From positions 1 through 61,609 of the forward strand of contig JAFMVE010000035.1 of the NCBI GenBank assembly GCA_025499705.1: a stretch of DNA of 61,609 bases. Direction: 5' to 3'. The notes under the pieces were generated by a model that saw only the letters and a program-made list of their open reading frames with translations, was not told where the DNA came from and did no database searches. Origin of the DNA: Carboxylicivirga caseinilyticus. Its GTDB lineage: Bacteria; Bacteroidota; Bacteroidia; Bacteroidales; Marinilabiliaceae. The position numbers were made by a program, and so were the translations under genes. The number at the start of each line of letters is the position of its first letter. Position 1 is the first letter of the stretch. Shown in pieces: positions 1-61,609 of the stretch.

Positions 1-493
1 AGTAATAAGTTTTTAATAATAAAGAGGAGTGTGGTGTAAATGAATTAGGAAATTCAAGACAATAAGCTCCTCGATAGGAATCGAGGAGGAGTATATGGAA
101 GGAGGCATTTAAGTTTGTGTAATACATCCTGTATTGTGCTCCTCTTCGTATCTTAACAAAGGTAAATTACTTATCAATTTCGATTGATGAAACCCTGTAG
201 CTATCAGCAATAATTTCTTAACAATAAAGAAGAATGCAGTATAAATGAATTAGGAAATTCAAAGAAATTAGCTCCTCGATTCCTATCGATGAGAAGATCT
301 TTAAGTTTGTGTAATACATACTGTATTGTACTCCCCTTCGTTTCCAAACGAAGGGACATTGACTTATCAATTCCAATTGATAAAAACCTTAGCTATCAGC
401 AATAATTTCTTAATAATAAAGAGTAGTGTAGCTTAATTGAATTAGGAAATTCAAGACAATAAGCTCCTCGATAGGAATCGAGGAGAAGGTTCT
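1..493. repeat. tandem array of hairpin-rich units (about 2.5 copies)
   Basis: No gene is seen here. A unit of roughly 190-205 bases recurs: the word GAATTAGGAAATTC starts near 42, 247 and 439. Each unit is a chain of small hairpins. They are GAATT/AATTC around loop AGGA; arms CTCCTCGAT/ATCGAGGAG at 67-88 and 464-485 with a variant at 272-293; AATACA/TGTATT at 121-135 and 313-327; arms CCCTTCGTTT at 334-355 (second unit only); and TTATCAATT/AATTGATAA at 364-383, which is shorter at 174-187. The array starts 9 bases beyond the wzc stop, so it may act as a 3' processing or termination structure for that transcript. No T-run follows the hairpins, so classical intrinsic termination is not shown. 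Confidence 0.8.
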
Positions 494-2881
494 TTAATCC
501 TCATAGTAGCCATGGCCATAGGTATATCGATAACCATAATTGTATCGATAGTTGTAACCATAACCATATCCTTTCTTCATGCTGAGATCATTCAAAAGGA
601 TACCGACATTTTTAATTCCTTCTTCAGAAATATTTCGTAAGGTCTGTTCCGTAATCTTTTTTATAGAGTGATTTTGTCTAACCAGAAAAATTAAAGAATC
701 AGCATGTCTTGCCAATAGAAACGGATCAGAAACAATCCCCATTGGTGGAGTATCTACAATAATGATATCGAATTCCTTTTTTAATTCCTCAAATAAAGTT
801 TGAGTCTTTGGAGAACTTATCAGTTCTGAAGGATTCGGTGGTATATCACCCGATGGTATAATAGTTAAATTATTTTGCTGATGCTTAACCTTAATTTCAT
901 CGTAAGTGGCCTTACCAATAAGATAATTGGATATGCCAGTTGCTTTATGAGTATCAACCAATTTATTTAGTCCGGGCTTTCTCAGGTCAAAGCCTAGTAT
1001 TACCGTTTTTTTACCACTGATGGCTAATGCAGCTGCAATATTCAATGCACAAAAGGTTTTGCCTTCGCCGGGAATGGAAGAGGTAACACTGACAACCGGA
1101 CAGGGAATATCTTGAGTTAAGAAATCAAGTCTGGTTCGCACTCTCCTGAAACTTTCAGTAATAACAGATTTAGGATGATGCTGCACTACGTTACTTTCTT
1201 CTTTAGAATTATGCAATATTTGTCCGATAATTGGAGATTGGGTTATCTTTTTGATGTCTTCCTCATCCAGTATTTTATTATTAAGCAACTGACGAAGTCC
1301 AATAAATGCTAAAGGAAGAATTAAACCTATCATCAAACCATTTTTATAATTGCCACTAACATTGGGAGCAATCATTCCATTACTTTGTGCGGCTTCCAGA
1401 ACTTTATGATCAGGAGTGTTGGAGGCTTTCTGAATCTGGGCTTCAGACCTTTTACGTAGTAGAAATGTGTAAACTTCATTGTTTAACTCAAACTTACGTT
1501 CTATTCCCAAGAGTTTTCTCTCTGTCTCAGGGAGGGAATACAGTTCTTTTTCATTTTTCTCTTTGTTGCTATTAATTCGATTAATGGTTTCATTAATAAT
1601 ATCGAGTTGACCGTTAATGGTTTTTAATAACGTTTTTGTTGCAACTTCTATTTGTGTTTCTACCTCCCTGTTGGCAAGGTTTAAGTCCTCACTAAATGTA
1701 CCGCGCATGCTTAGCCGTTGTGAGTTCAACTCCATAATCTGACTTATCTGTTCAGATAAGAGATTATTACCGACGTCGTATTGTGCAGGAGCAATAACTT
1801 CATTACCCGAAAAATCGTTTGAGAAGTAATTAATCAGATAATTATAGTACTGCTTTGTTATTTCGTATTGAGCAAGTTGCTGCTCCATATCCTGCAAACC
1901 ACTAAATAGGTATTCTGATTTAGCTGAAACACTTTGAATCTGATTACTGGTTCTGAAATTGCTTAATTCAGACCCGGTAAGGTATAGGGAGTCAGATATC
2001 ACACCTAATTGCTCTTCAATAAATTTGATGGTGTTGGTCGCAATCTGATTCTTCTGTTCAAGGTTTTTAGCGATAAAAACTTTAGCCAGTTGATTCAGGA
2101 AAATGGTATTTTTTAGGTTGTTTTTACCTGTAACTGAAACACGTATTATAGAAGACGTCTCATTAGCTCTGAATGTTCTTAAAGTAGATTTGTAGCTGGC
2201 TGCAATACTTTGAGGATGATTAAAAATAAAATATATCTCCTGCTGCGATGAACTGGTTCCCTTGTGGTTTTCTATCTTGAATCGTCCCCAGGGCATATCA
2301 ATAACTTCTCCAAATCGAAAAGACTGTTCAAAATTCATAGGACCGATACCTGATCCATTTCTGTTATCTTTATAAATGTATGTTCCTGAATTTTCTGTAT
2401 GAACCTTTAATCTGTATTCATTCTTATTAATAAACTCAAGATAGATGGGTGTATTTAAAATTTGTTGATGCAAGGAATCAAAAAAGACCGTAAAAGGTTC
2501 ATCATGATATACTTCGGTATGTTTCATTCTACCTTGAATGAAATAACTTAGATGAAAATCCAGTTGATCAACCGTTTCCTTAATAACGTCCCAGGATGTA
2601 AGAACAGCCATTTGGTTTTCAATGTTCTGCTGTCCCGGAGTAAGGCCAAAACCTTCCATCATATTACCGGTAGGCATCTTTTCACCTTTCTCTTCTATTA
2701 ATAAAGATATGGATGCCCTGTAGGTAGGTTGAATGTAACGGTGAGCAGTATATACAATAGCAATGCTTAATGGTACGGTTATGGCAAATAACCACCAGTA
2801 ATGCAGTAAATCAAATAAAAAATGTTTAGTGTCGAAATTAAAACCGGATGACTGGTTATTATTTGTTTGATTCTGTACCAC
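494..2881 (-). CDS. wzc: Wzc-type polysaccharide co-polymerase / tyrosine autokinase
   Basis: Inner-membrane BY-kinase controlling chain length and export of EPS, expected to work with the outer-membrane protein encoded just upstream. The 795-residue protein has a Wzz-type N-terminus with a membrane helix at about 28-48. A long, largely helical periplasmic region follows, with a second membrane segment near 515-535. The C-terminal CpsD-like kinase shows Walker A SIPGEGKT (602-609), Walker A' with FDLRKP (about 635) and Walker B IIIVDTPP (about 703-711). The tail has 11 tyrosines in the last 25 residues, the usual autophosphorylation cluster. The start is GTG at 2881; no nearby ATG fits. The gene lies 9 bases after the wza-like gene and is surely co-transcribed with it. 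Family assignment is firm; the polymer it serves is inferred from the neighbouring locus. Confidence 0.95.
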   Translation of the reverse strand: MVQNQTNNNQSSGFNFDTKHFLFDLLHYWWLFAITVPLSIAIVYTAHRYIQPTYRASISLLIEEKGEKMPTGNMMEGFGLTPGQQNIENQMAVLTSWDVIKETVDQLDFHLSYFIQGRMKHTEVYHDEPFTVFFDSLHQQILNTPIYLEFINKNEYRLKVHTENSGTYIYKDNRNGSGIGPMNFEQSFRFGEVIDMPWGRFKIENHKGTSSSQQEIYFIFNHPQSIAASYKSTLRTFRANETSSIIRVSVTGKNNLKNTIFLNQLAKVFIAKNLEQKNQIATNTIKFIEEQLGVISDSLYLTGSELSNFRTSNQIQSVSAKSEYLFSGLQDMEQQLAQYEITKQYYNYLINYFSNDFSGNEVIAPAQYDVGNNLLSEQISQIMELNSQRLSMRGTFSEDLNLANREVETQIEVATKTLLKTINGQLDIINETINRINSNKEKNEKELYSLPETERKLLGIERKFELNNEVYTFLLRKRSEAQIQKASNTPDHKVLEAAQSNGMIAPNVSGNYKNGLMIGLILPLAFIGLRQLLNNKILDEEDIKKITQSPIIGQILHNSKEESNVVQHHPKSVITESFRRVRTRLDFLTQDIPCPVVSVTSSIPGEGKTFCALNIAAALAISGKKTVILGFDLRKPGLNKLVDTHKATGISNYLIGKATYDEIKVKHQQNNLTIIPSGDIPPNPSELISSPKTQTLFEELKKEFDIIIVDTPPMGIVSDPFLLARHADSLIFLVRQNHSIKKITEQTLRNISEEGIKNVGILLNDLSMKKGYGYGYNYRYNYGYRYTYGHGYYED

Positions 2882-2890
2882 TCTTTTAAT

Positions 2891-3697
2891 TTATTTGATG
2901 ATTGTATTAATTGTCAGGTAAAGTGCCAATAAACCTGTTATGATACCCAAAGAGAAGGATTCTCCAATGCCAAACTGTTTAGCCCGCATAGGTCTAACAT
3001 ATAACATATCATTCGGGTAGATATAGTAATATTCAGAATTGACTATGTTTTTATCTGTCAGATCAATGGTATAAGTTATCGGACCTTCAGGTAGTTGACG
3101 TAGTAGCTGTAATTTCTTTTGCTTACCATATGGGGTTACTCCACCGGCAATGGCTACAGCTTCAAAAATGGTTATCTGTTCCTTGGTCATATTCTGAACT
3201 CCCTGGTTACGGAATTCACCAAGAGTAGTGAAAGTGTTAGTTGCCAGTTTGAATGTGAGGCTGTATTCTTTTAAAAATGGTTTTAAGGCCTCTTTTACTT
3301 TGTCTTTTCCTTGTACCACATTACAGTCTTTCAAATTAATTTTACCAACATAGGGGAAATCAATGTTCATACTATCATCTATCTGATAATAGAAGAAGGT
3401 TTGATTTTGTTGGCTTCCCCCCATACTACTATTTCTGCTTTGATTAAAAAAATCGGAAATCTTTTCATCAGGTGTTGATACATTTATAAAAAGGTAGTCG
3501 TTAGGCTGTAAAATATATTGGTCAGTAATTCCCTTCAAATTACTATATGGATTATCATAGTTTTTATCTGTACTATGATCCTGTAGCAAAACGATTTCTT
3601 TCTGCGGGATACAACTGAATAAAGTGGACAGGAGAACAATCCCTGATAAAAACAGATATTTGTTTTTATTGTTTATGGTAGAAAAGAATGAATACAT
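2891..3697 (-). CDS. wza: Wza-type polysaccharide export outer-membrane lipoprotein
   Basis: Poly_export/SLBB family protein of 268 residues, predicted to form or line the outer-membrane exit channel for the polysaccharide. The N-terminus has a hydrophobic signal ending in a lipobox-like LFSC, with the acceptor cysteine at about 29. The Poly_export region (YILQPNDYLFINV, about 60-75) follows, then an SLBB-like segment (ITIFEAVAIAGGVTPYG, about 175-190). A C-terminal hydrophobic stretch (about 248-265) ends the protein, as in short Bacteroidota Wza homologues. It is first in a two-gene operon with wzc. A TAnnTTTG match on the minus strand at 3738-3745 could be its -7 box, but no convincing -33 box was seen. 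Confidence 0.92.
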   Translation of the reverse strand: MYSFFSTINNKNKYLFLSGIVLLSTLFSCIPQKEIVLLQDHSTDKNYDNPYSNLKGITDQYILQPNDYLFINVSTPDEKISDFFNQSRNSSMGGSQQNQTFFYYQIDDSMNIDFPYVGKINLKDCNVVQGKDKVKEALKPFLKEYSLTFKLATNTFTTLGEFRNQGVQNMTKEQITIFEAVAIAGGVTPYGKQKKLQLLRQLPEGPITYTIDLTDKNIVNSEYYYIYPNDMLYVRPMRAKQFGIGESFSLGIITGLLALYLTINTIIK

Positions 3698-3865
3698 TAG
3701 ATTATTATCGTCTGTGAGTTTTCAAATTAATAGTTATCAAAAATAAGCTTTTCTGAATGAATTGTAGCTTACAATCTTACTTTTTTGTAACTCGTTTCAT
3801 TTGTAGAATAGTCAAAATACAAATTAAGAGGGTATTGTTATTAATTGGTGATAGAAATTCATTTT

Positions 3866-4078
3866 ATGGAAAAAATTGGAAAAGAAATAAGTATTGAGGC
3901 CTTGGTTGAGATAATTCCTTTATCTGTAAGATACTTAAGTAAGAAAGGAATAACCTGTATTGCCTGTGGCGAACCAGTATGGGGAACACTTGAAGAAGTG
4001 GCATTGGAAAAAGGATTTTCTAAGCAACAAATTGATCAGTTTGTGGAAGAACTTAATAAGATGATGGATAATGGTTAA
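3866..4078 (+). CDS. small DUF1858-like protein
   Basis: A 70-residue soluble protein resembling the DUF1858 family. It carries the typical core: a proline-led helix, then GITCIACGEPVWGTLEEVA, then a helix ending in EELN. The CxxC pair could bind a metal or act in redox, but the function of the family is not established. An in-frame TTG lies seven codons upstream (3845); the ATG at 3866 is preferred because it begins the conserved part. It is divergent from wza/wzc and precedes the WecA-like gene by about 360 bases, so it may not belong to the EPS pathway. Confidence 0.7.
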   Translation: MEKIGKEISIEALVEIIPLSVRYLSKKGITCIACGEPVWGTLEEVALEKGFSKQQIDQFVEELNKMMDNG

Positions 4079-4436
4079 TTATTAAGGGTTAGTTGTTAAT
4101 TGTGAGTGATTTGATGTATGTGTATATTGTGAATGATGAATTGATTTGGTCTGAAATTAACTAAGTTCTATGTATTTTAACTTCTTTGGGATTAATTATG
4201 GCTAGTTTTGACTGATTTCAATTCAATAAGTATGAATGACGAGTTGGTGTCTTATCTTTTGATGAAGTATACACGTTTTTTACATTAGGTAAGTTGTTGA
4301 AATATTGTGTTAATGACTGATTTTTTATGTTGAACCCTTCAAAAAACAGAACTAACATTGTATTTCTCCGTATATATTTAGTGTTAAACAGAAAATGCTT
4401 GCTATTTTTGCAAGAACTTTGGACAGAAATAATTTT
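4079..4436. other. intergenic region without recognisable gene
   Basis: About 360 bases, very rich in A and T. It holds loose TTAATTGTTAGTTGTTAA-type words just after the DUF1858 gene, and no open frame or clear hairpin terminator. It presumably contains the promoter of the WecA-like gene, but I could not fix its position. Confidence 0.4.
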
Positions 4437-5561
4437 ATGAACGAATTAACAATTCAACTCTTAATACCCTTCGCTACTTTTTTATCATTTATTGTAGTGT
4501 TTCTTTCGATACCAACTATCCTCAGGGTGGCTAAGATGAAAAACCTTTTTGATGAGCCCAACAAAAGAACGGTTCATCGGGTGAAAATTCCAACACTGGG
4601 TGGTATGGCTATATTTATTGGGTTTATTTTTACCTATACGTTGTTTGTTGACTGGTTTAAATTTCCTCATATCCCCTTCTTAACTCCTGCTTTGGTAATC
4701 ATTTTTGCCATTGGCATTAAAGATGATATTCTGGCAACAGCTCCTATGGTCAAGTTAGGAGGTCAATTGCTGGCAGCCTTAATCATTGTTGGTTTGGGAC
4801 AAGTTGTTCTGACTGATTTTCATGGTTTCTTTGGTATTCAACCCAATGCTTTTTGGGGAACGATCTTTACGATTTTTACCATTATTTTTTTAGTGAATGG
4901 GTTTAACCTGATTGATGGAATTGATGGTTTGGCAGCGGTAACCGGAATCATCACCTTGTTTTCATTTTCTATCTGGTTTTTTATTAATGGTGAATATCAT
5001 ATTCCTGTTATGGCTGCAGCATTAATTGGTGGATTACTGGCTTTTGCCTATTATAATATTTTCTCAAAAAGGCAGAAAATATTTATGGGTGATACAGGGT
5101 CGTTGGTATTAGGGTTTCTGGTAGCTGTTGTTGCCATTCGGTTCAGTGAATTAAATGCTGTAGCTCATAGATCAATGCTTACTTATCAGATGAATAGTGC
5201 TCCGGCTGTAGCGATGGCCATTTTAATTGTTCCATTTATTGATACGGTTAGAGTTTTCTTTCTCAGGGTTTCGCAAGGGAACTCACCATTTATGGCCGAT
5301 AAAAATCATATTCATCACCGGATGCTGGCATTGGGATTTACACATCTTCAGGTTTCATTGATTATTGGAGCTGTCAATATTGCTTTTGTTATTCTTGGTT
5401 TTTCACTTCGAAATATAGGAATGCTAAAGTTGACAATTTTAGTATTTACTTTGGGTATGACAGTTGCCTATATTCCATCCTGGGTACTGTATTATAAAAA
5501 GCGTCACCTTATTCGACGATTAAAACAGATAAAGAATAAAGCAAATATGTTTATTTTTTAG
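4437..5561 (+). CDS. WecA/MraY-family undecaprenyl-phosphate sugar-1-phosphate transferase
   Basis: Polytopic inner-membrane enzyme that should start repeat-unit synthesis by moving a HexNAc-1-phosphate from UDP-sugar to undecaprenyl phosphate. It has about 10-11 hydrophobic segments and the family motifs in order: DEPNKRTVHRVKIPTLGG near the N-terminus, the catalytic NGFNLIDGIDGLA, FMGDTGSL in a cytoplasmic loop, and HIHHRML (the HxxH-type substrate loop). The ATG at 4437 (374 residues) is preferred over an in-frame ATG at 4395, whose extra 14 residues look unlike the family. It is the only initiating transferase seen in the locus. Sugar specificity (GlcNAc, GalNAc, FucNAc or other) cannot be read from sequence alone. 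Confidence 0.92.
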   Translation: MNELTIQLLIPFATFLSFIVVFLSIPTILRVAKMKNLFDEPNKRTVHRVKIPTLGGMAIFIGFIFTYTLFVDWFKFPHIPFLTPALVIIFAIGIKDDILATAPMVKLGGQLLAALIIVGLGQVVLTDFHGFFGIQPNAFWGTIFTIFTIIFLVNGFNLIDGIDGLAAVTGIITLFSFSIWFFINGEYHIPVMAAALIGGLLAFAYYNIFSKRQKIFMGDTGSLVLGFLVAVVAIRFSELNAVAHRSMLTYQMNSAPAVAMAILIVPFIDTVRVFFLRVSQGNSPFMADKNHIHHRMLALGFTHLQVSLIIGAVNIAFVILGFSLRNIGMLKLTILVFTLGMTVAYIPSWVLYYKKRHLIRRLKQIKNKANMFIF

Positions 5562-5653
5562 TGCAATTAGAGTCCTAGCTTTAAATAAATTAAAAGGGAA
5601 TGTGTATTTCCGATTCGTGATTCTTTATGGTTAAATTTAAGTCTAAATACTAA

Positions 5654-6772
5654 ATGATGAAGAATCAAGAAGCTCTTAAAAAGGAAATCGTAGAGGACTT
5701 AATATTACTAAATCGAATTGAGGATAAATCTGTTGACTACAATAAATTTCTACCTAAAGAACTTATAAAATATGGGCTTAAGCATGGTGTCGGGGCCAAT
5801 ATTTACTATCTAATAAAAAAAGGAAGAATCACCGGAGTTGACCAACAAGATTTAATTGAGTGGAAAAAAAACTATCTTCATGCATCTTTGCAGTTTCAGA
5901 TTAAATTTCAGGCCTTCCTTCAGATTCAAAAATTATTCGATGAAAACAATATCCCGTTAATAACATTAAAGGGGTTTGCATTAGCGATATCTTTATATGA
6001 GGAAGAGGGTGTCAGACCTATGGGAGATCTGGATATTCTGGTTCCTGAAGATAAAGGGCAACTGGCTTTATCTGTTTTACTAAAAGCTGGTGCTAAACAG
6101 GTTCATACACCACGTTCGGTTTTGCACGAGAAGGTACATTCTCATGTAAGGGCCATTGTTTTTAATGGTGTATTAATTGAGATACATCAACGTTTGTTTT
6201 CTCTTGGAAATCCATATTATGTGCCTACTTATAAATGCTTTGAAACATATAAGTCAATTAACTATCATAATAAAGAGATAAATGTATTAAGCGATGTAAT
6301 GATGGGGTATCATCTTATTTGTCATGCTGCCTATAATATTAAAAATGGGGGGCTTCGTTTCGGATGGTTACTTGATATTGCTTTATTACTATCGAGACAA
6401 AAAGATATTGAGACATATACTGAACAAATACTTAAAATGTTTACTGGAACAAAGAAAGAAATGTTAGATATCCTGATGATGTCTTCCGTATTGTTAGTTT
6501 CAGATGAGAGGAATAAATTATTATTTGGTAATGATGAATACTCAATAAAAGAGCTAATCAGTATAAAGATGCTCGAAAAAGATTCAAAAAAACTCCATAA
6601 AGTGAATAATTTGAAGGAGATATTGAATCAGCCGGGATTTAGAAATAAAATTCTGATGACATGGTTTGAATTATTTCCGTCAAAAGAATATATGATTGAA
6701 TGGAATAATCACCAGGATGATTTTTTACTTAAGCTTTATTTGAAAAGGTTGTTTCATATTCATGATAAGTAG
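5654..6772 (+). CDS. nucleotidyltransferase-fold protein of EPS loci
   Basis: A 372-residue cytoplasmic protein of the uncharacterised nucleotidyltransferase type (NTP_transf_5-like, PF14907). The key signature is RPMGDLDILVPED at about 123-135, the G-x-DxDxLV pattern of the polymerase-beta-like fold, preceded by PLITLKGFALA. The rest is mainly helical. Such proteins recur in Bacteroidota and other polysaccharide clusters; their substrate is unknown. It lies about 90 bases after the WecA-like gene in the same direction, so co-transcription is likely. It should not be confused with sugar-nucleotide pyrophosphorylases: no such motif is present. Confidence 0.75.
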   Translation: MMKNQEALKKEIVEDLILLNRIEDKSVDYNKFLPKELIKYGLKHGVGANIYYLIKKGRITGVDQQDLIEWKKNYLHASLQFQIKFQAFLQIQKLFDENNIPLITLKGFALAISLYEEEGVRPMGDLDILVPEDKGQLALSVLLKAGAKQVHTPRSVLHEKVHSHVRAIVFNGVLIEIHQRLFSLGNPYYVPTYKCFETYKSINYHNKEINVLSDVMMGYHLICHAAYNIKNGGLRFGWLLDIALLLSRQKDIETYTEQILKMFTGTKKEMLDILMMSSVLLVSDERNKLLFGNDEYSIKELISIKMLEKDSKKLHKVNNLKEILNQPGFRNKILMTWFELFPSKEYMIEWNNHQDDFLLKLYLKRLFHIHDK

Positions 6773-6916
6773 AATTACCTCCTTAATGTCTTAATGTAAC
6801 AAGTGCTTAATAATGTGTTAGTTTAACTGCTGTTTTTAGTCTGAAATATTCAGCCATATCCTACTTTTCTATTAACTGCTGACTACTCCCTACTTACTAA
6901 TTACTATCTTCGTACT

Positions 6917-8149
6917 ATGAGTCAACAACTAGCAAAAAAGAAAATATTAATCTTTATTGATTGGTTTTTACCGGGTTATAAAGCGGGTGGTCCTGTGCGG
7001 TCAATGGCCAATATGGTGGAATATCTAAAGGATGAATATGAATTTTATATTGTTACCCGAAATACGGATTATACTGAAACATTACCTTACCATGGGATTA
7101 ATAGTAATTCGTGGGTAGAATTTATACCTGGTGTAATGGTCAATTATGCAGATACTAAACATCAGAATAAAACTGTTTTTTTTAAATTACTAAAAGAGAT
7201 TCAACCTGATATTGTATATATAAATGGGGTTTATTCATGGAAATTTTCCATTTTACCATTGCTGATCACCAATAATTATGGAGTTAAGAAGGTTGTAGTT
7301 GCATCCAGAGGGATGTTGGCTCAAAGCGCGATTGATGTGAAAGGTGGTAAAAAGCAGTTATTTCTAAAATTAGCAAGAATTTTGGGACTGTACCGGAATG
7401 TAATTTTTCATGCAACCAACGAAAAAGAAAAGCAGGATATTGAAAAGGCATTGGGTAAAGGTTTGAAGATTAAAATAGCGGATAATTTACCAACTAAAGA
7501 ATTTATACCATTTAAAGAAATTATAAAAACCGGGGGAGTGTTAAAACTTGTTAGCCTGGCTCGTATCTCACCTGAAAAAAACACTTTGTATGCCCTTGAA
7601 CGATTATTGGAATGCAAAGATTTAAAAGGTTCAATTCAGTTTGACTTATACGGACAAATATACAATGACGATTATTGGAAATATTGTAAGAATATTATTA
7701 GTCAGTTGCCGGAGAATATTAAGGTGGAATATAAAGGAACAGTGGATGCAGATATTGTAGGAGAGACTATTCAAAAGTATCATGCATTATACTTACCTAC
7801 AAGAGGAGAAAATTTTGGACATGTGATATTGGAAAGTTTTATGGCGGGGAGGCCAGTTCTTATTAGCGATCAGACTCCATGGAGAGGTTTGGAAAAACAA
7901 TATTGTGGGTGGGATATTAGCTTACAGGCAGTAGAGGATAGGCAGAAGGCAGAAGTGAAGAGACTTGAGGATAGAGAGTTTAGTTCGAAGACCGAAGTTA
8001 GTGGTTGGTCATCCGCACTTGCTCAGTTGGTTGAGATGGAGCAGGAGGAGTTTTATAAATGGTGCGAAGGAGCAAGAAAAAGAGCTGATAAATTTGTAAA
8101 TGATCCTGAGTTACGGGAAGGGTATAAGAGGTTGTTTAATGATTTGTAA
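6917..8149 (+). CDS. GT4-type glycosyltransferase with low-complexity insertion
   Basis: A 410-residue GT-B glycosyltransferase. The N-terminal domain begins with FIDWFLPGYKAGGPVRS, the glycine-rich acceptor loop. The C-terminal domain starts at LVSLARISPEKN and contains PTRGENFGHVILESFMAGRPVLIS, the conserved E-x7-E nucleotide-sugar region. After CGWDIS comes a charged stretch of about 25 residues (QAVEDRQKAEVKRLEDRE and on, encoded at about 7925-7995) that seems extra for the family, and its DNA is purine-rich low-complexity sequence. The reading frame then resumes with a normal C-terminus. Substrate unknown; role in the EPS is inferred from context. Confidence 0.9.
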   Translation: MSQQLAKKKILIFIDWFLPGYKAGGPVRSMANMVEYLKDEYEFYIVTRNTDYTETLPYHGINSNSWVEFIPGVMVNYADTKHQNKTVFFKLLKEIQPDIVYINGVYSWKFSILPLLITNNYGVKKVVVASRGMLAQSAIDVKGGKKQLFLKLARILGLYRNVIFHATNEKEKQDIEKALGKGLKIKIADNLPTKEFIPFKEIIKTGGVLKLVSLARISPEKNTLYALERLLECKDLKGSIQFDLYGQIYNDDYWKYCKNIISQLPENIKVEYKGTVDADIVGETIQKYHALYLPTRGENFGHVILESFMAGRPVLISDQTPWRGLEKQYCGWDISLQAVEDRQKAEVKRLEDREFSSKTEVSGWSSALAQLVEMEQEEFYKWCEGARKRADKFVNDPELREGYKRLFNDL

Positions 8150-8163
8150 CGGTTAGATATGAT

Positions 8164-8961
8164 ATGTCGCAACCATCAGAAAAAATAGACCTGGGAAGTT
8201 TCTATCACATTTATAACAGAGGCATTAATAGTTGTAATCTCTTTATGATGGAAGATGATTATAGACATTTGTTATTACTATATGAGAAATATATTGACCC
8301 GATTGCAGAGATCTATTCGTACGTATTACTTCCCAATCATATTCATTTATTGGTAAGGATTAAAGAGAATGTGAGGTATAAGTATTCAATGGAGGAGATT
8401 AAAAAGGTCAACACACGAAACGTTGTCAGGTCTATAGACGCTGACAAGTTTGGCGACGCTGTCGGGTTAGAAATAAATAAATGGGAAACGGTTTCTTTAC
8501 CTGACGGCGCCGAAGGCCCGTCAGCGTTAAAAGAGAACGGTGACCATTCAGCGTTAAAAGAAAACGATTTGTCTAACCCTGCCAGATCTGCTGATGCTGG
8601 CAGGTTAGACACTGTCAGGTTGCCGGATGCAACAAGACATTTCTCTCATTTTTTTAATGCTTATGCAAAATATTACAATACAAGATACAACAGACATGGA
8701 GCTTTGTTTGAAAGGCCTTTTAAACGTAAGCGTGTTGATTCAAATGAATACCTGAAGAACCTGCTAATTTATATTCATACTAATCCTGTACACCATGGTT
8801 TTGTATCCAACGCTTTAGAATATGGATGGAGTAGTTATCTTGATTATTTAACTGGAACTAATCCCATTTATCAGCGTTGTATGGAAGATTATTTTGGAGA
8901 TATTAATAATTTTAGAGCATGTCATCAATCAATTGATTTTGATGAAGATATTTTTGATTAA
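8164..8961 (+). CDS. REP-associated Y1 tyrosine transposase (RAYT) with internal REP-like insertions
   Basis: IS200-like single-strand transposase of 265 residues. It shows the N-terminal FYHIYNRG, the HUH motif in LLPNHIHLLV (about 58-67), a downstream FFNAYAKYYNTRYNRHGALF with the likely catalytic tyrosine, and LIYIHTNPV. The family is usually 180-240 residues. The excess lies in the middle (about residues 85-158), where the DNA (8421-8611) is a string of GC-richer palindromes like the one just downstream of the gene (8972-9010). The frame stays open across them. The gene sits between two glycosyltransferase genes. Whether the enlarged enzyme is active is uncertain; the conserved parts are intact. 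Confidence 0.9.
   Translation: MSQPSEKIDLGSFYHIYNRGINSCNLFMMEDDYRHLLLLYEKYIDPIAEIYSYVLLPNHIHLLVRIKENVRYKYSMEEIKKVNTRNVVRSIDADKFGDAVGLEINKWETVSLPDGAEGPSALKENGDHSALKENDLSNPARSADAGRLDTVRLPDATRHFSHFFNAYAKYYNTRYNRHGALFERPFKRKRVDSNEYLKNLLIYIHTNPVHHGFVSNALEYGWSSYLDYLTGTNPIYQRCMEDYFGDINNFRACHQSIDFDEDIFD
8421..8611. repeat. REP-like palindromes inside the transposase reading frame
   Basis: Three imperfect palindromes are visible. TTGTCAG/CTGACAA arms lie at 8423-8447 around a TCTATAGA core. CTGACGG/CCCGTCAG arms lie at about 8501-8524. TCTAACCCTGCCAG/CTGGCAGGTTAGA arms lie at 8572-8609 with one bulged base. A direct repeat TCAGCGTTAAAAGA occurs twice between the second and third (8521 and 8548). All share CTGAC/GTCAG or CTGNCAGG words with the downstream element. 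Confidence 0.75.
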
Positions 8962-8971
8962 TAACCAAAAT

Positions 8972-9010
8972 GCCAACGCTGTCATGACTGCTGACGCTGA
9001 CAGGGTTGGC
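8972..9010. repeat. REP-like palindrome downstream of the transposase gene
   Basis: Arms GCCAACGCTGTCA and TGACAGGGTTGGC (one mismatch) flank a short loop containing CTGCTGACGC. The loop resembles the CTGCTGATGC loop of the internal copy at 8572-8609. Its position 10 bases after the stop codon fits the usual RAYT/REP arrangement. Confidence 0.75.
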
Positions 9011-9037
9011 AAGTTGGTATGATAATTATGAAATACA

Positions 9038-10135
9038 TTGAAAAAAGTTAACGTAACATTCTTCTTCCGCAAACCACAGCCTCAGTATTTTTCAATCGAA
9101 AAGGTATTTGAACAGGTAATAAATAATCTTCCTCCAGAAGTTGAACATCATTCTTACCAATTAAAAACTGGAACCAATGGTTGGTGGGGGCGAATAAAGG
9201 CTTTGGTTGAAGTCTGGCGAAATAAAGGGGCTATCAATCATATAACCGGAGATATTACTTTTATTGCTTTGGCATTGCCAAAGAAGGGGTTGGTTGTTAC
9301 CTATCATGATCTGGAATCACTGACCCAGTATAAAGGATGGCAACTGGCTATACTAAAATATTTGTGGGTTAAGATTCCGGTGAGAAGGGCCCAGGTTGTG
9401 ACTGCCATATCCAATCATACCAAAGAACAACTTATTAAATGGACGGGTTGTGATCCGGATAAGATTAAAGTAATTCACAATCCTTTGCCCGATCGCATTA
9501 ACTATTCTCCTAAAGAATTTAATAGCGAATGTCCACATATACTTGTTATGGGGACCAAAGATAATAAGAATGTAGAAGGGGTGTTTGAGGCGGTTTTTCA
9601 GTTGAAAAGTCGAAAAGTTGAAACGTTGAAAAGTTTAAAAGTTGATGAGGCAGAAGACGGGAGCCCCAATTGCCATCCAGGAAAGAATATGCACCAGGCA
9701 CCAGACACTGGGCACTATAAACTAATTGTAGTGGGTAAAATGACTGAGCTGCAAAAGGCTTTGGAGGAAGAGTATCAGCTGGATATTGAAAACCTGATTC
9801 AGGTGCCTTATGAGCAAATACTGGATGCCTATAAGCGATGTGACATCTTGTGCTTTCCCAGTTTTTACGAAGGTTTTGGATTGCCTATTATAGAAGCACA
9901 AGCCATTGGACGACCGGTGATTACATCCAATTTTTGGGCTATGAAAGAAGTGGCAGGTGAAGGAGCTTTCTTAGTTGATCCTTATAAGATTGATGATTTG
10001 CGACTAGCAATTAGCAATAGTGTTGAGAATGAAGAGTTAAGAAATGTTCTGGTTGAAAAAGGTCTTGAAAATGTTAAACGATTTGCAGTCTCCATGATAG
10101 CCAGGCAATATGCCGAAGTGTATGTCAGTTTTTAA
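9038..10135 (+). CDS. GT4-type glycosyltransferase with in-frame repeat insertion
   Basis: A 365-residue GT-B enzyme. The N-domain contains the HDL motif (VVTYHDLES, about 88-96). The C-domain starts at CPHILVMGTKDNKN and carries CFPSFYEGFGLPIIEAQAIGRPVITS, the conserved retaining-GT4 donor-binding segment. Between the first helix of the C-domain (FEAVFQL) and the next strand (YKLIVVGKM) lies an odd stretch of roughly 40 residues. Its DNA (9601-9717) consists of GTTGAAAAG words followed by CACCAGGCACCAGAC. The same GTTGAAAAG words fill intergenic DNA elsewhere in this window. The start is TTG at 9038; the nearby ATG at 9028 is out of frame. It follows the REP-like element by 27 bases. Confidence 0.88.
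   Translation: MKKVNVTFFFRKPQPQYFSIEKVFEQVINNLPPEVEHHSYQLKTGTNGWWGRIKALVEVWRNKGAINHITGDITFIALALPKKGLVVTYHDLESLTQYKGWQLAILKYLWVKIPVRRAQVVTAISNHTKEQLIKWTGCDPDKIKVIHNPLPDRINYSPKEFNSECPHILVMGTKDNKNVEGVFEAVFQLKSRKVETLKSLKVDEAEDGSPNCHPGKNMHQAPDTGHYKLIVVGKMTELQKALEEEYQLDIENLIQVPYEQILDAYKRCDILCFPSFYEGFGLPIIEAQAIGRPVITSNFWAMKEVAGEGAFLVDPYKIDDLRLAISNSVENEELRNVLVEKGLENVKRFAVSMIARQYAEVYVSF
9601..9717. repeat. in-frame low-complexity insertion (GTTGAAAAG words)
   Basis: GTTGAAAAGT recurs with small changes from 9601 to about 9645, then a GC-richer CACCAGGCACCAGACACTGG stretch runs to about 9715. It falls in a loop of the glycosyltransferase C-domain and contains no stop in the coding frame. Confidence 0.65.
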
Positions 10136-10642
10136 GAGCGAGGATAATGGTCAGTGATTAATGCTCCTATAGAATTCCTGTAACAGAAAATGAATTGTTG
10201 TTGCCAATCCTCGAAACACAGTAATAAAGATAAAAATATTAAGTCAATGCCTATTTTTCTTTATAACTTAAGGTCTCACAAAAAATAGTATTCACACCAT
10301 CAACTAAAGCAATTAGTTCTTATTCTTAATTTTAGAAAGGCAAAATTATAATAGGTTTGTAGACTAAAGCACCTTTAGAAGATATTTGATTCTAATTAAG
10401 CATCTGTTTAGACAGTTAAGTAAAGTAAAATTAACTTGTCATCAAAAATTGCTTATCTGTCATTGATTTCATCTCCTTAGTCCTTGTTTTGATAAATTTA
10501 GTCATATCCGGGTGGATATTTTGTTTAACATACACTAAATTACTATGATAATTAAAGAAACCCGCCGGATCACATATCATACTTTCCAGAGCGTGCTATG
10601 GTCCTGCGGGCTTCCAGTACTAATTTCAAAATTACTAAAATT
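10136..10642. other. intergenic region without recognisable gene
   Basis: About 500 bases of AT-rich DNA between a glycosyltransferase and an orphan gene. No reading frame of note and no T-tailed hairpin were seen. A CCCGC (10561) and GCGGG (about 10605) pair lies just before the orphan gene and could form a long-range stem. Confidence 0.4.
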
Positions 10643-11392
10643 ATGAGTAATGCTGAACATTATCAAGCTAAATTAGCCGAGGCCCTGGCTCTTGAAAGTA
10701 GTGCCATTAAAACACCTTATATGCCAATTGGTATATTCTTGCAGGAATCTGAGGATTTACGTTACTGGGCTATAAAAGACAAAGAAGCCCTGCTGGCGGC
10801 GGGTCTGGATGAAAACATCCTTGACAATCTGGATGTGACTATCGGGGCGACACGAGAAGCTCAGTCTATCTGGATGGAGAACCTGAAAACCCGTAAAGAT
10901 GCGGAACAACGCTGGAAAGACGAATCACCGGCTGCCTTCAATCTGCGTGATGAGATGATCCATGCCTTCCGCTACGCCTATAGTCAGTTTGATGACTTGC
11001 TGGTACAGCTGAATACCATCAACGAAGGTGGAGGAAGCGCTGATATGATACAGGATCTGAATGACCTGGCCGTGATGGGACGATCCAATCCTGAGCCTTT
11101 GCAGCGTATTAATTATGATATGACGAAGATAGAACGGGCAGCTCAGCTATCGGAAGAAATGGCTGAACTTAGGGCCATGGCCAATGGTGATAAGCAGGAA
11201 GACAATGAAGCTTTAACTATTCGTAATCAAATGTACACCTTGCTTAAGCAACTGGTTGATGAGATCCGGGCTTGTGGAAAGTACTTATTCTGGAGGGATG
11301 AAAATCGTCTGAAGGGGTACGTGAGTAAATTTAACCAACAAATCTATAACCAACAGAAAGCTAAAGATAAAGATTCGACAATTATGATTTAG
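10643..11392 (+). CDS. orphan helical protein of higher G+C
   Basis: A 249-residue protein I do not recognise. It appears almost wholly alpha-helical and charged, with no signal peptide, membrane segment or cysteine motif (a single cysteine near RACGKYLFW). The ATG at 10643 begins MSNAEHYQAKLAEALAL and is preferred over an in-frame ATG at 10598 that would add an unlikely basic leader. Its codons use visibly more G and C than the neighbouring glycosyltransferases, which suggests a different origin or strong expression. It is followed by a T-tailed hairpin at about 11413-11443, so it is probably transcribed alone. No role in EPS can be claimed. Confidence 0.7.
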   Translation: MSNAEHYQAKLAEALALESSAIKTPYMPIGIFLQESEDLRYWAIKDKEALLAAGLDENILDNLDVTIGATREAQSIWMENLKTRKDAEQRWKDESPAAFNLRDEMIHAFRYAYSQFDDLLVQLNTINEGGGSADMIQDLNDLAVMGRSNPEPLQRINYDMTKIERAAQLSEEMAELRAMANGDKQEDNEALTIRNQMYTLLKQLVDEIRACGKYLFWRDENRLKGYVSKFNQQIYNQQKAKDKDSTIMI

Positions 11393-11412
11393 TAGTCAAT
11401 TGAATTAATCAG

Positions 11413-11443
11413 AAAAGAGTTGGTGCATGCATTGGCTCTTTTT
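11413..11443 (+). terminator. probable intrinsic terminator
   Basis: AAAAGAG and CTCTTTT arms enclose a TGCATGCA-containing centre, with a run of T after the hairpin. It lies 20 bases after the stop of the orphan gene. Confidence 0.6.
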
Positions 11444-11650
11444 TGTTTCGTGATATAAAAATTTAGATTAACCCAAAATTGTCATTAGACTTCGTCAAAA
11501 TTCCAATTCGATAAAGAATATCTAGACATTACAGCAGAGCTGCAATGTAAGATTTTCTATATCGGGATTTCCTCAATACGGCTTTCGCCTGCTGCCATTG
11601 AGGAATTTGTAAAATTCCCAATAACAGATTTCGTATTAACATAAGTGCCA
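11444..11650. repeat. MITE-like pair of hairpins
   Basis: Non-coding. One hairpin at 11526-11548 has arms ACATT-CAGC and GCTG-AATGT. A second at about 11568-11606 has arms TTTCCTCAAT and ATTGAGGAA around a GC-richer loop. No reading frame is present. It may be a small non-autonomous element or a structured RNA; nothing else supports either. Confidence 0.45.
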
Positions 11651-11876
11651 GCTTTTTCAGAATGACTTAAATCCTTTAAGAAAGGCACCAAACCCCTAAG
11701 AATGACGCCAGACCTCTTTGGATTCAGTTAAAACCTTTAAGAATGACCTAAACCCTTTCCAGAATGGCATCAAACCTCTTAAATTTCACCTTAACATTTT
11801 CAGAATAAGGTCAACCCTTTCCAGAGTGAGATTAAAACTCTTTAGGTTGGTTTAAAGGCTTTAAGAATGGATAAAT
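11651..11876. repeat. degenerate tandem repeat, unit about 20-22 bases
   Basis: About eleven diverged copies of a unit close to CCTTTAAGAATGACNTAAAC can be aligned by eye through this non-coding stretch. Neighbouring copies differ at several positions, so the array is old. It lies where the plus-strand and minus-strand halves of the EPS locus converge. Confidence 0.7.
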
Positions 11877-11884
11877 GAATAAAG

Positions 11885-12123
11885 CCCCGATGGTTATCGG
11901 GGAAGGATTAGGGATTGGTTGAAAGTTTAAGAGTTGAAAAATTTAAGGCGTGAACAGATAGGAGAGAAGCTGTAAAGAGATCTTACTGGAATAATAATGG
12001 AAACTTTTAATCTGCTAATTGAAAAATCAGCATAGTTAAATCTGGGGATGATTAAAGATTAAAGATTAAAGATGAAGGTTGAAAATTGGAAGAGTTGAAA
12101 GTTAATAGTTGAAAAGTTGAATG
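11885..12123. repeat. CCCGAT-N4-ATCGGG palindrome followed by GTTGAAA/GATTAAA words
   Basis: A perfect palindrome with arms CCCCGAT/ATCGGGG lies at 11885-11902. It is followed by GTTGAAAGTTTAAGAGTTGA-type words, GATTAAA triplicated near 12049-12070, and GTTGAAAAGTTGAA running up to the stop codon of the next gene. The palindrome type recurs inside glycosyltransferase genes at 12563, 12912 and 19188. Confidence 0.75.
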
Positions 12124-13383
12124 TTATAATTCTGATAGTTCTGATTCCATACTTTGGCAAATAGCCTCAAAGCTCCAATTTGCAATGTGGTTTTGACAGG
12201 TGTCAGGTTGTATGTTGGATTGAAGCAATTCATTTAGACAAGCGAGAAGCTCATTTTTAGTATTGGATTTAAATATTCGTCCAACACCAGATGTAACAAT
12301 GTCAACTGCACAACCTACCTTATCACTCACCAGAACAGGCCTACCTGAGGCCAGGGCTTCATTAACTGCTAATCCCCAGGTTTCCTCCGGACCTTTTGAA
12401 GGAAGGCAAAAAATATTTCCTAACCGGTATGCAACAGGCATCTGACTTTGGTTTACAAAAGGAATAAAGAAGATGTTGGGATCACCTTGTGAAAGGTGTT
12501 TCAGTTTTTTTTCAAGAGGACCGGATCCGATGAAAATGAGTTTAATTGGTTGAATTGCTGATCTCGATAACGATTGGGAGTTTAATTGTTGAATAGCATT
12601 GAGTAGGAGTAAAGGATTTTTCTTTGATTCAAGTTTTCCTGCAAATAAAACGACTTTATCCTCTGGCTTAATCCCCAGATCTTTTCGCCACTGCTTAGCC
12701 TTATTTTCGTATTCATTTTTATCAATACCCGTAAAACGATGGTTGTCGATGGCATGAGGTGCGAGTACTAACTGATGGTCTTTGAGTCCGTGGACTTGGA
12801 AATATTTTTTACTGTTGGTGCCAACATAAAAGGCTTTGTCGATATGCCGATAAACATATTTAAGTGTGAATTGACGAATTTTAAATTTTAAGAGTTGTTT
12901 TGTTGTGTTGATCCCGATAACAATCGGGAGTTGATGAGTTGAAGAGTTGAATAGTTGAGAAATGGTTTGGATATCATGGTCTAATAAGGTGCTATCACCC
13001 CTGAACCAGATAGGTACTTTACCTTTGAAATGACGCATCACCTGAAAATGACTTTTCAATTTCCATCCAAATATAAGGATAGCATCAGGGGTATAGTCTT
13101 TTACATTCTTAATTAAAGTAGGGTTGTCTATGCCACTCCACCTTTTTGATGAGGGATGTTGACTAATGTTATCTACCAATTCATAGTTATATCCATCTAA
13201 TAAGGGAATATCCCATTGTACTTTTTGTTTAAAATCGGGGTCATTGAATCCCTCAATGGCCTGTGGCCAGGTGTAAAACACCGTTAAATGACAGTTTTCC
13301 CGTTTATGGAGCATGGCAAACCAGGGGGCATTGTACTGGATAGGGTGGGTGGAGATAATGGCCAGACGCTTTTTTTTAGTCAT
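12124..13383 (-). CDS. GT4-type glycosyltransferase with two palindromic in-frame insertions
   Basis: A 419-residue GT-B glycosyltransferase and the last gene of the long minus-strand EPS array. The N-domain opens with RLAIISTHPIQYNAPWF. The C-domain shows VVLFAGKLESKKNP and then CLPSKGPEETWGLAVNEALASGRPVLVS with the E-x7-E motif. Two stretches look foreign. One in the N-domain reads QLFNSSTHQLPIVIGINTT (DNA 12905-12960). One in the C-domain between the first helix and the second strand reads IQQLNSQSLSRSAIQ (DNA about 12546-12600). Both DNA segments are the same composite palindromic repeat, read in different frames. The enzyme otherwise looks complete. Confidence 0.9.
   Translation of the reverse strand: MTKKKRLAIISTHPIQYNAPWFAMLHKRENCHLTVFYTWPQAIEGFNDPDFKQKVQWDIPLLDGYNYELVDNISQHPSSKRWSGIDNPTLIKNVKDYTPDAILIFGWKLKSHFQVMRHFKGKVPIWFRGDSTLLDHDIQTISQLFNSSTHQLPIVIGINTTKQLLKFKIRQFTLKYVYRHIDKAFYVGTNSKKYFQVHGLKDHQLVLAPHAIDNHRFTGIDKNEYENKAKQWRKDLGIKPEDKVVLFAGKLESKKNPLLLLNAIQQLNSQSLSRSAIQPIKLIFIGSGPLEKKLKHLSQGDPNIFFIPFVNQSQMPVAYRLGNIFCLPSKGPEETWGLAVNEALASGRPVLVSDKVGCAVDIVTSGVGRIFKSNTKNELLACLNELLQSNIQPDTCQNHIANWSFEAICQSMESELSEL
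12546..12600. repeat. composite palindrome, in-frame copy (C-domain)
   Basis: Read on the minus strand: a TTCAACAATTAAACTCC leader, an imperfect palindrome at 12563-12580 and a GATCAGCAATTCAA tail. It shares leader, palindrome and tail with the copies at 12905-12960 and 19185-19235. Confidence 0.75.
12905..12960. repeat. composite palindrome, in-frame copy (N-domain)
   Basis: A perfect palindrome with arms TCCCGAT/ATCGGGA at 12912-12929, with repeated GAGTTGA words on its right side (plus-strand view). The coding frame is kept, but the palindrome is read in a different phase from the other two coding copies. Confidence 0.8.
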
Positions 13384-13427
13384 TAGTTGTGAGTAGAAGG
13401 TTGTTAGTGACTTGTGATAAGTATTGA
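13384..13427. repeat. low-complexity border of the broken four-helix-bundle gene
   Basis: TTAGTTGTGAGTAGAAGG and TTGTTAGTGACTTGTGA words lie on this side. On the other side (13803-13827) the plus-strand text AACTCACTACTGAAAACTG is their approximate reverse complement, so the gene is bordered by inverted words. Confidence 0.5.
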
Positions 13428-13802
13428 TTATCTGCTGAATTTTTCTGGATGTGATAGTATAGCTAATAGTATTTTGCGAACTTCATTATATGATTCAATA
13501 TACTTCTGATATTTTGCTTCTGTTACATAATTGCATTTCCAGGCATATTCTAACCATACTTCAGTTTCATATTCTTCACCCAAAGAATCAGAAATTTTAT
13601 TGACAAACGATTTTGGGTAAATCTTTTTAGCCCAGGCTTCAGCTATGTTCGAGCATATCGAACGTGATGATCGTCTCATTTGATCCGTCAGAGCTTATTT
13701 TTCTTCTTTGGGAAATTCTTTTGAATCTTCAAAAATATCCATAGATAGCTGGAATGCTTTCTGATAGACAATTAACTCCTTAAAGCTTTTTATATTACTC
13801 AT
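13428..13802 (-). pseudogene. four-helix-bundle (S23-like) protein gene with in-frame stop
   Basis: Read from an ATG at 13802, the frame encodes SNIKSFKELIVYQKAFQLS and so on. After 35 codons a TAA (13695-13697) stands where relatives have a residue. The same frame then continues through ALTDQMRRSSRSICSNIAEAW to the end, giving 124 residues in total, the normal family length. Only the last 83 codons remain open from the next ATG (13679). The helix pattern and SNIAEAW match PF05635. No shift in frame is needed, so this is a single nonsense change, a read-through case, or a sequencing error. Confidence 0.85.
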
Positions 13803-13827
13803 AACTCACTACTGAAAACTGTTAACT

Positions 13828-15162
13828 CTAAATTACAGCTTCTAATGCTTCCACTAACTTCCGGGCACTTTCTTTTGCTGAATATTGATCTAAAGCAGAT
13901 AAATCAGGATTCCAGTCCTGGTCTGAAAGTCTTTTTGAGAGTACTGCTTTAAATTCCATAACCAAATCATTTTCTGTCATCTTCGGTTTGTATCTGACAG
14001 TATATTGATCTGCCTTACAATCTTCCATTACTTTCACAGCACTACTTTTGTGATGGAAAATACTTAATACAGGTCTTTCACTTAATAGTGACTGATAGGT
14101 TTTACTGGCTGTATAATGTTCTTCGGTGCTGCCAATAATCATCACTGTATCAGCTACTGAAAGAAAATTAAGTACCTTAAGGAATGGATAGCGTTCCCGA
14201 TTTTCGAATACGATATCACTGATCTCATGATCCTCTGCATAGGCCGTTATGCGCTTTGCAGGGTATTGACCGGTACCTATAAACCAAAGTTGAATATCCT
14301 TATCCCATTTCCCTTCTTTGCGTAACTCTGATATGCTTTTAAAAAAGGAATCCAGTAGAATATGACTGTTGGGTAGGAAGGCACCGGCGTAGAGCCAGAT
14401 TTTAGGTTTTAGGTGATAGGATTTAGGATTTAGGAGAGTACTTTCCCAAGGATAGGTCAAGTTCTCTAATTTTATTTTATGATCGTTGGGATCGAAGCCG
14501 TAGGGCATGCCTACGTGGGTTATAGGTTTTAGAGTGTTAGGGTTTAGGATTTTATTAGTCAAATGAGAGAAGTCAGTAGTTAGTAGCTTATTAGCTATTG
14601 AGGGGAAATTACGTTGGATAGCGGGAGCAAAGTAGGGAGTACTGACACCACTAATTACGCTAACTTTTTTTATGGCGATGGGCTCTAATACTCGAGCAAT
14701 CCATTGACTAAGTTTTGCCCGCAAGTTATTCTGGTTACTGATATCCCGTACCCATGGATCGATATAATCAATGCCATATGATATCTTTGTTTTTTCGTAA
14801 AGAAGTCTACCCAAGAGGGCGTTATAAAAACTGGGGATGGGTAACCAAATAAAATCAATCTGTTCTTTACTAATAATGTTTTTCGCTTCTTTATACAACT
14901 GATAAAAGGCTCTTAAACCAATGTCACCTATTAAGCGTGGCTTACTTACTTTAAAGGCTTTAACTCGTGTAACGCTAAAATCATCCGAAAAAGTCTTTTC
15001 GAAATCAGGATCAGGTGTTTCTTCAAAATAACCAGCATCAACTGTTAATACACGAGGTAGCCAGTCCAGTTCTTTCAGATAATTTCCAATTAACCGGGGA
15101 CGTTGCACGCCTGCTAGGTTTGCCGGATGCCAGTGTGGATATATGATAAGGATTGTGTTCAT
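13828..15162 (-). CDS. GT4-like glycosyltransferase with TTTAGG-word insertions
   Basis: A 444-residue GT-B protein. The N-domain begins ILIIYPHWHPANLAGVQRPR, and the C-domain strand KIWLYAGAFLPNSH marks the second Rossmann domain. The usual E-x7-E donor motif is less clear here, with IIGSTEEHYTASKTYQSLLSERP in the corresponding place. Immediately before the C-domain strand lies STLLNPKSYHLKP, encoded by TTTAGG words at 14401-14436. Another repeat-derived stretch, ILNPNTLKPI, is encoded at 14521-14553. The family is related to glycosyltransferases that process sialic-acid-like or amino-sugar donors, but I cannot assign the substrate. Confidence 0.85.
   Translation of the reverse strand: MNTILIIYPHWHPANLAGVQRPRLIGNYLKELDWLPRVLTVDAGYFEETPDPDFEKTFSDDFSVTRVKAFKVSKPRLIGDIGLRAFYQLYKEAKNIISKEQIDFIWLPIPSFYNALLGRLLYEKTKISYGIDYIDPWVRDISNQNNLRAKLSQWIARVLEPIAIKKVSVISGVSTPYFAPAIQRNFPSIANKLLTTDFSHLTNKILNPNTLKPITHVGMPYGFDPNDHKIKLENLTYPWESTLLNPKSYHLKPKIWLYAGAFLPNSHILLDSFFKSISELRKEGKWDKDIQLWFIGTGQYPAKRITAYAEDHEISDIVFENRERYPFLKVLNFLSVADTVMIIGSTEEHYTASKTYQSLLSERPVLSIFHHKSSAVKVMEDCKADQYTVRYKPKMTENDLVMEFKAVLSKRLSDQDWNPDLSALDQYSAKESARKLVEALEAVI
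14401..14436. repeat. in-frame TTTAGG-word repeat
   Basis: The words TTTAGGTTTTAGG and ATTTAGGATTTAGG lie in the linker just before the C-domain of the glycosyltransferase. The same words border the four-helix-bundle gene at 15255-15620. Confidence 0.7.
14521..14553. repeat. second in-frame TTTAGG-word repeat
   Basis: TATAGGTTTTAGAG and GTTAGGGTTTAGG words with the coding frame left open. The following bases (to about 14600) are also low in complexity, with AGTAGTTAGTAGC words. Confidence 0.65.
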
Positions 15163-15254
15163 GAATGATAGGTTCTAGGATTTTGGGAATAGGTTTTAGG
15201 AAATAGGTATTAGGGAATAGGAATTAGGATTTAGGTTGGTGAAGTTACAGGATC
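15163..15254. repeat. TTTAGG/AATAGG words, left border of four-helix-bundle gene
   Basis: Almost the entire gap is built from AATAGG, TTTTAGG and ATTAGGG words in one orientation. Confidence 0.75.
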
Positions 15255-15620
15255 TTATATCTCTAATTTGTTTCTTTTGGAGGTAATTAAAGCATTGATC
15301 ATTTTTAATATTTCGAAAGCATCTGTTTCAAAATTTTTTAATTGCTCAGATGAAATAAATTTACGTTTTTCAAAAATAACAAGTAATGTTACTGATTCAT
15401 ATAATGATCCACGAGCAATATGTAAAAAGTGAATGAACTCTTTTAAGGAATGTCTGCCCTTTCCTTCTGCAATATTTTGAGGAATGGATGTAGAACAAGC
15501 CTCCATTTGTTCAATTAGCCTATAATGTCCTTTTACCTGATCACAAATATTTAATATTTCGTTGGCATACTCAATTGCTTTTTGCCAAACGATTAGATCT
15601 TTGAATTCAAAATTATTCAT
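15255..15620 (-). CDS. four-helix-bundle (S23-like) protein
   Basis: A 121-residue helical protein of the 23S rRNA intervening-sequence family (PF05635/TIGR02436). It has the N-terminal FKDLIVWQKA, a central PQNIAEGKGR, and FLHIARGSLYESVTLL. Members form four-helix bundles that oligomerise. The family includes the Avd accessory protein of diversity-generating retroelements, but most chromosomal copies have no known role. It lies alone between two EPS genes, bordered on both sides by TTTAGG-type words, and does not overlap either neighbour. Confidence 0.9.
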   Translation of the reverse strand: MNNFEFKDLIVWQKAIEYANEILNICDQVKGHYRLIEQMEACSTSIPQNIAEGKGRHSLKEFIHFLHIARGSLYESVTLLVIFEKRKFISSEQLKNFETDAFEILKMINALITSKRNKLEI

Positions 15621-15800
15621 TGTTATAGGATATAGGGGTTAGGTTATAGGTTTTAGTTCTTAGGGGGAGGTATAGTAAGTAATTTGTGAAATATGATGTT
15701 GTTTTTAGGAATAGAATATAGGTGTACAGTTATCGACATGCAATAATCTTTAAGTCTAAAATTCTAACCCCTAAAACCTAAGACCTATGAGCGAAGCGAT
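15621..15800. repeat. TTTAGG words and inverted CCTAAAACC words, right border
   Basis: TATAGGGGTTAGGTTATAGG and TTTTAGTTCTTAGGGGG words lie at 15627-15670. Their reverse-complement vocabulary (CTAACCCCTAAAACCTAAG) appears at 15765-15785, so the two parts could pair. Confidence 0.7.
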
Positions 15801-17135
15801 CTAGATTCTAATCCCCCACTGCCGTTTAATAAACCACAATAAACCAAATACTAATACACTGGCTTTGATCAGGTGATTCAATACAACAGCAAATTCGGTT
15901 TCGGCTTTAACCACCTGGAGAAATAAAATAGGACTCCAGATCAGTAGAGTCGGATAAAAGGAGCTCCAATCCTCCAGTTTTTTCCAGAACCAAGAGATAA
16001 ATACACCCCAAAAAAACATAAAGAAGATACCTCCCCAATAGCCATAATTGGCATAGCCTTCTCCTACAATACTAATACCCATGGACGTATTATCATCAAT
16101 CTCAAGGCCCGTAAATAGACGAAAATGTTCCCGGCCGCCAGCTTTTTTCTTATTGGGAGCCAGAAAGCGGGGTAATAAACTGGATTCAATACCTTCCCAT
16201 ATAGTGGCACCGCCGGCAAAGGATTCTTTCTCGTTGGTATTTTTCATTACTGCGGAGATAATCCAGCCCTGGTTAAGACGAACATTCATATCTTCTTCTG
16301 TGGATGGTGTCAGTATGCTGCCATCACTCCACTGACTGGTAGCCAATCCAAGAAATAAAGCTACTTTATTACCGCTATAGCCCTGCTTCCATACCATTTC
16401 GCGGTATTGCGCTTTTACGGATTGAATGGTCACTGCAAAAAAGATCCCTAAGACAGCTACTCCCAGTTTGTTGATAAAAGTAAGCTTAAGCTCCCTGGCC
16501 ACAAAAGTAAATGATAACATGGCCCAAAGAAGTAAATCGTGAAACATACCGGCAGCTATGGAAACCACTGCCGTAAAGGCCATGGTAGCCCAAAAGATGG
16601 GCCAGCGATTGGGCTTGCCTGAAAATAGAAGGTAAATAACACCGATGTATTTAATATTGGCTAAGAGGAAAAAGACAAAACTTAAGGATGCTGGTAGAAA
16701 TCCTGAAAAATAAGGTATTAATAATCCGATAACTATAAAGTAATAGGGTAACTTTGGATAATCACCTAGTAATATGCTGACTCTATTTCCTATATCTTCG
16801 AGGCTGGAGTGATCTTTAAACATTAAGGTACCTATGCGAAAGACGATAATTGCCGGTACCACAAAGGACATATATACCATTTCCTCAACATACATATGAT
16901 ATTTATAGTGATAGGCCTCATTATAATAGTCAATGGCCGGGCCAACAATCCATTGCAGGGCAGCCATGGCGGTCATTAAATCCACTATGGGGATGCGTTG
17001 GCCCATGCGGTCAATTACTTTTAAGGTATAGAAAAGTGCCAACCCAAGTCCAATGGCTGTCCATAAATAAGCCCCGTTAACCAAGAGTATTAATGCTAAA
17101 AAGGCTGAAAGTATTATGTTGGTTTTAATGGTCAT
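15801..17135 (-). CDS. Wzy-like O-antigen/EPS polymerase
   Basis: A 444-residue polytopic membrane protein with about ten to twelve hydrophobic segments. A large soluble loop sits at about residues 255-345 and ends in SMGISIVGEGYANYGYWGGI, a pattern typical of Bacteroidota O-antigen polymerase-like proteins. Such enzymes join lipid-linked repeat units at the periplasmic face. Sequence conservation in the family is low, so the call rests on topology, length, the loop motif and the surroundings. It is preceded by a GT4 gene with about 110 bases between them. Confidence 0.75.
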   Translation of the reverse strand: MTIKTNIILSAFLALILLVNGAYLWTAIGLGLALFYTLKVIDRMGQRIPIVDLMTAMAALQWIVGPAIDYYNEAYHYKYHMYVEEMVYMSFVVPAIIVFRIGTLMFKDHSSLEDIGNRVSILLGDYPKLPYYFIVIGLLIPYFSGFLPASLSFVFFLLANIKYIGVIYLLFSGKPNRWPIFWATMAFTAVVSIAAGMFHDLLLWAMLSFTFVARELKLTFINKLGVAVLGIFFAVTIQSVKAQYREMVWKQGYSGNKVALFLGLATSQWSDGSILTPSTEEDMNVRLNQGWIISAVMKNTNEKESFAGGATIWEGIESSLLPRFLAPNKKKAGGREHFRLFTGLEIDDNTSMGISIVGEGYANYGYWGGIFFMFFWGVFISWFWKKLEDWSSFYPTLLIWSPILFLQVVKAETEFAVVLNHLIKASVLVFGLLWFIKRQWGIRI

Positions 17136-17248
17136 TAATAATGATTAGGCGAATAATTTGTCAACAAATTAAAAGTAGGTCGATTTTCGTTTTTATACCG
17201 CAAAGTAAACAAAGTATTTATAGCAAAGGTCAGAGAGTGGAGTAATAA

Positions 17249-18562
17249 TTAATTTTGATTTTCAATAGATGTAGGTGTTGCCATCCAAATGGTTATTAAT
17301 TTTTCTCTTTCTTGCTCCCATGCCAGTTCTTTACCTCTCTTAAATCTTTCCTGATGTTGCCTTCTAATTGATTCAGTTTTACTCATTAAATTAAAGAGGC
17401 TGTCTTTTAGTTTAACGACTGTTTGACCTGAAATACATCCTCTGTTCGTATCTGTGTCCATAAATTGCTTTTGAGCCGGAGTATCAGTTGCCAATATATA
17501 TAATCCGGCTTGAGCATAGGCAATTATTTTATTGGAGATGGCCAGATTGTTGTTTAAGTCTTTACCTGGTTCTAAAGCAAGGCTAATGTCGTGGTTGGCG
17601 AGTTCGGCGTGGAGGTCGGGTTGAGACATTGGATTTTCGATGTGAAGATTTATGATTTGCGATTTATCCTCTTTCGCTGAAGCTATGGAGGACAAGAAGG
17701 GTTGGATGATTTGTTGCTTAAAGGATGGATCGAGGTCTCCTATTAATGTCAGGTTGATAGGTTGATATGTCAATAGGTCACTAGATTTAATTAATAGAGT
17801 AAGAGCTTCTAATAGTTGTTCGAGACCACGGCCGAAGGATATCTTTTGGCTAAACCAGACCAAACGCAGAGCATTTGAGGTTTTAGGAACTAGGTCATAG
17901 GTTTTAGGCATTATGAATTCCGAAGAAGGAAAACTGTTGAGAATTACCTTATGATTTGGATGACCTCCAATCAGTTTTAATGTATATTCACTAATTAAAG
18001 GACTAGCCAATGTGAGTGCATGGGCATCAGGTAAAAGCTTTTTCATTAAAAACTCACGGCGCTTCTTTTCGTTTTTGGCATCGAAGCGGATAAACTCACC
18101 AGGGTGGTAATCTTCCACATCAAATACAAAGGGGATATTCCATTTTTGACTACATTTCCAGGCCGGATATAAAGTGCCCAGATTATGAGCACATATTAAA
18201 TTTGGTTTTTCATTCAGTTTTAATGCAGTATGTAATAACTGAAAAGCCCGGCGACTAGTTGCCAGAGCATTTATTTTCATACTCCTTTTAAAGATAGGAT
18301 AAAGCTTTTGTGCAAACTTTTCCAACAATCCCCACTTCAGCCATTTTATTCTATCTGTCGGTGTAGCGTCAATATTTATAACCTGGACTCTTTTTAACTC
18401 ATCACTTTTAACTAATAACTCATCACTTCTGCAGTCACTCCAATTCCCCAGTTTAAATTGAAGGAGTGTGCATTGGTGTCCTAACTCTAAGGCATAGCAA
18501 AGCTCCTTATACAAACGTGGATTGGTGGCCAGGTTATTTGTTGTGAGGAAAAGGATGTGCAT
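17249..18562 (-). CDS. GT4-like glycosyltransferase with several repeat-derived stretches
   Basis: A 437-residue GT-B glycosyltransferase. The N-domain starts HILFLTTNNLATNPRLYKEL and includes FVFDVEDYHPGEF. The C-domain starts at LRLVWFSQKISFGRG and ends with an SNKIIAYAQAGLYILATDTPAQ donor region. Three stretches have repeat-like DNA: CRSDELLVKSDELKR in the N-domain (18397-18430), YDLVPKTSNA just before the C-domain (17879-17910), and SDLLTYQPI between the first helix and second strand of the C-domain (17751-17784). All remain in frame. Substrate unknown. Confidence 0.85.
   Translation of the reverse strand: MHILFLTTNNLATNPRLYKELCYALELGHQCTLLQFKLGNWSDCRSDELLVKSDELKRVQVINIDATPTDRIKWLKWGLLEKFAQKLYPIFKRSMKINALATSRRAFQLLHTALKLNEKPNLICAHNLGTLYPAWKCSQKWNIPFVFDVEDYHPGEFIRFDAKNEKKRREFLMKKLLPDAHALTLASPLISEYTLKLIGGHPNHKVILNSFPSSEFIMPKTYDLVPKTSNALRLVWFSQKISFGRGLEQLLEALTLLIKSSDLLTYQPINLTLIGDLDPSFKQQIIQPFLSSIASAKEDKSQIINLHIENPMSQPDLHAELANHDISLALEPGKDLNNNLAISNKIIAYAQAGLYILATDTPAQKQFMDTDTNRGCISGQTVVKLKDSLFNLMSKTESIRRQHQERFKRGKELAWEQEREKLITIWMATPTSIENQN
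17751..17784. repeat. in-frame GTTGATAGG/GTCAATAGG words
   Basis: AGGTTGATAGGTTGATATG and TCAATAGGTCACTAG words inside the glycosyltransferase frame, at the C-domain helix-strand loop. Confidence 0.6.
17879..17910. repeat. in-frame GGTTTTAGG words
   Basis: Two copies of GGTTTTAGG separated by AACTAGGTCATA. This is the same vocabulary as at 14401-14436 and 15163-15254. Confidence 0.7.
18397..18430. repeat. in-frame AACTCATCACTT direct repeat
   Basis: AACTCATCACTT occurs twice, separated by TTAACTAAT, and encodes the duplicated SDELL/SDELK of the protein. Confidence 0.75.
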
Positions 18563-18644
18563 TATAAGGTCGTTAGCTTGTTAGGTGAATAGATCAGTAG
18601 GTTATAGGAGATAGGATTTGGGTTTTTCGGGTTGTTCTTTTACA
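18563..18644. repeat. short low-complexity spacer
   Basis: GTTAGCTTGTTAGG and GTTATAGGAGATAGGATTTGG words fill the gap between two glycosyltransferase genes. Confidence 0.5.
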
Positions 18645-19967
18645 TTATTTTAAAATGTACAAATACTCTTGTTCAATGATTATTGCCACAGCATCCATTG
18701 AGTGTGGTGTTTTAATGTTATTTGAAAACTGATTAATCAATTCTGGTTGGTTAATTAATTTTTGTATTCTTGAACAAAGTTGTTCGGTATCACCATTCTT
18801 AAATAATAAACCATCTATACCATCATTAATCATGCTTTTTATGGCAATGTAATCAGAACCAATTACCGGAATTTTTCGGGTGGCGGCTTCCAGTATCACC
18901 AAGGGGGCCACTTCGTTGGATACTGAAGGCAGAATAAGTACGTCAACTTGATTCAAATAGTATACAACCTCCTGTTGCGAAAGGGCTTCATTCCACGTTA
19001 TGTTTGCTTTTTCAGATGCCCATTTTTTGTGTTCATCAAAGTACTCCGTTTCGCCGCCTGAAGGATTGGTCAGTACATGTAAATGAGCTTTACTTTTATC
19101 TATTTGTTCCCAGGCTTCCTTTAATAAATGAAAACCTTTTGAAGGGTGCATACGGCCGATGAAGGCGAAATGTATTTTATCTGTTGATCCCGATAGCCAT
19201 CGGGAGTTGAGTTGTTGAATTGTCGAACTGTTAAAGAAAACAGGACTGATGCCCTGGGGTATTAATTTCGCTTTGGTGATGCCATTGATTTCGAATGCCT
19301 CCTGAATCCAGGGTGCTATTGAAAATACGATATCTGCATATTTTTTGACACGGTCTAACTCTGCTTTGCGGTGATCAACCTGAAATACGGCTGGAGCGAT
19401 TTTTTTGTGTTGAGTTGTTAATTTGTGTAACTGTTGAAATGAAATACTTAGTAAATTAGAAATGGTTTTATTGTTTCCCCTGCTTTGAAACAGACAGCTT
19501 AGGCAGCGTTTTACATCAACGCGACAGTCACAATTTTCTTTCCCATATAATCTGACATCACCTTTTATACAAAAGAAACTCCCTAAATGAGGAGTAAAAG
19601 CTGTTTTAATTCCTAATTCTTTTACTGCTCTTAAATGATAACCATTAATGGCACGGCCAAAGGAGTGAAAGTGGACCAAATCAGGCTGGATTTCTTTTAC
19701 TCTTTTCAAAAAGCCTTCAATGCCTCTTGGTGGTATCAAGCCATTTAATTCTTTCGGATCAGGTTTTAGTGGTATTGGAAAGGTATATACCGGAATGTTC
19801 TCGTATTCGTAATCTTCTTTAGATTCAGTAGTGGCAATTAATACTCCAACCTTCCAACCTTTAGTTTTAAAATAATGGCAAAGGTTAAGCACATACACTT
19901 CAGTTCCGGCACGATGTGAGGGGAAAAAGGATTCGAGGGTGAAGAGTAGTTTTCGAGATACAGACAT
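18645..19967 (-). CDS. GT4-type glycosyltransferase with cysteine cluster and palindromic insertion
   Basis: A 440-residue GT-B enzyme. The N-domain begins with FPSHRAGTEVYVLNLCHYF. After HSFGRAINGYHLRAVKELG comes a cysteine cluster (FFCIKG, then CDC, then CLSCLF, about residues 130-165) as seen in a subgroup of GT4 enzymes, possibly a metal site. The C-domain starts KIHFAFIGRMHPSKGFHLL and has PSVSNEVAPLVILEAATRKIPVIGS. Between VFF and KIHFAF lies NSSTIQQLNSRWLSGSTD, encoded by the composite palindromic repeat at 19185-19235. It is separated from the following GT2 gene by only 3 bases. Confidence 0.9.
   Translation of the reverse strand: MSVSRKLLFTLESFFPSHRAGTEVYVLNLCHYFKTKGWKVGVLIATTESKEDYEYENIPVYTFPIPLKPDPKELNGLIPPRGIEGFLKRVKEIQPDLVHFHSFGRAINGYHLRAVKELGIKTAFTPHLGSFFCIKGDVRLYGKENCDCRVDVKRCLSCLFQSRGNNKTISNLLSISFQQLHKLTTQHKKIAPAVFQVDHRKAELDRVKKYADIVFSIAPWIQEAFEINGITKAKLIPQGISPVFFNSSTIQQLNSRWLSGSTDKIHFAFIGRMHPSKGFHLLKEAWEQIDKSKAHLHVLTNPSGGETEYFDEHKKWASEKANITWNEALSQQEVVYYLNQVDVLILPSVSNEVAPLVILEAATRKIPVIGSDYIAIKSMINDGIDGLLFKNGDTEQLCSRIQKLINQPELINQFSNNIKTPHSMDAVAIIIEQEYLYILK
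19185..19235. repeat. composite palindrome, in-frame copy (inter-domain linker)
   Basis: Perfect arms TCCCGAT/ATCGGGA at 19188-19205, followed by GAGTTGAGTTGTTGAATTG (plus-strand view). Same organisation as the copies at 12546-12600 and 12905-12960. Confidence 0.8.
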
Positions 19968-19970
19968 CTA

Positions 19971-20861
19971 TTAATATAATTGAATACGCAATCTTGTTGG
20001 CAAAATGCAGATTAAAAGTGATTTAGCCGGAATGCTTAAGTCATTGATTTTTTTAAGCGCCATTACAAAATTAAACCTGATTAGTAAAGACATTGCCCGA
20101 CGTGCTTGTATATTTTTTAAGTTAAAATAGGCTACTTTCCTGTCTTTTTCAGTCAATGGACAATCTGATCCAGAAAGATGGATTTTATTTATTTTATCAT
20201 TAAATGATTCATATTCGTGCTGTCGTAAATTAATTTCCTGTCCTTCATGAGGACGCCACCAGAACAGATCTCTTTGAAAAATAGCAACCGGCCCTAATTT
20301 TGCGCATTTTAAATTAAAGTCCATATCGGTTGCAACACTGTATTGCGCATCAAACCCTTTTAATTCAAAAAAACTGGATGCGCGGTATATTGCACCCGTA
20401 GGACCCGAATATAGAAGACCTTTTCTCAAAAAATGCTGGTAATACGCTTCTCCCGAACTAAAACTATAGGGAAACTGTTGTTGTTCATCTTCTTGAAAGT
20501 TGGACATGCCAATGGCCGCTTCGGGGAACTTTTCCATGGCAGCAACCATTAGGTTTAATCCATGAGGATATATTAAATCGTCAGAATCCAGATACTTTAA
20601 GTACTTGCCTTTGGCGTATGAAGCTGCTTTATTTCGATTGGGATAATCTCCTAAATTGTGCTCATTTATGAATACTTTAATACGGGCATCTGCTTGCTCA
20701 TATCTGCGGGCAATTTCAACAGATGAGTCAGTACTCCGATCATCAACGATAATTAACTCCCAGTTTTGGTATGATGAAGCAAGTACACTTTCAATGGCTT
20801 CAGCAATGAATTTTTCTCGGTTGTAAACGGTCATTAAGACACTTACTAAAGGAGTATCCAT
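19971..20861 (-). CDS. GT2 glycosyltransferase
   Basis: A 296-residue GT-A fold inverting glycosyltransferase. It shows PLVSVLMTVYNREKFI at the N-terminus, the IIVDDRSTD nucleotide-binding aspartates, and DSDDL (about 92-96) as the DxD-type metal site. The C-terminus is helical with no strong membrane anchor. The next gene on the same strand begins 1 base away, so the reading units are tightly packed. Acceptor and donor are unknown. Confidence 0.9.
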   Translation of the reverse strand: MDTPLVSVLMTVYNREKFIAEAIESVLASSYQNWELIIVDDRSTDSSVEIARRYEQADARIKVFINEHNLGDYPNRNKAASYAKGKYLKYLDSDDLIYPHGLNLMVAAMEKFPEAAIGMSNFQEDEQQQFPYSFSSGEAYYQHFLRKGLLYSGPTGAIYRASSFFELKGFDAQYSVATDMDFNLKCAKLGPVAIFQRDLFWWRPHEGQEINLRQHEYESFNDKINKIHLSGSDCPLTEKDRKVAYFNLKNIQARRAMSLLIRFNFVMALKKINDLSIPAKSLLICILPTRLRIQLY

Positions 20862-20862
20862 G

Positions 20863-21792
20863 TTATATAAATAGTTGTTTTATGATTTCGTCTTTTGAGT
20901 GGTTTCTTTTTGCAGTTATATACTGCTTATGTGCCTGATTGTAAATCAACCAACGGTATATCTGAGTAAACATCCATTTGGGGTTAATGCGCCATTTATA
21001 GGCTTTGTACAATAGCATGATAAAAGATTTCAATAGAGGCACCCGCTTGCTCTTTAATTCTAAAAGGATATCATCTTGTGCTATCTCAATGTATTTTCTG
21101 TGGAACTCACTGCTTTTATCAAAAGGATGATAATGAGCTACCTTGGCATGAGGATCATAGAGGATTTTAAAGCCTTCTTTTATTATTGAAATCGCCCAGC
21201 GAATATCCTCACCAAATTTAACAGGTTCGAAAGGGTAGGATGTCAAAATAGTTTTTCGGTACATACTGTTCACATTATCCCAACCACATATCTCTCTCTT
21301 CGTACTTGGTGAGAGCTCATTAAAATCATTAATGTTTTTAAATTGATATGCTCTGATTTCAGGCAAATTAATGGCACGTGTCCATTCAAAGGGATTAATA
21401 CTTTGCAATTGAGGTATCCTTTGCATTCCACAAACCCCTGCTAATTTGTCATCAGAGAAATGAGAGTGCATTATTTCTAACCAATATTCATCTGGTGCAA
21501 TGGCATCCTGCACAGTCATCATTATGTAATCACCTTTAGCCAATGAAATCCCATAATTACGTGTGGTACCATGGTTAAAAGCTTCAGGCGGAATTTGATA
21601 TAATCGAACCGGATACTGACTGATAATATCCAATGTGCCATCTGTACTTCCACTATCAATGATGATTACTTCGGTTTGGTCAATTAACGTTTGACTGAAG
21701 ATGGCATGAAGACAAGCATTAATAGTTGCAATACCGTTTTTAACGGGAATGATGATTGATATTTCAGGCTTTTGAATCGATGAATGGGGCAT
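20863..21792 (-). CDS. GT2 glycosyltransferase, rhamnosyltransferase-like
   Basis: A 309-residue GT-A enzyme beginning with ISIIIPVKNGIATINACL and IIDSGSTDGTLDI. The segment FNHGTTRNYGISLAKGDYIMMTVQDA is typical of proteins annotated as rhamnosyltransferases; the last part replaces the DxD with VQDA. The in-frame TTG at 21804 was passed over for the ATG at 21792 (PHSSIQKPEISIII), which leaves a 4-base gap to the preceding acyltransferase gene. The donor is a guess from family resemblance only. Confidence 0.85.
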   Translation of the reverse strand: MPHSSIQKPEISIIIPVKNGIATINACLHAIFSQTLIDQTEVIIIDSGSTDGTLDIISQYPVRLYQIPPEAFNHGTTRNYGISLAKGDYIMMTVQDAIAPDEYWLEIMHSHFSDDKLAGVCGMQRIPQLQSINPFEWTRAINLPEIRAYQFKNINDFNELSPSTKREICGWDNVNSMYRKTILTSYPFEPVKFGEDIRWAISIIKEGFKILYDPHAKVAHYHPFDKSSEFHRKYIEIAQDDILLELKSKRVPLLKSFIMLLYKAYKWRINPKWMFTQIYRWLIYNQAHKQYITAKRNHSKDEIIKQLFI

Positions 21793-21796
21793 GATT

Positions 21797-22897
21797 CTAG
21801 TCAAAATTTGTTTTAAGTTTTAAAAATGGAGTTTCGATAAACCGAAAGGAAACATGTGCTAATACAATTGTCATTATTGTAAATACAACAAAACTCCAAA
21901 GGTCATCTTTAAAATTTAGTTCAAATCCGGTTGTCTTTTGAACCAATACTTTAGTTAATGCCGGCAGTGGCAAATGAAATAGATAAATTCCATAACTGAT
22001 TTTTCCAATATGCATGAGTGCCCTGTGATGTGTTACTTTATTAATACCCCATTGCCAACCATAAGTTGCAGTTAAAACAAAACTGACAGTGGTGAGCGCT
22101 AAAAATAGTTCTAAAATAAATGGAGCTGTATATCCCAGGTAATGACTTTGAGTTAGTACTAATATCATGATGGGTAAAAGGATAGCTGTAATTAGAGTTC
22201 TGTTTTTGACGATTGCTTTAAATAATTGTGAATCTTGTTTGTGCACATGATAGAAAGCAAATAAGGCCCCAATACCCAGGGTGTGAAAGTTGGCAAAGGT
22301 CAAATTTCTAAACATTGGAGTAGTGCTGTAAATAGTATTTAAACCCAATGACAGGACAATAATGCCACTAAAGAAAAAAGGCAGTACTTTTTTGGGTAGA
22401 AACAGAATTAAAAATGGCCAAATCAGGTAGAATTGTTCTTCCACACCCAGAGACCACAGGTGACTAAAGAGGCTATTAAAGTTGCCAATCTTGAAAAAAT
22501 ATAGGTTTTGAAAATAGGTGAAAAAGTAGAAATTGTAATCATCGTTCCACATGTGGAGATTCCCCAAGTGTTTTGCCAGATAGAAAAACATAATAAAAAG
22601 ATAGTAAATGGGGAATAGCCTCAAGGCACGGCGTATGTAGAAGTTTTTTAAAAGTCTTCCATTTTTTTCCTTTTTGTTTAGCTTAGCTTTCAATAAAATG
22701 GATGTAATCAAAAAACCTGAAATGGTAAAAAACAAATCTACACCATACCACATGTAAGGGACGTAATAAATACTATTTTTCGGGATAAAATGAGCCATTA
22801 AAACCATAAGTACCGCCAAAGCTCTGAGGCTTTCCAGTTCCGGATAAAAAGTTCTTTTGGGCTTGAATATTGGTTTATTATTTGTTGAGTGTTTCAT
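21797..22897 (-). CDS. acyltransferase 3 family (OafA-like) membrane O-acyltransferase
   Basis: A 366-residue protein with about ten membrane helices. It carries the family marks ELESLRALAVLMVLMAHF near the N-terminus and GVDLFFTISGFLITSIL, plus the FRFIETPF near the C-terminus. Such enzymes add acetyl or other acyl groups to sugars of O-antigens and EPS. A longer frame opens at 22975, but the ATG at 22897 starts the conserved part and overlaps the end of the deacetylase gene by only 20 bases. It probably decorates the repeat unit. Confidence 0.9.
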   Translation of the reverse strand: MKHSTNNKPIFKPKRTFYPELESLRALAVLMVLMAHFIPKNSIYYVPYMWYGVDLFFTISGFLITSILLKAKLNKKEKNGRLLKNFYIRRALRLFPIYYLFIMFFYLAKHLGNLHMWNDDYNFYFFTYFQNLYFFKIGNFNSLFSHLWSLGVEEQFYLIWPFLILFLPKKVLPFFFSGIIVLSLGLNTIYSTTPMFRNLTFANFHTLGIGALFAFYHVHKQDSQLFKAIVKNRTLITAILLPIMILVLTQSHYLGYTAPFILELFLALTTVSFVLTATYGWQWGINKVTHHRALMHIGKISYGIYLFHLPLPALTKVLVQKTTGFELNFKDDLWSFVVFTIMTIVLAHVSFRFIETPFLKLKTNFD

Positions 22898-23849
22898 GTA
22901 TTGAAAATGTTTCACCGGGTTGAATAACGTATTCTTTATCGGCAAATGAAAACCAAACAGACTGTGTATTCTCAACCGGATTGGCTATTTCGTATTTAGT
23001 GATAATTAGTTTTTGAATAGACTGAAAGTAGCTTGTTGCTTCTGTTGAAGTACAACTCCAAATATTATTTTGTGACTTAATAGCTGAACAAAAAACTTCA
23101 AAATCATCTATTTTCAGTCCGGAGGGATTTGAAAAGTCGGTTGCATGGCCCCAAGTGTATTGCATTTTTGACCAGGAATAAGGGATGTTCAATTGTTGAC
23201 CTAGAATTGATTTGAGATTTCTAACCCATGGTAAATCTGTATTTAGAAAGTCTTCCCGATTCTTTATAGCTTCCGATAAGGCACAGGTTGGATGCCATTG
23301 TAAAAAATCAACAGGGGGTTTAAATAAGTTGGTATTGCTAATAGAACGAGCATTGGTATATCCCGCTTGTTTAGCCATTTCAATGGTTTTTGAATTATAA
23401 TCGCCAAAGGGGTAGGCCAAACTGTAAACTGCTTTATTTAGATATTTTTCCAGAGTGTCTTTGCTACTATTTAATTCATACCAAAGCAAAGAATCATTCA
23501 TTTCATTCAACCTAAGATGTGATACGCCATGACTACCCACTTCGTGACCGTCATATAATTGAGCTATTAATTTTAAGGGTATATGTTTTTGCGATGATTG
23601 GATTAACGGAGCGGTATGTAAGAAGAATGTACCCTTTAAGTGATAATGATTCAGCGTGCTGACAATTTGGGTATCCAGAATGTTGCCATCGTCAAAACTG
23701 AGGATCAGAGCTTTTGATTTAGCTTCCGGGTATAAAAAATGTACATCCTTGGTGGTGGTAAGCCGATGGTTGTATTTGTAACCTCCAAATGTAATGAGAC
23801 AGCCCATTATTAGCAATAGTACAAAGAAAAGGAAGAGGATTTTCTTCAA
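22878..23849 (-). CDS. polysaccharide deacetylase (NodB/CE4)
   Basis: A 323-residue protein with an N-terminal hydrophobic helix (about 3-22, signal anchor or signal peptide) followed by a NodB domain. Motif 1 is ILSFDDGN (catalytic Asp and metal Asp), motif 2 HEVGSHGVSHLRL supplies the two metal histidines, and motif 3 is SLAYPFGDYN. It would remove N- or O-acetyl groups from the EPS in the periplasm. The start codon is TTG at 23849, directly before KKILFLFF; the next ATG would cut into the helix. It sits 2 bases from the upstream GT2 gene. Confidence 0.9.
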   Translation of the reverse strand: MKKILFLFFVLLLIMGCLITFGGYKYNHRLTTTKDVHFLYPEAKSKALILSFDDGNILDTQIVSTLNHYHLKGTFFLHTAPLIQSSQKHIPLKLIAQLYDGHEVGSHGVSHLRLNEMNDSLLWYELNSSKDTLEKYLNKAVYSLAYPFGDYNSKTIEMAKQAGYTNARSISNTNLFKPPVDFLQWHPTCALSEAIKNREDFLNTDLPWVRNLKSILGQQLNIPYSWSKMQYTWGHATDFSNPSGLKIDDFEVFCSAIKSQNNIWSCTSTEATSYFQSIQKLIITKYEIANPVENTQSVWFSFADKEYVIQPGETFSIHETLNK

Positions 23850-23851
23850 TT

Positions 23852-24811
23852 CTAAATCAGTTTAAAAAGAAACCCTTTGGCTAAGGGGATTCTGGTTAAT
23901 AGCGAGTGCATGGCAAACACCGTATACACTTTTATTAGTTTTATTTTTCCTGGGTTTATCAACTTTTTAGTTTCGACCCAGGCTAAAAAATCTTGATGTT
24001 CTGTATGGTAAGTTTTAATTCGCGCTAATAAAAAGTTCTTATATAAATTTAAAATACCTTTACTAATGGCTTGCCTGTGATGTTTCAAATTAAGCGTTGG
24101 CAATAAATCGAAGTAAAACCGCATGCGCCCTATAATGGAGTTATGCCTAAAGACTTGTTCTTGTTCCGGTGTTTTTGGCAGTAAGCGATAAAAGAAGTCG
24201 GGTGCTCCCTCTACTACTTCAAAATCCAAACCCTGCAGAATGGCACGGATATGTAATTCCGGGTCTTCCATTATGGTGTAATCCTCTCGAAATCTACCTG
24301 TATTTATAAAACTTTCTTTTCTCCACATGGGGCCACTGATACACCAGGGTGGGGAGTCCATTAAAAAAGACTCAAGATATTCATTGGGTTTGTCATAATA
24401 TTTACCGAAAATTTTGTAATTATTTATGTTTTTTTCGAAGGTAGCTTGAGTGAAAACAGCAAAATCAAGTAGGGGATGCTGTTGGATAAAATCCACCCTT
24501 TTTTCGATACACGTGGATGTAATAATATCATCGGAGTCCAGAAATAACAAATAGTCACCTTTGGCCATTTGTACACCCAGGTTTCTGCATCTCGACGGCC
24601 CTTTGGGTAAACTTTTTCGATAGTAAAGTTGAATGCGGGAATCGGTTTGGCTTAACTCTTTAATGTAGGTATCACTGCCATCAGTTGAACCATCATCCAC
24701 AACTATCCATTCCCAGTCAATATAAGTTTGAGCTTTGATGGCAGCCCAAGTTTCGGGTACTAAATCGAGGCGGTTAAAAAGGGGCGTAATGATGCTAACT
24801 AAACTTTTCAT
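23852..24811 (-). CDS. GT2 glycosyltransferase
   Basis: A 319-residue GT-A enzyme. It has LVSIITPLFNRLDLVPETW, the WIVVDDGSTDGSD aspartates, and LLFLDSDDI as the metal-binding DSDD (about 92-95). The segment GPMWRKESFINTGRFREDYTIMEDPELHIRA is characteristic of bacterial GT2 enzymes. The start overlaps the end of the preceding gene by 4 bases (ATGA), showing translational coupling. Confidence 0.9.
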   Translation of the reverse strand: MKSLVSIITPLFNRLDLVPETWAAIKAQTYIDWEWIVVDDGSTDGSDTYIKELSQTDSRIQLYYRKSLPKGPSRCRNLGVQMAKGDYLLFLDSDDIITSTCIEKRVDFIQQHPLLDFAVFTQATFEKNINNYKIFGKYYDKPNEYLESFLMDSPPWCISGPMWRKESFINTGRFREDYTIMEDPELHIRAILQGLDFEVVEGAPDFFYRLLPKTPEQEQVFRHNSIIGRMRFYFDLLPTLNLKHHRQAISKGILNLYKNFLLARIKTYHTEHQDFLAWVETKKLINPGKIKLIKVYTVFAMHSLLTRIPLAKGFLFKLI

Positions 24812-25740
24812 TTTAGATATGCGGTTGATTCTAAACTGATATTTCTAGCTCTTTTGATTTTTTTAATTTTTATAAGTGTATTCCAAAAAGCCTTTTGGCG
24901 CGTATTAAATTTCTTAAACTTCCGGAAAAGAAGAAGAGTACTTAGTTCATCCATACTTTTCTTTAGAAATAGTAACCAGGCACTTCGGTAACGTTGATTA
25001 ATATTTGCCAATGGAATAAGATTAAATATGACGTTACGAACCGGATGGTGTTCAATCTTCTCCCATGAAAATATCGAATCGTGAATGATTCGTGCCTCAG
25101 GTACGATACCAACTTTAAATCCCCAGTAATGTAATCGGTTAATGTAATCCTCATCTTCACCGTAATGTGGAAACAATGGATTAAAACCACCTACTTTAGC
25201 CAAACATTCTAAGGATATTAACCAGGCAGCTGCATTTACAAATTTTGTAGTGTAAACTTGCTTTAATTTGTTAATGGTTAAATCAGATAATAGTCCATTT
25301 GTATTTTCAGGACCGGCATATTCAGCAAATTTAGTTTCTAATCCATCTTCCATTCTATTAAGGTGTACTGGACTTAAAACACCATATTCAGAATTACTCT
25401 TATGCGCATTCACCAAAACCTTTAGTGTATCTGCTTTAATCCAGGCATCCTGATTCAATAAAAACACATAATCTGCAGCCGCTTCCAAAGCTTTCTGCAT
25501 CCCAATGTTATTGCCTTTACCAAATCCCAGATTCTGTTCCGACCGGATTAAATCCACTTGTGGGAAATGTTGCTCTATATAATCGGGTGTACCATCAGTC
25601 GAAAGGTTGTCAATAACCAGTATGTGAGTTGGAAGCACCGACTTTAGCAGACTGCTTATGCAGCGCTCAATCCATTGCATGCCATTATAAGTAACAATGA
25701 TTGTGTATAGTTTGGGATATCCATATTGCACGTTTTTCAT
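24808..25740 (-). CDS. GT2 glycosyltransferase, WbbL/rhamnosyltransferase-like
   Basis: A 310-residue GT-A enzyme. It begins LYTIIVTYNGMQWIERCI, has VIDNLSTDGTPDYI and NLGFGKGNNIGMQKAL, and then LNQDAWI in place of a DxD. The later AWLISLECLAKVGGFNPLFPHYGEDEDYINRL carries the acidic catalytic region. This set of motifs is shared with WbbL-type rhamnosyltransferases. It is coupled by overlap to the gene after it and lies 1 base from the gene before it. Confidence 0.88.
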   Translation of the reverse strand: MKNVQYGYPKLYTIIVTYNGMQWIERCISSLLKSVLPTHILVIDNLSTDGTPDYIEQHFPQVDLIRSEQNLGFGKGNNIGMQKALEAAADYVFLLNQDAWIKADTLKVLVNAHKSNSEYGVLSPVHLNRMEDGLETKFAEYAGPENTNGLLSDLTINKLKQVYTTKFVNAAAWLISLECLAKVGGFNPLFPHYGEDEDYINRLHYWGFKVGIVPEARIIHDSIFSWEKIEHHPVRNVIFNLIPLANINQRYRSAWLLFLKKSMDELSTLLLFRKFKKFNTRQKAFWNTLIKIKKIKRARNISLESTAYLK

Positions 25741-25741
25741 T

Positions 25742-26713
25742 TTAACTATTCGCCATTAGGTTTTTGATATTAATGGACAACTCAGCTTTCATTTTACTAT
25801 AGGCAAATTGCATAGCTGTATTTAATGCCTGCTTTCTCATTTCACTAAGCTGAATTTTATACTGTTCTGGATGCTCCAGAACATCGTATACTTTTTCTAC
25901 TAATTTATAAGGTTCATTATTCCCAAATACAAAAGCATTTTTTTCATTCTCTAAGAAGTCTCTGGGGCCAAATCCCTCATAGCAAAAAACTATACAGCCC
26001 CTTGCCATAGCCTCCACAACCGATGTATTTAGTGCCTCAAATGTATTTAAGGAGATAAAAAAAGTGGCTTTATCAAAGGTAATGGCCACTTCTTGATGGG
26101 TTAAGCCCTGCAATAGTTTGATCCGCCAATCAAAGCCTAGTGCTTTTTTTAGTTTGTTATTGCCTATTTTTCGCCTAAGTAATCCGTTGACAATTGAAAA
26201 GTCAATCTGATCAAATTTAGGGTACATCACAATGCTTTTTTCACGTTTATCAGCGATCGGCGAACTGAAGAAATAGTCAGCCAACATGGGAGGAACTATA
26301 AATACCGGAAGTTTAATGAATTTCTCAACGATTGGGATCATGTGTGGTAAGATGACCATGACAGAGGAAAAACCTAGGTGTTTATGACTTTTATTAATGG
26401 GCATCTTTTCAAAAATCCATCCGGCAGCCTGTATAAACAATATTTTTCTTGCTTTATATTGCTGTATAAAATCTTCATGAGCTAAAACTTCTGGCACGAC
26501 TAATACATCATCGGCAGTTATCGCCTTTGGCGGATGGTTATCGATATATTTTATCGGAACAGGAACTTCCAGCCAAGGTAATTGAAAACCCTTTTTTTGA
26601 TGTAGAATATATGCTTCGTACCCTAAATCATTGAGTGCTTTAACATGGTAATAAATAACGCCAATACCCCAGCTTGGTTTAGAGTTATCGGGTACTAAAT
26701 AGTATATTGCCAT
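25742..26713 (-). CDS. GT4-like glycosyltransferase
   Basis: A 323-residue protein of GT-B type. The N-domain begins AIYYLVPDNSKPSWGIGVIYYHVKAL. The C-terminal half holds TFFISLNTFEALNTSVVEAMARGCIVFCYEGFG, the donor-binding region with the paired acidic residues. It lacks the long C-terminus of classical members and is somewhat short for a GT-B enzyme. The ATG overlaps the stop of the upstream GT2 gene by one base (TAATG). Substrate unknown. Confidence 0.8.
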   Translation of the reverse strand: MAIYYLVPDNSKPSWGIGVIYYHVKALNDLGYEAYILHQKKGFQLPWLEVPVPIKYIDNHPPKAITADDVLVVPEVLAHEDFIQQYKARKILFIQAAGWIFEKMPINKSHKHLGFSSVMVILPHMIPIVEKFIKLPVFIVPPMLADYFFSSPIADKREKSIVMYPKFDQIDFSIVNGLLRRKIGNNKLKKALGFDWRIKLLQGLTHQEVAITFDKATFFISLNTFEALNTSVVEAMARGCIVFCYEGFGPRDFLENEKNAFVFGNNEPYKLVEKVYDVLEHPEQYKIQLSEMRKQALNTAMQFAYSKMKAELSINIKNLMANS

Positions 26714-27738
26714 TACTTTTTATAGCGTATTACGCATTTTACAACGAAAATTAAACCAACCTTTAAAGAATAATATTTATACATATTGTATCTTGGAGAT
26801 AGGTATAGTCTCAGCATGCTAGGATAGTAAGAAGTTGCACGAAGGTATTTATGTGTAAAAAACTCCATTTTTATTCTCTTAAGAATAAAAATTATTTCTT
26901 TCTCGAAAATAGCTAAATCATATTTGTTAACCTGCCTATTTCTTCTTATCAATTTATATGCCCAATTCTGAATACTATCAATGCAAGCTATATCTATTAT
27001 TTTTTTTTCATGAATAAAATTTAGGTGAGTATTAATTTCATTATCAGAAATTGAAGGCATGAGTTCTTTTACCTGTTCAATACAAATAAATTCTACAACC
27101 TGTTTTTGTTCTTTATTTTTGGATGCCGATATTTGGTTGTTGTGAATACGATATTTTAAAAGAATATCCGAAATGTTAGCTAGCTTAATATGCTTAACTG
27201 CATCAACCCACAATTTGTAATCCTGTGCATACTTAATATTCTCGTCATAAAATATCTTTTTATCTATAAAAAGTTCTTTGCGTATAATGACACTAGGATG
27301 AGCTAAAGGATTTATACCCTGAAATAGTTTTATATTGATAGTTTCGTGATCTAAAGGGAAATGACTTCTTTTCTTTTTGCCTATAACTTCGAAGTTGGTA
27401 CCACAAATTCCTATATCAGAATTACTCTCCATATATAATACCTGTTCAGATAAACGATCTGGCTGACAAATGTCATCTGCATCCATACGGGCAATATATT
27501 TCCCCTGAGCCATGCTTATGGCTTTATTTAATGATTTTGTAAGTCCTAAATTCTCAGGATTTATAATGTAATTTATCCTTTCGTCAGTATAGGTTTTAAT
27601 AATATCATGGGTCCTATCGCTTGATGCATCATTGATGATGATATATTCGAAATTTGAAAAAGTTTGATTTAAGACACTATCTATTGCTTCTTTAAGATAT
27701 GTAGCTCCATTATGGACTGACATAATAACAGAAACCAT
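26713..27738 (-). CDS. GT2 glycosyltransferase
   Basis: A 341-residue GT-A enzyme with VSVIMSVHNGATYLKEAI, IIINDASSDRT and ARMDADDICQPDRL (DADD metal site). The C-terminal third is helical and basic. The ATG at 27738 (VSVIM) is chosen because an upstream TTG at 27762 would overlap the fucosyltransferase gene by 16 bases and add residues outside the family. Likely transferred sugar unknown. Confidence 0.9.
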   Translation of the reverse strand: MVSVIMSVHNGATYLKEAIDSVLNQTFSNFEYIIINDASSDRTHDIIKTYTDERINYIINPENLGLTKSLNKAISMAQGKYIARMDADDICQPDRLSEQVLYMESNSDIGICGTNFEVIGKKKRSHFPLDHETINIKLFQGINPLAHPSVIIRKELFIDKKIFYDENIKYAQDYKLWVDAVKHIKLANISDILLKYRIHNNQISASKNKEQKQVVEFICIEQVKELMPSISDNEINTHLNFIHEKKIIDIACIDSIQNWAYKLIRRNRQVNKYDLAIFEKEIIFILKRIKMEFFTHKYLRATSYYPSMLRLYLSPRYNMYKYYSLKVGLIFVVKCVIRYKK

Positions 27739-27746
27739 TATTTTAT

Positions 27747-28643
27747 TTACTTCTGTATCCAAGCTCTGGGAATTATGTGTTTTGTTTGTGTATCGTTTTT
27801 CTTATTGTCGGCGAACCACTTTTTAGGCGCAATTACTGTCTTATTTTCATTCTGATTTAACCAGGCAGCCCACCAACTGTAACTACTGTTGGCAATAATA
27901 TTATGCTTGCATAAACTCATTAATTGCATGTCAATATGTGCCTCGTTAGACCTCGAAGTATCAACAATGGTTTGTTTATGATTGCTGTCGAAATTAAGCT
28001 TAACCCATTCTATATCATCAGAAAATATAAAAAAATGGGACTCCGGATAAAGGTCTTGAATAGTATTTATACTGGATTTGTAATATGACATTGGTAGCAG
28101 TCCATGAATTGAATTAATGTAACTGCTACTAGCATAATCACCTCTTCTTATATGGATTGAGACCGAATTGCATTGGCTTATTTCAAATTGAATTCTTGTG
28201 TATTCAACAGGGAGGCTGGGGAATTGAAAAAGTTCAAATATCTCTGTCTTATATTCTGAAAAATAAAATTCACTTTGCCAATAACCATTTAAGTATATGT
28301 ATTTGCTTTTAATTAGTAATTTTTGATGTGGACTGTTGTCATCAACTAAAATTCTAACATTACGAATATATTTATTGAAATACTTTTTTAGTCGTTTGAT
28401 AATTTGAGGCTTTTTATTGTAAAAAACCTCAATATCGCGATTGTTGGCTATTTGTAAAGTTTCGCCTACAAATATTGATAATTCATACTCTCTTGCGGTA
28501 AAAGAATTTGTCGATGCGTTATTTTCTTCAAGAGCATGCGTGTCTAATTTTAGCTTAGTCTTGTTTTTTATAGATAAGACTTTGCCAAATGCGAGCTGAA
28601 ACATTTGATTACCTAAGCCTCCAATTAAGCGGGTGACAATCAT
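27747..28643 (-). CDS. alpha-1,2-fucosyltransferase family protein (GT11)
   Basis: A 298-residue GT11 protein. It shows the donor-binding RLIGGLGNQMFQLAFGKVL at the N-terminus, VSIHIRRGDYAS at about 159-170 (the HxRRxDY peptide of alpha-1,2- and alpha-1,6-fucosyltransferases), and NIIANSSYSWWAAWLN near the C-terminus. It would add L-fucose (or a related sugar) from the GDP-sugar. No gmd/fcl genes for GDP-fucose were found in this window, so the donor must be made elsewhere. The ATG overlaps the stop of the preceding gene by 4 bases (ATGA). Confidence 0.93.
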   Translation of the reverse strand: MIVTRLIGGLGNQMFQLAFGKVLSIKNKTKLKLDTHALEENNASTNSFTAREYELSIFVGETLQIANNRDIEVFYNKKPQIIKRLKKYFNKYIRNVRILVDDNSPHQKLLIKSKYIYLNGYWQSEFYFSEYKTEIFELFQFPSLPVEYTRIQFEISQCNSVSIHIRRGDYASSSYINSIHGLLPMSYYKSSINTIQDLYPESHFFIFSDDIEWVKLNFDSNHKQTIVDTSRSNEAHIDMQLMSLCKHNIIANSSYSWWAAWLNQNENKTVIAPKKWFADNKKNDTQTKHIIPRAWIQK

Positions 28644-29338
28644 TTAAAGTGCTTTATAATGTTCCAGCGGATGAACCTGAATAATTCTTTTGGTGATTTC
28701 TTATGTATGTGTTTTGATTTCTTTAATAGAGAGATTGTGTTTCTTATATTAATTTTTCTCTTTGTTTGCTTGTCTGATTTTATTATGATTTTATGTTCAT
28801 GGTATTTTGGTAAAGCAGTGTAATGGTGTATCCTGTCAAGAAATTTGGTTTTGTCTTCTGCATTTTTCAGAATGTATTCAATATGCTTAATTTTATCAGG
28901 CCTTTCAGCATACCATTCATGATATTCAATATAGCGAAGTATCAATTCGTCAATTTTGTTGGGCACATAAACAAATAATGAATTATTTATCATTTTCTTT
29001 TCTCGTTTCTCGATAATGACGTCAAAAAGAGATTTTTTGATGTTAAGATTTTTGTAACCAGGAAACTGTTGATATAAATCAAATCTTATTTCAATTTTAT
29101 TTTTATTTAAAATATCAAAATGAGTATGTGTTTCACTTCTTTTTGTAATTTGTGCAGTGAATCCTTTGTCGATATATTGATTGGTGACTATTAGAAGATT
29201 CTTTATGATATGGGATATGTCAAAACAAAAAATATCTATATCATCTCCAATTGAATATTCAGGAAATTTATCATCTATTTTAATTATGCAGTAACAATCA
29301 TACTCAATTGTTTTAAAGAAATCTATTAGGTTAATCAT
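28640..29338 (-). CDS. unknown protein, nucleotidyltransferase-like fold possible
   Basis: A 232-residue cytoplasmic protein I do not recognise with confidence. The N-terminal part IIKIDDKFPEYSIGDDIDIFCFDI has the GDDIDIF pattern that resembles the GxDxD metal-binding strand of the nucleotidyltransferase fold, as in the protein at 5654-6772. The rest is basic and helical. The ATG at 29338 is chosen; an in-frame TTG at 29356 would overlap the upstream gene. It is tightly packed between the ParB-like protein and the fucosyltransferase, so it probably acts in the same pathway. Confidence 0.55.
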   Translation of the reverse strand: MINLIDFFKTIEYDCYCIIKIDDKFPEYSIGDDIDIFCFDISHIIKNLLIVTNQYIDKGFTAQITKRSETHTHFDILNKNKIEIRFDLYQQFPGYKNLNIKKSLFDVIIEKREKKMINNSLFVYVPNKIDELILRYIEYHEWYAERPDKIKHIEYILKNAEDKTKFLDRIHHYTALPKYHEHKIIIKSDKQTKRKINIRNTISLLKKSKHIHKKSPKELFRFIRWNIIKHFK

Positions 29339-29339
29339 A

Positions 29340-30230
29340 TTAATCGATAATTGCAATAAGTATATTTTTTTGTTCGCGATACTTTAGAATTGCAGCTCTA
29401 TGCAATCCATCAATAATTACTAATTTTTCGTGTATTATTTTTGCAATGATATAGTTATTGTGAAATGGTGGAAATAAATAATTTAATTGCTTACTTAATT
29501 CAATATATTTATGAATACTATAGTCTGCTTTGAGTGGACCTCCAATGTATTTTTTAATGTAGTTTGAGTAAACAGACATGTCAGACAAGCCTGCATATTG
29601 AGGAGAATCGTTAATCTGAACTGTTTTTAATTGAGGTTTGTCTTTACTTCCTTCCAGAATGTTACAATACAAATTGTTTATGTCTACTTTCTTTATTTGT
29701 ACCTTATCTGATGCTGGAATAAAATATGGTGAGTCTAAAAAATTATTGTGTCTTTTAAAAAAATCTACACCATCATTAATGCCAAGATATTTTAGTATAT
29801 AGTCGGTCTGAAGCTCATTATCCGACGCATGGATGACGTGGTCTTCGGTTCTTATATTATTAATCCTGGGATTAAATTTGTCTCTTAGTTGGTCTTTAAA
29901 TTTTTTTAGTGTTAGCGATTCAATATGTCTAAAATCTTCTACGCCCCAATAATCGATGCAAGGATTGTTGTTTTTAATAAATACAAAAATTACACTATTG
30001 GGAGTCGTTTTTAAGTATTTTGTTTTTTGTTTTAAATGTTCAAAAGGAGCGTAATCATAAGAGTAAATTTTTTTAACAAGATATTCAATAGACCTTGGTA
30101 TGTGATCTTGTATGCGCACTATGTCAAAATTTTCATTATCCCTAATAGCCGAAAGAATATCATCTCGATACTTGATTCCATGCCCCCAGATTAATATATA
30201 GTCATATCTGCTATTTTGATAGGTATCCAT
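29340..30230 (-). CDS. unknown protein with ParB-like C-terminal motif
   Basis: A 296-residue protein of unknown function. The C-terminus contains IIHEKLVIIDGLHRAAILKYRE (about 265-286), the DGxHRxAIL signature of ParB/sulfiredoxin-like domains, which bind nucleotides and can act as kinases. The N-terminal half, with YDYILIWGHGIKYRDDI and VIHASDNELQTDYILKYLG, is not recognised. The start overlaps the end of the sulfotransferase-like gene by 20 bases, indicating coupling. A role in modifying the EPS is inference. Confidence 0.6.
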   Translation of the reverse strand: MDTYQNSRYDYILIWGHGIKYRDDILSAIRDNENFDIVRIQDHIPRSIEYLVKKIYSYDYAPFEHLKQKTKYLKTTPNSVIFVFIKNNNPCIDYWGVEDFRHIESLTLKKFKDQLRDKFNPRINNIRTEDHVIHASDNELQTDYILKYLGINDGVDFFKRHNNFLDSPYFIPASDKVQIKKVDINNLYCNILEGSKDKPQLKTVQINDSPQYAGLSDMSVYSNYIKKYIGGPLKADYSIHKYIELSKQLNYLFPPFHNNYIIAKIIHEKLVIIDGLHRAAILKYREQKNILIAIID

Positions 30231-31143
30231 GAAGTGTTAATTCTTTATTTAATATCTTGCTTAACCTACTATTAGAATCTTTGAAAAGTTCCTGTATAAA
30301 GTTTAAATCTTTACTTGTTACATATTTTGATTTAGAATTTAATGCTAGGTTACTTCTGATCCATTTAATGATTTTTCTACGTTTTTTTGATCGAGAAAAA
30401 TCTAAGTAGCGTCCGTTTCTTAAATGACACTCTTCGCTACTATCAATTACAAATATTGAATTAATGAAACGAACAAGCTCAGATTGTTTTTTACTCATTC
30501 CTTCATATACACTTGTGATTTCAAAGTTGCTTTTATTTATACCAATAAACCGGTTAATTAGTGTTAGTGTATTGTTTGCATCATTTTTTAGTTCTTCATG
30601 AAGATATACATGAACATTGTCTTTCTTGAACAAGTAGTAATACAATTCAATGACTTTATCATAGTATAACTTAGGCAGTAAATGATACTTGAAATAATGT
30701 GAATGATATAAAAAGTAATTCCAATTAATTCTGCCTCCATGCACAATATATTCTTTGTACAGGGATTCAATATAACTGGTTTGCTCTCTAATACCAATTA
30801 ATATTTTTGCATTGGGAAATACTTGTCTTATTCTATTTGCCATTACAACTAACTCTCTTCCCCACCAATCAATGCCACTATGAATACTTTCCAAACTAAT
30901 TAATGTTGGCTTGCCGGGTTGATCAATATTTGCAATTATTCGATCGAACCTTTGAATAAAAACATTTTTATCAAATAAAAGATCATGACAATCTTTTAAG
31001 TCTTGAAAAAACTTCTTAATATCCATATTGACAAATGGCTGTCCAAGATAATTAATTTCTTTTGTTTTGGAGAAAATATTGTTTTGGAGAAAGGTAGTCC
31101 CGGTTTTGTGATAACCGATATGTATCACTAATTTTTTATCCAT
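30211..31143 (-). CDS. sulfotransferase-like protein
   Basis: A 310-residue protein whose N-terminus LVIHIGYHKTGTTFLQ (about 5-20) matches the 5'-phosphosulfate-binding loop of PAPS-dependent sulfotransferases. Further on, ILIGIREQTSYIESLYKEYI contains the R..S..Y pattern of the 3'-phosphate-binding site. It is likely to transfer sulfate to a sugar hydroxyl of the EPS in the cytoplasm. An APS kinase gene in the same array (36516-37118) would supply PAPS. It follows wzt directly (ATG begins at the base before the wzt stop). Confidence 0.8.
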   Translation of the reverse strand: MDKKLVIHIGYHKTGTTFLQNNIFSKTKEINYLGQPFVNMDIKKFFQDLKDCHDLLFDKNVFIQRFDRIIANIDQPGKPTLISLESIHSGIDWWGRELVVMANRIRQVFPNAKILIGIREQTSYIESLYKEYIVHGGRINWNYFLYHSHYFKYHLLPKLYYDKVIELYYYLFKKDNVHVYLHEELKNDANNTLTLINRFIGINKSNFEITSVYEGMSKKQSELVRFINSIFVIDSSEECHLRNGRYLDFSRSKKRRKIIKWIRSNLALNSKSKYVTSKDLNFIQELFKDSNSRLSKILNKELTLHGYLSK

Positions 31144-32412
31144 TTATTTAATTGATTTTACTTGCCATGAATGATCAATTGTAAGGAGGCTTTTATTGTT
31201 ATGTATATGATAACCTGATTTATATACATCAAATGGTTGAACATCGATTGAACACACCTTGGTTGGTTCGATAAGAAATTGAATTTTAGGAAGTGCAATA
31301 CCAAAATATAATAAATAGTTACCAGCACCTAAATTCAATGATTCAATGCTTAGGGATACTCGAGTTTTTCCTTTGCAGTCTCCCACGTAATGACCACTTA
31401 TAGGCTCAGTGGATAGAAAAATGATGTTCTCATCGGAAAGGCTTTTTACTGCAATAATAAAGGCTGGATTTTTAACAAGATTAGCAAAGTAAATATCAAA
31501 TTCAAAGTTTGCTTTTTTCCCCGTTAAGAGTTTTTTTCCATTATTAATTGTAATTTTTACAAGCTTAACTGTACCATCTTTAGATTGAATATTATCGTTA
31601 AGCGTATTTTCAGACAAATTATCGTAAATATATTCTTCGATAATATTGTTTGACTTTCCTTCTGATAGAATGCTTCCATTTTTTAAAATGATACTCTTGG
31701 GGCACAACTTATTAATACTTGCCATATTATGACTCACAAACAATACGGTGCGTCCATGGTTTTGTGAGACATCCTGCATCTTACCAATGGCCTTTTTCTG
31801 AAACTCGGCATCGCCTACGGCCAGTACTTCATCTACCACCAGTATTTCGGGCTCTAAAAAAGCTGCTACGGCAAAGCCTAGTCGTACATTCATACCACTG
31901 GAGTAACGCTTAACAGGGGTGTCTATGTAACGCTCACAGCCTGAGAAATCGATGATCTCATCCAGCTTGGAGCGTATCTCCGCCTTGGTCATGCCCAATA
32001 TAGCACCGTTTAAGAAAATGTTCTCACGCCCCGTCAGTTCAGGGTGAAAACCGGTACCAACTTCCAATAAAGAGCCCAGTCGGCCATTTACCTTAATACT
32101 ACCGGTAGTAGGAGCGGTAACGCGCGAGAGTATTTTCAGCAAAGTACTTTTACCCGCACCGTTTTTACCAATGATACCTACCACATCACCTTCTTTAATA
32201 TCCAGGTTAATGTCGCGTAGAGCCCACACATATTCGCTCATGCCTTTATGTGCCCGGTCGTTGGCTTCTCCAATCTTCAGGTAAGGGTCGGGATTTTTAA
32301 GAATATTGGTCTGCCACCAGCGGTTCAGGTCATGGGCAATAGTACCCGTACCAATGGTACCGAGGCGGTACTGTTTAGATAGGTTTTCTATTTTTATTAT
32401 TGTCTTAGTCAT
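31144..32412 (-). CDS. wzt: Wzt-type ABC transporter ATPase with C-terminal sugar-binding domain
   Basis: A 422-residue ATPase of the polysaccharide ABC-2 exporter. It has Walker A GKNGAGKST (82-90), signature YSSGMNVRLGFA (about 168), Walker B ILVVDEVLAVGD (about 186) and switch histidine FVSHNM. The last 160 residues form the extra beta-rich domain of Wzt proteins that recognises the chain end, with LVKITINNGKKLLTG and onward. It works with the permease at 32928-33776. The two genes are separated by a GxxExxY gene. A Wzt with a C-terminal domain implies export of a terminally modified chain. Confidence 0.95.
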   Translation of the reverse strand: MTKTIIKIENLSKQYRLGTIGTGTIAHDLNRWWQTNILKNPDPYLKIGEANDRAHKGMSEYVWALRDINLDIKEGDVVGIIGKNGAGKSTLLKILSRVTAPTTGSIKVNGRLGSLLEVGTGFHPELTGRENIFLNGAILGMTKAEIRSKLDEIIDFSGCERYIDTPVKRYSSGMNVRLGFAVAAFLEPEILVVDEVLAVGDAEFQKKAIGKMQDVSQNHGRTVLFVSHNMASINKLCPKSIILKNGSILSEGKSNNIIEEYIYDNLSENTLNDNIQSKDGTVKLVKITINNGKKLLTGKKANFEFDIYFANLVKNPAFIIAVKSLSDENIIFLSTEPISGHYVGDCKGKTRVSLSIESLNLGAGNYLLYFGIALPKIQFLIEPTKVCSIDVQPFDVYKSGYHIHNNKSLLTIDHSWQVKSIK

Positions 32413-32500
32413 CGAATTGTCGCGAATTTATGCGAATTATGTCATCTAATTTACGCGAATTAACACGAATTGTTTTTCAATTAGGGATAATTAGTGCTAA
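32413..32500. repeat. GCGAATT-word repeat beside GxxExxY gene
   Basis: The words GTCGCGAATTTATGCGAATT and ACGCGAATTAACACGAATTG follow one another, and AATTAGTGCTAATTAGG lies at the gene end. Related text (AATTAGCGCAAATTCGG) lies on the other side at about 32907-32925, so the gene is bracketed. Confidence 0.65.
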
Positions 32501-32890
32501 TTAGGTGACCAGATTGTTTATAATTCTTTTGTATTGTAGGCTTGGCTTACCGAAATTAATTAGGATGCCAAGTTTTTTGTTGGTAGCTTTTAGATAATTA
32601 ATTAGCTGTGATTCATGTTCACTAGTCAAGTCACTCAAAGCTTTTAATTCTATTATTATATCATTGTAGCATATAAAGTCTGCTTTATAATACTTATCAA
32701 GTTTATCACCTTTATAGTAAATGCTAATCAAGGCTTCTTTTTGAAAAGGAATGCCTTGTAACACGAACTCTTTTTGAATAGCCTCTTGATAAACAGGTTC
32801 CAGAAACCCATTCTTTAATTCGTTATGCACCTCAAATGCGGCACCTATTATTTTATAGGCCTCATCTTTATACAATATTCCTTCAACCAT
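32501..32890 (-). CDS. GxxExxY protein (PDDEXK-like)
   Basis: A 129-residue protein of the GxxExxY family (PF13366). It shows AYKIIGAAFEVHNELKNGFLEPVYQEAI with the namesake GFLEPVY, followed by a nuclease-like core YKADFICYNDIIIELKA that fits the D-x(n)-ExK arrangement of PDDEXK proteins. Its role is unknown. The ATG at 32890 is preferred over a frame opening at 32971, which would overlap the permease gene. It separates wzm from wzt and is bordered by GCGAATT-type words. Confidence 0.85.
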   Translation of the reverse strand: MVEGILYKDEAYKIIGAAFEVHNELKNGFLEPVYQEAIQKEFVLQGIPFQKEALISIYYKGDKLDKYYKADFICYNDIIIELKALSDLTSEHESQLINYLKATNKKLGILINFGKPSLQYKRIINNLVT

Positions 32891-32927
32891 CCTGTAAAAT
32901 TCGAGATAATTAGCGCAAATTCGGTGA

Positions 32928-33776
32928 TTATACTGTATCCATAAATGTTTTTTCAACTTTATTAAATACAACGGTACCTAAAAACATTAGTACTGCCATA
33001 AAAACAATGCTATAGCCTAGTAACTCCCAACTAAAGGTGCCGGCTCCAGTAAATCCATAACGAAAAGTTTCAACTATCCCTGTCATTGGATTCAACATGA
33101 TGATTTGTTTCATTTTACCTTCAACAAACGATAATGGATATATTACCGGAGTTGCGTACATCATTAATTGCACAGCAAAAGTTAGCAGGAAAGTAAAATC
33201 GCGGTATTTGGTTGTAAGGGCCGAAATTAACATACCAGCTCCCAAACCTAAGCCAGCCATAATTATTATTAAAACAGGTAATAAAACTATATGCCATGAA
33301 GGAATGAGATTAACTTCTGTACCTCCGATTATCATAAAATAACCCCAAACCGCCAAGAATAATGATAGCTGAACACCAAACTTCAATAATTGTGAGATAA
33401 CCATGGATAAAGGTGTGATAACCCTTGGGAAATAAACCTTACCAAAGATGCCAGCATTACCACGGAAAGTATTGGATGTAAGTGTTAAACAACTTGAGAA
33501 ATATTGCCACATAACATTACCACTTAAATAGAATACCAATGGAGGCATACCGTCAACCGGAATTTTCGCAATGTTATTAAAAATTACCAGTTGCATTAAA
33601 GAGGTAAGTATGGGTTGAATAAAAAACCATAGAGGACCAAGTACGGTTTGTTTGTAGATAGCTACAAAATCGCGACGAACGAATAGGAATAGTAAGTCGC
33701 GGTACTTCCAGGTTTCTTTTAAGTTAAGGTCTAGTAATTTAGATTTTGGTTTTATTTCTAATGTGTAATTTTCCAT
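32928..33776 (-). CDS. wzm: Wzm-type ABC-2 polysaccharide exporter permease
   Basis: A 282-residue inner-membrane protein with six membrane segments and the ABC2 signature FVRRDFVAIYKQTVLGPLWFF near the N-terminus. The frame is open to 33851, but those extra 25 codons come from a CCCGAT-N4-ATCGGG palindrome and its flank. The ATG at 33776 (ENYTLEIKPKSK) is taken as the true start. Together with wzt it forms the EPS exporter. It also carries LNPMTGIVETFRYG, the conserved loop of this family. Confidence 0.95.
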   Translation of the reverse strand: MENYTLEIKPKSKLLDLNLKETWKYRDLLFLFVRRDFVAIYKQTVLGPLWFFIQPILTSLMQLVIFNNIAKIPVDGMPPLVFYLSGNVMWQYFSSCLTLTSNTFRGNAGIFGKVYFPRVITPLSMVISQLLKFGVQLSLFLAVWGYFMIIGGTEVNLIPSWHIVLLPVLIIIMAGLGLGAGMLISALTTKYRDFTFLLTFAVQLMMYATPVIYPLSFVEGKMKQIIMLNPMTGIVETFRYGFTGAGTFSWELLGYSIVFMAVLMFLGTVVFNKVEKTFMDTV

Positions 33777-34262
33777 TTGTTTTATCAACGAATTTACGCT
33801 CCCGATGACTATCGGGATTGTCGAGAATTTATTTTTCTGTTTAATTTTCAAACTGTTTATTTGTTGAGTTGTTCTTTGAGTGCCTAATACAAAGTGCCTA
33901 GTGCTTTACTTATCTACTTACACTTTCTCCTAAATTTAGCTATCAGCCATTAGCTAACAGCTATTAGCTTTTTAAAACCACAGATTAGTTGGATGTTCGA
34001 TGTTTAGATGTTCAATATATGATGTTAAGATGTTGGATATTGAATTATTTATTTGCAGCTTGGTTTTTTTGTCCACTAATTGCGCTCCCAATGATTATCG
34101 GGTTTAACAAGAATTTAATTTTTTGTTTAATTGTCTGACTGTTCAATTGATTATAATTGGTAATCTAAACCTTTACTAACTTCTAAAGTGAAGCGTTCTA
34201 ATTACTAATAGCTTCTTTGCTGCATTAATCTCTAATCTTTTATCCTTTTTACTTTTTTCTTG
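33777..34262. repeat. intergenic region with two related palindromic elements
   Basis: No gene. A perfect TCCCGAT/ATCGGGA palindrome lies at 33800-33817, followed by GAATTTATTTTTCTGTTTAATTT text. A second element at 34087-34102 (one mismatch) is followed by AAGAATTTAATTTTTTGTTTAAT, so the two are diverged copies of one composite. Between them are GATGTTCGATGTTTAGATG words (33992-34030). The stretch ends with a 60-base sequence (about 34180-34240) repeated at 34978-35043. Confidence 0.7.
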
Positions 34263-34877
34263 TCAGATCCTTTTATAATCTTCCTCTGGTTCTTGCACTT
34301 GTTCAGGGAAGATGTTGGTAAGGTTTAATTCAAAGCCAGGTAAAAGTTCGCTTTTAACGGTATCTCCTTCAGTTAGTGGTTTAGTAGCTTTGTATAAACC
34401 GGCATTATTCAGCAGAAAACAGGTTAATGTTCTCTCGAATGGATGAATGATCCAGTATTCCTTAACACCTGAACGTTCATATAAATCATATTTCTCGTGC
34501 AAATCTTTCTTGGCCGTTGAAGGAGAAATAATTTCAACCACTAAATCAGGAGCTCCATTACAACCTTTGTTGTCTATTTTACTTAGATCACAAACAATGC
34601 ATATATTCGGTTGAACCACAGATTGAGAATCGTCTTGCATACTATCAAGCCTAACGTCAAAAGGAGCTGAGAAAACTTTACAGTCTTTCGTTTTTAAGAA
34701 TTGATAAAGTTCAGAACTTAAAGCAACTGCAATTTCCTGGTGAATGGGAGAAGGAGCAGGTGACATTTTAAAAATACGACCTTTAATTAGCTCTACACGT
34801 GTCTTAAATTGCCAGGTAAGGTAATCTTTAAAGGTGTAATGTTTATTTATATCTATTTGGTTAATGTTGGAGATCAA
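34263..34877 (-). CDS. Uma2 family PDDEXK endonuclease-like protein
   Basis: A 204-residue protein of the Uma2/DUF820 family. It has YTFKDYLTWQFKTRVELIKGRIFKMSPAPSP with the first acidic residue, QPNICIVCDLS, and the core PDLVVEIISPSTAKKDLHEKYDLYERSGVKEYWIIHP, giving the D-ExK type nuclease site as ExI rather than ExK. These proteins are very common in cyanobacteria and some Bacteroidota, with unclear role. The only available start is TTG at 34877, at the edge of a GATGTTTGATG repeat; no ATG lies between the last upstream stop and the conserved domain. Confidence 0.85.
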   Translation of the reverse strand: MISNINQIDINKHYTFKDYLTWQFKTRVELIKGRIFKMSPAPSPIHQEIAVALSSELYQFLKTKDCKVFSAPFDVRLDSMQDDSQSVVQPNICIVCDLSKIDNKGCNGAPDLVVEIISPSTAKKDLHEKYDLYERSGVKEYWIIHPFERTLTCFLLNNAGLYKATKPLTEGDTVKSELLPGFELNLTNIFPEQVQEPEEDYKRI

Positions 34878-35097
34878 TGGATGTTTGATGTTTAGATGTA
34901 TGATGTAAAGATGTTAGTTAATATTATGAATTGTTGACTCGATAGTTATCGAGTTGTTTAACTATTTTATTTTTCATTTCTAACTTCTAAAGTAAAACGT
35001 TCTAACTACTAATACCTTCTTTGCAGATTTAATCTCTAATCCATAATCGAAGTATTGAGACATTAACCATAAATAATTAACAACTAACCATTATTCA
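34878..35097. repeat. repeat-rich gap upstream of Uma2 gene
   Basis: GATGTTTGATGTTTAGATG words (34880-34913) are followed by a palindrome with arms ACTCGAT/ATCGAGT at 34937-34954. The second copy of the 60-base direct repeat (CTAACTTCTAAAGT and on) lies at 34978-35043. The first copy is on the other side of the gene at about 34180-34240. Confidence 0.75.
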
Positions 35098-35892
35098 TTA
35101 ATCATTCAATTCTGGTGCATACTTCTCAATACAATAATCCAGTTTGTGCAAATCAAACAAGATGGATTTCTGATTGATGACTTCCTCTGCTTCGGGATAA
35201 ACATGAGAAGAGGTAAACAAAAAAGAATCCGTTAGCAAAAGGTTGTCTGTTTGCGCAACGAATTCAAATAGAGCTGCATGAGCGATGTAAAATTCAACAG
35301 TGTGAATCTTCTGTCGACCTTTTAATAATATACTTAATGAGGTTTGCTCAAAAGTCGCATCGTTAAGTAATTCAGGCTTTTTATCTTGTATGATTATGTA
35401 TTGATCTTGTAATAACTCGAATAATCTGTTCTCAGGATATACCGAACAGGCTTCTTTAATCTTTCGTAATATCTTAGAAGGTTCCTTGCCCTGCAGCTCC
35501 ATGTCAATGATACTCATCAGTGAATAGAATGGTATCTCGGGATGTTGTTCAGCCAGCTTATTTAGTTTAAAAGGTTTTAAGTCATCACCAAACTCCAATG
35601 AGTTAATGATTTCATCCATTCTATTTAACTGTCCCTGATCAGTTGTTCCACTTAATTCAAACGGTAACTTTGTATCATCCGTTTCAACATCCCAAAAATC
35701 AAAAAAAAGATTGCGTGTATCGATAATCTCCTGCTCTGCAAAATCATTTAAGAATAATCGATTACTCACCTCCAGTAAAGATAAATCTTCGTCTTCAGAA
35801 CGCTTTTCAATTATAGCCAATTGTTTTAGCTCTTCGATATCAGCATGACGTTGCTTTAGAGGTTCAGTATATATTATTTGATCTTCTATCAT
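35098..35892 (-). CDS. hypothetical helical protein
   Basis: A 264-residue protein I do not recognise. It is acidic and helical with no signal, membrane segment or cysteine cluster. Segments such as NLFFDFWDVETDD and PFYSLMSIIDMELQGKEPSKILRKI suggest a TPR-like or repeat-helical fold, but no motif is decisive. It starts at an ATG (35892) and lies among repeat-bordered accessory genes, so it may be cargo rather than an EPS gene. Confidence 0.6.
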   Translation of the reverse strand: MIEDQIIYTEPLKQRHADIEELKQLAIIEKRSEDEDLSLLEVSNRLFLNDFAEQEIIDTRNLFFDFWDVETDDTKLPFELSGTTDQGQLNRMDEIINSLEFGDDLKPFKLNKLAEQHPEIPFYSLMSIIDMELQGKEPSKILRKIKEACSVYPENRLFELLQDQYIIIQDKKPELLNDATFEQTSLSILLKGRQKIHTVEFYIAHAALFEFVAQTDNLLLTDSFLFTSSHVYPEAEEVINQKSILFDLHKLDYCIEKYAPELND

Positions 35893-35966
35893 GTTTGATT
35901 TTTAGACGTGAGATGTTTGAATGTATGAATTAAGGATGTTTGATGTATGATGTTGAGATGTGTTTA
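35893..35966. repeat. GATGTTTGATGTATGATG words, left border of four-helix-bundle gene
   Basis: Words GATGTTTGAATGTATGA and GATGTTTGATGTATGATG make up most of the gap. Confidence 0.7.
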
Positions 35967-36314
35967 TTATTTGTTTAGCATTAATGATTTGCGAGTTACA
36001 ATGAAAATAGAAGCAAGTTCGTGAGCTTCTTGTTTCAGAGAGCTAATATTAGAGAGTAAATTGTTTTCTTCTATCAGTTCAAGCCAAAACTCAGTTTCAT
36101 CAGCTTCTTCTATTACAATACTTAATTTGGCGATGTAAGATGCTCTGGATTGTGCTAAACAAGCAGCCCTATAATTTGCGGCAACAGATGTAGCTGATCG
36201 TATGATTTGCTTTTTGATATGTTGAGCTAAATAAGAATCAGGCAATTTTGATGTGAGTTTAATAATATTAACAGTAAACTGTTTGGTTCTTTTCTTTAAC
36301 TCGTCCTTGTTCAT
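35967..36314 (-). CDS. four-helix-bundle (S23-like) protein
   Basis: A 115-residue member of PF05635. This subtype has SATSVAANYRAACLAQSRASYIAKL followed by EEADETEFWLELI, rather than the QNIAEG core of the other copies here. The protein is helical throughout. It is bordered on both sides by GATGTTTGATG words that also appear near the Uma2 gene. Function unknown; members form oligomeric helical bundles. Confidence 0.88.
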   Translation of the reverse strand: MNKDELKKRTKQFTVNIIKLTSKLPDSYLAQHIKKQIIRSATSVAANYRAACLAQSRASYIAKLSIVIEEADETEFWLELIEENNLLSNISSLKQEAHELASIFIVTRKSLMLNK

Positions 36315-36515
36315 ATAATGATGTTTGATATATGATTTATGATGTGAGGATTAGTTTGATTCTTGATTTTTAGATATACAGATTTATGATATTTTTTTCT
36401 TTATATATCGAACATCCCCACTTATTAATCTCTAACTTTTTTCCATTTCCACTTCTGTACATCTTAACACATCAAACATCACTACGTCTTTACATCATAA
36501 AATCTAAACATCGTT
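36315..36515. repeat. GATGTTTGATATATGATT words and inverted CATCAAACATC words
   Basis: GATGTTTGATATATGATTT lies at 36320-36345 and the inverted words ACACATCAAACATCACT and TACATCATAAAATCTAAAC lie at 36467-36508. The two ends could pair. Confidence 0.7.
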
Positions 36516-37118
36516 TTACCATCTAACAGCACTTCTAACATATTCATAAGCCAGGTCAACCCCTTCCTCTATACTAAGTTTGTTGGTGTCAACTACTAAC
36601 TCTGGATTCTCTGGTCGATCAAAAGGAGCATCCAGTCCAGTGAAGTTTTTGATTTCACCTGCCAGTGCTTTCTTATAAAGTCCTTTCGGATCGCGTTGCG
36701 TGCATGTTTCAAAACTAGCATCCACAAATATTTCAATGAAATCATCCGTACCAATTATTTCACGGGCCATAGCACGAACATCGTTGGTAGGAGAGATGAA
36801 TGCATTAATGGTAATAACACCACAATTCAAAAAAAGCTTGTTCACTTCTGCAATGCGACGAATATTTTCCTTTCGGTCTTCCTCTGTAAAACCCAGATTG
36901 TAATTTATTCCGGTACGAATGTTATCACCATCCAGTACCTGGGTTAAATAACCTCTTTGTGCCAGTTTACGTTCCAAACCATGAGCTAATGTGCTCTTCC
37001 CGGAACCACTTAAGCCAGTAATCCAAATTACCTTAGCATTTTGCTTCAGATATTGTTCTTTGTCCTCGCGATGAAGATATATGTTTGTGGGGTGAATGTT
37101 GTTTGCTTGGCTGTTCAA
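36516..37118 (-). CDS. cysC: adenylylsulfate (APS) kinase
   Basis: A 200-residue APS kinase making PAPS from APS and ATP. It shows Walker A ITGLSGSGKS (33-42), LDGDNIRTGIN, the RRIAEVNKLF segment, FISPTNDVRAMAREI, and the lid KKALAGEIKNFTGLDAPFDRP. The family is normally about 200 residues, so it is full length. The first codon is TTG at 37118. Upstream an in-frame stop follows after four codons and no ATG precedes the kinase domain, and the 5' end lies within GTTTAATTGTTGA-type repeat text. In this EPS array it most likely feeds the sulfotransferase-like protein at 30211-31143. No cysD/cysN genes are present here. Confidence 0.93.
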   Translation of the reverse strand: MNSQANNIHPTNIYLHREDKEQYLKQNAKVIWITGLSGSGKSTLAHGLERKLAQRGYLTQVLDGDNIRTGINYNLGFTEEDRKENIRRIAEVNKLFLNCGVITINAFISPTNDVRAMAREIIGTDDFIEIFVDASFETCTQRDPKGLYKKALAGEIKNFTGLDAPFDRPENPELVVDTNKLSIEEGVDLAYEYVRSAVRW

Positions 37119-37149
37119 TTGTTTAGGTGTTTAATTGTTGAGTCTTTGT
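37119..37149. repeat. GTTTAATTGTTGA words
   Basis: The short gap, and the bases around the cysC start (37111-37150), are built from TTGTTTAGGTGTTTAATTG and related words, shared with the gap 37516-37709. Confidence 0.6.
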
Positions 37150-37515
37150 TTAACTAACTATAAGTAAGTTTTTATGAAATGCGTTAAGTTTATTGGATAA
37201 TTCATTTATTTGAATTCTAAAATCAGAAAGTATTATATCTGATATGAAATTTAAATCTTTAGAAAGTATTAATTGATTTAAAACTTCTAACAGGCTTGAA
37301 TATGCAATTTCAATAAAACGAGCTTTATCTTTTTTACTATTCCTCCCATTTCCTTCTGCTATATTGGATGAGATAGATACAGAGGCTCTTCTTAATTGAT
37401 TAGTTAGTCCGAATTTTTCTGAATCTGGAAAATCTGTAGTTACTTGGTAAATATTTTTTACTAATTCCCTAGAAAGCTGCCAGATCTCTAATTTTTCAAA
37501 ACTATAAGTATACAT
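37150..37515 (-). CDS. four-helix-bundle (S23-like) protein
   Basis: A 121-residue PF05635 member. It begins YSFEKLEIWQLSRELVKNIYQ, with the core SSNIAEGNGRNSKKDKARFIEIAYSSLLEVLNQL. The frame is open upstream to 37596, but those codons are repeat-derived (TTKQFNLSTTKHLNKYH) and the ATG at 37515 fits the family start. It lies between cysC and the epimerase gene. Function unknown. Confidence 0.9.
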   Translation of the reverse strand: MYTYSFEKLEIWQLSRELVKNIYQVTTDFPDSEKFGLTNQLRRASVSISSNIAEGNGRNSKKDKARFIEIAYSSLLEVLNQLILSKDLNFISDIILSDFRIQINELSNKLNAFHKNLLIVS

Positions 37516-37709
37516 ATGATATTTGTTTAAGTGTTTAGTTGTTGAGAGGTTAAATTGTTTAGTTGTTAATTTAATCCGAAATATCATATTTCTCAAGAAC
37601 TAGATTTCAACATTCTCTAACTTTTACACTTCCTCATCAGTACGTCTAAACAGTTCTACACCTCAACACCTCCACAGCTCATCAATTCAACAACTTTACA
37701 ATTCAACAA
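37516..37709. repeat. GTTTAGTTGTTGA words and inverted TCAACAACTAAAC words
   Basis: Words GTGTTTAGTTGTTGAG and TTGTTTAGTTGTTAA lie at 37530-37570. Inverted words CACCTCAACACC, CATCAATTCAACAAC and TTCAACAACTAAACC lie at 37660-37715. Both ends therefore share one vocabulary in opposite orientation. Confidence 0.75.
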
Positions 37710-38705
37710 CTAAACCAATTTTATTTTATAATAATCCTTATACCAGCTCACAAACTTACCAAGCCCTTCATCAATGGATGTATGGGGTTTAAAATTGATT
37801 CTGGTTTCAAGATCGGTTATATCAGCATAGGTTCGGTAAACATCACCTTTTTGCATGGGAAGAAACTTCTTTGGCGCTTCTTTTCCTAAATGTTTTTCCA
37901 GAGTAGAAATAAAATCCATTAATCTTACCGGTTTATTATTCCCAATATTAAACAGACGATATGGCTTATCTTGTTCTTCCGGGGTATCAAAAGGTAGATT
38001 GATCAATTTTTCTATAGCTGTTGTTATATCATCTATATAAGTGAAATCACGTTCCATATCACCATGATTATACACCTGAATGGTTTCTCCGTTCACTATT
38101 TTGTTGGTAAATGAGAAATATGCCATATCAGGTCGTCCCCATGGACCATATACGGTGAAGAAACGCAAACCAGTCATTGGGATTTTATATAAAGCAGCAT
38201 AACTATGAGCCATCATCTCATTGGCTTTTTTTGTTGCTGCATATAATGACACCGGTTCATCTGTGCGATTCTTTACACTGAAAGGTACTTCTATCGTATT
38301 TCCATATACTGAGCTGGAAGAGGCGTATATTAGATGTTTTACCGGATTATTGCGGCAAGCTTCCAATATATTGATGAATCCGATTAGGTTACTATCTATG
38401 TATTTATAGGGTTTGTCAATACTATATCTAACTCCAGCCTGTGCAGCCAGATTAATTACTACATCAAATTTTTCCTTTTGAAATAGTTCATCCAGTGCGT
38501 CTTTATCACAAATATTAACACATCGAAAAGTGAAGTTGGATATTTCCTTAAGTATTTTTAAACGATCAAATTTCAGCTGAACATCATAGTATTCATTTAG
38601 GGAATCAATACCAATTACAGAAACACCTTTACTGGCAAGTAATTTAGATAAATGAAAACCAACAAAACCGGCAGCTCCGGTTACGAGAATTTTATATGAT
38701 ATCAT
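37710..38705 (-). CDS. NAD-dependent epimerase, UDP-glucuronate 4-epimerase-like
   Basis: A 331-residue extended SDR enzyme. It has VTGAAGFVGFHL (8-19) for NAD, IDSLNEYYDVQLKFDRL (33-49), typical of the CapI/GAE group acting on UDP-glucuronate, and catalytic YAATK (Tyr155, Lys159) with the serine in YASSSSVYG. RPDMAYFSFTNKI is also shared with this group. Expected product is UDP-galacturonate for the EPS. It is one of the first genes of the long minus-strand array. Other 4-epimerases cannot be fully excluded. Confidence 0.88.
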   Translation of the reverse strand: MISYKILVTGAAGFVGFHLSKLLASKGVSVIGIDSLNEYYDVQLKFDRLKILKEISNFTFRCVNICDKDALDELFQKEKFDVVINLAAQAGVRYSIDKPYKYIDSNLIGFINILEACRNNPVKHLIYASSSSVYGNTIEVPFSVKNRTDEPVSLYAATKKANEMMAHSYAALYKIPMTGLRFFTVYGPWGRPDMAYFSFTNKIVNGETIQVYNHGDMERDFTYIDDITTAIEKLINLPFDTPEEQDKPYRLFNIGNNKPVRLMDFISTLEKHLGKEAPKKFLPMQKGDVYRTYADITDLETRINFKPHTSIDEGLGKFVSWYKDYYKIKLV

Positions 38706-38791
38706 TTTTTTTCTGAAATGTTTAGGTTAGGGAAATCTGGATAGTTATTAGAACGCTTTGCTTTAGTTGTTAGTTGGATATGTTTAATACT
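38706..38791. repeat. low-complexity border with TTAGTTGTTAGTTGG words
   Basis: TTATTAGAACGCTTTGC is followed by TTTAGTTGTTAGTTGG. On the other side of the four-helix-bundle gene, related inverted text CTAATAACTATATACTAATCACTAAG and AACTAACATAGC lies at 39217-39258. Confidence 0.6.
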
Positions 38792-39163
38792 TTACTCAAT
38801 AGCTTTGGATAAACTATTTATTAGTCCATTTAGCATTTTTCCAAGTTCAATTCCATTCTGTTCACATTCTTCTAGTTTCTGATTTGTTATCCAGTTTCTT
38901 TTTTCAAAAAGATTAAGCAAGGTGATAGTTTCATATAGAGAGCCTCTGGAATAATATATAAACTGAATGAATTCTTTCTTTGAATGTCTTCCGCTTCCTT
39001 CGGCAATATTTTGAGCTATTGAGCTACTAGCAGCTTCTGTTTGTTCTATTAACTTATAATGTTTATAATCAGAATTCAGATTTTCACATATTTCAATAAT
39101 CTTATCTGCAAATACAAGTGCTTTTTGCCAAACAGTTAAGTTCTTAAATAAAAAATCGCTCAT
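38792..39163 (-). CDS. four-helix-bundle (S23-like) protein
   Basis: A 123-residue PF05635 member close to the copy at 15255-15620. It has FKNLTVWQKALVFADKI, AQNIAEGSGRHSKKEFIQF and YYSRGSLYETITLL. It is the fifth family gene in the locus and the first gene of the minus-strand array as read. Function unknown; co-transcription with the epimerase gene is possible (86 bases apart). Confidence 0.9.
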   Translation of the reverse strand: MSDFLFKNLTVWQKALVFADKIIEICENLNSDYKHYKLIEQTEAASSSIAQNIAEGSGRHSKKEFIQFIYYSRGSLYETITLLNLFEKRNWITNQKLEECEQNGIELGKMLNGLINSLSKAIE

Positions 39164-39573
39164 TTTAGTTTTTCTATTATTATCGTTCTCTGCATAATTA
39201 ATGTATTATGAAGCCTTCTAATAACTATATACTAATCACTAAGAACTAACATAGCTTCGCCTCCTCAGTCACAGGAGTGTGAGTAACGATGTTTCGTACG
39301 GCAAAAGAAGATAATGGTTGCAGGGATATTCAGGAGAATCAATCCTTCAGTAGAATGCATAATCAATTAATTTGCAATAGCTAAAATTAAAGTAATTGCA
39401 AGCCTTCTGTATAAGAAGTAGTTATTTGATTAAGTCGTCCTTTTTAAGCCCTGTTTCAATTAGCTTCACAGCAATTAAATTCAAACAAAAGTATCAAAAA
39501 AAAGTCAAATGGATATTGTTAAATGTCACATTTAGCTTCCTTTTTAATCCTTATATTCTACATGTTGTTGAAA
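39164..39573. other. intergenic region, possible upstream region of the EPS array
   Basis: About 410 bases with no gene. The left third holds inverted low-complexity words (see 38706-38791). A minus-strand TAnnTTTG match at 39486-39493 could be a -7 box for the EPS array, but no matching -33 box was seen at the right distance. The remainder shows no clear feature. Confidence 0.4.
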
Positions 39574-41544
39574 CTATTTCATTGTCAACTGATCATCTTT
39601 TATCAATACTATTTTAGAATTAAGTATTTCCGTTACTTTATTCATAAACTTTTTTAGAGCCAAATAGTTTTCTGCTGGATATGTTGATTGCTGAAAGTTA
39701 TAAGATGCATAAACTTTTATTTTATTGTTACCCATATCCTGTAAAAGAAAAGTTAATTGGAGTTCTTTCTGGTTAATTACTTCTTTTTGAGGTAGAACTT
39801 CAATTTTATATCCGTCTGGAATCTCAATCAATGCTGTATATTGATAGGCTTTTTTGTTAACTAAATCGATTGGTAATGTGCGTTTCTCCTGTTTAAAAGG
39901 ATTTTCTTTAATAGGGAAATGTGCAAATGGATGTAAGATTATTTGATTATCTATTACATCAATATTCTGATTGAAATCAAAACTGAATTCAAAAGGTTTT
40001 TCTTCATCCAATAAGTTATTAACCTTTATTTCTTCACTTTCAATGAGCCCAAGTGGTTCATATCTTTTCTTAAAATTGTCCTGGTTTGAATAATAGCTTC
40101 GCCTTTGATTTAATGCAATATATCCTGTTGAAGTTTTACTGCATTCTCCTTCAATAGTGTAATTGTTTAGATTGACAGTGTATTCAAGAATAGTTTTTTC
40201 GATTGAAGGCGCTGCGTTGTCAATGGTAACCCATTGATCACTGTTTTCTTTAACTATAAAACCTTGCCCATTAATGCAGTTGTCAGGGATTAATTCATTA
40301 GGACAAAAGCCCTGTGTGGCATCCAGTAATTTATAATGATCATCTATTTTAGCCAGTATTAACACATAATTAAAGAAATCGGAATAAGGGAAATCGTTGC
40401 TTACCTTTCCATGATCTCGTGTACTAATAACTACAGGTTCAGCTTCAATGTTATTCGCTCTTAGAACTCCTATTGTAAAGAGATTAATATTACCAATGTT
40501 ACCTTCCAGATTTTTTAGGAAATCTTTTAAATCGTATTGGGCATATTTGCCTTCGTAATTATTCCATTTATAGGTGGCTTTTACCATATCTAATATGGCA
40601 TTAAACCGTTCAGATTCTGATAAAGAGGTAAATTGACCAGCATTCTTTTCGGCCCATTTTGTTGCTTTCTTAATGTACTTACCAAAACTTTCAAATTCAA
40701 GAAGTTCTTTGGCCAACAAAGGCCAAGTATCCATAAATTTTTGCTTGTATCCGGTTGGGTGATTGATTTCGACCAGTTGGAAATCGATTTTCTTTATGTA
40801 GTCATTTCTTGAACTGATGAAGCTTTCATCCTGAAAGGAAGGAACATTCTTTAATCCAAATTCATATATCATATCTCTAAAAGTGATACCCATAAATCTT
40901 CTGTCGATGCCGCGCTCTTCATAGCTGTTGAAATGGTCCATTTTAGAAGCTCCCTGCAGACGATATCTGTATGAATAGAATGGAATCATAGCTGCTGTAT
41001 ACTGACTGTATAAGGTTGGAATATCACTTTGAAACTCCCAGTCGCGAAAATGAATGTGGTATGGTGAGTCAATGGTATATGTGTATTCGATTACCGATCC
41101 ATCAGTAACCTTTGGTAAGGCAAATTTCTTTAGATATACATATTCACTAATTTTTTCTTCGTAAATAAGGCTTTTATCCAATGGGATCTTTTCAAGATGA
41201 TCATTCTTGAAATTGTAGGTGTATCCTTCAATATCCCTAATGGTTTCTCTATCGTTTTTAGATATATATAAGGGAATAACAATTTCGGCCTGATCATAGC
41301 CACCTTCGTTAAATATTTTGATTCGTTTGTGCTGTTTAAAGGCAATTTCATAACCAGAACCTTCACTGTAAAGAAACCTTGATTCACCATAATCAAAAAT
41401 TACAACGGCAGGTGCATCCTTTTCAAAGGAACATTCCTTCAGAGTTAAATCATCCGGATCTAAAATTCCAAATTCTATTCTTTTATTTTGGGCAATTAAT
41501 AAGGTGGAATAAAAAAATAATAATAATGTAGTTATCTTCTTCAT
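39574..41544 (-). CDS. DUF3857 protein with cysteine-less transglutaminase-like domain
   Basis: A 656-residue exported protein. A signal peptide (KKITTLLLFFYSTLLIAQ) is followed by a DUF3857 beta-rich domain and then a transglutaminase-like domain. In the second domain the usual GDCKD-type nucleophile site reads GNIGNINLFTIGVLRANNIEA, and the later VISTRDHG keeps the acid/histidine end. Many Bacteroidota paralogues have this cysteine-free form, so it is probably non-catalytic. It is 24 bases from the gene encoding a cysteine-containing relative and is co-transcribed with it. Role unknown, possibly in peptidoglycan or protein handling in the envelope. Confidence 0.88.
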   Translation of the reverse strand: MKKITTLLLFFYSTLLIAQNKRIEFGILDPDDLTLKECSFEKDAPAVVIFDYGESRFLYSEGSGYEIAFKQHKRIKIFNEGGYDQAEIVIPLYISKNDRETIRDIEGYTYNFKNDHLEKIPLDKSLIYEEKISEYVYLKKFALPKVTDGSVIEYTYTIDSPYHIHFRDWEFQSDIPTLYSQYTAAMIPFYSYRYRLQGASKMDHFNSYEERGIDRRFMGITFRDMIYEFGLKNVPSFQDESFISSRNDYIKKIDFQLVEINHPTGYKQKFMDTWPLLAKELLEFESFGKYIKKATKWAEKNAGQFTSLSESERFNAILDMVKATYKWNNYEGKYAQYDLKDFLKNLEGNIGNINLFTIGVLRANNIEAEPVVISTRDHGKVSNDFPYSDFFNYVLILAKIDDHYKLLDATQGFCPNELIPDNCINGQGFIVKENSDQWVTIDNAAPSIEKTILEYTVNLNNYTIEGECSKTSTGYIALNQRRSYYSNQDNFKKRYEPLGLIESEEIKVNNLLDEEKPFEFSFDFNQNIDVIDNQIILHPFAHFPIKENPFKQEKRTLPIDLVNKKAYQYTALIEIPDGYKIEVLPQKEVINQKELQLTFLLQDMGNNKIKVYASYNFQQSTYPAENYLALKKFMNKVTEILNSKIVLIKDDQLTMK

Positions 41545-41568
41545 GAATTCTGGATTTAGATTTGATTG

Positions 41569-43410
41569 TTATTGGGTAATAAGTATTTTTCTATTTTCCT
41601 GCTGGCTTAATTTATCAATAAAATTATAAAAAGCTTCATATTCCTGTATGGAATAATGTCCCTGATTGATTTCAATATCTCTGATTAATTTAATGGTACG
41701 TTCAGATAAAACGATCTGTCTCGAATAAGATCCATAAACAGAAGTGAATTCAGTGTTTTCTATTCCTTTCAACTCTTTTATTGGTTCACTAAGTTTATAT
41801 TGGATTGTATCTGTTTGCACAATTGGCAAATTGATAACAACCGGTAAGTTTCTTTTTTCAGGTTTTTCAAATTTAAAAGAGAAGTGATTAATTGGACTAA
41901 TTAAGATCTTATGTCCCATTTTTTCACTTAGATTTGAAGTAGTTGCTTCAAAAGAAAGATTGATATATGAGGAATCACGGTGAGGTACTGTACTTTCTAT
42001 CTCAACAAAGTCAATTCCCTTCATGAAATTTATTCTGTCGATAAGATCTGCTTGTTTGCTTTTAGGAATATTATTGCCGAAGGATTTAAAATATTCAAAA
42101 TCATAACCTCTCAAAGTAGCCTTAGTTTGTATCGTTGACAAACCATTGGAGTTAATAGATACTATGGTTGAGAAAATGTTTTTGTTTGATTCGTTTTGTA
42201 ATGCTGGTGTTGTAATTAATCTACTTTCTTTTTCGTCTATAATAAGTACTTTTCTATTGTGAGTAAAGCTGCCAAGATAATTAAAGGGAGTTATCGAACT
42301 GGTGCACTCAAGCCAAATAGTATCCTTGGGCTGAGGAACACAAAGGATTACATGATTAAATTGTTGAGATGGATATTCTTCGTCAATTCTAACCGGATTT
42401 ATTCCTGCATAAACAATTGTGTAATGCGATTTAATCCCAATCTCCTCTAATAAGGCTTGCATATAGTTTGATAACGCTTTACAGTCACCATATTTATTAT
42501 TACAGACATATTCCGCAGGGTATGTTTGCAATCCGCCTAAATCAAGTGAAACATTAATGTATCGAGTATTATCCTGCAGGTAATGGTATAAAACTTTAAT
42601 TTTGGTTCTGTTGTTGTCAATAGTATCCGTTAACCGATGGACCATTATTTTTTCGTCATCTGTTAAATCAGATTTGTTTTGATTTAAATTATATATCCAG
42701 TTACCAAAAGTCTCCCAACTTTCTGTACTTCCGTCGATCCCATAATGAAAATCAAAAGGAATAATCTCAACTCGGGGAATGAAGGTATATGATGGTGGCG
42801 AATAATGTTGTGATTTTTGAGGTTGTAGATTCTTTATTTTCCAATAGTAGGTAGTTTGTAATGTTGCTTCATCTGCAATTGTGTAAGCTGTATCTATTAG
42901 GTTTTCAATTGTCCTGAATTTGTAATCATTAGGTAGAGTCGCACTTAGTACAGCTTCGTCAATGTCGCAATCAAAATCACGGGTGGGCAACCAATTCTCC
43001 AAATGGATGTAATTATTGTAAACAATGGAATAGCTGTATTTTATGGTATATGGATACTGATTATGCAAAAGTGTAAATGAGGTATATTGGCCATCGGTAT
43101 GAAATGTGCTATTAGAATATGCCGAAGAATATTTTAAATCTTTCTTTTTTAGTTTTTTTATTTCATTGCCTGAAGCATCATATATGCTAGCAACCAGATT
43201 CTGAGGTTTATTTATAGAGTAGATATCAATTTCAGAATAAGAAGTGCCTTTTGGTGTATTTATTTTTATTTCCACTTCAAGGTTAGATGTAACTTTATTT
43301 CCATTTAGGGTAATATGGGTATTGTATTTCTTTACCTCAGCATGTTTAATTTGAGCCGTGCAATTAAAACTAACGATTATAGAAAAAAAGAGGAGTAGGC
43401 GGTTCTGCAT
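41569..43410 (-). CDS. DUF3857/transglutaminase-like exported protein
   Basis: A 613-residue exported protein. Signal peptide LLLFFSIIVSFNCTAQ, then DUF3857, then a transglutaminase-like core with YGDCKALSNYMQALLEEIGI (nucleophile Cys near residue 310) and FNHVILCVP (His). The C-terminal part is beta-rich. It probably has a catalytic triad, unlike its neighbour. The ATG at 43410 precedes the signal peptide; an ATG at 43440 would add ten residues before it. Substrate unknown. Confidence 0.88.
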   Translation of the reverse strand: MQNRLLLFFSIIVSFNCTAQIKHAEVKKYNTHITLNGNKVTSNLEVEIKINTPKGTSYSEIDIYSINKPQNLVASIYDASGNEIKKLKKKDLKYSSAYSNSTFHTDGQYTSFTLLHNQYPYTIKYSYSIVYNNYIHLENWLPTRDFDCDIDEAVLSATLPNDYKFRTIENLIDTAYTIADEATLQTTYYWKIKNLQPQKSQHYSPPSYTFIPRVEIIPFDFHYGIDGSTESWETFGNWIYNLNQNKSDLTDDEKIMVHRLTDTIDNNRTKIKVLYHYLQDNTRYINVSLDLGGLQTYPAEYVCNNKYGDCKALSNYMQALLEEIGIKSHYTIVYAGINPVRIDEEYPSQQFNHVILCVPQPKDTIWLECTSSITPFNYLGSFTHNRKVLIIDEKESRLITTPALQNESNKNIFSTIVSINSNGLSTIQTKATLRGYDFEYFKSFGNNIPKSKQADLIDRINFMKGIDFVEIESTVPHRDSSYINLSFEATTSNLSEKMGHKILISPINHFSFKFEKPEKRNLPVVINLPIVQTDTIQYKLSEPIKELKGIENTEFTSVYGSYSRQIVLSERTIKLIRDIEINQGHYSIQEYEAFYNFIDKLSQQENRKILITQ

Positions 43411-43688
43411 TTTTGTTTTAAAAATATCAATTTTAAACAATATAAATGTTTTTTCTTTTATAAAGTGCCATTCATAATCTGTGAATTGAACTTATGAATG
43501 TAGTTTGTGTTGAATTTGTATAGGTTTAATAAAGTAACCTTGTGTTTTGAGTATTAAAAGCTGGTGGTTGTATTATTTATTAAAATGAATCCATTGAAAG
43601 AATTCAGGTTGGTCTGAACGAATAGTTTTTTGATCATTAGCTGTTAATTCCTAATTTAGCATTAAGGAAAACATTCAAACTTGTGAAA

Positions 43689-44459
43689 ATGAATAGATTA
43701 TTATTGTTAATTATGGCAGTGGCTCTTTTTGCTTGCAACGAGTCACCAAAAGAAGCCAAACTTCAATTGTTTTTAACTGATGCCCCTTCTGATTATGATG
43801 AAGTATTAATCGACGTTGAAGATGTGCGGATTAATGTCTCATCTGAAGATGATGATAGTGGCTGGAGATCACTTAGTGATATTAATTCAGGTGTTTATAA
43901 TTTGCTTGATTTCACCAATGGTTTAGATACCATATTAGGTGAATATATTATGCCTGCAGGTAAAATCTCTCAAATTCGTTTGGTGTTGGGAGAAAATAAT
44001 AAGGTAATGGTTGATGGTCAATATTACGATTTGGACACTCCCTCGGCCCAATCTTCTGGTTTGAAACTTAATGTTCATGCTGATTTGGAAGAAGGAATTA
44101 CTTATCGTATGTGGTTAGATTTTGATGCAGGACGCTCAATTGTAGAAAAAGGTAATGGCAGTTATTCTTTAAAGCCTGTCATTCGAACTTTTACAGAGGC
44201 TGCCAGTGGTGCAATCAAAGGAATGGTTTTACCGGTTGATGCAAAACCATATGTTATGGCTATAACGGCAGCAGAGGATACTTTTAGTACCTATGCAGAT
44301 ACTGTTTCCGGGTATTTTCTTGTGAAAGGCTTGGAAGAAGGTTCTTATAAAGTAGTTTTAGAACCAAGGAATGATGATTATTCTATGATGTTAATTGAGG
44401 ATGTTATGGTTGATATTGGAGTTGTTACTGATTTAGAAACGATCAATTTTGATGAATAA
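43689..44459 (+). CDS. DUF4382 lipoprotein
   Basis: A 256-residue lipoprotein. The signal sequence LLLLIMAVALFAC ends in a lipobox cysteine, followed by a DUF4382 domain with LQLFLTDAPSDYDEVLIDVEDVRI. The C-terminal half (GAIKGMVLPVDAKPYV and on) looks like a carboxypeptidase-regulatory-like beta domain. A GTG six bases upstream (43683) is also in frame; the ATG is preferred. Role unknown. It is divergent from the DUF3857 pair and converges with the DUF2807 gene across a shared terminator. Confidence 0.88.
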   Translation: MNRLLLLIMAVALFACNESPKEAKLQLFLTDAPSDYDEVLIDVEDVRINVSSEDDDSGWRSLSDINSGVYNLLDFTNGLDTILGEYIMPAGKISQIRLVLGENNKVMVDGQYYDLDTPSAQSSGLKLNVHADLEEGITYRMWLDFDAGRSIVEKGNGSYSLKPVIRTFTEAASGAIKGMVLPVDAKPYVMAITAAEDTFSTYADTVSGYFLVKGLEEGSYKVVLEPRNDDYSMMLIEDVMVDIGVVTDLETINFDE

Positions 44460-44461
44460 AT

Positions 44462-44493
44462 GAAAAGAGAGGCAATCGCCTCTCTCTTTTTTT
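44462..44493. terminator. bidirectional intrinsic terminator
   Basis: Hairpin arms GAGAGGC/GCCTCTC around loop AATC at 44467-44484, with A-rich sequence on the left and T-rich on the right. It lies between the convergent DUF4382 and DUF2807 genes. Confidence 0.85.
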
Positions 44494-44494
44494 G

Positions 44495-45187
44495 TTATCG
44501 TTGAGTAATGTCTCCACCACCTGATTCGTTAATGTTTTTAAGAGATGGATTTCCATAATAATCAATGTCACTTCCACCTGAAGCTTTAGCTGTTAATTCT
44601 TTTTCAACCCAAACTTTTGCATCAGCACCACCCGAAGTTGTTACATCAGCAACCTGAGCTTTCAACGCTCCTGCATCTATATCTGAACCTCCACTGGCAG
44701 TTGCGATAAGTTTTGGTGTTGTTCCTTTAATTTTTATATCAGAACCACCTGAAGAATTTAGTGTTATTTCATCAGCTACCACCTCAAGGTAAGCATCTGC
44801 ACCACCTGATGTTGAGATTTTAATTTTAATCGCATTAAGCACACTCTGACCATAAACATCAGATCCACCACCAGCAATTAATTCCTCAAGTTGTTTAAAC
44901 GTTAAATATACTTTAGGAGCCTGCTTAACGCCCCACATATAGTTTCGTTTATTATAAATCTTTAATGTGTTATTGCTGACTTCGGTAATGATTTTATGCA
45001 TTTCACTTTTGTTACCTTCAACAATCAGTTCAATTTCTTCACCTTGAGTAATATATAGATTTACTCCGGATGATACTTCTATCTTTGAAAAATCAGAAAC
45101 AGTTCGATGCTCTTTTTCCTGTGCGCTAGTAATGAAGTTTGCAAAAAGAAAGAGGGCAGAGGCTAATAAGATTGATTTCATCTTCAT
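44495..45187 (-). CDS. DUF2807 (head GIN domain) exported protein
   Basis: A 230-residue exported protein with a signal peptide (MKMKSILLASALFLFANFITSAQ). It begins RTVSDFSKIEVSSGVNLYITQG, the typical start of the DUF2807 beta-helix. The second half has repeated GGSD/GGAD turns (GGGSDV, SGGADA, SGGSDI, SGGADA, SGGSDI, SGGGDI), as expected for stacked beta-helix coils. It is likely a surface or periplasmic protein; its ligand is unknown. Confidence 0.9.
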   Translation of the reverse strand: MKMKSILLASALFLFANFITSAQEKEHRTVSDFSKIEVSSGVNLYITQGEEIELIVEGNKSEMHKIITEVSNNTLKIYNKRNYMWGVKQAPKVYLTFKQLEELIAGGGSDVYGQSVLNAIKIKISTSGGADAYLEVVADEITLNSSGGSDIKIKGTTPKLIATASGGSDIDAGALKAQVADVTTSGGADAKVWVEKELTAKASGGSDIDYYGNPSLKNINESGGGDITQR

Positions 45188-45284
45188 GCTTGTTAGTTTA
45201 TATTTTTTGTATGACGCCCCAATTCAGTTAAAAGTTACAATTGGGTTTGGAGTAAACGTTTAAATACAAGTTAAGAATTAAATA

Positions 45285-46652
45285 TCAATTATTTGAGTGG
45301 TTTTTGATCTTTGAAAAATATTTGATGGTTGCCCGTTTTACATGAGGTGCCAGTAATAATGCTGCAATCATATTTGGGAATGCCATTAATGCATAAGCTG
45401 AATCAATAAATGCCACAACTACATTAATAGAAACTACTGCGGCAACAACGGCACTTATCACACTAAAACCATTATAAATGTTTTTTGATTTTGTGCCAAA
45501 CAGATATACCGAACATTTATTTCCATAATAAGGAAATGTGATTAAGGTTGAAAGAGCAAAAAAGATGACGCATACAATTAGTAAATATGGTCCGTATGTT
45601 GGAATTGCCTTATTAAATGCCATAGCTGTTAAGGTTATTCCATTGATATCATTGGTCTGCCAAACATCAGTTACCAAAATGGCAAGAGCTGTCATGGTGC
45701 AAACAATTAAAGTGTCAACAATTGGTCCCAGCATGGCAACTAATCCTTCACGTACAGGTTCATTGGTTTTAGCAGCACCGTGTGCCAAAGGGGCAGTACC
45801 GATACCAGCTTCATTGGAGAAGGCTGCTCTTTTTACTCCTGTAATAATGATCGTTCCTAATGCGCCACCCAACATTGCATCGGCTGTGAAAGCATCAGTA
45901 AAAATCAATGAGATTGCATGCCATAATCTGTCGGGATGAGAAAATATAATATAAAATACCACCAGAATGTATATGATTACCATTAGAGGAACCATTCTGG
46001 ATGTGACTCTACCTATACGTTTAATTCCACCAAAAATGACAATGGACATAAAGAAAGCGATGATCAGACCAGTAATCAAATCTGATAAAAATCCTGTTTG
46101 AACACCATTTGGCTGAAGAACAACATCTCGAAAAACCTGTGTTAACTGGTTGCTTTGGAATACCGGAAATACAGCAAACATGGCTGTAACAGCAAAGAAG
46201 ACTGCCATTGGTTTCCATTTTTTGCCTAAACCTTCCGTAATAATGTACATCGGACCACCTTGAATTTCTCCTTTGTCATCTTTTCCCCTGAACATTACGG
46301 CAAGTGTATTAGTGAAATATTTTGTAGAGATACCAAATATTGCACTCACCCACATCCAGAAGATAGCTCCTGGGCCTCCTTCCGAAATGGCAACAGCCAC
46401 ACCACTTATGTTTCCCATTCCAACTGTAGCAGCCAAAGCTGTTGATAGAGCTTGGAAATGATTGATTTGGCCGGCTTCATTTGGATCGTCATACTTACCT
46501 CTGAGAATATCTACTGCATGTCCAATATGACGGAATGGAATCAATTTACTGTATAAAGTAAAAAAGAATCCCCCTCCAATAAGTAAAATTAATAATGGTG
46601 TTCCCCATAAGAAATCACTGATCTGAATGATGGTTTGTTCAAAAGCTTTCAT
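45285..46652 (-). CDS. alanine/glycine:sodium symporter (AGCS family)
   Basis: A 455-residue inner-membrane transporter with about eleven helices. AGCS marks include GGGFFFTLYSKLIPFRH, ALSTALAATVGMGNISGVAVAI, GPGAIFWMWVSAIFG, IQGGPMYII and RAAFSNEAGIGTAPLAHGAAKT. It probably imports alanine or glycine with sodium. It is divergent from the fumarase gene and transcribed alone. Confidence 0.94.
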   Translation of the reverse strand: MKAFEQTIIQISDFLWGTPLLILLIGGGFFFTLYSKLIPFRHIGHAVDILRGKYDDPNEAGQINHFQALSTALAATVGMGNISGVAVAISEGGPGAIFWMWVSAIFGISTKYFTNTLAVMFRGKDDKGEIQGGPMYIITEGLGKKWKPMAVFFAVTAMFAVFPVFQSNQLTQVFRDVVLQPNGVQTGFLSDLITGLIIAFFMSIVIFGGIKRIGRVTSRMVPLMVIIYILVVFYIIFSHPDRLWHAISLIFTDAFTADAMLGGALGTIIITGVKRAAFSNEAGIGTAPLAHGAAKTNEPVREGLVAMLGPIVDTLIVCTMTALAILVTDVWQTNDINGITLTAMAFNKAIPTYGPYLLIVCVIFFALSTLITFPYYGNKCSVYLFGTKSKNIYNGFSVISAVVAAVVSINVVVAFIDSAYALMAFPNMIAALLLAPHVKRATIKYFSKIKNHSNN

Positions 46653-46689
46653 TTTTGCAAGGTAATTATTCCTAATTGTTCTGCAAATA

Positions 46690-46721
46690 TTTCAATAAAG
46701 AAGGCAATTATCTTAGTTTTG
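46690..46721 (+). promoter_or_regulatory. possible Bacteroidota-type promoter for fumarase
   Basis: TTTC at 46690-46693, then 20 bases, then TAGTTTTG at 46714-46721 (matching TAnnTTTG). Transcription would begin about 45 bases before the fumarase ATG. The -33 element is one base off consensus. Confidence 0.4.
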
Positions 46722-46771
46722 CAGGTAAGTTAATGAACAAACAACTTTTGCTTTAAAAATACAATTTAATT

Positions 46772-48376
46772 ATGGGTGATTTTAAATACCAAAAACCATT
46801 TCCTATCAAAAAGGATACTACGCCCTACCGATTGTTGACCAAAGAATACGTGTCGACAATTGAAGTTGATGGACGTAAGATATTAAAGGTTGATCCAAAA
46901 GGATTAGAACTTCTTTCAAAAGAGGCTTTTGCTGATGTTTCATTCTACCTTCGTCCAACACACCTTCAAAAGCTTTCTGATATCTTGCAGGATGATGAGG
47001 CTTCTGATAATGATCGTTTTGTAGCTCATACCATGTTGATGAATCAGGTGGTAACTGCTGAAGGTGAACTTCCTACTTGTCAGGATACAGGAACAGCAAT
47101 TGTTATGGCAAAGAAAGGGGAGGATGTTTATACTGGTTCAAACGATGCTGAACATTTGTCAAAAGGTATTTTTGAAACCTATCGCGATCGTAACCTTCGC
47201 TATTCACAGGTTGTTCCTTATACAATGTTTGAAGAAAAGAATACAGGAACAAATTTACCTGCTCAGATTGATATTTATGCCGAGCAAGGTAATAAGTATG
47301 AGTTTTTATTCCTTACAAAAGGGGGCGGTTCCGGAAACAAAACATTTTTGTATCAGCAAACAAAAGCTTTATTGACTGAAGAGAATCTGACAGCCTTTGT
47401 AAAGGATAAAATTAAAGATTTAGGAACATCAGCTTGTCCTCCTTATCACCTCGCTTTAGTTATTGGTGGTACTTCAGCTGAAGCTACCCTGGCTGCAGTT
47501 AAAAAGGCTTCGGCTGGTTATTTCGATCATCTTCCAACAGAAGGAAACGACGGAGGTCAGGCTTTCCGCGACTTAGAATGGGAAGCTAAAGTGCAGAAGA
47601 TTTGTCAGGAAAGTACAATCGGAGCTCAGTTCGGTGGTAAGTATTTTGTACATGATGTTCGTGTAATTCGAATGCCTCGTCATGCTGCTTCATGTCCGGT
47701 AGGAATGGGTGTTAGTTGTAGTGCCGACCGTAATGTTAAAGCAAAAATTACTGAAGAAGGTATCTTTTTGGAAGAACTGGAAAAGAACCCATCACGTTTT
47801 GTTCCAAAGGAAGCTCCACATATGGCGCCTGCGGTTGATATTGATTTGGATCAACCAATGGAAGATGTTTTAAAGGAACTAACTAAATATCCTATTAAAA
47901 CAAGACTGAATTTATCAGGAACATTGATTGTTGCGCGTGATATCGCACATGCCCGAATCAAGCAAATGCTGGATGAAGGTAAACCAATGCCTGAGTACAT
48001 GAAAAAGCATCCTGTTTACTATGCCGGACCAGCTAAAACACCTAAAGGTATGGCTTCTGGTAGTTTCGGACCTACCACTGCCGGTCGTATGGATCCATAT
48101 GTTGATTTGTTCCAGAAACATGGAGGATCAATGATTATGGTTGCCAAAGGAAACCGATATAAGTCGGTGACCGATGCATGTAAAGAAAACGGAGGTTTTT
48201 ATCTGGGATCAATTGGTGGTCCAGCTGCTATTCTTGCCAAACATTCCATTAAATCAGTTGAAGTGGTAGATTTCGAAGAATTAGGAATGGAAGCTGTTCG
48301 TAAGATTCGTGTAGAGAATTTTCCTGCTTTTATTATTGTTGATGATAAAGGAAATGATTTCTTTGCGAAACTATAA
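46772..48376 (+). CDS. class I (iron-sulfur) fumarate hydratase
   Basis: A 534-residue fumarase of the FumA/FumB type, hydrating fumarate to malate in the TCA cycle. The [4Fe-4S] ligands fit Cys103 (in PTCQDTGTA), Cys222 (in [10 protein letters not shown]) and Cys316 (in GVSCSAD), the same spacing as E. coli FumA. The C-terminal beta domain shows [15 protein letters not shown] and [26 protein letters not shown]. The length is usual. A T-tailed hairpin follows, so the gene is a single unit. Confidence 0.96.
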
Positions 48377-48396
48377 TATTGTAACATTATAATATC

Positions 48397-48427
48397 AACC
48401 CGTTTGCTTTGGTAAACGGGTTTTTTA
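48397..48427 (+). terminator. intrinsic terminator after fumarase
   Basis: Arms AACCCGTTT/AAACGGGTT around an eight-base loop, followed by a run of T at 48421-48426. Confidence 0.85.
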
Positions 48428-48545
48428 TTGCCTGGTATTTGATATAGTTTAATACAGTATAATGTATAATTATTATACCTCTTAAAATTACATTCTGATT
48501 ATATTTTTCTGAAAATTCAATTTTATCTAAATACCACACTTTTGG

Positions 48546-48576
48546 TTTCGTTATATTTCGATAATAACTATATTTG
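48546..48576 (+). promoter_or_regulatory. possible promoter for GH20 gene
   Basis: TTTC at 48546-48549, then 19 bases, then TATATTTG at 48569-48576, an exact TAnnTTTG match. The ATG lies about 39 bases downstream. Confidence 0.45.
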
Positions 48577-48614
48577 AAAGGTAATAAAATACGGTGTCAA
48601 TAAAAGAGAAACAT

Positions 48615-50153
48615 ATGAAGAGGTTTTACTTTCCAATTTTAACTGCATTACTTGTCTTAATGATGGTAGCTTGCAAAAAGAATGTTCCGGCTGATCTCAA
48701 CTCGGTTCCATTTATCCCATATCCGGTAATGGTTAATGCGAATGGAATTTCTTACGTTTTGGATGATGAAAATATTATAGAAGTTGCGAATTATGAAGAA
48801 TTAGGTGCCATCGCTGAATATATGAAGAATCAGATGCAATCTTTTACGGGATTGAATTTTGTTGTACGCGAGGTAAAAATGGCCAGTGGGAATAATATTT
48901 TTATTGGGCTTAATAATGAAAGTAAAGCGGATGAATCTTATGAATTATCAATTTCTAAAGCTGGAATTACTTTAGTGGCTCAACAGGCTAGTGGTGTATT
49001 CTATGGAGTTCAAACCATTTTACAAGGTGTTGAATTTAAAAAGTCCGAGGGTGTTTGGATTATGCCTGGAGGAGAAATTTCAGATTATGCGAAATATGGT
49101 TATAGAGGTGTGATGCTTGACGTAGCGCGTCATTTTTTTAGTGTTGATGATGTAAAACACCTGATTGATTTGATGTCTGCTTATAAATTAAATCATTTGC
49201 ATCTTCATCTTAGTGATGATCAGGGTTGGCGTATTGAAATTAAATCATGGCCAAAACTAACAGAGATTGGAGGAAGTACTGCTGTTAATGGTGACGAAGG
49301 TGGTTATTATACCCAGGAAGATTATAAGGAACTGATTCAATATGCCAACGAACGCTTTATCACAATTATTCCCGAAATAGATATGCCTGGTCATACCAAT
49401 GCAGCCTTAGCTTCATATGCCGAACTTAATTGTGATGGAAAAGCCAGAGAATTATACGAAGGTATCGAAGTTGGTTTTAGTACGTTGTGCACAAGAAGTG
49501 AGATTACATATCAGTTTGTGGATGATGTAATCAGGGAATTGTCAGATTTAACAGAAGGACCTTATATTCACATTGGTGGGGATGAATCTCATGTTACGGA
49601 ATTAGATGACTATATCTATTTTATGAACAGAGTAAGAGAAATTACTAAAAAGTACGGAAAGGTTATGATTGGTTGGGATGAGGTAGCTCATGCCGATATT
49701 GATAGCAATGATATAGTTCAATTTTGGGCAAAAGAAGAGAATGCCACAATGGCTGTTTCAAAAGGAGCCAAAGTTCTTATGTCGCCATCAAAAAGAACTT
49801 ATCTTGATATGCAATATGATTCAACCACTAATCTGGGATTACATTGGGCTGCATATATTGAGTTAGACAGTGCCTATATTTGGAAACCTGAAGAACTGGT
49901 TAAGGGTGTTGGTAAAGAACAAATTGTAGGAATTGAATCACCTTTATGGACTGAAACTATAACGAATTCAGCTGATATGCAGTTTATGATGTTTCCTCGT
50001 TTAGTAGGGCATGCCGAAATCGGTTGGTCTCAGGATAAATATTTGAATTGGGAAGAATACAAAGTACGATTGGCAAAACATTCAGCTTACCTTGATAGGC
50101 TAGGAATTAATTATTATAAATCGCCAAAAGTAGTTTGGCCGGTTAAAGAATAA
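48615..50153 (+). CDS. GH20 beta-N-acetylhexosaminidase, lipoprotein
   Basis: A 512-residue exported lipoprotein. The signal LLVLMMVAC ends in a lipobox cysteine. It is followed by a GH20b-type N-domain and a TIM barrel with HLHLSDDQGWRIEIKSWPKL, EIDMPGHTNAAL and the catalytic pair in HIGGDESHV (Asp323, Glu324). It would release terminal GlcNAc or GalNAc from glycans, with substrate-assisted catalysis. A GTG at 48594 also opens the frame; the ATG at 48615 fits the signal peptide. No SusC/SusD pair is adjacent, so it is not clearly part of a polysaccharide utilisation locus. Confidence 0.93.
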   Translation: MKRFYFPILTALLVLMMVACKKNVPADLNSVPFIPYPVMVNANGISYVLDDENIIEVANYEELGAIAEYMKNQMQSFTGLNFVVREVKMASGNNIFIGLNNESKADESYELSISKAGITLVAQQASGVFYGVQTILQGVEFKKSEGVWIMPGGEISDYAKYGYRGVMLDVARHFFSVDDVKHLIDLMSAYKLNHLHLHLSDDQGWRIEIKSWPKLTEIGGSTAVNGDEGGYYTQEDYKELIQYANERFITIIPEIDMPGHTNAALASYAELNCDGKARELYEGIEVGFSTLCTRSEITYQFVDDVIRELSDLTEGPYIHIGGDESHVTELDDYIYFMNRVREITKKYGKVMIGWDEVAHADIDSNDIVQFWAKEENATMAVSKGAKVLMSPSKRTYLDMQYDSTTNLGLHWAAYIELDSAYIWKPEELVKGVGKEQIVGIESPLWTETITNSADMQFMMFPRLVGHAEIGWSQDKYLNWEEYKVRLAKHSAYLDRLGINYYKSPKVVWPVKE

Positions 50154-50194
50154 AACCAAAAGAGGCTGTTCATTATGAACAGCCTCTTTTGGTT
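50154..50194. terminator. bidirectional intrinsic terminator
   Basis: A long near-perfect inverted repeat with arms AACCAAAAGAGGCTGTTC/GAACAGCCTCTTTTGGTT. It lies between convergent genes, ending with T-rich DNA in both directions. Confidence 0.88.
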
Positions 50195-50683
50195 TTATTT
50201 AACGGCAACTTTAAATACAATCTTCTTAATTTTTGATGGTACATCAACACTTACACCTGGCGCATGTAAATCATTAGGATATAAAATACATCCCATTCCA
50301 GCACTAAGTCTTAATGTTGAAAAATCAGCAACAGTTGGAAAATATACATCCTTTGTGTCGTTATAGGTATCATCTTTGACGATTCGTTCAATGGGAGCAA
50401 CCAGAATTTGTTCTGTACCACTATGAATGTATTGAATATCGATGTATTGTTTATGACCCTCAAAGAATGCTTCTTTCATTGATTTGGTCTCATAAGATTG
50501 AAAAACAGCAAATAATTCACGTCCGTTAATTTCAACTTCAACAGGTGAACCTGACTCAACCTGTTGGAATATCTCATCCAGATCTGTTGATTCAATGTAA
50601 TTTAATGCAGTTGAGAATAAGTTCGGATCGCATTGTTCAAAAAGCGTAGATAATGTTCCTGAAATTGCCATAATGTTTCGCAT
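50195..50683 (-). CDS. YhcH/YjgK/YiaL family protein
   Basis: A 162-residue beta-barrel (cupin-like) protein of the DUF386 family. It has FEGHKQYIDIQYIHSGTEQILVAPIE (the metal-binding His and Glu region) and MGCILYPNDLHAPG (second His). Family members have been linked to sugar handling, for example sialic-acid anomer processing, but the substrate is not certain here. The ATG at 50683 or 50671 could be used. It is alone on the minus strand. Confidence 0.88.
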   Translation of the reverse strand: MRNIMAISGTLSTLFEQCDPNLFSTALNYIESTDLDEIFQQVESGSPVEVEINGRELFAVFQSYETKSMKEAFFEGHKQYIDIQYIHSGTEQILVAPIERIVKDDTYNDTKDVYFPTVADFSTLRLSAGMGCILYPNDLHAPGVSVDVPSKIKKIVFKVAVK

Positions 50684-51196
50684 TAGATTAAGCTATAAAG
50701 TTAAGTAAAATCAGCTAATCTGTTCACCGGTCTTTTAAATTAAGACAAATTCAGTGTACAGACTTATTCTCATATCCTGATTAATAATACTCTAATTAAA
50801 ATCTAAAATAAGAATATTGAGTTTAACACAATCATTCAGTTTGTTTTATGATTTTTTATAAAATTTATGTTCATTTAGTTAAGTGTCAAGCTATCAGTGA
50901 AATGTTGTATTTTGTTTTGTGGTGAATCTGAAAACTTATAAAAACTGAATTTTTGTAACTAATGCGTTTAATTCTATTACTAAAGAATGTTTTGTTTAAA
51001 TTGTAAAATTAATATTCAGTATTACAATGGAATAGATTATTATCTCAAAAATTGTTCGAAAAATAGTGTTACGTTTTATAGTATAATGGTATTAACTATT
51101 GCCTTTAGCTGGATATCTTTTCCAGAAATGAGGAGTGAAAGGGATATTGGAGAACATTCGGCTAGAATTCAATTGATTAATTGATTTAACTAGCTT
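50684..51196. other. intergenic region without recognisable gene
   Basis: About 510 bases of AT-rich DNA. A plus-strand frame at 50987-51184 would encode a cysteine-containing 65-residue peptide, but codon use and composition give no support. It presumably holds the promoters of the divergent flanking genes. Confidence 0.4.
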
Positions 51197-53335
51197 ATGA
51201 TGAAGAAAAAAATGAATGAGGGAAAGTCTTACTTGAGAAGTGAGTCTTTTGAAGCGTTTCGTAGTTTCTATAAAGATTCTGCCCAAAGTGGGGAAACTTT
51301 AAGTTCTGCATCACCAATTAAATTGCGTTCAACCCGTAGTTTAATTACACGCAGAACTACTTTGTTGCGCGAGTCTTTTAAACCGGATGTAAATGTGATG
51401 GCGACTTCTTTGCTGGTGCCATCAGAATTATCGTGGGCATTAAATTGTGTCCCGCTTAACTTAGAAATGTTTAGTTCATTACTGGCTTCACATTCAAAAA
51501 TTATTGAGCTTTCTAATAAAGGAAGTCTTACTGCACCAAGGTGTAGTTTTATTAATTCAGTAAAGGGAGCGTTGGTGGAAAACCTGATTCCGAAACCAGA
51601 TATTTTGGTTAGTTCCTCTGCCTATTGTGAAGGGGTTAGTTATGTGTTTGAGGATTTCAGGAAAGAATTTGGGACTGATCATTTTCATATTGATTTACCA
51701 GTATACGCTGATAAGGAATCGGTACCTGAATTGGCAGTTCAGTTGAAAAACCTGTTTCTGAAGATGGCTGATTCTTTAGGAATAAGTCACGAAGAGGCTT
51801 TGGGGAATTTTAAGAAGGTTATGTACAACAGTACGTTGGCTCGAAAAGAATTCCTAGAATTATGGCAGTTCAGACATGAAAATGGCCCGGTTGATTTGGG
51901 ATTGGAGCCTTTGCATTGGCACATGCAGTTTTTGCCAATGTGGGGTGATGAAAAAGCGGTTGGTATCTGTCAGCGCTTGAAAGAAGAGTTTGTAGATCAT
52001 GTAAGTAATTATGAACATGATGATGAAGCCGTACCCATCGGATTTTTTGGATTGATACCTTATGGAAGAACTGAAATGTGGAGTATACTAAAAGAGAATA
52101 AAGCATACATGGCATTTGAAGGAGTCAATTTTTTGGGTGATTATATTTTACCCAACATTGAAAATTTTGAAAGTCTTACAGTTGATGAGTTGTTTCAGAA
52201 TTTGGCTCATAATCTGATAAGCGTGCCGATGCGAGGTGGAAATATCATAGAAAAATCTGACTTTTTTATGAAGGAAGCTTCTGATATGGGTGCAAAAGGT
52301 ATGATGATTATTTCGCATGAACATTGTCAGTTGTTGGCTCCTCGTCTCCATGAATTGGAAGATCAGGCAACGAAGAATAACCTTAAAGTGGTATCGTTGG
52401 GCGGTGATTGTATTTTAGGAATGCCAAAGGGACCAACCAACTTTCGTTTGCGAACCTTTTTAACATCAATAACCAATGTAAAAGCAAATGAGCTTGATTA
52501 TAAGAGTTTGAATCCAGTGAAAGAGCAGACTCTGGCTGGGTATCGCCTGGGAGTTGATTTTGGAAGTGGCTTTAGCAAGTATATGTTGCTGGATGAGAAA
52601 CTGGATGTGAAATTGAGTGGAGTAGTTTCATCAGGTATAGATTATCCTGGTTTGTTACATGATATCACTCGAAAATTAGCTATTGACGGACCTGTTCGGC
52701 TTGGCGTTGCAGGTATTGGTAGTGATAATCCTATCTTTAAAAATCTGGTACATAGCCAAACAACCGAAATTAACGCACTGATAGGTTCTTGTCGTCAACT
52801 TTTTCAGCAACGTGAGAATCTTCTGGTTATTGATATAGGTACTCAGGACGTTAAAATTTTGCATTTTGATAATATGTATGATGCTCCCTGGATTAATACT
52901 AATAAGAGTTGCGGGGCTGGTACAGGAATGGTGTTAGTTCAGATTTTGGAACGTTGGAAACAGACCATGCCTAATGTAACATTTGATACCTTGGATAAAT
53001 GGGCAATGGAAGCAACCGAAAGTGAAGTGATCAACACAACATGTGGAATTTTTGCAGTAACTAATGTTGTGTCGGCATTGGTTCAGGCATCAGAAGAAAG
53101 AAGAAAATCAATTTTACGAGGTTTATATGATTATGTGGCAACACAGGCAATTAAATTACTGCCTTCGCAATTACAACGCGGGCATGAAGTTTATTTAACG
53201 GGAGGTGTTGCCAGTCATGAAACACTAAAAGAAGTGTTTCGACAACGTGGTTTTACATTAATTAATCCCGAAAAGGATATCCATCCACAATTTTTAGTGG
53301 CATTTGGAACGGCCCTTTCGGTTCCTAATTCTTAA
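51197..53335 (+). CDS. fused 2-hydroxyacyl-CoA dehydratase-like / BadF-type activase-like protein
   Basis: A 712-residue protein joining two families. Residues about 70-430 resemble the HgdB/BcrB-like dehydratase subunit: [47 protein letters not shown] and [15 protein letters not shown], with cysteines in the usual cluster-binding places. Residues about 448-712 are a BadF/HgdC-type ATPase: [45 protein letters not shown] and [12 protein letters not shown] (the two cysteines that bridge a [4Fe-4S] cluster), then [11 protein letters not shown]. Such ATPases inject electrons into dehydratases. The fused order, and the absence of other pathway genes here, leave the substrate open. It is 5 bases from the following gene. 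Confidence 0.85.
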
Positions 53336-53340
53336 ATATT

Positions 53341-54468
53341 ATGAGCGTTTTCAGTCTTGGAGTAGTATTAATTGTTTTAGCAGGCGTACTTTGCTGGTTT
53401 ATTGTCTATTGGGCATTTCGCAAATCATTCGTACTCCTGATCGGCTCTTTGTTTTTAGCTGTAATTGATGCTGTGGCTTGTTTTGCCTTTGTTGTAGGTA
53501 ATCAGGGATTGGTTCATTTAATATGGGCAGTGCCTGTTTCTATTGTTCTTATTGTATCTTCTTATTTTGTGTTATCAAAAAAAGTTAAGGATCCGATTCA
53601 ACATTTGACGAATATATTACAAATGATGAGCGAGAAAAACCTGAAGGAAGATGTCAATGAGAAGTTTCTAACAGAAGCCTATGAGATTGGTAATATTGCA
53701 GGGGCAGTAACAAAGCTTTTGGATTCTAATCGATTAATGGTAAAGTTGATGGATGATAGTTCATCTGTTTTACTTGGCTCGAGTTCGAATATAACATCCA
53801 GCTCATCAAGTATTAGTTCGGGAGCATCAGAACAAGCCAGTGGTATTGAAGAGATTTCAACATCAATTGAAGAAATGACAGCTAATATTGCTACCAATGC
53901 TGATAATGCTAAGAAATCACAAACATTATCTGCTCAGGCACAAAATCAACTAGAATTATCATTCCAAAAAGTAAAGGAAAATGTGGAGTTGATGAGAAAA
54001 ATAGATGAACAAACAGCTTTTGTTAGGCAAATAGCTGAACAAACAAATATTTTGGCACTTAATGCATCTATTGAGGCCGTTAAGGCTGGCGATGCAGGAA
54101 AAGGATTCTCTGTAGTGGCGAAGGAGGTGAGGTCATTGGCTGAACAAGCCAATCAGGCTTCCACTAAAATTGTTACAATGGTTAAAGATGGTGTTAATCA
54201 GGTAAACGAGGTGATGGATGAGATTACCTTATTGGTTAATAAAACAAGTGAATCATTAAGATTAGTGCAGGAAGTGGCTGCTGCCAGTGAAGAAATGAAC
54301 ATTGGTGCCAATCAGATTAATTCAGCTATTCAGGAACTTAATAATGTTGTTCAGGAAAATGCAGCTTCAGCAGAAGAGTTAAGTGCTTCATCTACACAGT
54401 TATTGGATGAAGCCAAAGGCTTGAAAGGTATTGTAAATACTTATCAGTATAAAATAATGGCTAATTAG
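53341..54468 (+). CDS. methyl-accepting chemotaxis protein-like signal transducer
   Basis: A 375-residue membrane protein. Three hydrophobic segments (about 4-24, 30-52, 58-78) are followed by a coiled-coil signalling domain with the MCP tip [40 protein letters not shown]. There is no periplasmic sensor domain, so any input would come from the membrane or cytoplasm. It is translated right after the dehydratase/activase fusion (5 bases apart), so the two are surely one operon. It may sense a redox or metabolite state tied to that enzyme; this is inference. Confidence 0.9.
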
Positions 54469-54540
54469 TCAGACAATATAATCTACTAATATGCGTTAAA
54501 GATTATAACTTTCATAAGTCAAGTTTTAATTCAACTTCAT

Positions 54541-54568
54541 AGGGTGTCTTTTAGGCACCCTTTTTTTA
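54541..54568 (+). terminator. intrinsic terminator after the MCP-like gene
   Basis: Arms AGGGTG/CACCCT around TCTTTTAGG, followed by a run of seven T. Confidence 0.8.
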
Positions 54569-54664
54569 TTCATCAAATTCATGTTTCTTATATTTTAAGT
54601 GAGAATATTTTTCATTCTATTAAAACATTTTTATTTGCAATTGTTACTATAGCAGTAAATAATC

Positions 54665-56455
54665 ATGATGACTGAAGTTAAAAAGAAAAAAATTACTCGA
54701 AGCGGTCTCAAGGAGGCTTTTCAACTTTATAAATTTATTAAGCCATACAGGCTCCAATATTTCATAGGTATTCTTTTTTTATTGGGATCGAGCCTTGCCT
54801 CGTTAGCTTTTCCAAAGTTATTGGGAGATTTAATTACGGCCGGAAGTAAAGGTTTATTAGCTGAAAAAATAAATGGTTTAGCGTTAATTATAGGAGTAGT
54901 GTTAATCTTACAATCCTTGTTTTCGTATTTCAGAACTTATCTGTTTGTGAAAGTAACAGAAAAAGCCTTGGCTGATCTTCGACAATTTACTTTTAATCAT
55001 CTGATAAAATTACCACTGGCCTTTTTTGAAAGGAGAAGAGTCGGCGAATTAAATAGCAGATTATCTGCTGATATTTCCTTACTTCAGGAGTCCTTAACTA
55101 CTACTTTTGCTGAATTTCTGCGACAGTTAATTACAATAATTGGTGGTATTGGAGCAATGGTTTACATTCTTCCAAAACTTACGGTGTTTATGTTGGCAGT
55201 AATTCCTGCAGTAGTTTTGTTAGCTGTAGTTTTTGGTCGTTTTATAAGGAGATATTCAAAAAAAGCACAGTCAGAAGTTGCCGAGTCTAATACTATTGTT
55301 GAAGAGACACTCCAGGGAATACAGAGTGTTAAATCATATGCCAATGAGTTTCTGGAAATGGCCAGGTACAAAAAGAAAACAAATGAAATTGCTCAGGTAG
55401 GAGTAAAAGGAGGTGTATACCGTGGAGCTTTTAGTTCATTTATGGTTTTTGGAATGTTTGGTGCATTAGTGGCAATTATTTGGCGGGGAGCAACTTTGAT
55501 TGCATCGGGTGAAATGGATGCAGGTGAATTATTTTCATTTGTTTTTTACTCTGGTTTTATTGCCGGTTCAATTGCCGGTTTAGCAAGTTTATTTGCACGG
55601 ATTCAAAGATTTTTGGGAGCAACAGAAGATTTATTTGAAATAACAGGTGAAGTAGTAGAAGATTTAGAAGAAATAAAAGAGATAAAGCCTTCTGATCGCC
55701 TTAAAGGGGGAATAGAATTCCGAAATCTATCTTTTGCATACCCAACCCGACCTGATTCAAAGGTTCTAAAAAATGTAAGTTTCACCATAGAGCCAAATCA
55801 AATGGTTGCCTTGGTTGGAGCCAGTGGTGCCGGAAAAACAACCATAACATCGTTGCTTTTCAGATTGCATCATGTTGAAGAAGGAATGATTTGGTTTGAT
55901 AATAAAGATGCTGCATTTTTTTCCCTTTCAATATTAAGATCACAGATGGCTTTGGTTCCACAGGATATATTCCTTTTTGGAGGATCGATAAGAGAAAATA
56001 TTGCCTATGGTAAACCAGATGCATCGGAAGAAGAAATTATCAATGCAGCTAAAAGTGCTAATGCCTGGGAGTTTATCGAAGATTTTGAGGACGGTTTGGA
56101 AACAATAGTAGGAGAGAGAGGTACTCAACTATCAGGAGGACAAAGACAGAGAATAGCCATAGCACGTGCATTATTACGTAATCCAAGAATCTTAATTTTA
56201 GATGAAGCAACTTCTGCATTGGATTCTCATTCCGAGAAATTGGTTCAGGATGCACTTAAAACCCTTATGAAGGGCAGAACAACTATTGTCATTGCTCATC
56301 GCTTATCAACCATTATAAATGCAGATCAGATTTTTGTGTTGGAAAAAGGAGAAATAGTTGAGAAAGGAACACATGTTGAATTGTTGTCAAAAGATAATGG
56401 TGTGTATAAGAAGCTTTCGAACCTTCAAGGTATTGAACAACAGATATTATCATGA
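54665..56455 (+). CDS. MsbA-like ABC exporter (fused permease and ATPase)
   Basis: A 596-residue half-transporter expected to act as a homodimer. Six membrane helices lie at about 30-320 (SLASLAFPKLLGDLI near the start, GALVAIIWRGATLIASG late). The ATPase shows Walker A VGASGAGKTTITSL, Q-loop VPQDIFLFGGSIREN, signature QLSGGQRQRIAIARALL, Walker B ILILDEATSALD and VIAHRLSTI. This type moves lipids, lipid A or drugs. No neighbour indicates the substrate. Confidence 0.94.
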   Translation: MMTEVKKKKITRSGLKEAFQLYKFIKPYRLQYFIGILFLLGSSLASLAFPKLLGDLITAGSKGLLAEKINGLALIIGVVLILQSLFSYFRTYLFVKVTEKALADLRQFTFNHLIKLPLAFFERRRVGELNSRLSADISLLQESLTTTFAEFLRQLITIIGGIGAMVYILPKLTVFMLAVIPAVVLLAVVFGRFIRRYSKKAQSEVAESNTIVEETLQGIQSVKSYANEFLEMARYKKKTNEIAQVGVKGGVYRGAFSSFMVFGMFGALVAIIWRGATLIASGEMDAGELFSFVFYSGFIAGSIAGLASLFARIQRFLGATEDLFEITGEVVEDLEEIKEIKPSDRLKGGIEFRNLSFAYPTRPDSKVLKNVSFTIEPNQMVALVGASGAGKTTITSLLFRLHHVEEGMIWFDNKDAAFFSLSILRSQMALVPQDIFLFGGSIRENIAYGKPDASEEEIINAAKSANAWEFIEDFEDGLETIVGERGTQLSGGQRQRIAIARALLRNPRILILDEATSALDSHSEKLVQDALKTLMKGRTTIVIAHRLSTIINADQIFVLEKGEIVEKGTHVELLSKDNGVYKKLSNLQGIEQQILS

Positions 56456-56723
56456 TGCTTTTAATCGACATAAATAGAGGGTTTTAGCTTATTGTGTTAA
56501 AAATATATTACATCAAATAATCCTGTGCCGATATCTATTAAATATCTTGATTAAAAACAGTGAAAAACCTGTATCATTGGCTCAAATGCAGTATTTTATC
56601 AGTTAAAACACTATAAATATATATATTGGTTATCTGTAAGTTGTAATCTGTGAGTTGTTGATTATTATGGGTTATTAATATGGATAAATGTAAATTTCTT
56701 TCATAGTTACACATCTAAATCCT

Positions 56724-59700
56724 ATGAATATGAAAGAAAAACATTTATTTATGTTGATTTTAGGAGTGCTGTTATTTACAGGCTTCATACAGGCTCAACA
56801 AAGAACCATAACGGGTGTTGTAACATCCTCAGAAGATGGTTCTGCAATTCCAGGAGTATCTGTTTTAGTTAAAGGAACAACTATTGGAACAATAACAGGA
56901 AGTGATGGTGCATATGTTTTAAATATACCATCGGATGCTCAGGTTGTGGTTTACTCTTTTATTGGAATGTCAACTCAGGAACATAATGTATTAGGTTTGG
57001 ATAAGCTTGATATTATACTGGTGCCTGATGCCATTGATGTTAAAGAGGTAGTTGTTACTGCTTTAGGTATATCACGCGAGAAGAAAGGACTGACTTATGC
57101 TGTTGAGAAAGTCAGTACAGATGATATGATTAAGGCGAAGGAGACTAACTTTGTTAACAATCTGACAGGGAAAGTTGCAGGGGTGCAAGTGACACAATCA
57201 AATGGATCAATTGGTGCTTCTTCTAGAGTCATACTTCGAGGTTGGTCATCTGTAACAGGTAATAATGAGCCTCTGTTTGTTATTGACGGTATTCCTATTG
57301 ATAATAATAATTACTCAAGTGCTGCCGATGGATTTAGTCGGGGAGGTATTGATTATGGTAATGCTGCCATGGATATTAATCCCAATGATATTGAAGATAT
57401 CTCAGTACTAAAAGGAGGAACAGCCGCGGCTTTGTATGGATCTCGGGCAGCTAATGGAGCTATTATTATTACTACTAAAAGTGGTAAAGATGCCAAAAAT
57501 AAATTTGGTGTTTCTTATAATTTCGCCGTTTCAATGTCTTCGCCTTTAGTACTTCCTGATTATCAGAATAAGTATGCTCAAGGTTATGTAAATTTGGGTC
57601 TTGGTTGGGCTGTTGATGCTCTTGGATATGCTCCTGATGAAAGCTGGGGCCCCGAAATGGATGGACGAATGGAACTTCATCCGATTACAGGTGAAATGGT
57701 TCCGCTTACTCCCAAGCCCGATAATAGAAAAGATTTTTATGATACTGGTGTAATCTATACTAATAACCTGGCAATAGTTGGGAAATCTGATCAGTTCGAT
57801 TATCGGTTTTCATGGACAAATCTGGATCAGAAAGGTATAATGCCAACCAGTACATTTAAAAAGAATCAGTTTTCGTTCAACGGTAGTTTTAAGCCAAATG
57901 ATCGCTTAAAAGTTTCTTCATCAGCCAATCTTGTGTTATCTGATGCTCACAACCGTGATCCTCAGGGACAATATGATTACGGTGGTATAAACATGATGTT
58001 TTTATGGTCGGGTCGTAACTTCGATTGGCGCGAGATGCGTAATCTGAAAGATGAGAATGGTCAATATATGGGGTTTTATTACTCCGATTGGTGGGATAAT
58101 CCCTGGTTTATCCTGGAACAAAACCCAAATGATGATAGCCGCACCCGCTTTTTTGGCAATATAGAAACCGAGTTGAAAATAGCAAAAGGACTATCACTGA
58201 TTGGAAGAATAGGTATTGATACTTATAATGATAACAGAGCTGAAAAATTTGCTTTTGGTGGCTTTAGTACTGATAAAGAACGTGGTGGTTTTATCAATTA
58301 CTTTGTGGATTCGGAACAGATTACTTCGGATTACTTTTTATCGTATAGTGGAAAGATTACTGAAGATATTGATATAAATGCCATTCTGGGACATAATATT
58401 AATCAGCGTATTTTTAGTGATGCCAGAATCGAAGCAGCTTCATTAATAAATAATGGTTTGTATAGCCTTGATAATGCCACAAGTGTTCAAACAACCGATT
58501 TTAAATCGATACGACGATTATACGGCGTTTATGCCTCCTTGAATTTTGGATTTAAGAACTTTTTATTTCTCGATTTAACGGCTCGTAACGATTGGTCATC
58601 AACGTTACCAAAAGATAATAACAGTTATTTCTATCCATCAGCAGGATTGGGCTTTTTATTTACCAATTTATTGGATATTGATCCTTCCATATTAAATCAT
58701 GGTAAAATACGTGTTAATTGGGCACAGGTAGGTAATGATGCTGCACCATATCGAATTCAAAGTGTTTACGAACGTACAGATGTTCATGATCCTCTAAGTG
58801 ATAATCTGAAATTTCCAATCGGCCAGGTAAATGGTTTTTCAGTTGAACAATCGAGAAAAAATCCAAACCTTAAGCCAGAAATGCAAACAAACTTTGAGAT
58901 TGGTACCGAACTATATTTTGTAAATAATCGCATTGGTCTTGATTTGACTTATTATAATCAAACAACAAAAGATCAGATAATCAGACATGCCGTTTCAGCC
59001 AGTACTGGTTACAGTCAAAACTACATTAATGCTGGAGAAATAGAGAATAAGGGTGTAGAAGTATTGCTTCGTTTGAATCCTGTAAAAACGGATAATTTTA
59101 GTTGGGATATTGATTTCAACTATTCAAGAAATAGAAATAAGGTACTAAGTCTTACTGAGGGTGTTGATGCCATTACTTTACCCGGAGGATTTACCAGTCC
59201 AAGTATTCAGGTTAGGGTAGGTCAGCCATATGGTGTTATCTATGGTTCTTATTTTGAGAAAGATCCGGATGGTAACTTGATCGTTAATGAAACAGATGGA
59301 TTGCCTGTAATTCAAAATAATCCAAGAAAAATAGGAGATCCAAATCCAGATTGGATGGGAAGCGTAAGAAATACTTTTAAATATAAGAATCTTTCATTAA
59401 GTGTTTTGTTTGATACAAAACAAGGAGGAGATTTATATTCAACGTCAATTGCTATTTTAAGATATTCAGGTCAGGTAGCTGAAACTGAAACAATGTTTGG
59501 TTATACAAGAGAAGATGAATTTGTTATTCCAAATTCAGTTAATATGATTGAGGATGCACAAGGAAATGTAAGTTATGTGCCTAATTCAACTCCAACTACC
59601 ATTAATGATTATCATTGGCACAACTTATTCTCCGTTGATGATCAGTTTGTTTTTGATGCTTCTTATATTAAGCTTCGTGAGGTTACTCTGTCATATCAGT

Positions 59701-59909
59701 TACCAGTTGATTTGTTAAAGAAAACCAAATTTTTCCAAAGTGGAAGTGTTTACGCTTCCGGACGAAATCTATTGTTGTTCGGAACAAATATCCCACATAT
59801 TGATCCGGAAGTAGATGCTGGTGCTACAACAGGAAACCTTCATGGTTATGAGTATGCAAACAGTCCTTCTACAAAGAGTTTTACATTTGGTTTAAATCTT
59901 GAATTTTAA
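56724..59909 (+). CDS. susC: SusC/RagA TonB-dependent outer-membrane transporter
   Basis: A 1061-residue outer-membrane protein. A signal peptide (about 1-24) is followed by a carboxypeptidase-regulatory-like domain (GVVTSSEDGSAIPGVSVLVKGT), then VKEVVVTALGISREKKGL and the plug (NLTGKVAGVQVTQSNG, LRGWSSVTGNNEPLFVIDGIPI, LKGGTAAALYGSRAANGAI). The beta-barrel ends in NLEF, the usual aromatic C-terminus. It pairs with the SusD-like lipoprotein encoded 16 bases later and would import a glycan or oligopeptide. No regulator or glycoside hydrolase is next to it in the window. Confidence 0.96.
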   Translation: MNMKEKHLFMLILGVLLFTGFIQAQQRTITGVVTSSEDGSAIPGVSVLVKGTTIGTITGSDGAYVLNIPSDAQVVVYSFIGMSTQEHNVLGLDKLDIILVPDAIDVKEVVVTALGISREKKGLTYAVEKVSTDDMIKAKETNFVNNLTGKVAGVQVTQSNGSIGASSRVILRGWSSVTGNNEPLFVIDGIPIDNNNYSSAADGFSRGGIDYGNAAMDINPNDIEDISVLKGGTAAALYGSRAANGAIIITTKSGKDAKNKFGVSYNFAVSMSSPLVLPDYQNKYAQGYVNLGLGWAVDALGYAPDESWGPEMDGRMELHPITGEMVPLTPKPDNRKDFYDTGVIYTNNLAIVGKSDQFDYRFSWTNLDQKGIMPTSTFKKNQFSFNGSFKPNDRLKVSSSANLVLSDAHNRDPQGQYDYGGINMMFLWSGRNFDWREMRNLKDENGQYMGFYYSDWWDNPWFILEQNPNDDSRTRFFGNIETELKIAKGLSLIGRIGIDTYNDNRAEKFAFGGFSTDKERGGFINYFVDSEQITSDYFLSYSGKITEDIDINAILGHNINQRIFSDARIEAASLINNGLYSLDNATSVQTTDFKSIRRLYGVYASLNFGFKNFLFLDLTARNDWSSTLPKDNNSYFYPSAGLGFLFTNLLDIDPSILNHGKIRVNWAQVGNDAAPYRIQSVYERTDVHDPLSDNLKFPIGQVNGFSVEQSRKNPNLKPEMQTNFEIGTELYFVNNRIGLDLTYYNQTTKDQIIRHAVSASTGYSQNYINAGEIENKGVEVLLRLNPVKTDNFSWDIDFNYSRNRNKVLSLTEGVDAITLPGGFTSPSIQVRVGQPYGVIYGSYFEKDPDGNLIVNETDGLPVIQNNPRKIGDPNPDWMGSVRNTFKYKNLSLSVLFDTKQGGDLYSTSIAILRYSGQVAETETMFGYTREDEFVIPNSVNMIEDAQGNVSYVPNSTPTTINDYHWHNLFSVDDQFVFDASYIKLREVTLSYQLPVDLLKKTKFFQSGSVYASGRNLLLFGTNIPHIDPEVDAGATTGNLHGYEYANSPSTKSFTFGLNLEF

Positions 59910-59925
59910 TTTAAAAGCAAGAATT

Positions 59926-61335
59926 ATGAAGAAAATATCTATATATAGTCTCGTAGCCTTCACTTTATTAATCTTTGTGGGAGGCTGTGAATCTGATTTT
60001 TTGGATGTAAATCAAAATCCAAATGATCCAACAGAAGTAGAAACCGAATATTTAGTAGCGGCCGCCGAAGGAGCCCTGGCATATTATATGGGATTTGAAG
60101 TTAATCGTGATGCCTCATTAATATGTCAGCAATGGTCAAGCATATATACTCAATATTGGGATGTTGATAAATACAGGTTATTACCAACAGATTTTGATAA
60201 TCACTGGAGCAATTTTTATGGTCAGACTTTATCTGATTTAAATGCTGCAATTAAATTATCAGAGCAACGTAATTCACCTAATATAAAAGCAGTTTGTATG
60301 TTGTTGCAAGCATATACATATCAAGCCATAACAGATATGTGGGGTGATGCTCCTTTTTCGCAGGCTATGCAGATTGATGAATATATTACACCTGCCTATG
60401 ATAATGTTTCTGATATCTATCCGGCATTGCTTTCAATGATTGATGATGCTATAGATCTGATGGAGGGAGAGGAAGAACCCACTCTGTTATTACAGGATGT
60501 AATTTATAATGGAGACCTTACCAAATGGAAGGCATTTGCTCAAACACTCAAGCTAAGGTTGATGATGAGAATGAGTAATACTGATGAGTTTACTTCTTCA
60601 GATCTCACAGCTTTAATTGCTGAAGGTGGATTTATTGAGTCCAATAATGGAAATGCAATATTTACTTATGGAACTACAACAAATAATTATAATCCACTCT
60701 TCGAACGATTTACTTCTGCTGGTAGGTCAAATGATTTGGCTCCATCTTCAACTATTGTTGATTTAATGAATGACACTAATGATCCAAGACGAACAAACTA
60801 TTTTGAACTTGCTTCTGGAACAACTGAATATATAGGTAATCCGAATGGGTACGGAGCAATAACAACTGAAAATTTATCAAGGTTACCTTCATGGTGGTAT
60901 GATAGAAATGATCAGGCCGGAATGTCGAGGCCAACCTTATTAATGACCAGTTCAGAAGCATATTTTCTTTTAGCTGAAGCTGCAGCACGGGGCTTTTCTT
61001 CAGGTGATGTAAATGACTTATACAATCAGGCAGTTACTCAATCTATGTTGCAATGGGAAGTTCCTGAAGAAGATATCTCAACTTTTCTTTCTAATAATTC
61101 ATATGTTGATCTGGATGGATTATATGTGCAGAAATACATATCACTTTATGATCAGGGCTTGGAAGCTTATAGTGAGTGGAGAAGGAGTGGTCTGCCAGTT
61201 TTAGCTGTGGCTGCAAATAGCCAGAATGGAGATCGCATACCAGTACGTTTTCCTTATCCTTACGATGAGTTTAGTACCAATTCTGATAATGTTCCCGATG
61301 ATGATATAAACACTCCAATATGGTGGGATAGATAA
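59926..61335 (+). CDS. susD: SusD/RagB-like lipoprotein (SusD-like 2 type)
   Basis: A 469-residue lipoprotein that should cover the SusC pore and capture its substrate. The signal ends LLIFVGGC with the lipobox cysteine, followed by ESDFLDVNQNPNDPTEV, typical of the SusD_2 family. It is helical throughout with TPR-like units, as in SusD. An in-frame ATG at 59899 overlaps susC; the ATG at 59926 precedes the signal peptide and is preferred. It ends at a hairpin (61348-61378). Confidence 0.95.
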   Translation: MKKISIYSLVAFTLLIFVGGCESDFLDVNQNPNDPTEVETEYLVAAAEGALAYYMGFEVNRDASLICQQWSSIYTQYWDVDKYRLLPTDFDNHWSNFYGQTLSDLNAAIKLSEQRNSPNIKAVCMLLQAYTYQAITDMWGDAPFSQAMQIDEYITPAYDNVSDIYPALLSMIDDAIDLMEGEEEPTLLLQDVIYNGDLTKWKAFAQTLKLRLMMRMSNTDEFTSSDLTALIAEGGFIESNNGNAIFTYGTTTNNYNPLFERFTSAGRSNDLAPSSTIVDLMNDTNDPRRTNYFELASGTTEYIGNPNGYGAITTENLSRLPSWWYDRNDQAGMSRPTLLMTSSEAYFLLAEAAARGFSSGDVNDLYNQAVTQSMLQWEVPEEDISTFLSNNSYVDLDGLYVQKYISLYDQGLEAYSEWRRSGLPVLAVAANSQNGDRIPVRFPYPYDEFSTNSDNVPDDDINTPIWWDR

Positions 61336-61347
61336 TTAATTTACATG

Positions 61348-61378
61348 AAGCCAGGGATATATCTCTCTGGCTTTCTTT
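61348..61378 (+). terminator. probable terminator after susD
   Basis: Arms AAGCCAG/CTGGCTT around an inner GGATATATCTC pairing, followed by TTCTTTT. A modest T-run makes it a likely but not certain terminator. Confidence 0.65.
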
Positions 61379-61609
61379 TGGATTATCAAAAAAAATGTTA
61401 AATTTATATGTCCCATATTTCATAATCCAAAAAATTCCGCCTTGAAAACCAAGTTAGCTAATGTGTTTATTGGCTTACTTTTACTGTTCGTATATTCATG
61501 TTTTAATAAAACTGCTCATTGGTGGGCGCTTAAAACCCACTGATTATTAATTGTTTATTTTTAAGTTCTTTGACATTTTTGTAATCGTATTTCGTAAGCA
61601 CCTCTCTTA
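61379..61609. other. right-end region with possible micro-reading frame
   Basis: From a TTG at 61442 a frame of 33 codons reads like a tiny lipoprotein signal (hydrophobic LLLLFVYSC) and stops at 61541-61543. It could be a remnant of a longer gene, a real micro-peptide or chance. Nothing else is visible before the window ends. Confidence 0.3.

Follow-up and report, generated by a model that had tools for sequence, protein, structure and literature searches.

In-frame inserts of intergenic-type repeat DNA in five proteins of a polysaccharide locus of Carboxylicivirga caseinilyticus

We analysed a 61.6-kb stretch (61,609 nt; contig JAFMVE010000035.1), here called the window, of the 5.65-Mb Carboxylicivirga caseinilyticus genome. 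Two minus-strand genes of its polysaccharide locus, P0001 (12124..13383, 419 aa; PF00534, 7e-28) and P0002 (18645..19967, 440 aa; PF00534, 1.3e-24), encode group 1 glycosyltransferases and contain three minus-strand copies of a composite repeat, made up of TTCAACNN units, a CCCGAT-N4-ATCGGG palindrome and an ATCAAC tail. Alignment to homologues delimits an in-frame insert of 25 aa (75 nt) in P0001 (12901..12975), which holds TTCAACNN octamers at 12930-12959 and a perfect-armed palindrome at 12912-12929. Another P0001 copy (12547..12600) has a palindrome with two mismatches (12562-12579) and a net insert of 8 aa at 12547-12570, and the P0002 copy (19183..19235) has a perfect-armed palindrome at 19188-19205 and a net insert of 7-8 aa, aligned at 19188-19211. 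As originally predicted, all three copies lie in frame, with both genes intact, and are read in two phases, giving NSQSLSRS (12546) and NSRWLSG (19185) in one and LPIVIGIN (12905) in the other; the differing phases support the accompanying claim that the common part is the DNA and not the peptide.

The three copies score 34, 35 and 35 against a consensus of 39 specified bases, a scoring that is partly circular because the consensus was built from these same copies, compared with a maximum of 25 both in 12 third-order Markov copies of the window and in 178.6 kb of other DNA from this genome. Loops and flanks are not alike among the copies. Homologues without the inserts were found as anticipated: the 25-aa and 8-aa inserts are absent from 14/14 aligned homologues of P0001 (L032 retains one residue at the first site), and the P0002 insert from 4/4 full-length homologues. 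The expectation that orthologues would lack exactly a 45-60 base element was not borne out, however, as the net inserts are 75, 24 and 21-24 nt; thus, at two of the three places, an older loop was also partly overwritten by the repeat. We infer insertion from alignments at 23-66% identity, the closest homologue (64-66% identical) being one of P0003 only; the comparisons yielded no pair of close relatives with an empty site. Homologues of P0001-P0004 are present in other families and, at the E-value limits set, in 0/2 or 0/3 of the same-family genomes searched.

Three further proteins carry inserts: one glycosyltransferase, one protein with a sub-cutoff match and one without a family match. P0003 (13828-15162, minus strand), a glycosyltransferase by eye only, gave no match in Pfam (permissive Pfam included), NCBIfam or PDB, while P0004 (17249-18562, minus strand) gave only sub-cutoff Glyco_trans_4 matches in NCBIfam, PDB and permissive Pfam checks; thus both the label 'glycosyltransferase' and GT-B loops are unproven for these two. 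A CCTANNN heptamer array of five units lies in frame in P0003 (14403..14434, minus strand; net insert of 8 aa at 14416-14439), and a 23-aa insert (14536..14604, minus strand) consists of decayed heptamers recognised by eye only, with 0 nt over the tract threshold. The homologue from G219 carries 25 aa at this second site, with an ACTCACN array; the other 14 homologues carry no insert. P0004 has, all on the minus strand, a CCTANNN array (17884-17908) overlapping a 6-aa insert at 17897-17914 (together 17884..17914), an TATCAACC-type octamer tract with an 8-aa insert at 17768-17791 (17745..17791), and a 4-aa insert (18392..18403) that overlaps a period-7/8 tract by 7/12 nt; a P0004 homologue in another genome has a tract inside its ORF (L249, 1198-1242). 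The plus-strand glycosyltransferase ORF 9038-10135 has a 36-aa insert (9605..9712, boundaries set by eye on the alignment) of GTTGAAAA octamers (tract 9590-9652) followed by CACCAGG-type heptamers seen by eye; L139 and L177, the two full-length homologues (identity about 37%), lack this insert. Loops could not be made out in single-sequence AlphaFold models of P0001 and P0003, whose quality was too low (pLDDT 38-40). In-frame inserts of intergenic-type repeats are found in five proteins of the locus, at least three of them glycosyltransferases, and the palindrome is absent from 6/9 of the tract-related inserts. The original prediction of a 'palindromic element' was thus too narrow, the palindrome being one component of degenerate period-7/8 tracts.

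Over the five genes, 144/417 insert bases lie within period-7/8 tracts, against a mean of 22.5 and a maximum of 135 in a shift null (0/5000 reaching the observed value), and control periods of 10/11 placed 0 insert bases in tracts. This count covers 13 inserts called from the alignment, including the N-terminal 4 aa of P0002 and an insert of the fifth protein (P5) that MAFFT divided in two; homologue rows with <60% coverage (1/15 for P0004, 5/9 for P0002) were left out. Six of the 13 have no base above the tract threshold. Three of these six were assigned to tracts all the same, by the composite at 12547 (the copy 12547..12600 stays under the threshold), by the exact CCTANNN array at 17884 and by eye at 14536. 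The other three are not tracts (17642-17680 in P0004, 19425-19436 and the N-terminus in P0002), and so variation in such loops has other sources as well.

Repeats of the same kinds occupy spacers of the locus, among them minus-strand GATTAAA- and GTTGAAAA-type tracts downstream of P0001 (12042..12121). Genome-wide, four consecutive CCTANNN units match eight times, always between 14403 and 17908 of this contig, within two genes and in spacers (reversed control, 2); three TTCAACNN units with at most one mismatch match five times, again only on this contig, with the reversed control of this search matching too, in 23 genomes. The window holds 12 period-7/8 tracts, compared with 4 in 500 kb of other stretches of this genome (2 tracts at control periods 10/11) and only 3 in 272 kb of DNA from other genomes (20 stretches surrounding homologues, with G219 and G128 excluded). 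In the rest of the genome, as far as it was sampled, tracts do not exceed background, which makes horizontal acquisition of the locus probable; the tetranucleotide composition of the locus is only mildly unusual, with ranks of 64, 27, 83, 76, 78, 96, 78 and 89 of 100 for eight 5-kb pieces (0-40 kb). Degenerate tracts of this kind also occur between genes in other Bacteroidota genomes. Autocorrelation of the tracts is above background at period 7/8 and not at other periods, and a test for a constant core with a free spacer gave p<0.05 for 23/137 tracts (15 at p<0.01), which is suggestive of such an organisation.

In-ORF tracts make up 7/116 of those in other genomes (own genome and G219 excluded), by an in-gene rule that counts just 3/12 window tracts as in-gene and misses the 9590 tract, probably because its ORF has a TTG start. 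Five of the seven look real; they share one ORF (L216, 10162-12195), that of a putative membrane protein of 678 aa with no Pfam match, and fall in its linker. The two of L188 and L189, whose ORFs have no Pfam family, are likely spurious. The case of L111 is probably due to chance. In L188 (4695-5939) the tract lies upstream of a GvpL domain.

Further palindrome copies do exist where they had been reported, at 11885, 33800, 34087 and 34937, but the description of all four as non-coding is uncertain for that at 33800, which sits just within the listed ORF 32928-33851, a TTG-start frame that may truly begin elsewhere. The copy at 11885 is terminator-like (CCCCGAT..ATCGGGG), that at 34087 has one mismatch in the 16-nt core, and 34937..34954 is an intergenic variant (CTCGAT-N4-ATCGAG, no strand assigned) with octamer-like flanks, between TTAAACAA and TCAACAATTC. 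A tendency towards period-7/8 flanks is seen for hairpins in other parts of the genome as well (8.53 vs 7.39, n=17, p 0.0018; p 0.80 at control periods). The composite itself, at ≤2 mismatches, occurs at two places in the whole genome, both within the window, and in none of 294 other genomes of the order; thus it is not a genome-wide family like the Rickettsia palindromic elements (RPEs), and the idea of a dispersed family falls away. Allowing ≤3 mismatches gave matches in 12 of 395 phylum genomes, this one included; the 26 matches outside it are all at 3 mismatches, and a CCACTCCCGATAGCTATCGGGAT-type element, present in five genomes of a single genus, accounts for 19. A Proteiniphilum MAG contig holds at least one composite copy, probably in a spacer; this single match is a lower bound, as the search used the leader TTCAACT where the window copies carry CTCAACT and ATCAACT, and may omit own-genome records.

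According to PMC3733652, RPEs carry a palindrome and insert in frame into open reading frames. Compared by this description, the inserts resemble RPEs in lying in frame in intact ORFs and being absent from homologues (orthology unproven), but the composite is not dispersed in unrelated genes and spacers, both places being in one locus, and its palindrome, a core of 16 nt embedded in octamer tracts, is missing from 6/9 of the sister inserts. PMC3733652 also describes REP palindromes (GTAG and CGTC) with RAYT transposases as short and mostly intergenic, with some inside genes, as is the case here; unlike REPs, the seven palindromes listed have no GTAG or CGTC foot within 12 bases on either side, and no RAYT (Y1 transposase) was found among the 49 window ORFs scanned of the 51 listed. 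The statement that no such description was known for Bacteroidota needs correcting, since PMC4679880 reports TAACTGA heptamer direct repeats in Beggiatoaceae, Cyanobacteria and some Bacteroidetes, mainly intergenic with some in ORFs, and two units inside the purC gene of a Bacteroidetes member. The present tracts share with these the period of 7 and the mainly intergenic location with some copies within ORFs. However, their units are different and more degenerate (TAACTGA x2 has 0 occurrences in the window and in L177-L276), and their inserts are internal to several proteins of one locus rather than mostly at protein ends, as PMC4679880 reports for TAACTGA. No description of in-frame period-7/8 tracts in Bacteroidales glycosyltransferases was found in the literature searched, with most subscription journals outside its scope.

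The tracts also surround genes for 23S_rRNA_IVP four-helix proteins. One such gene (15255..15620; PF05635, 3.6e-31) lies between two intergenic CCTANNN arrays, downstream (15190..15241) and upstream (15622..15663), all on the minus strand, and the window has five IVP genes or remnants. Period-7/8 flanks of ≥15/22 on both sides occur at 4/8 IVP genes vs 19/1016 other genes (3/7 without L221, a stretch fetched for its array, so that the sample is partly selected), and in the window alone at 2/5 vs 2/44; for the weaker side, the Mann-Whitney p is 1e-5 (control periods, 0.27). This enrichment is what would be seen if the tracts were dispersed by a system including these bAvd-related proteins. We nevertheless think this quite unlikely, given a sample of eight, the presence of 28 tracts, but of no IVP gene, in 400 kb of G145, the weaker flanks (14 and 13) of this organism's own IVP gene elsewhere (L018), and the possibility that IVP genes simply ride in spacers. 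Decidedly doubtful is the fuller version, in which tracts, in-phase hairpins and IVP/bAvd-like genes form one system spreading tracts through spacers as well as into the loop-coding DNA of enzymes for surface polysaccharides; if true, that system would thereby create new protein loops. IVP would offer a first candidate gene family, close to the tracts, for the way in which they spread.

An RPE-like mobile palindromic element, a unit moved by a transposase in trans and inserting in frame, would account for three composite copies at 34-35/39, for their two phases and for the Proteiniphilum copy, but we regard it as unlikely: there are only two places in 5.65 Mb, the copies differ in loops, flanks and net insert length, most of the tract-related inserts have no palindrome, and no transposase or Y1 family was found at E 1e-3 to 1e-5 in the window ORFs covered. 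Surface-polysaccharide genes are typical phase-variable genes, and neither period, 7 or 8, is divisible by 3, so the tracts could be maintained because slippage of a unit toggles the proteins on and off. The units are degenerate, however, and exact period-7/8 runs reach at most 7-12 nt across the five genes, too short for frequent slippage to be likely, which makes this explanation very improbable. Chance similarity between coding DNA and repeats would explain the two TTCAACNN matches off this contig, both with 2 mismatches and at background level (reversed control, 4); as a general account it is hardly credible, being contradicted by the 144/417 tract overlap and by composite scores of 34-35 vs 25.

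We favour, with a probability of about 0.58, the reading that genes of a locus which was probably imported took up spacer tract DNA by local copying, and that this DNA persisted only where it was in frame in permissive loops. The inserts, their frame, their tract composition, their absence from homologues and the same units in adjacent spacers are direct observations. The palindrome would belong to degenerate intergenic-type tracts of 7- or 8-bp period, with or without an in-phase CCCGAT-N4-ATCGGG hairpin, and tract DNA resembling the adjacent spacers would have been copied into the genes of glycosyltransferases and of two proteins resembling them, most likely via template switching or illegitimate recombination at the repeats and hairpins. 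Selection would have left as survivors only the events that kept the frame in loops presumed to be exposed, in a polysaccharide locus probably gained by horizontal transfer. If so, non-coding repeat DNA has repeatedly been turned into protein sequence within one locus, and since two relatives carry different repeats at one site, the origin of such loops from spacer DNA may be tested by comparing strains.

The original prediction, that three copies of a composite element (leader, CCCGAT-N4-ATCGGG palindrome and ATCAAC tail; 12546, 12905 and 19185) lie in frame in glycosyltransferase genes, is upheld. The copies, in P0001 (12124-13383, minus strand) and P0002 (18645-19967, minus strand), each match 34-35 of the 39 bases specified by a consensus drawn from these same copies, whereas neither 178.6 kb of further DNA from the same genome nor any of 12 Markov copies of the window scored above 25. 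Alignment with insert-free homologues confirmed that the inserts are missing there, but not that each was a plain addition. With 14 homologues of P0001, found at E 1e-40 in 198 genomes of the order (its own included), residues 272-279 were missing in 14/14, as were residues 137-161, save for a single residue kept in one. For P0002, the comparison rests on the full-length homologues, fragments being uninformative, and the composite region was 7-8 aa shorter in all four. Judging from these alignments, the composite took the place of part of an older loop at two of the three sites.

The expectation of a dispersed family akin to the Rickettsia palindromic elements failed, since the composite, at up to two mismatches, was found at just two places in its own genome (12907 and 19183) and was absent from 294 other genomes of the order. 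A scan of genome contigs, using one exact variant with a leader (TTCAACT) not present in the window copies, returned a single copy, probably in a spacer, on a Proteiniphilum MAG contig of 4.1 kb, and the exact hairpin is confined to that contig within the MAG. The palindrome core with its N4 loop occurs exactly at 16 places in the own genome, 4 of them inside the 61.6-kb window (25 and 5 with up to one mismatch). All 20 places beyond the window were fetched; hairpins were intergenic at 17 of them under an ORF mask, and the TTCAAC leader with the ATCAAC tail was seen by inspection at none of the 20. At the contig end (1-488), a 91-nt repeat occurs three times, bearing a palindrome of the CTCCTCGAT..ATCGAGGAG type, and a 61-nt companion repeat twice.

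A search for degenerate repeats of period 7 or 8 bp found more such tracts in the same polysaccharide locus. CCTANNN arrays are read in frame in P0003 (13828-15162) and P0004 (17249-18562). P0003 has inserts of 23 aa (residues 187-209) and 8 aa (242-249); a homologue from genome G219, 64-66% identical, is without the latter and has, at the site of the former, 25 aa coded mostly by an ACTCACN array. None of the other 14 homologues has the 187-209 insert, and one distant homologue keeps a single residue at 242-249. P0004 has inserts of 4, 6, 8 and 13 aa, the longest with no tract. In the ORF at 9038-10135, on the opposite strand, GTTGAAAA octamers and CACCAGG-type heptamers make up a 36-aa insert; both full-length homologues (n=2) are without it. 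Pooled over the five genes, tracts cover 144 of 417 insert bases, a value reached in 0 of 5000 circular shifts (mean 22.5, maximum 135). In this survey, which covered intact ORFs only, 7 of the 13 inserts called overlapped tracts by threshold; two further ones were assigned, one via the composite and one via an exact array pattern, and a third by eye.

P0001, P0002 and ORF 9038-10135 have glycosyltransferase family matches above cut-off; P0004 has sub-cutoff family matches only, and searches of Pfam, NCBIfam and PDB returned no match to P0003. Their layout, and where they sit in the locus, lead us to take P0003 and P0004 as putatively glycosyltransferase-like. Assuming a GT-B topology, the readable inserts cluster directly ahead of the C-terminal domain (P0002, in which the match to PF00534 begins at residue 262; P0003 and P0004 by eye) and at the following helix-to-strand loop (P0001 and ORF 9038-10135; P0004 by eye), the P0001 loop insert lying inside the PF00534 match and facing a gap in the alignment to PDB 3c4q. 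Of the nine tract-related inserts, six fall at these two places and three in the N-terminal half (P0001 137-161, P0003 187-209, P0004 54-57).

The window holds 12 period-7/8 tracts. Stretches of the own genome totalling 500 kb gave four, one adjoining a hairpin (contig C100), against two at control periods 10/11, and so are at about background. CCTANNN x4 has eight own-genome matches, all within 14403-17908 of this contig (reversed control, two); TTCAACNN x3 has five at up to one mismatch, all in this contig, and six extra at two mismatches, four of them in this contig (reversed control, four). Across the order, TTCAACNN tracts at up to one mismatch occur in 48 of 295 genomes, own included, two of which have 45-46 matches; the reversed control matched in 23 genomes by our count. 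Most tracts in stretches from the tract-bearing genomes (109 of 116) fall outside long ORFs. Around homologues in other genomes, 20 stretches totalling 272 kb held three tracts, and the 40-kb G219 stretch held seven, one within the P0003 homologue. Homologues of P0001-P0004 are present in other families, but the 2-3 genomes of the same family that were searched gave none. The distributions of tracts and homologues therefore favour an imported polysaccharide locus, despite a composition that is mildly unusual and no more.

Elsewhere, TTCAACNN arrays in four fetched stretches (L106, L108, L119, L122) lie directly upstream of TATCTTTG sequences, which we take to resemble the Bacteroidota -7 promoter motif. 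L216 10162-12195 (genome G145, contig C21) encodes a 678-aa putative membrane protein, with no Pfam match, in which five heptamer tracts, read in frame, code for the long linker. A CCACTCCCGATAGCTATCGGGAT-type element is repeated, with up to 8 matches per genome, in five congeneric genomes of the same class (L053-L057, L063-L076).

One polysaccharide region of the window also carries five genes or remnants of the 23S_rRNA_IVP four-helix family (PF05635), several adjoining period-7/8 arrays: a remnant interrupted by a stop (13431-13694) and those at 15255-15620, 35967-36314, 37150-37596 and 38792-39163. In the fetched DNA, both flanks reached a period-7/8 score of 15 or more out of 22 in 4 of 8 IVP genes and in 19 of 1016 other genes, whereas control periods 10/11 showed no effect round IVP genes. 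The sample is small, its profile was derived from genes of the window itself, and one stretch had been picked for its array. IVP genes of two other genomes (L181 8369-9024 and L221 16358-17103) have long arrays close on their flanks, mutually inverted in L181. Small PDDEXK_3 and Uma2 nuclease-family genes (32501-32971 and 34263-34877) share the polysaccharide region with the IVP genes and tracts. The genes present, SusC/SusD-like proteins among their products, point to Bacteroidota and probably to Bacteroidales.

The tract-like inserts are in frame, and their units are common to neighbouring spacers. Phase variation through slippage of tract units is unlikely, given exact repeat runs of 7-12 nt. 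A palindromic unit may have transposed into the genes, but this would account for only three of the nine inserts. More probably, tract DNA was copied locally at repeats and hairpins, with frame and loop position selected afterwards. Taken as a whole, we consider the inserts best explained, with a probability of roughly 0.58, by local copying of spacer tract DNA, followed by such selection, in a probably imported locus.
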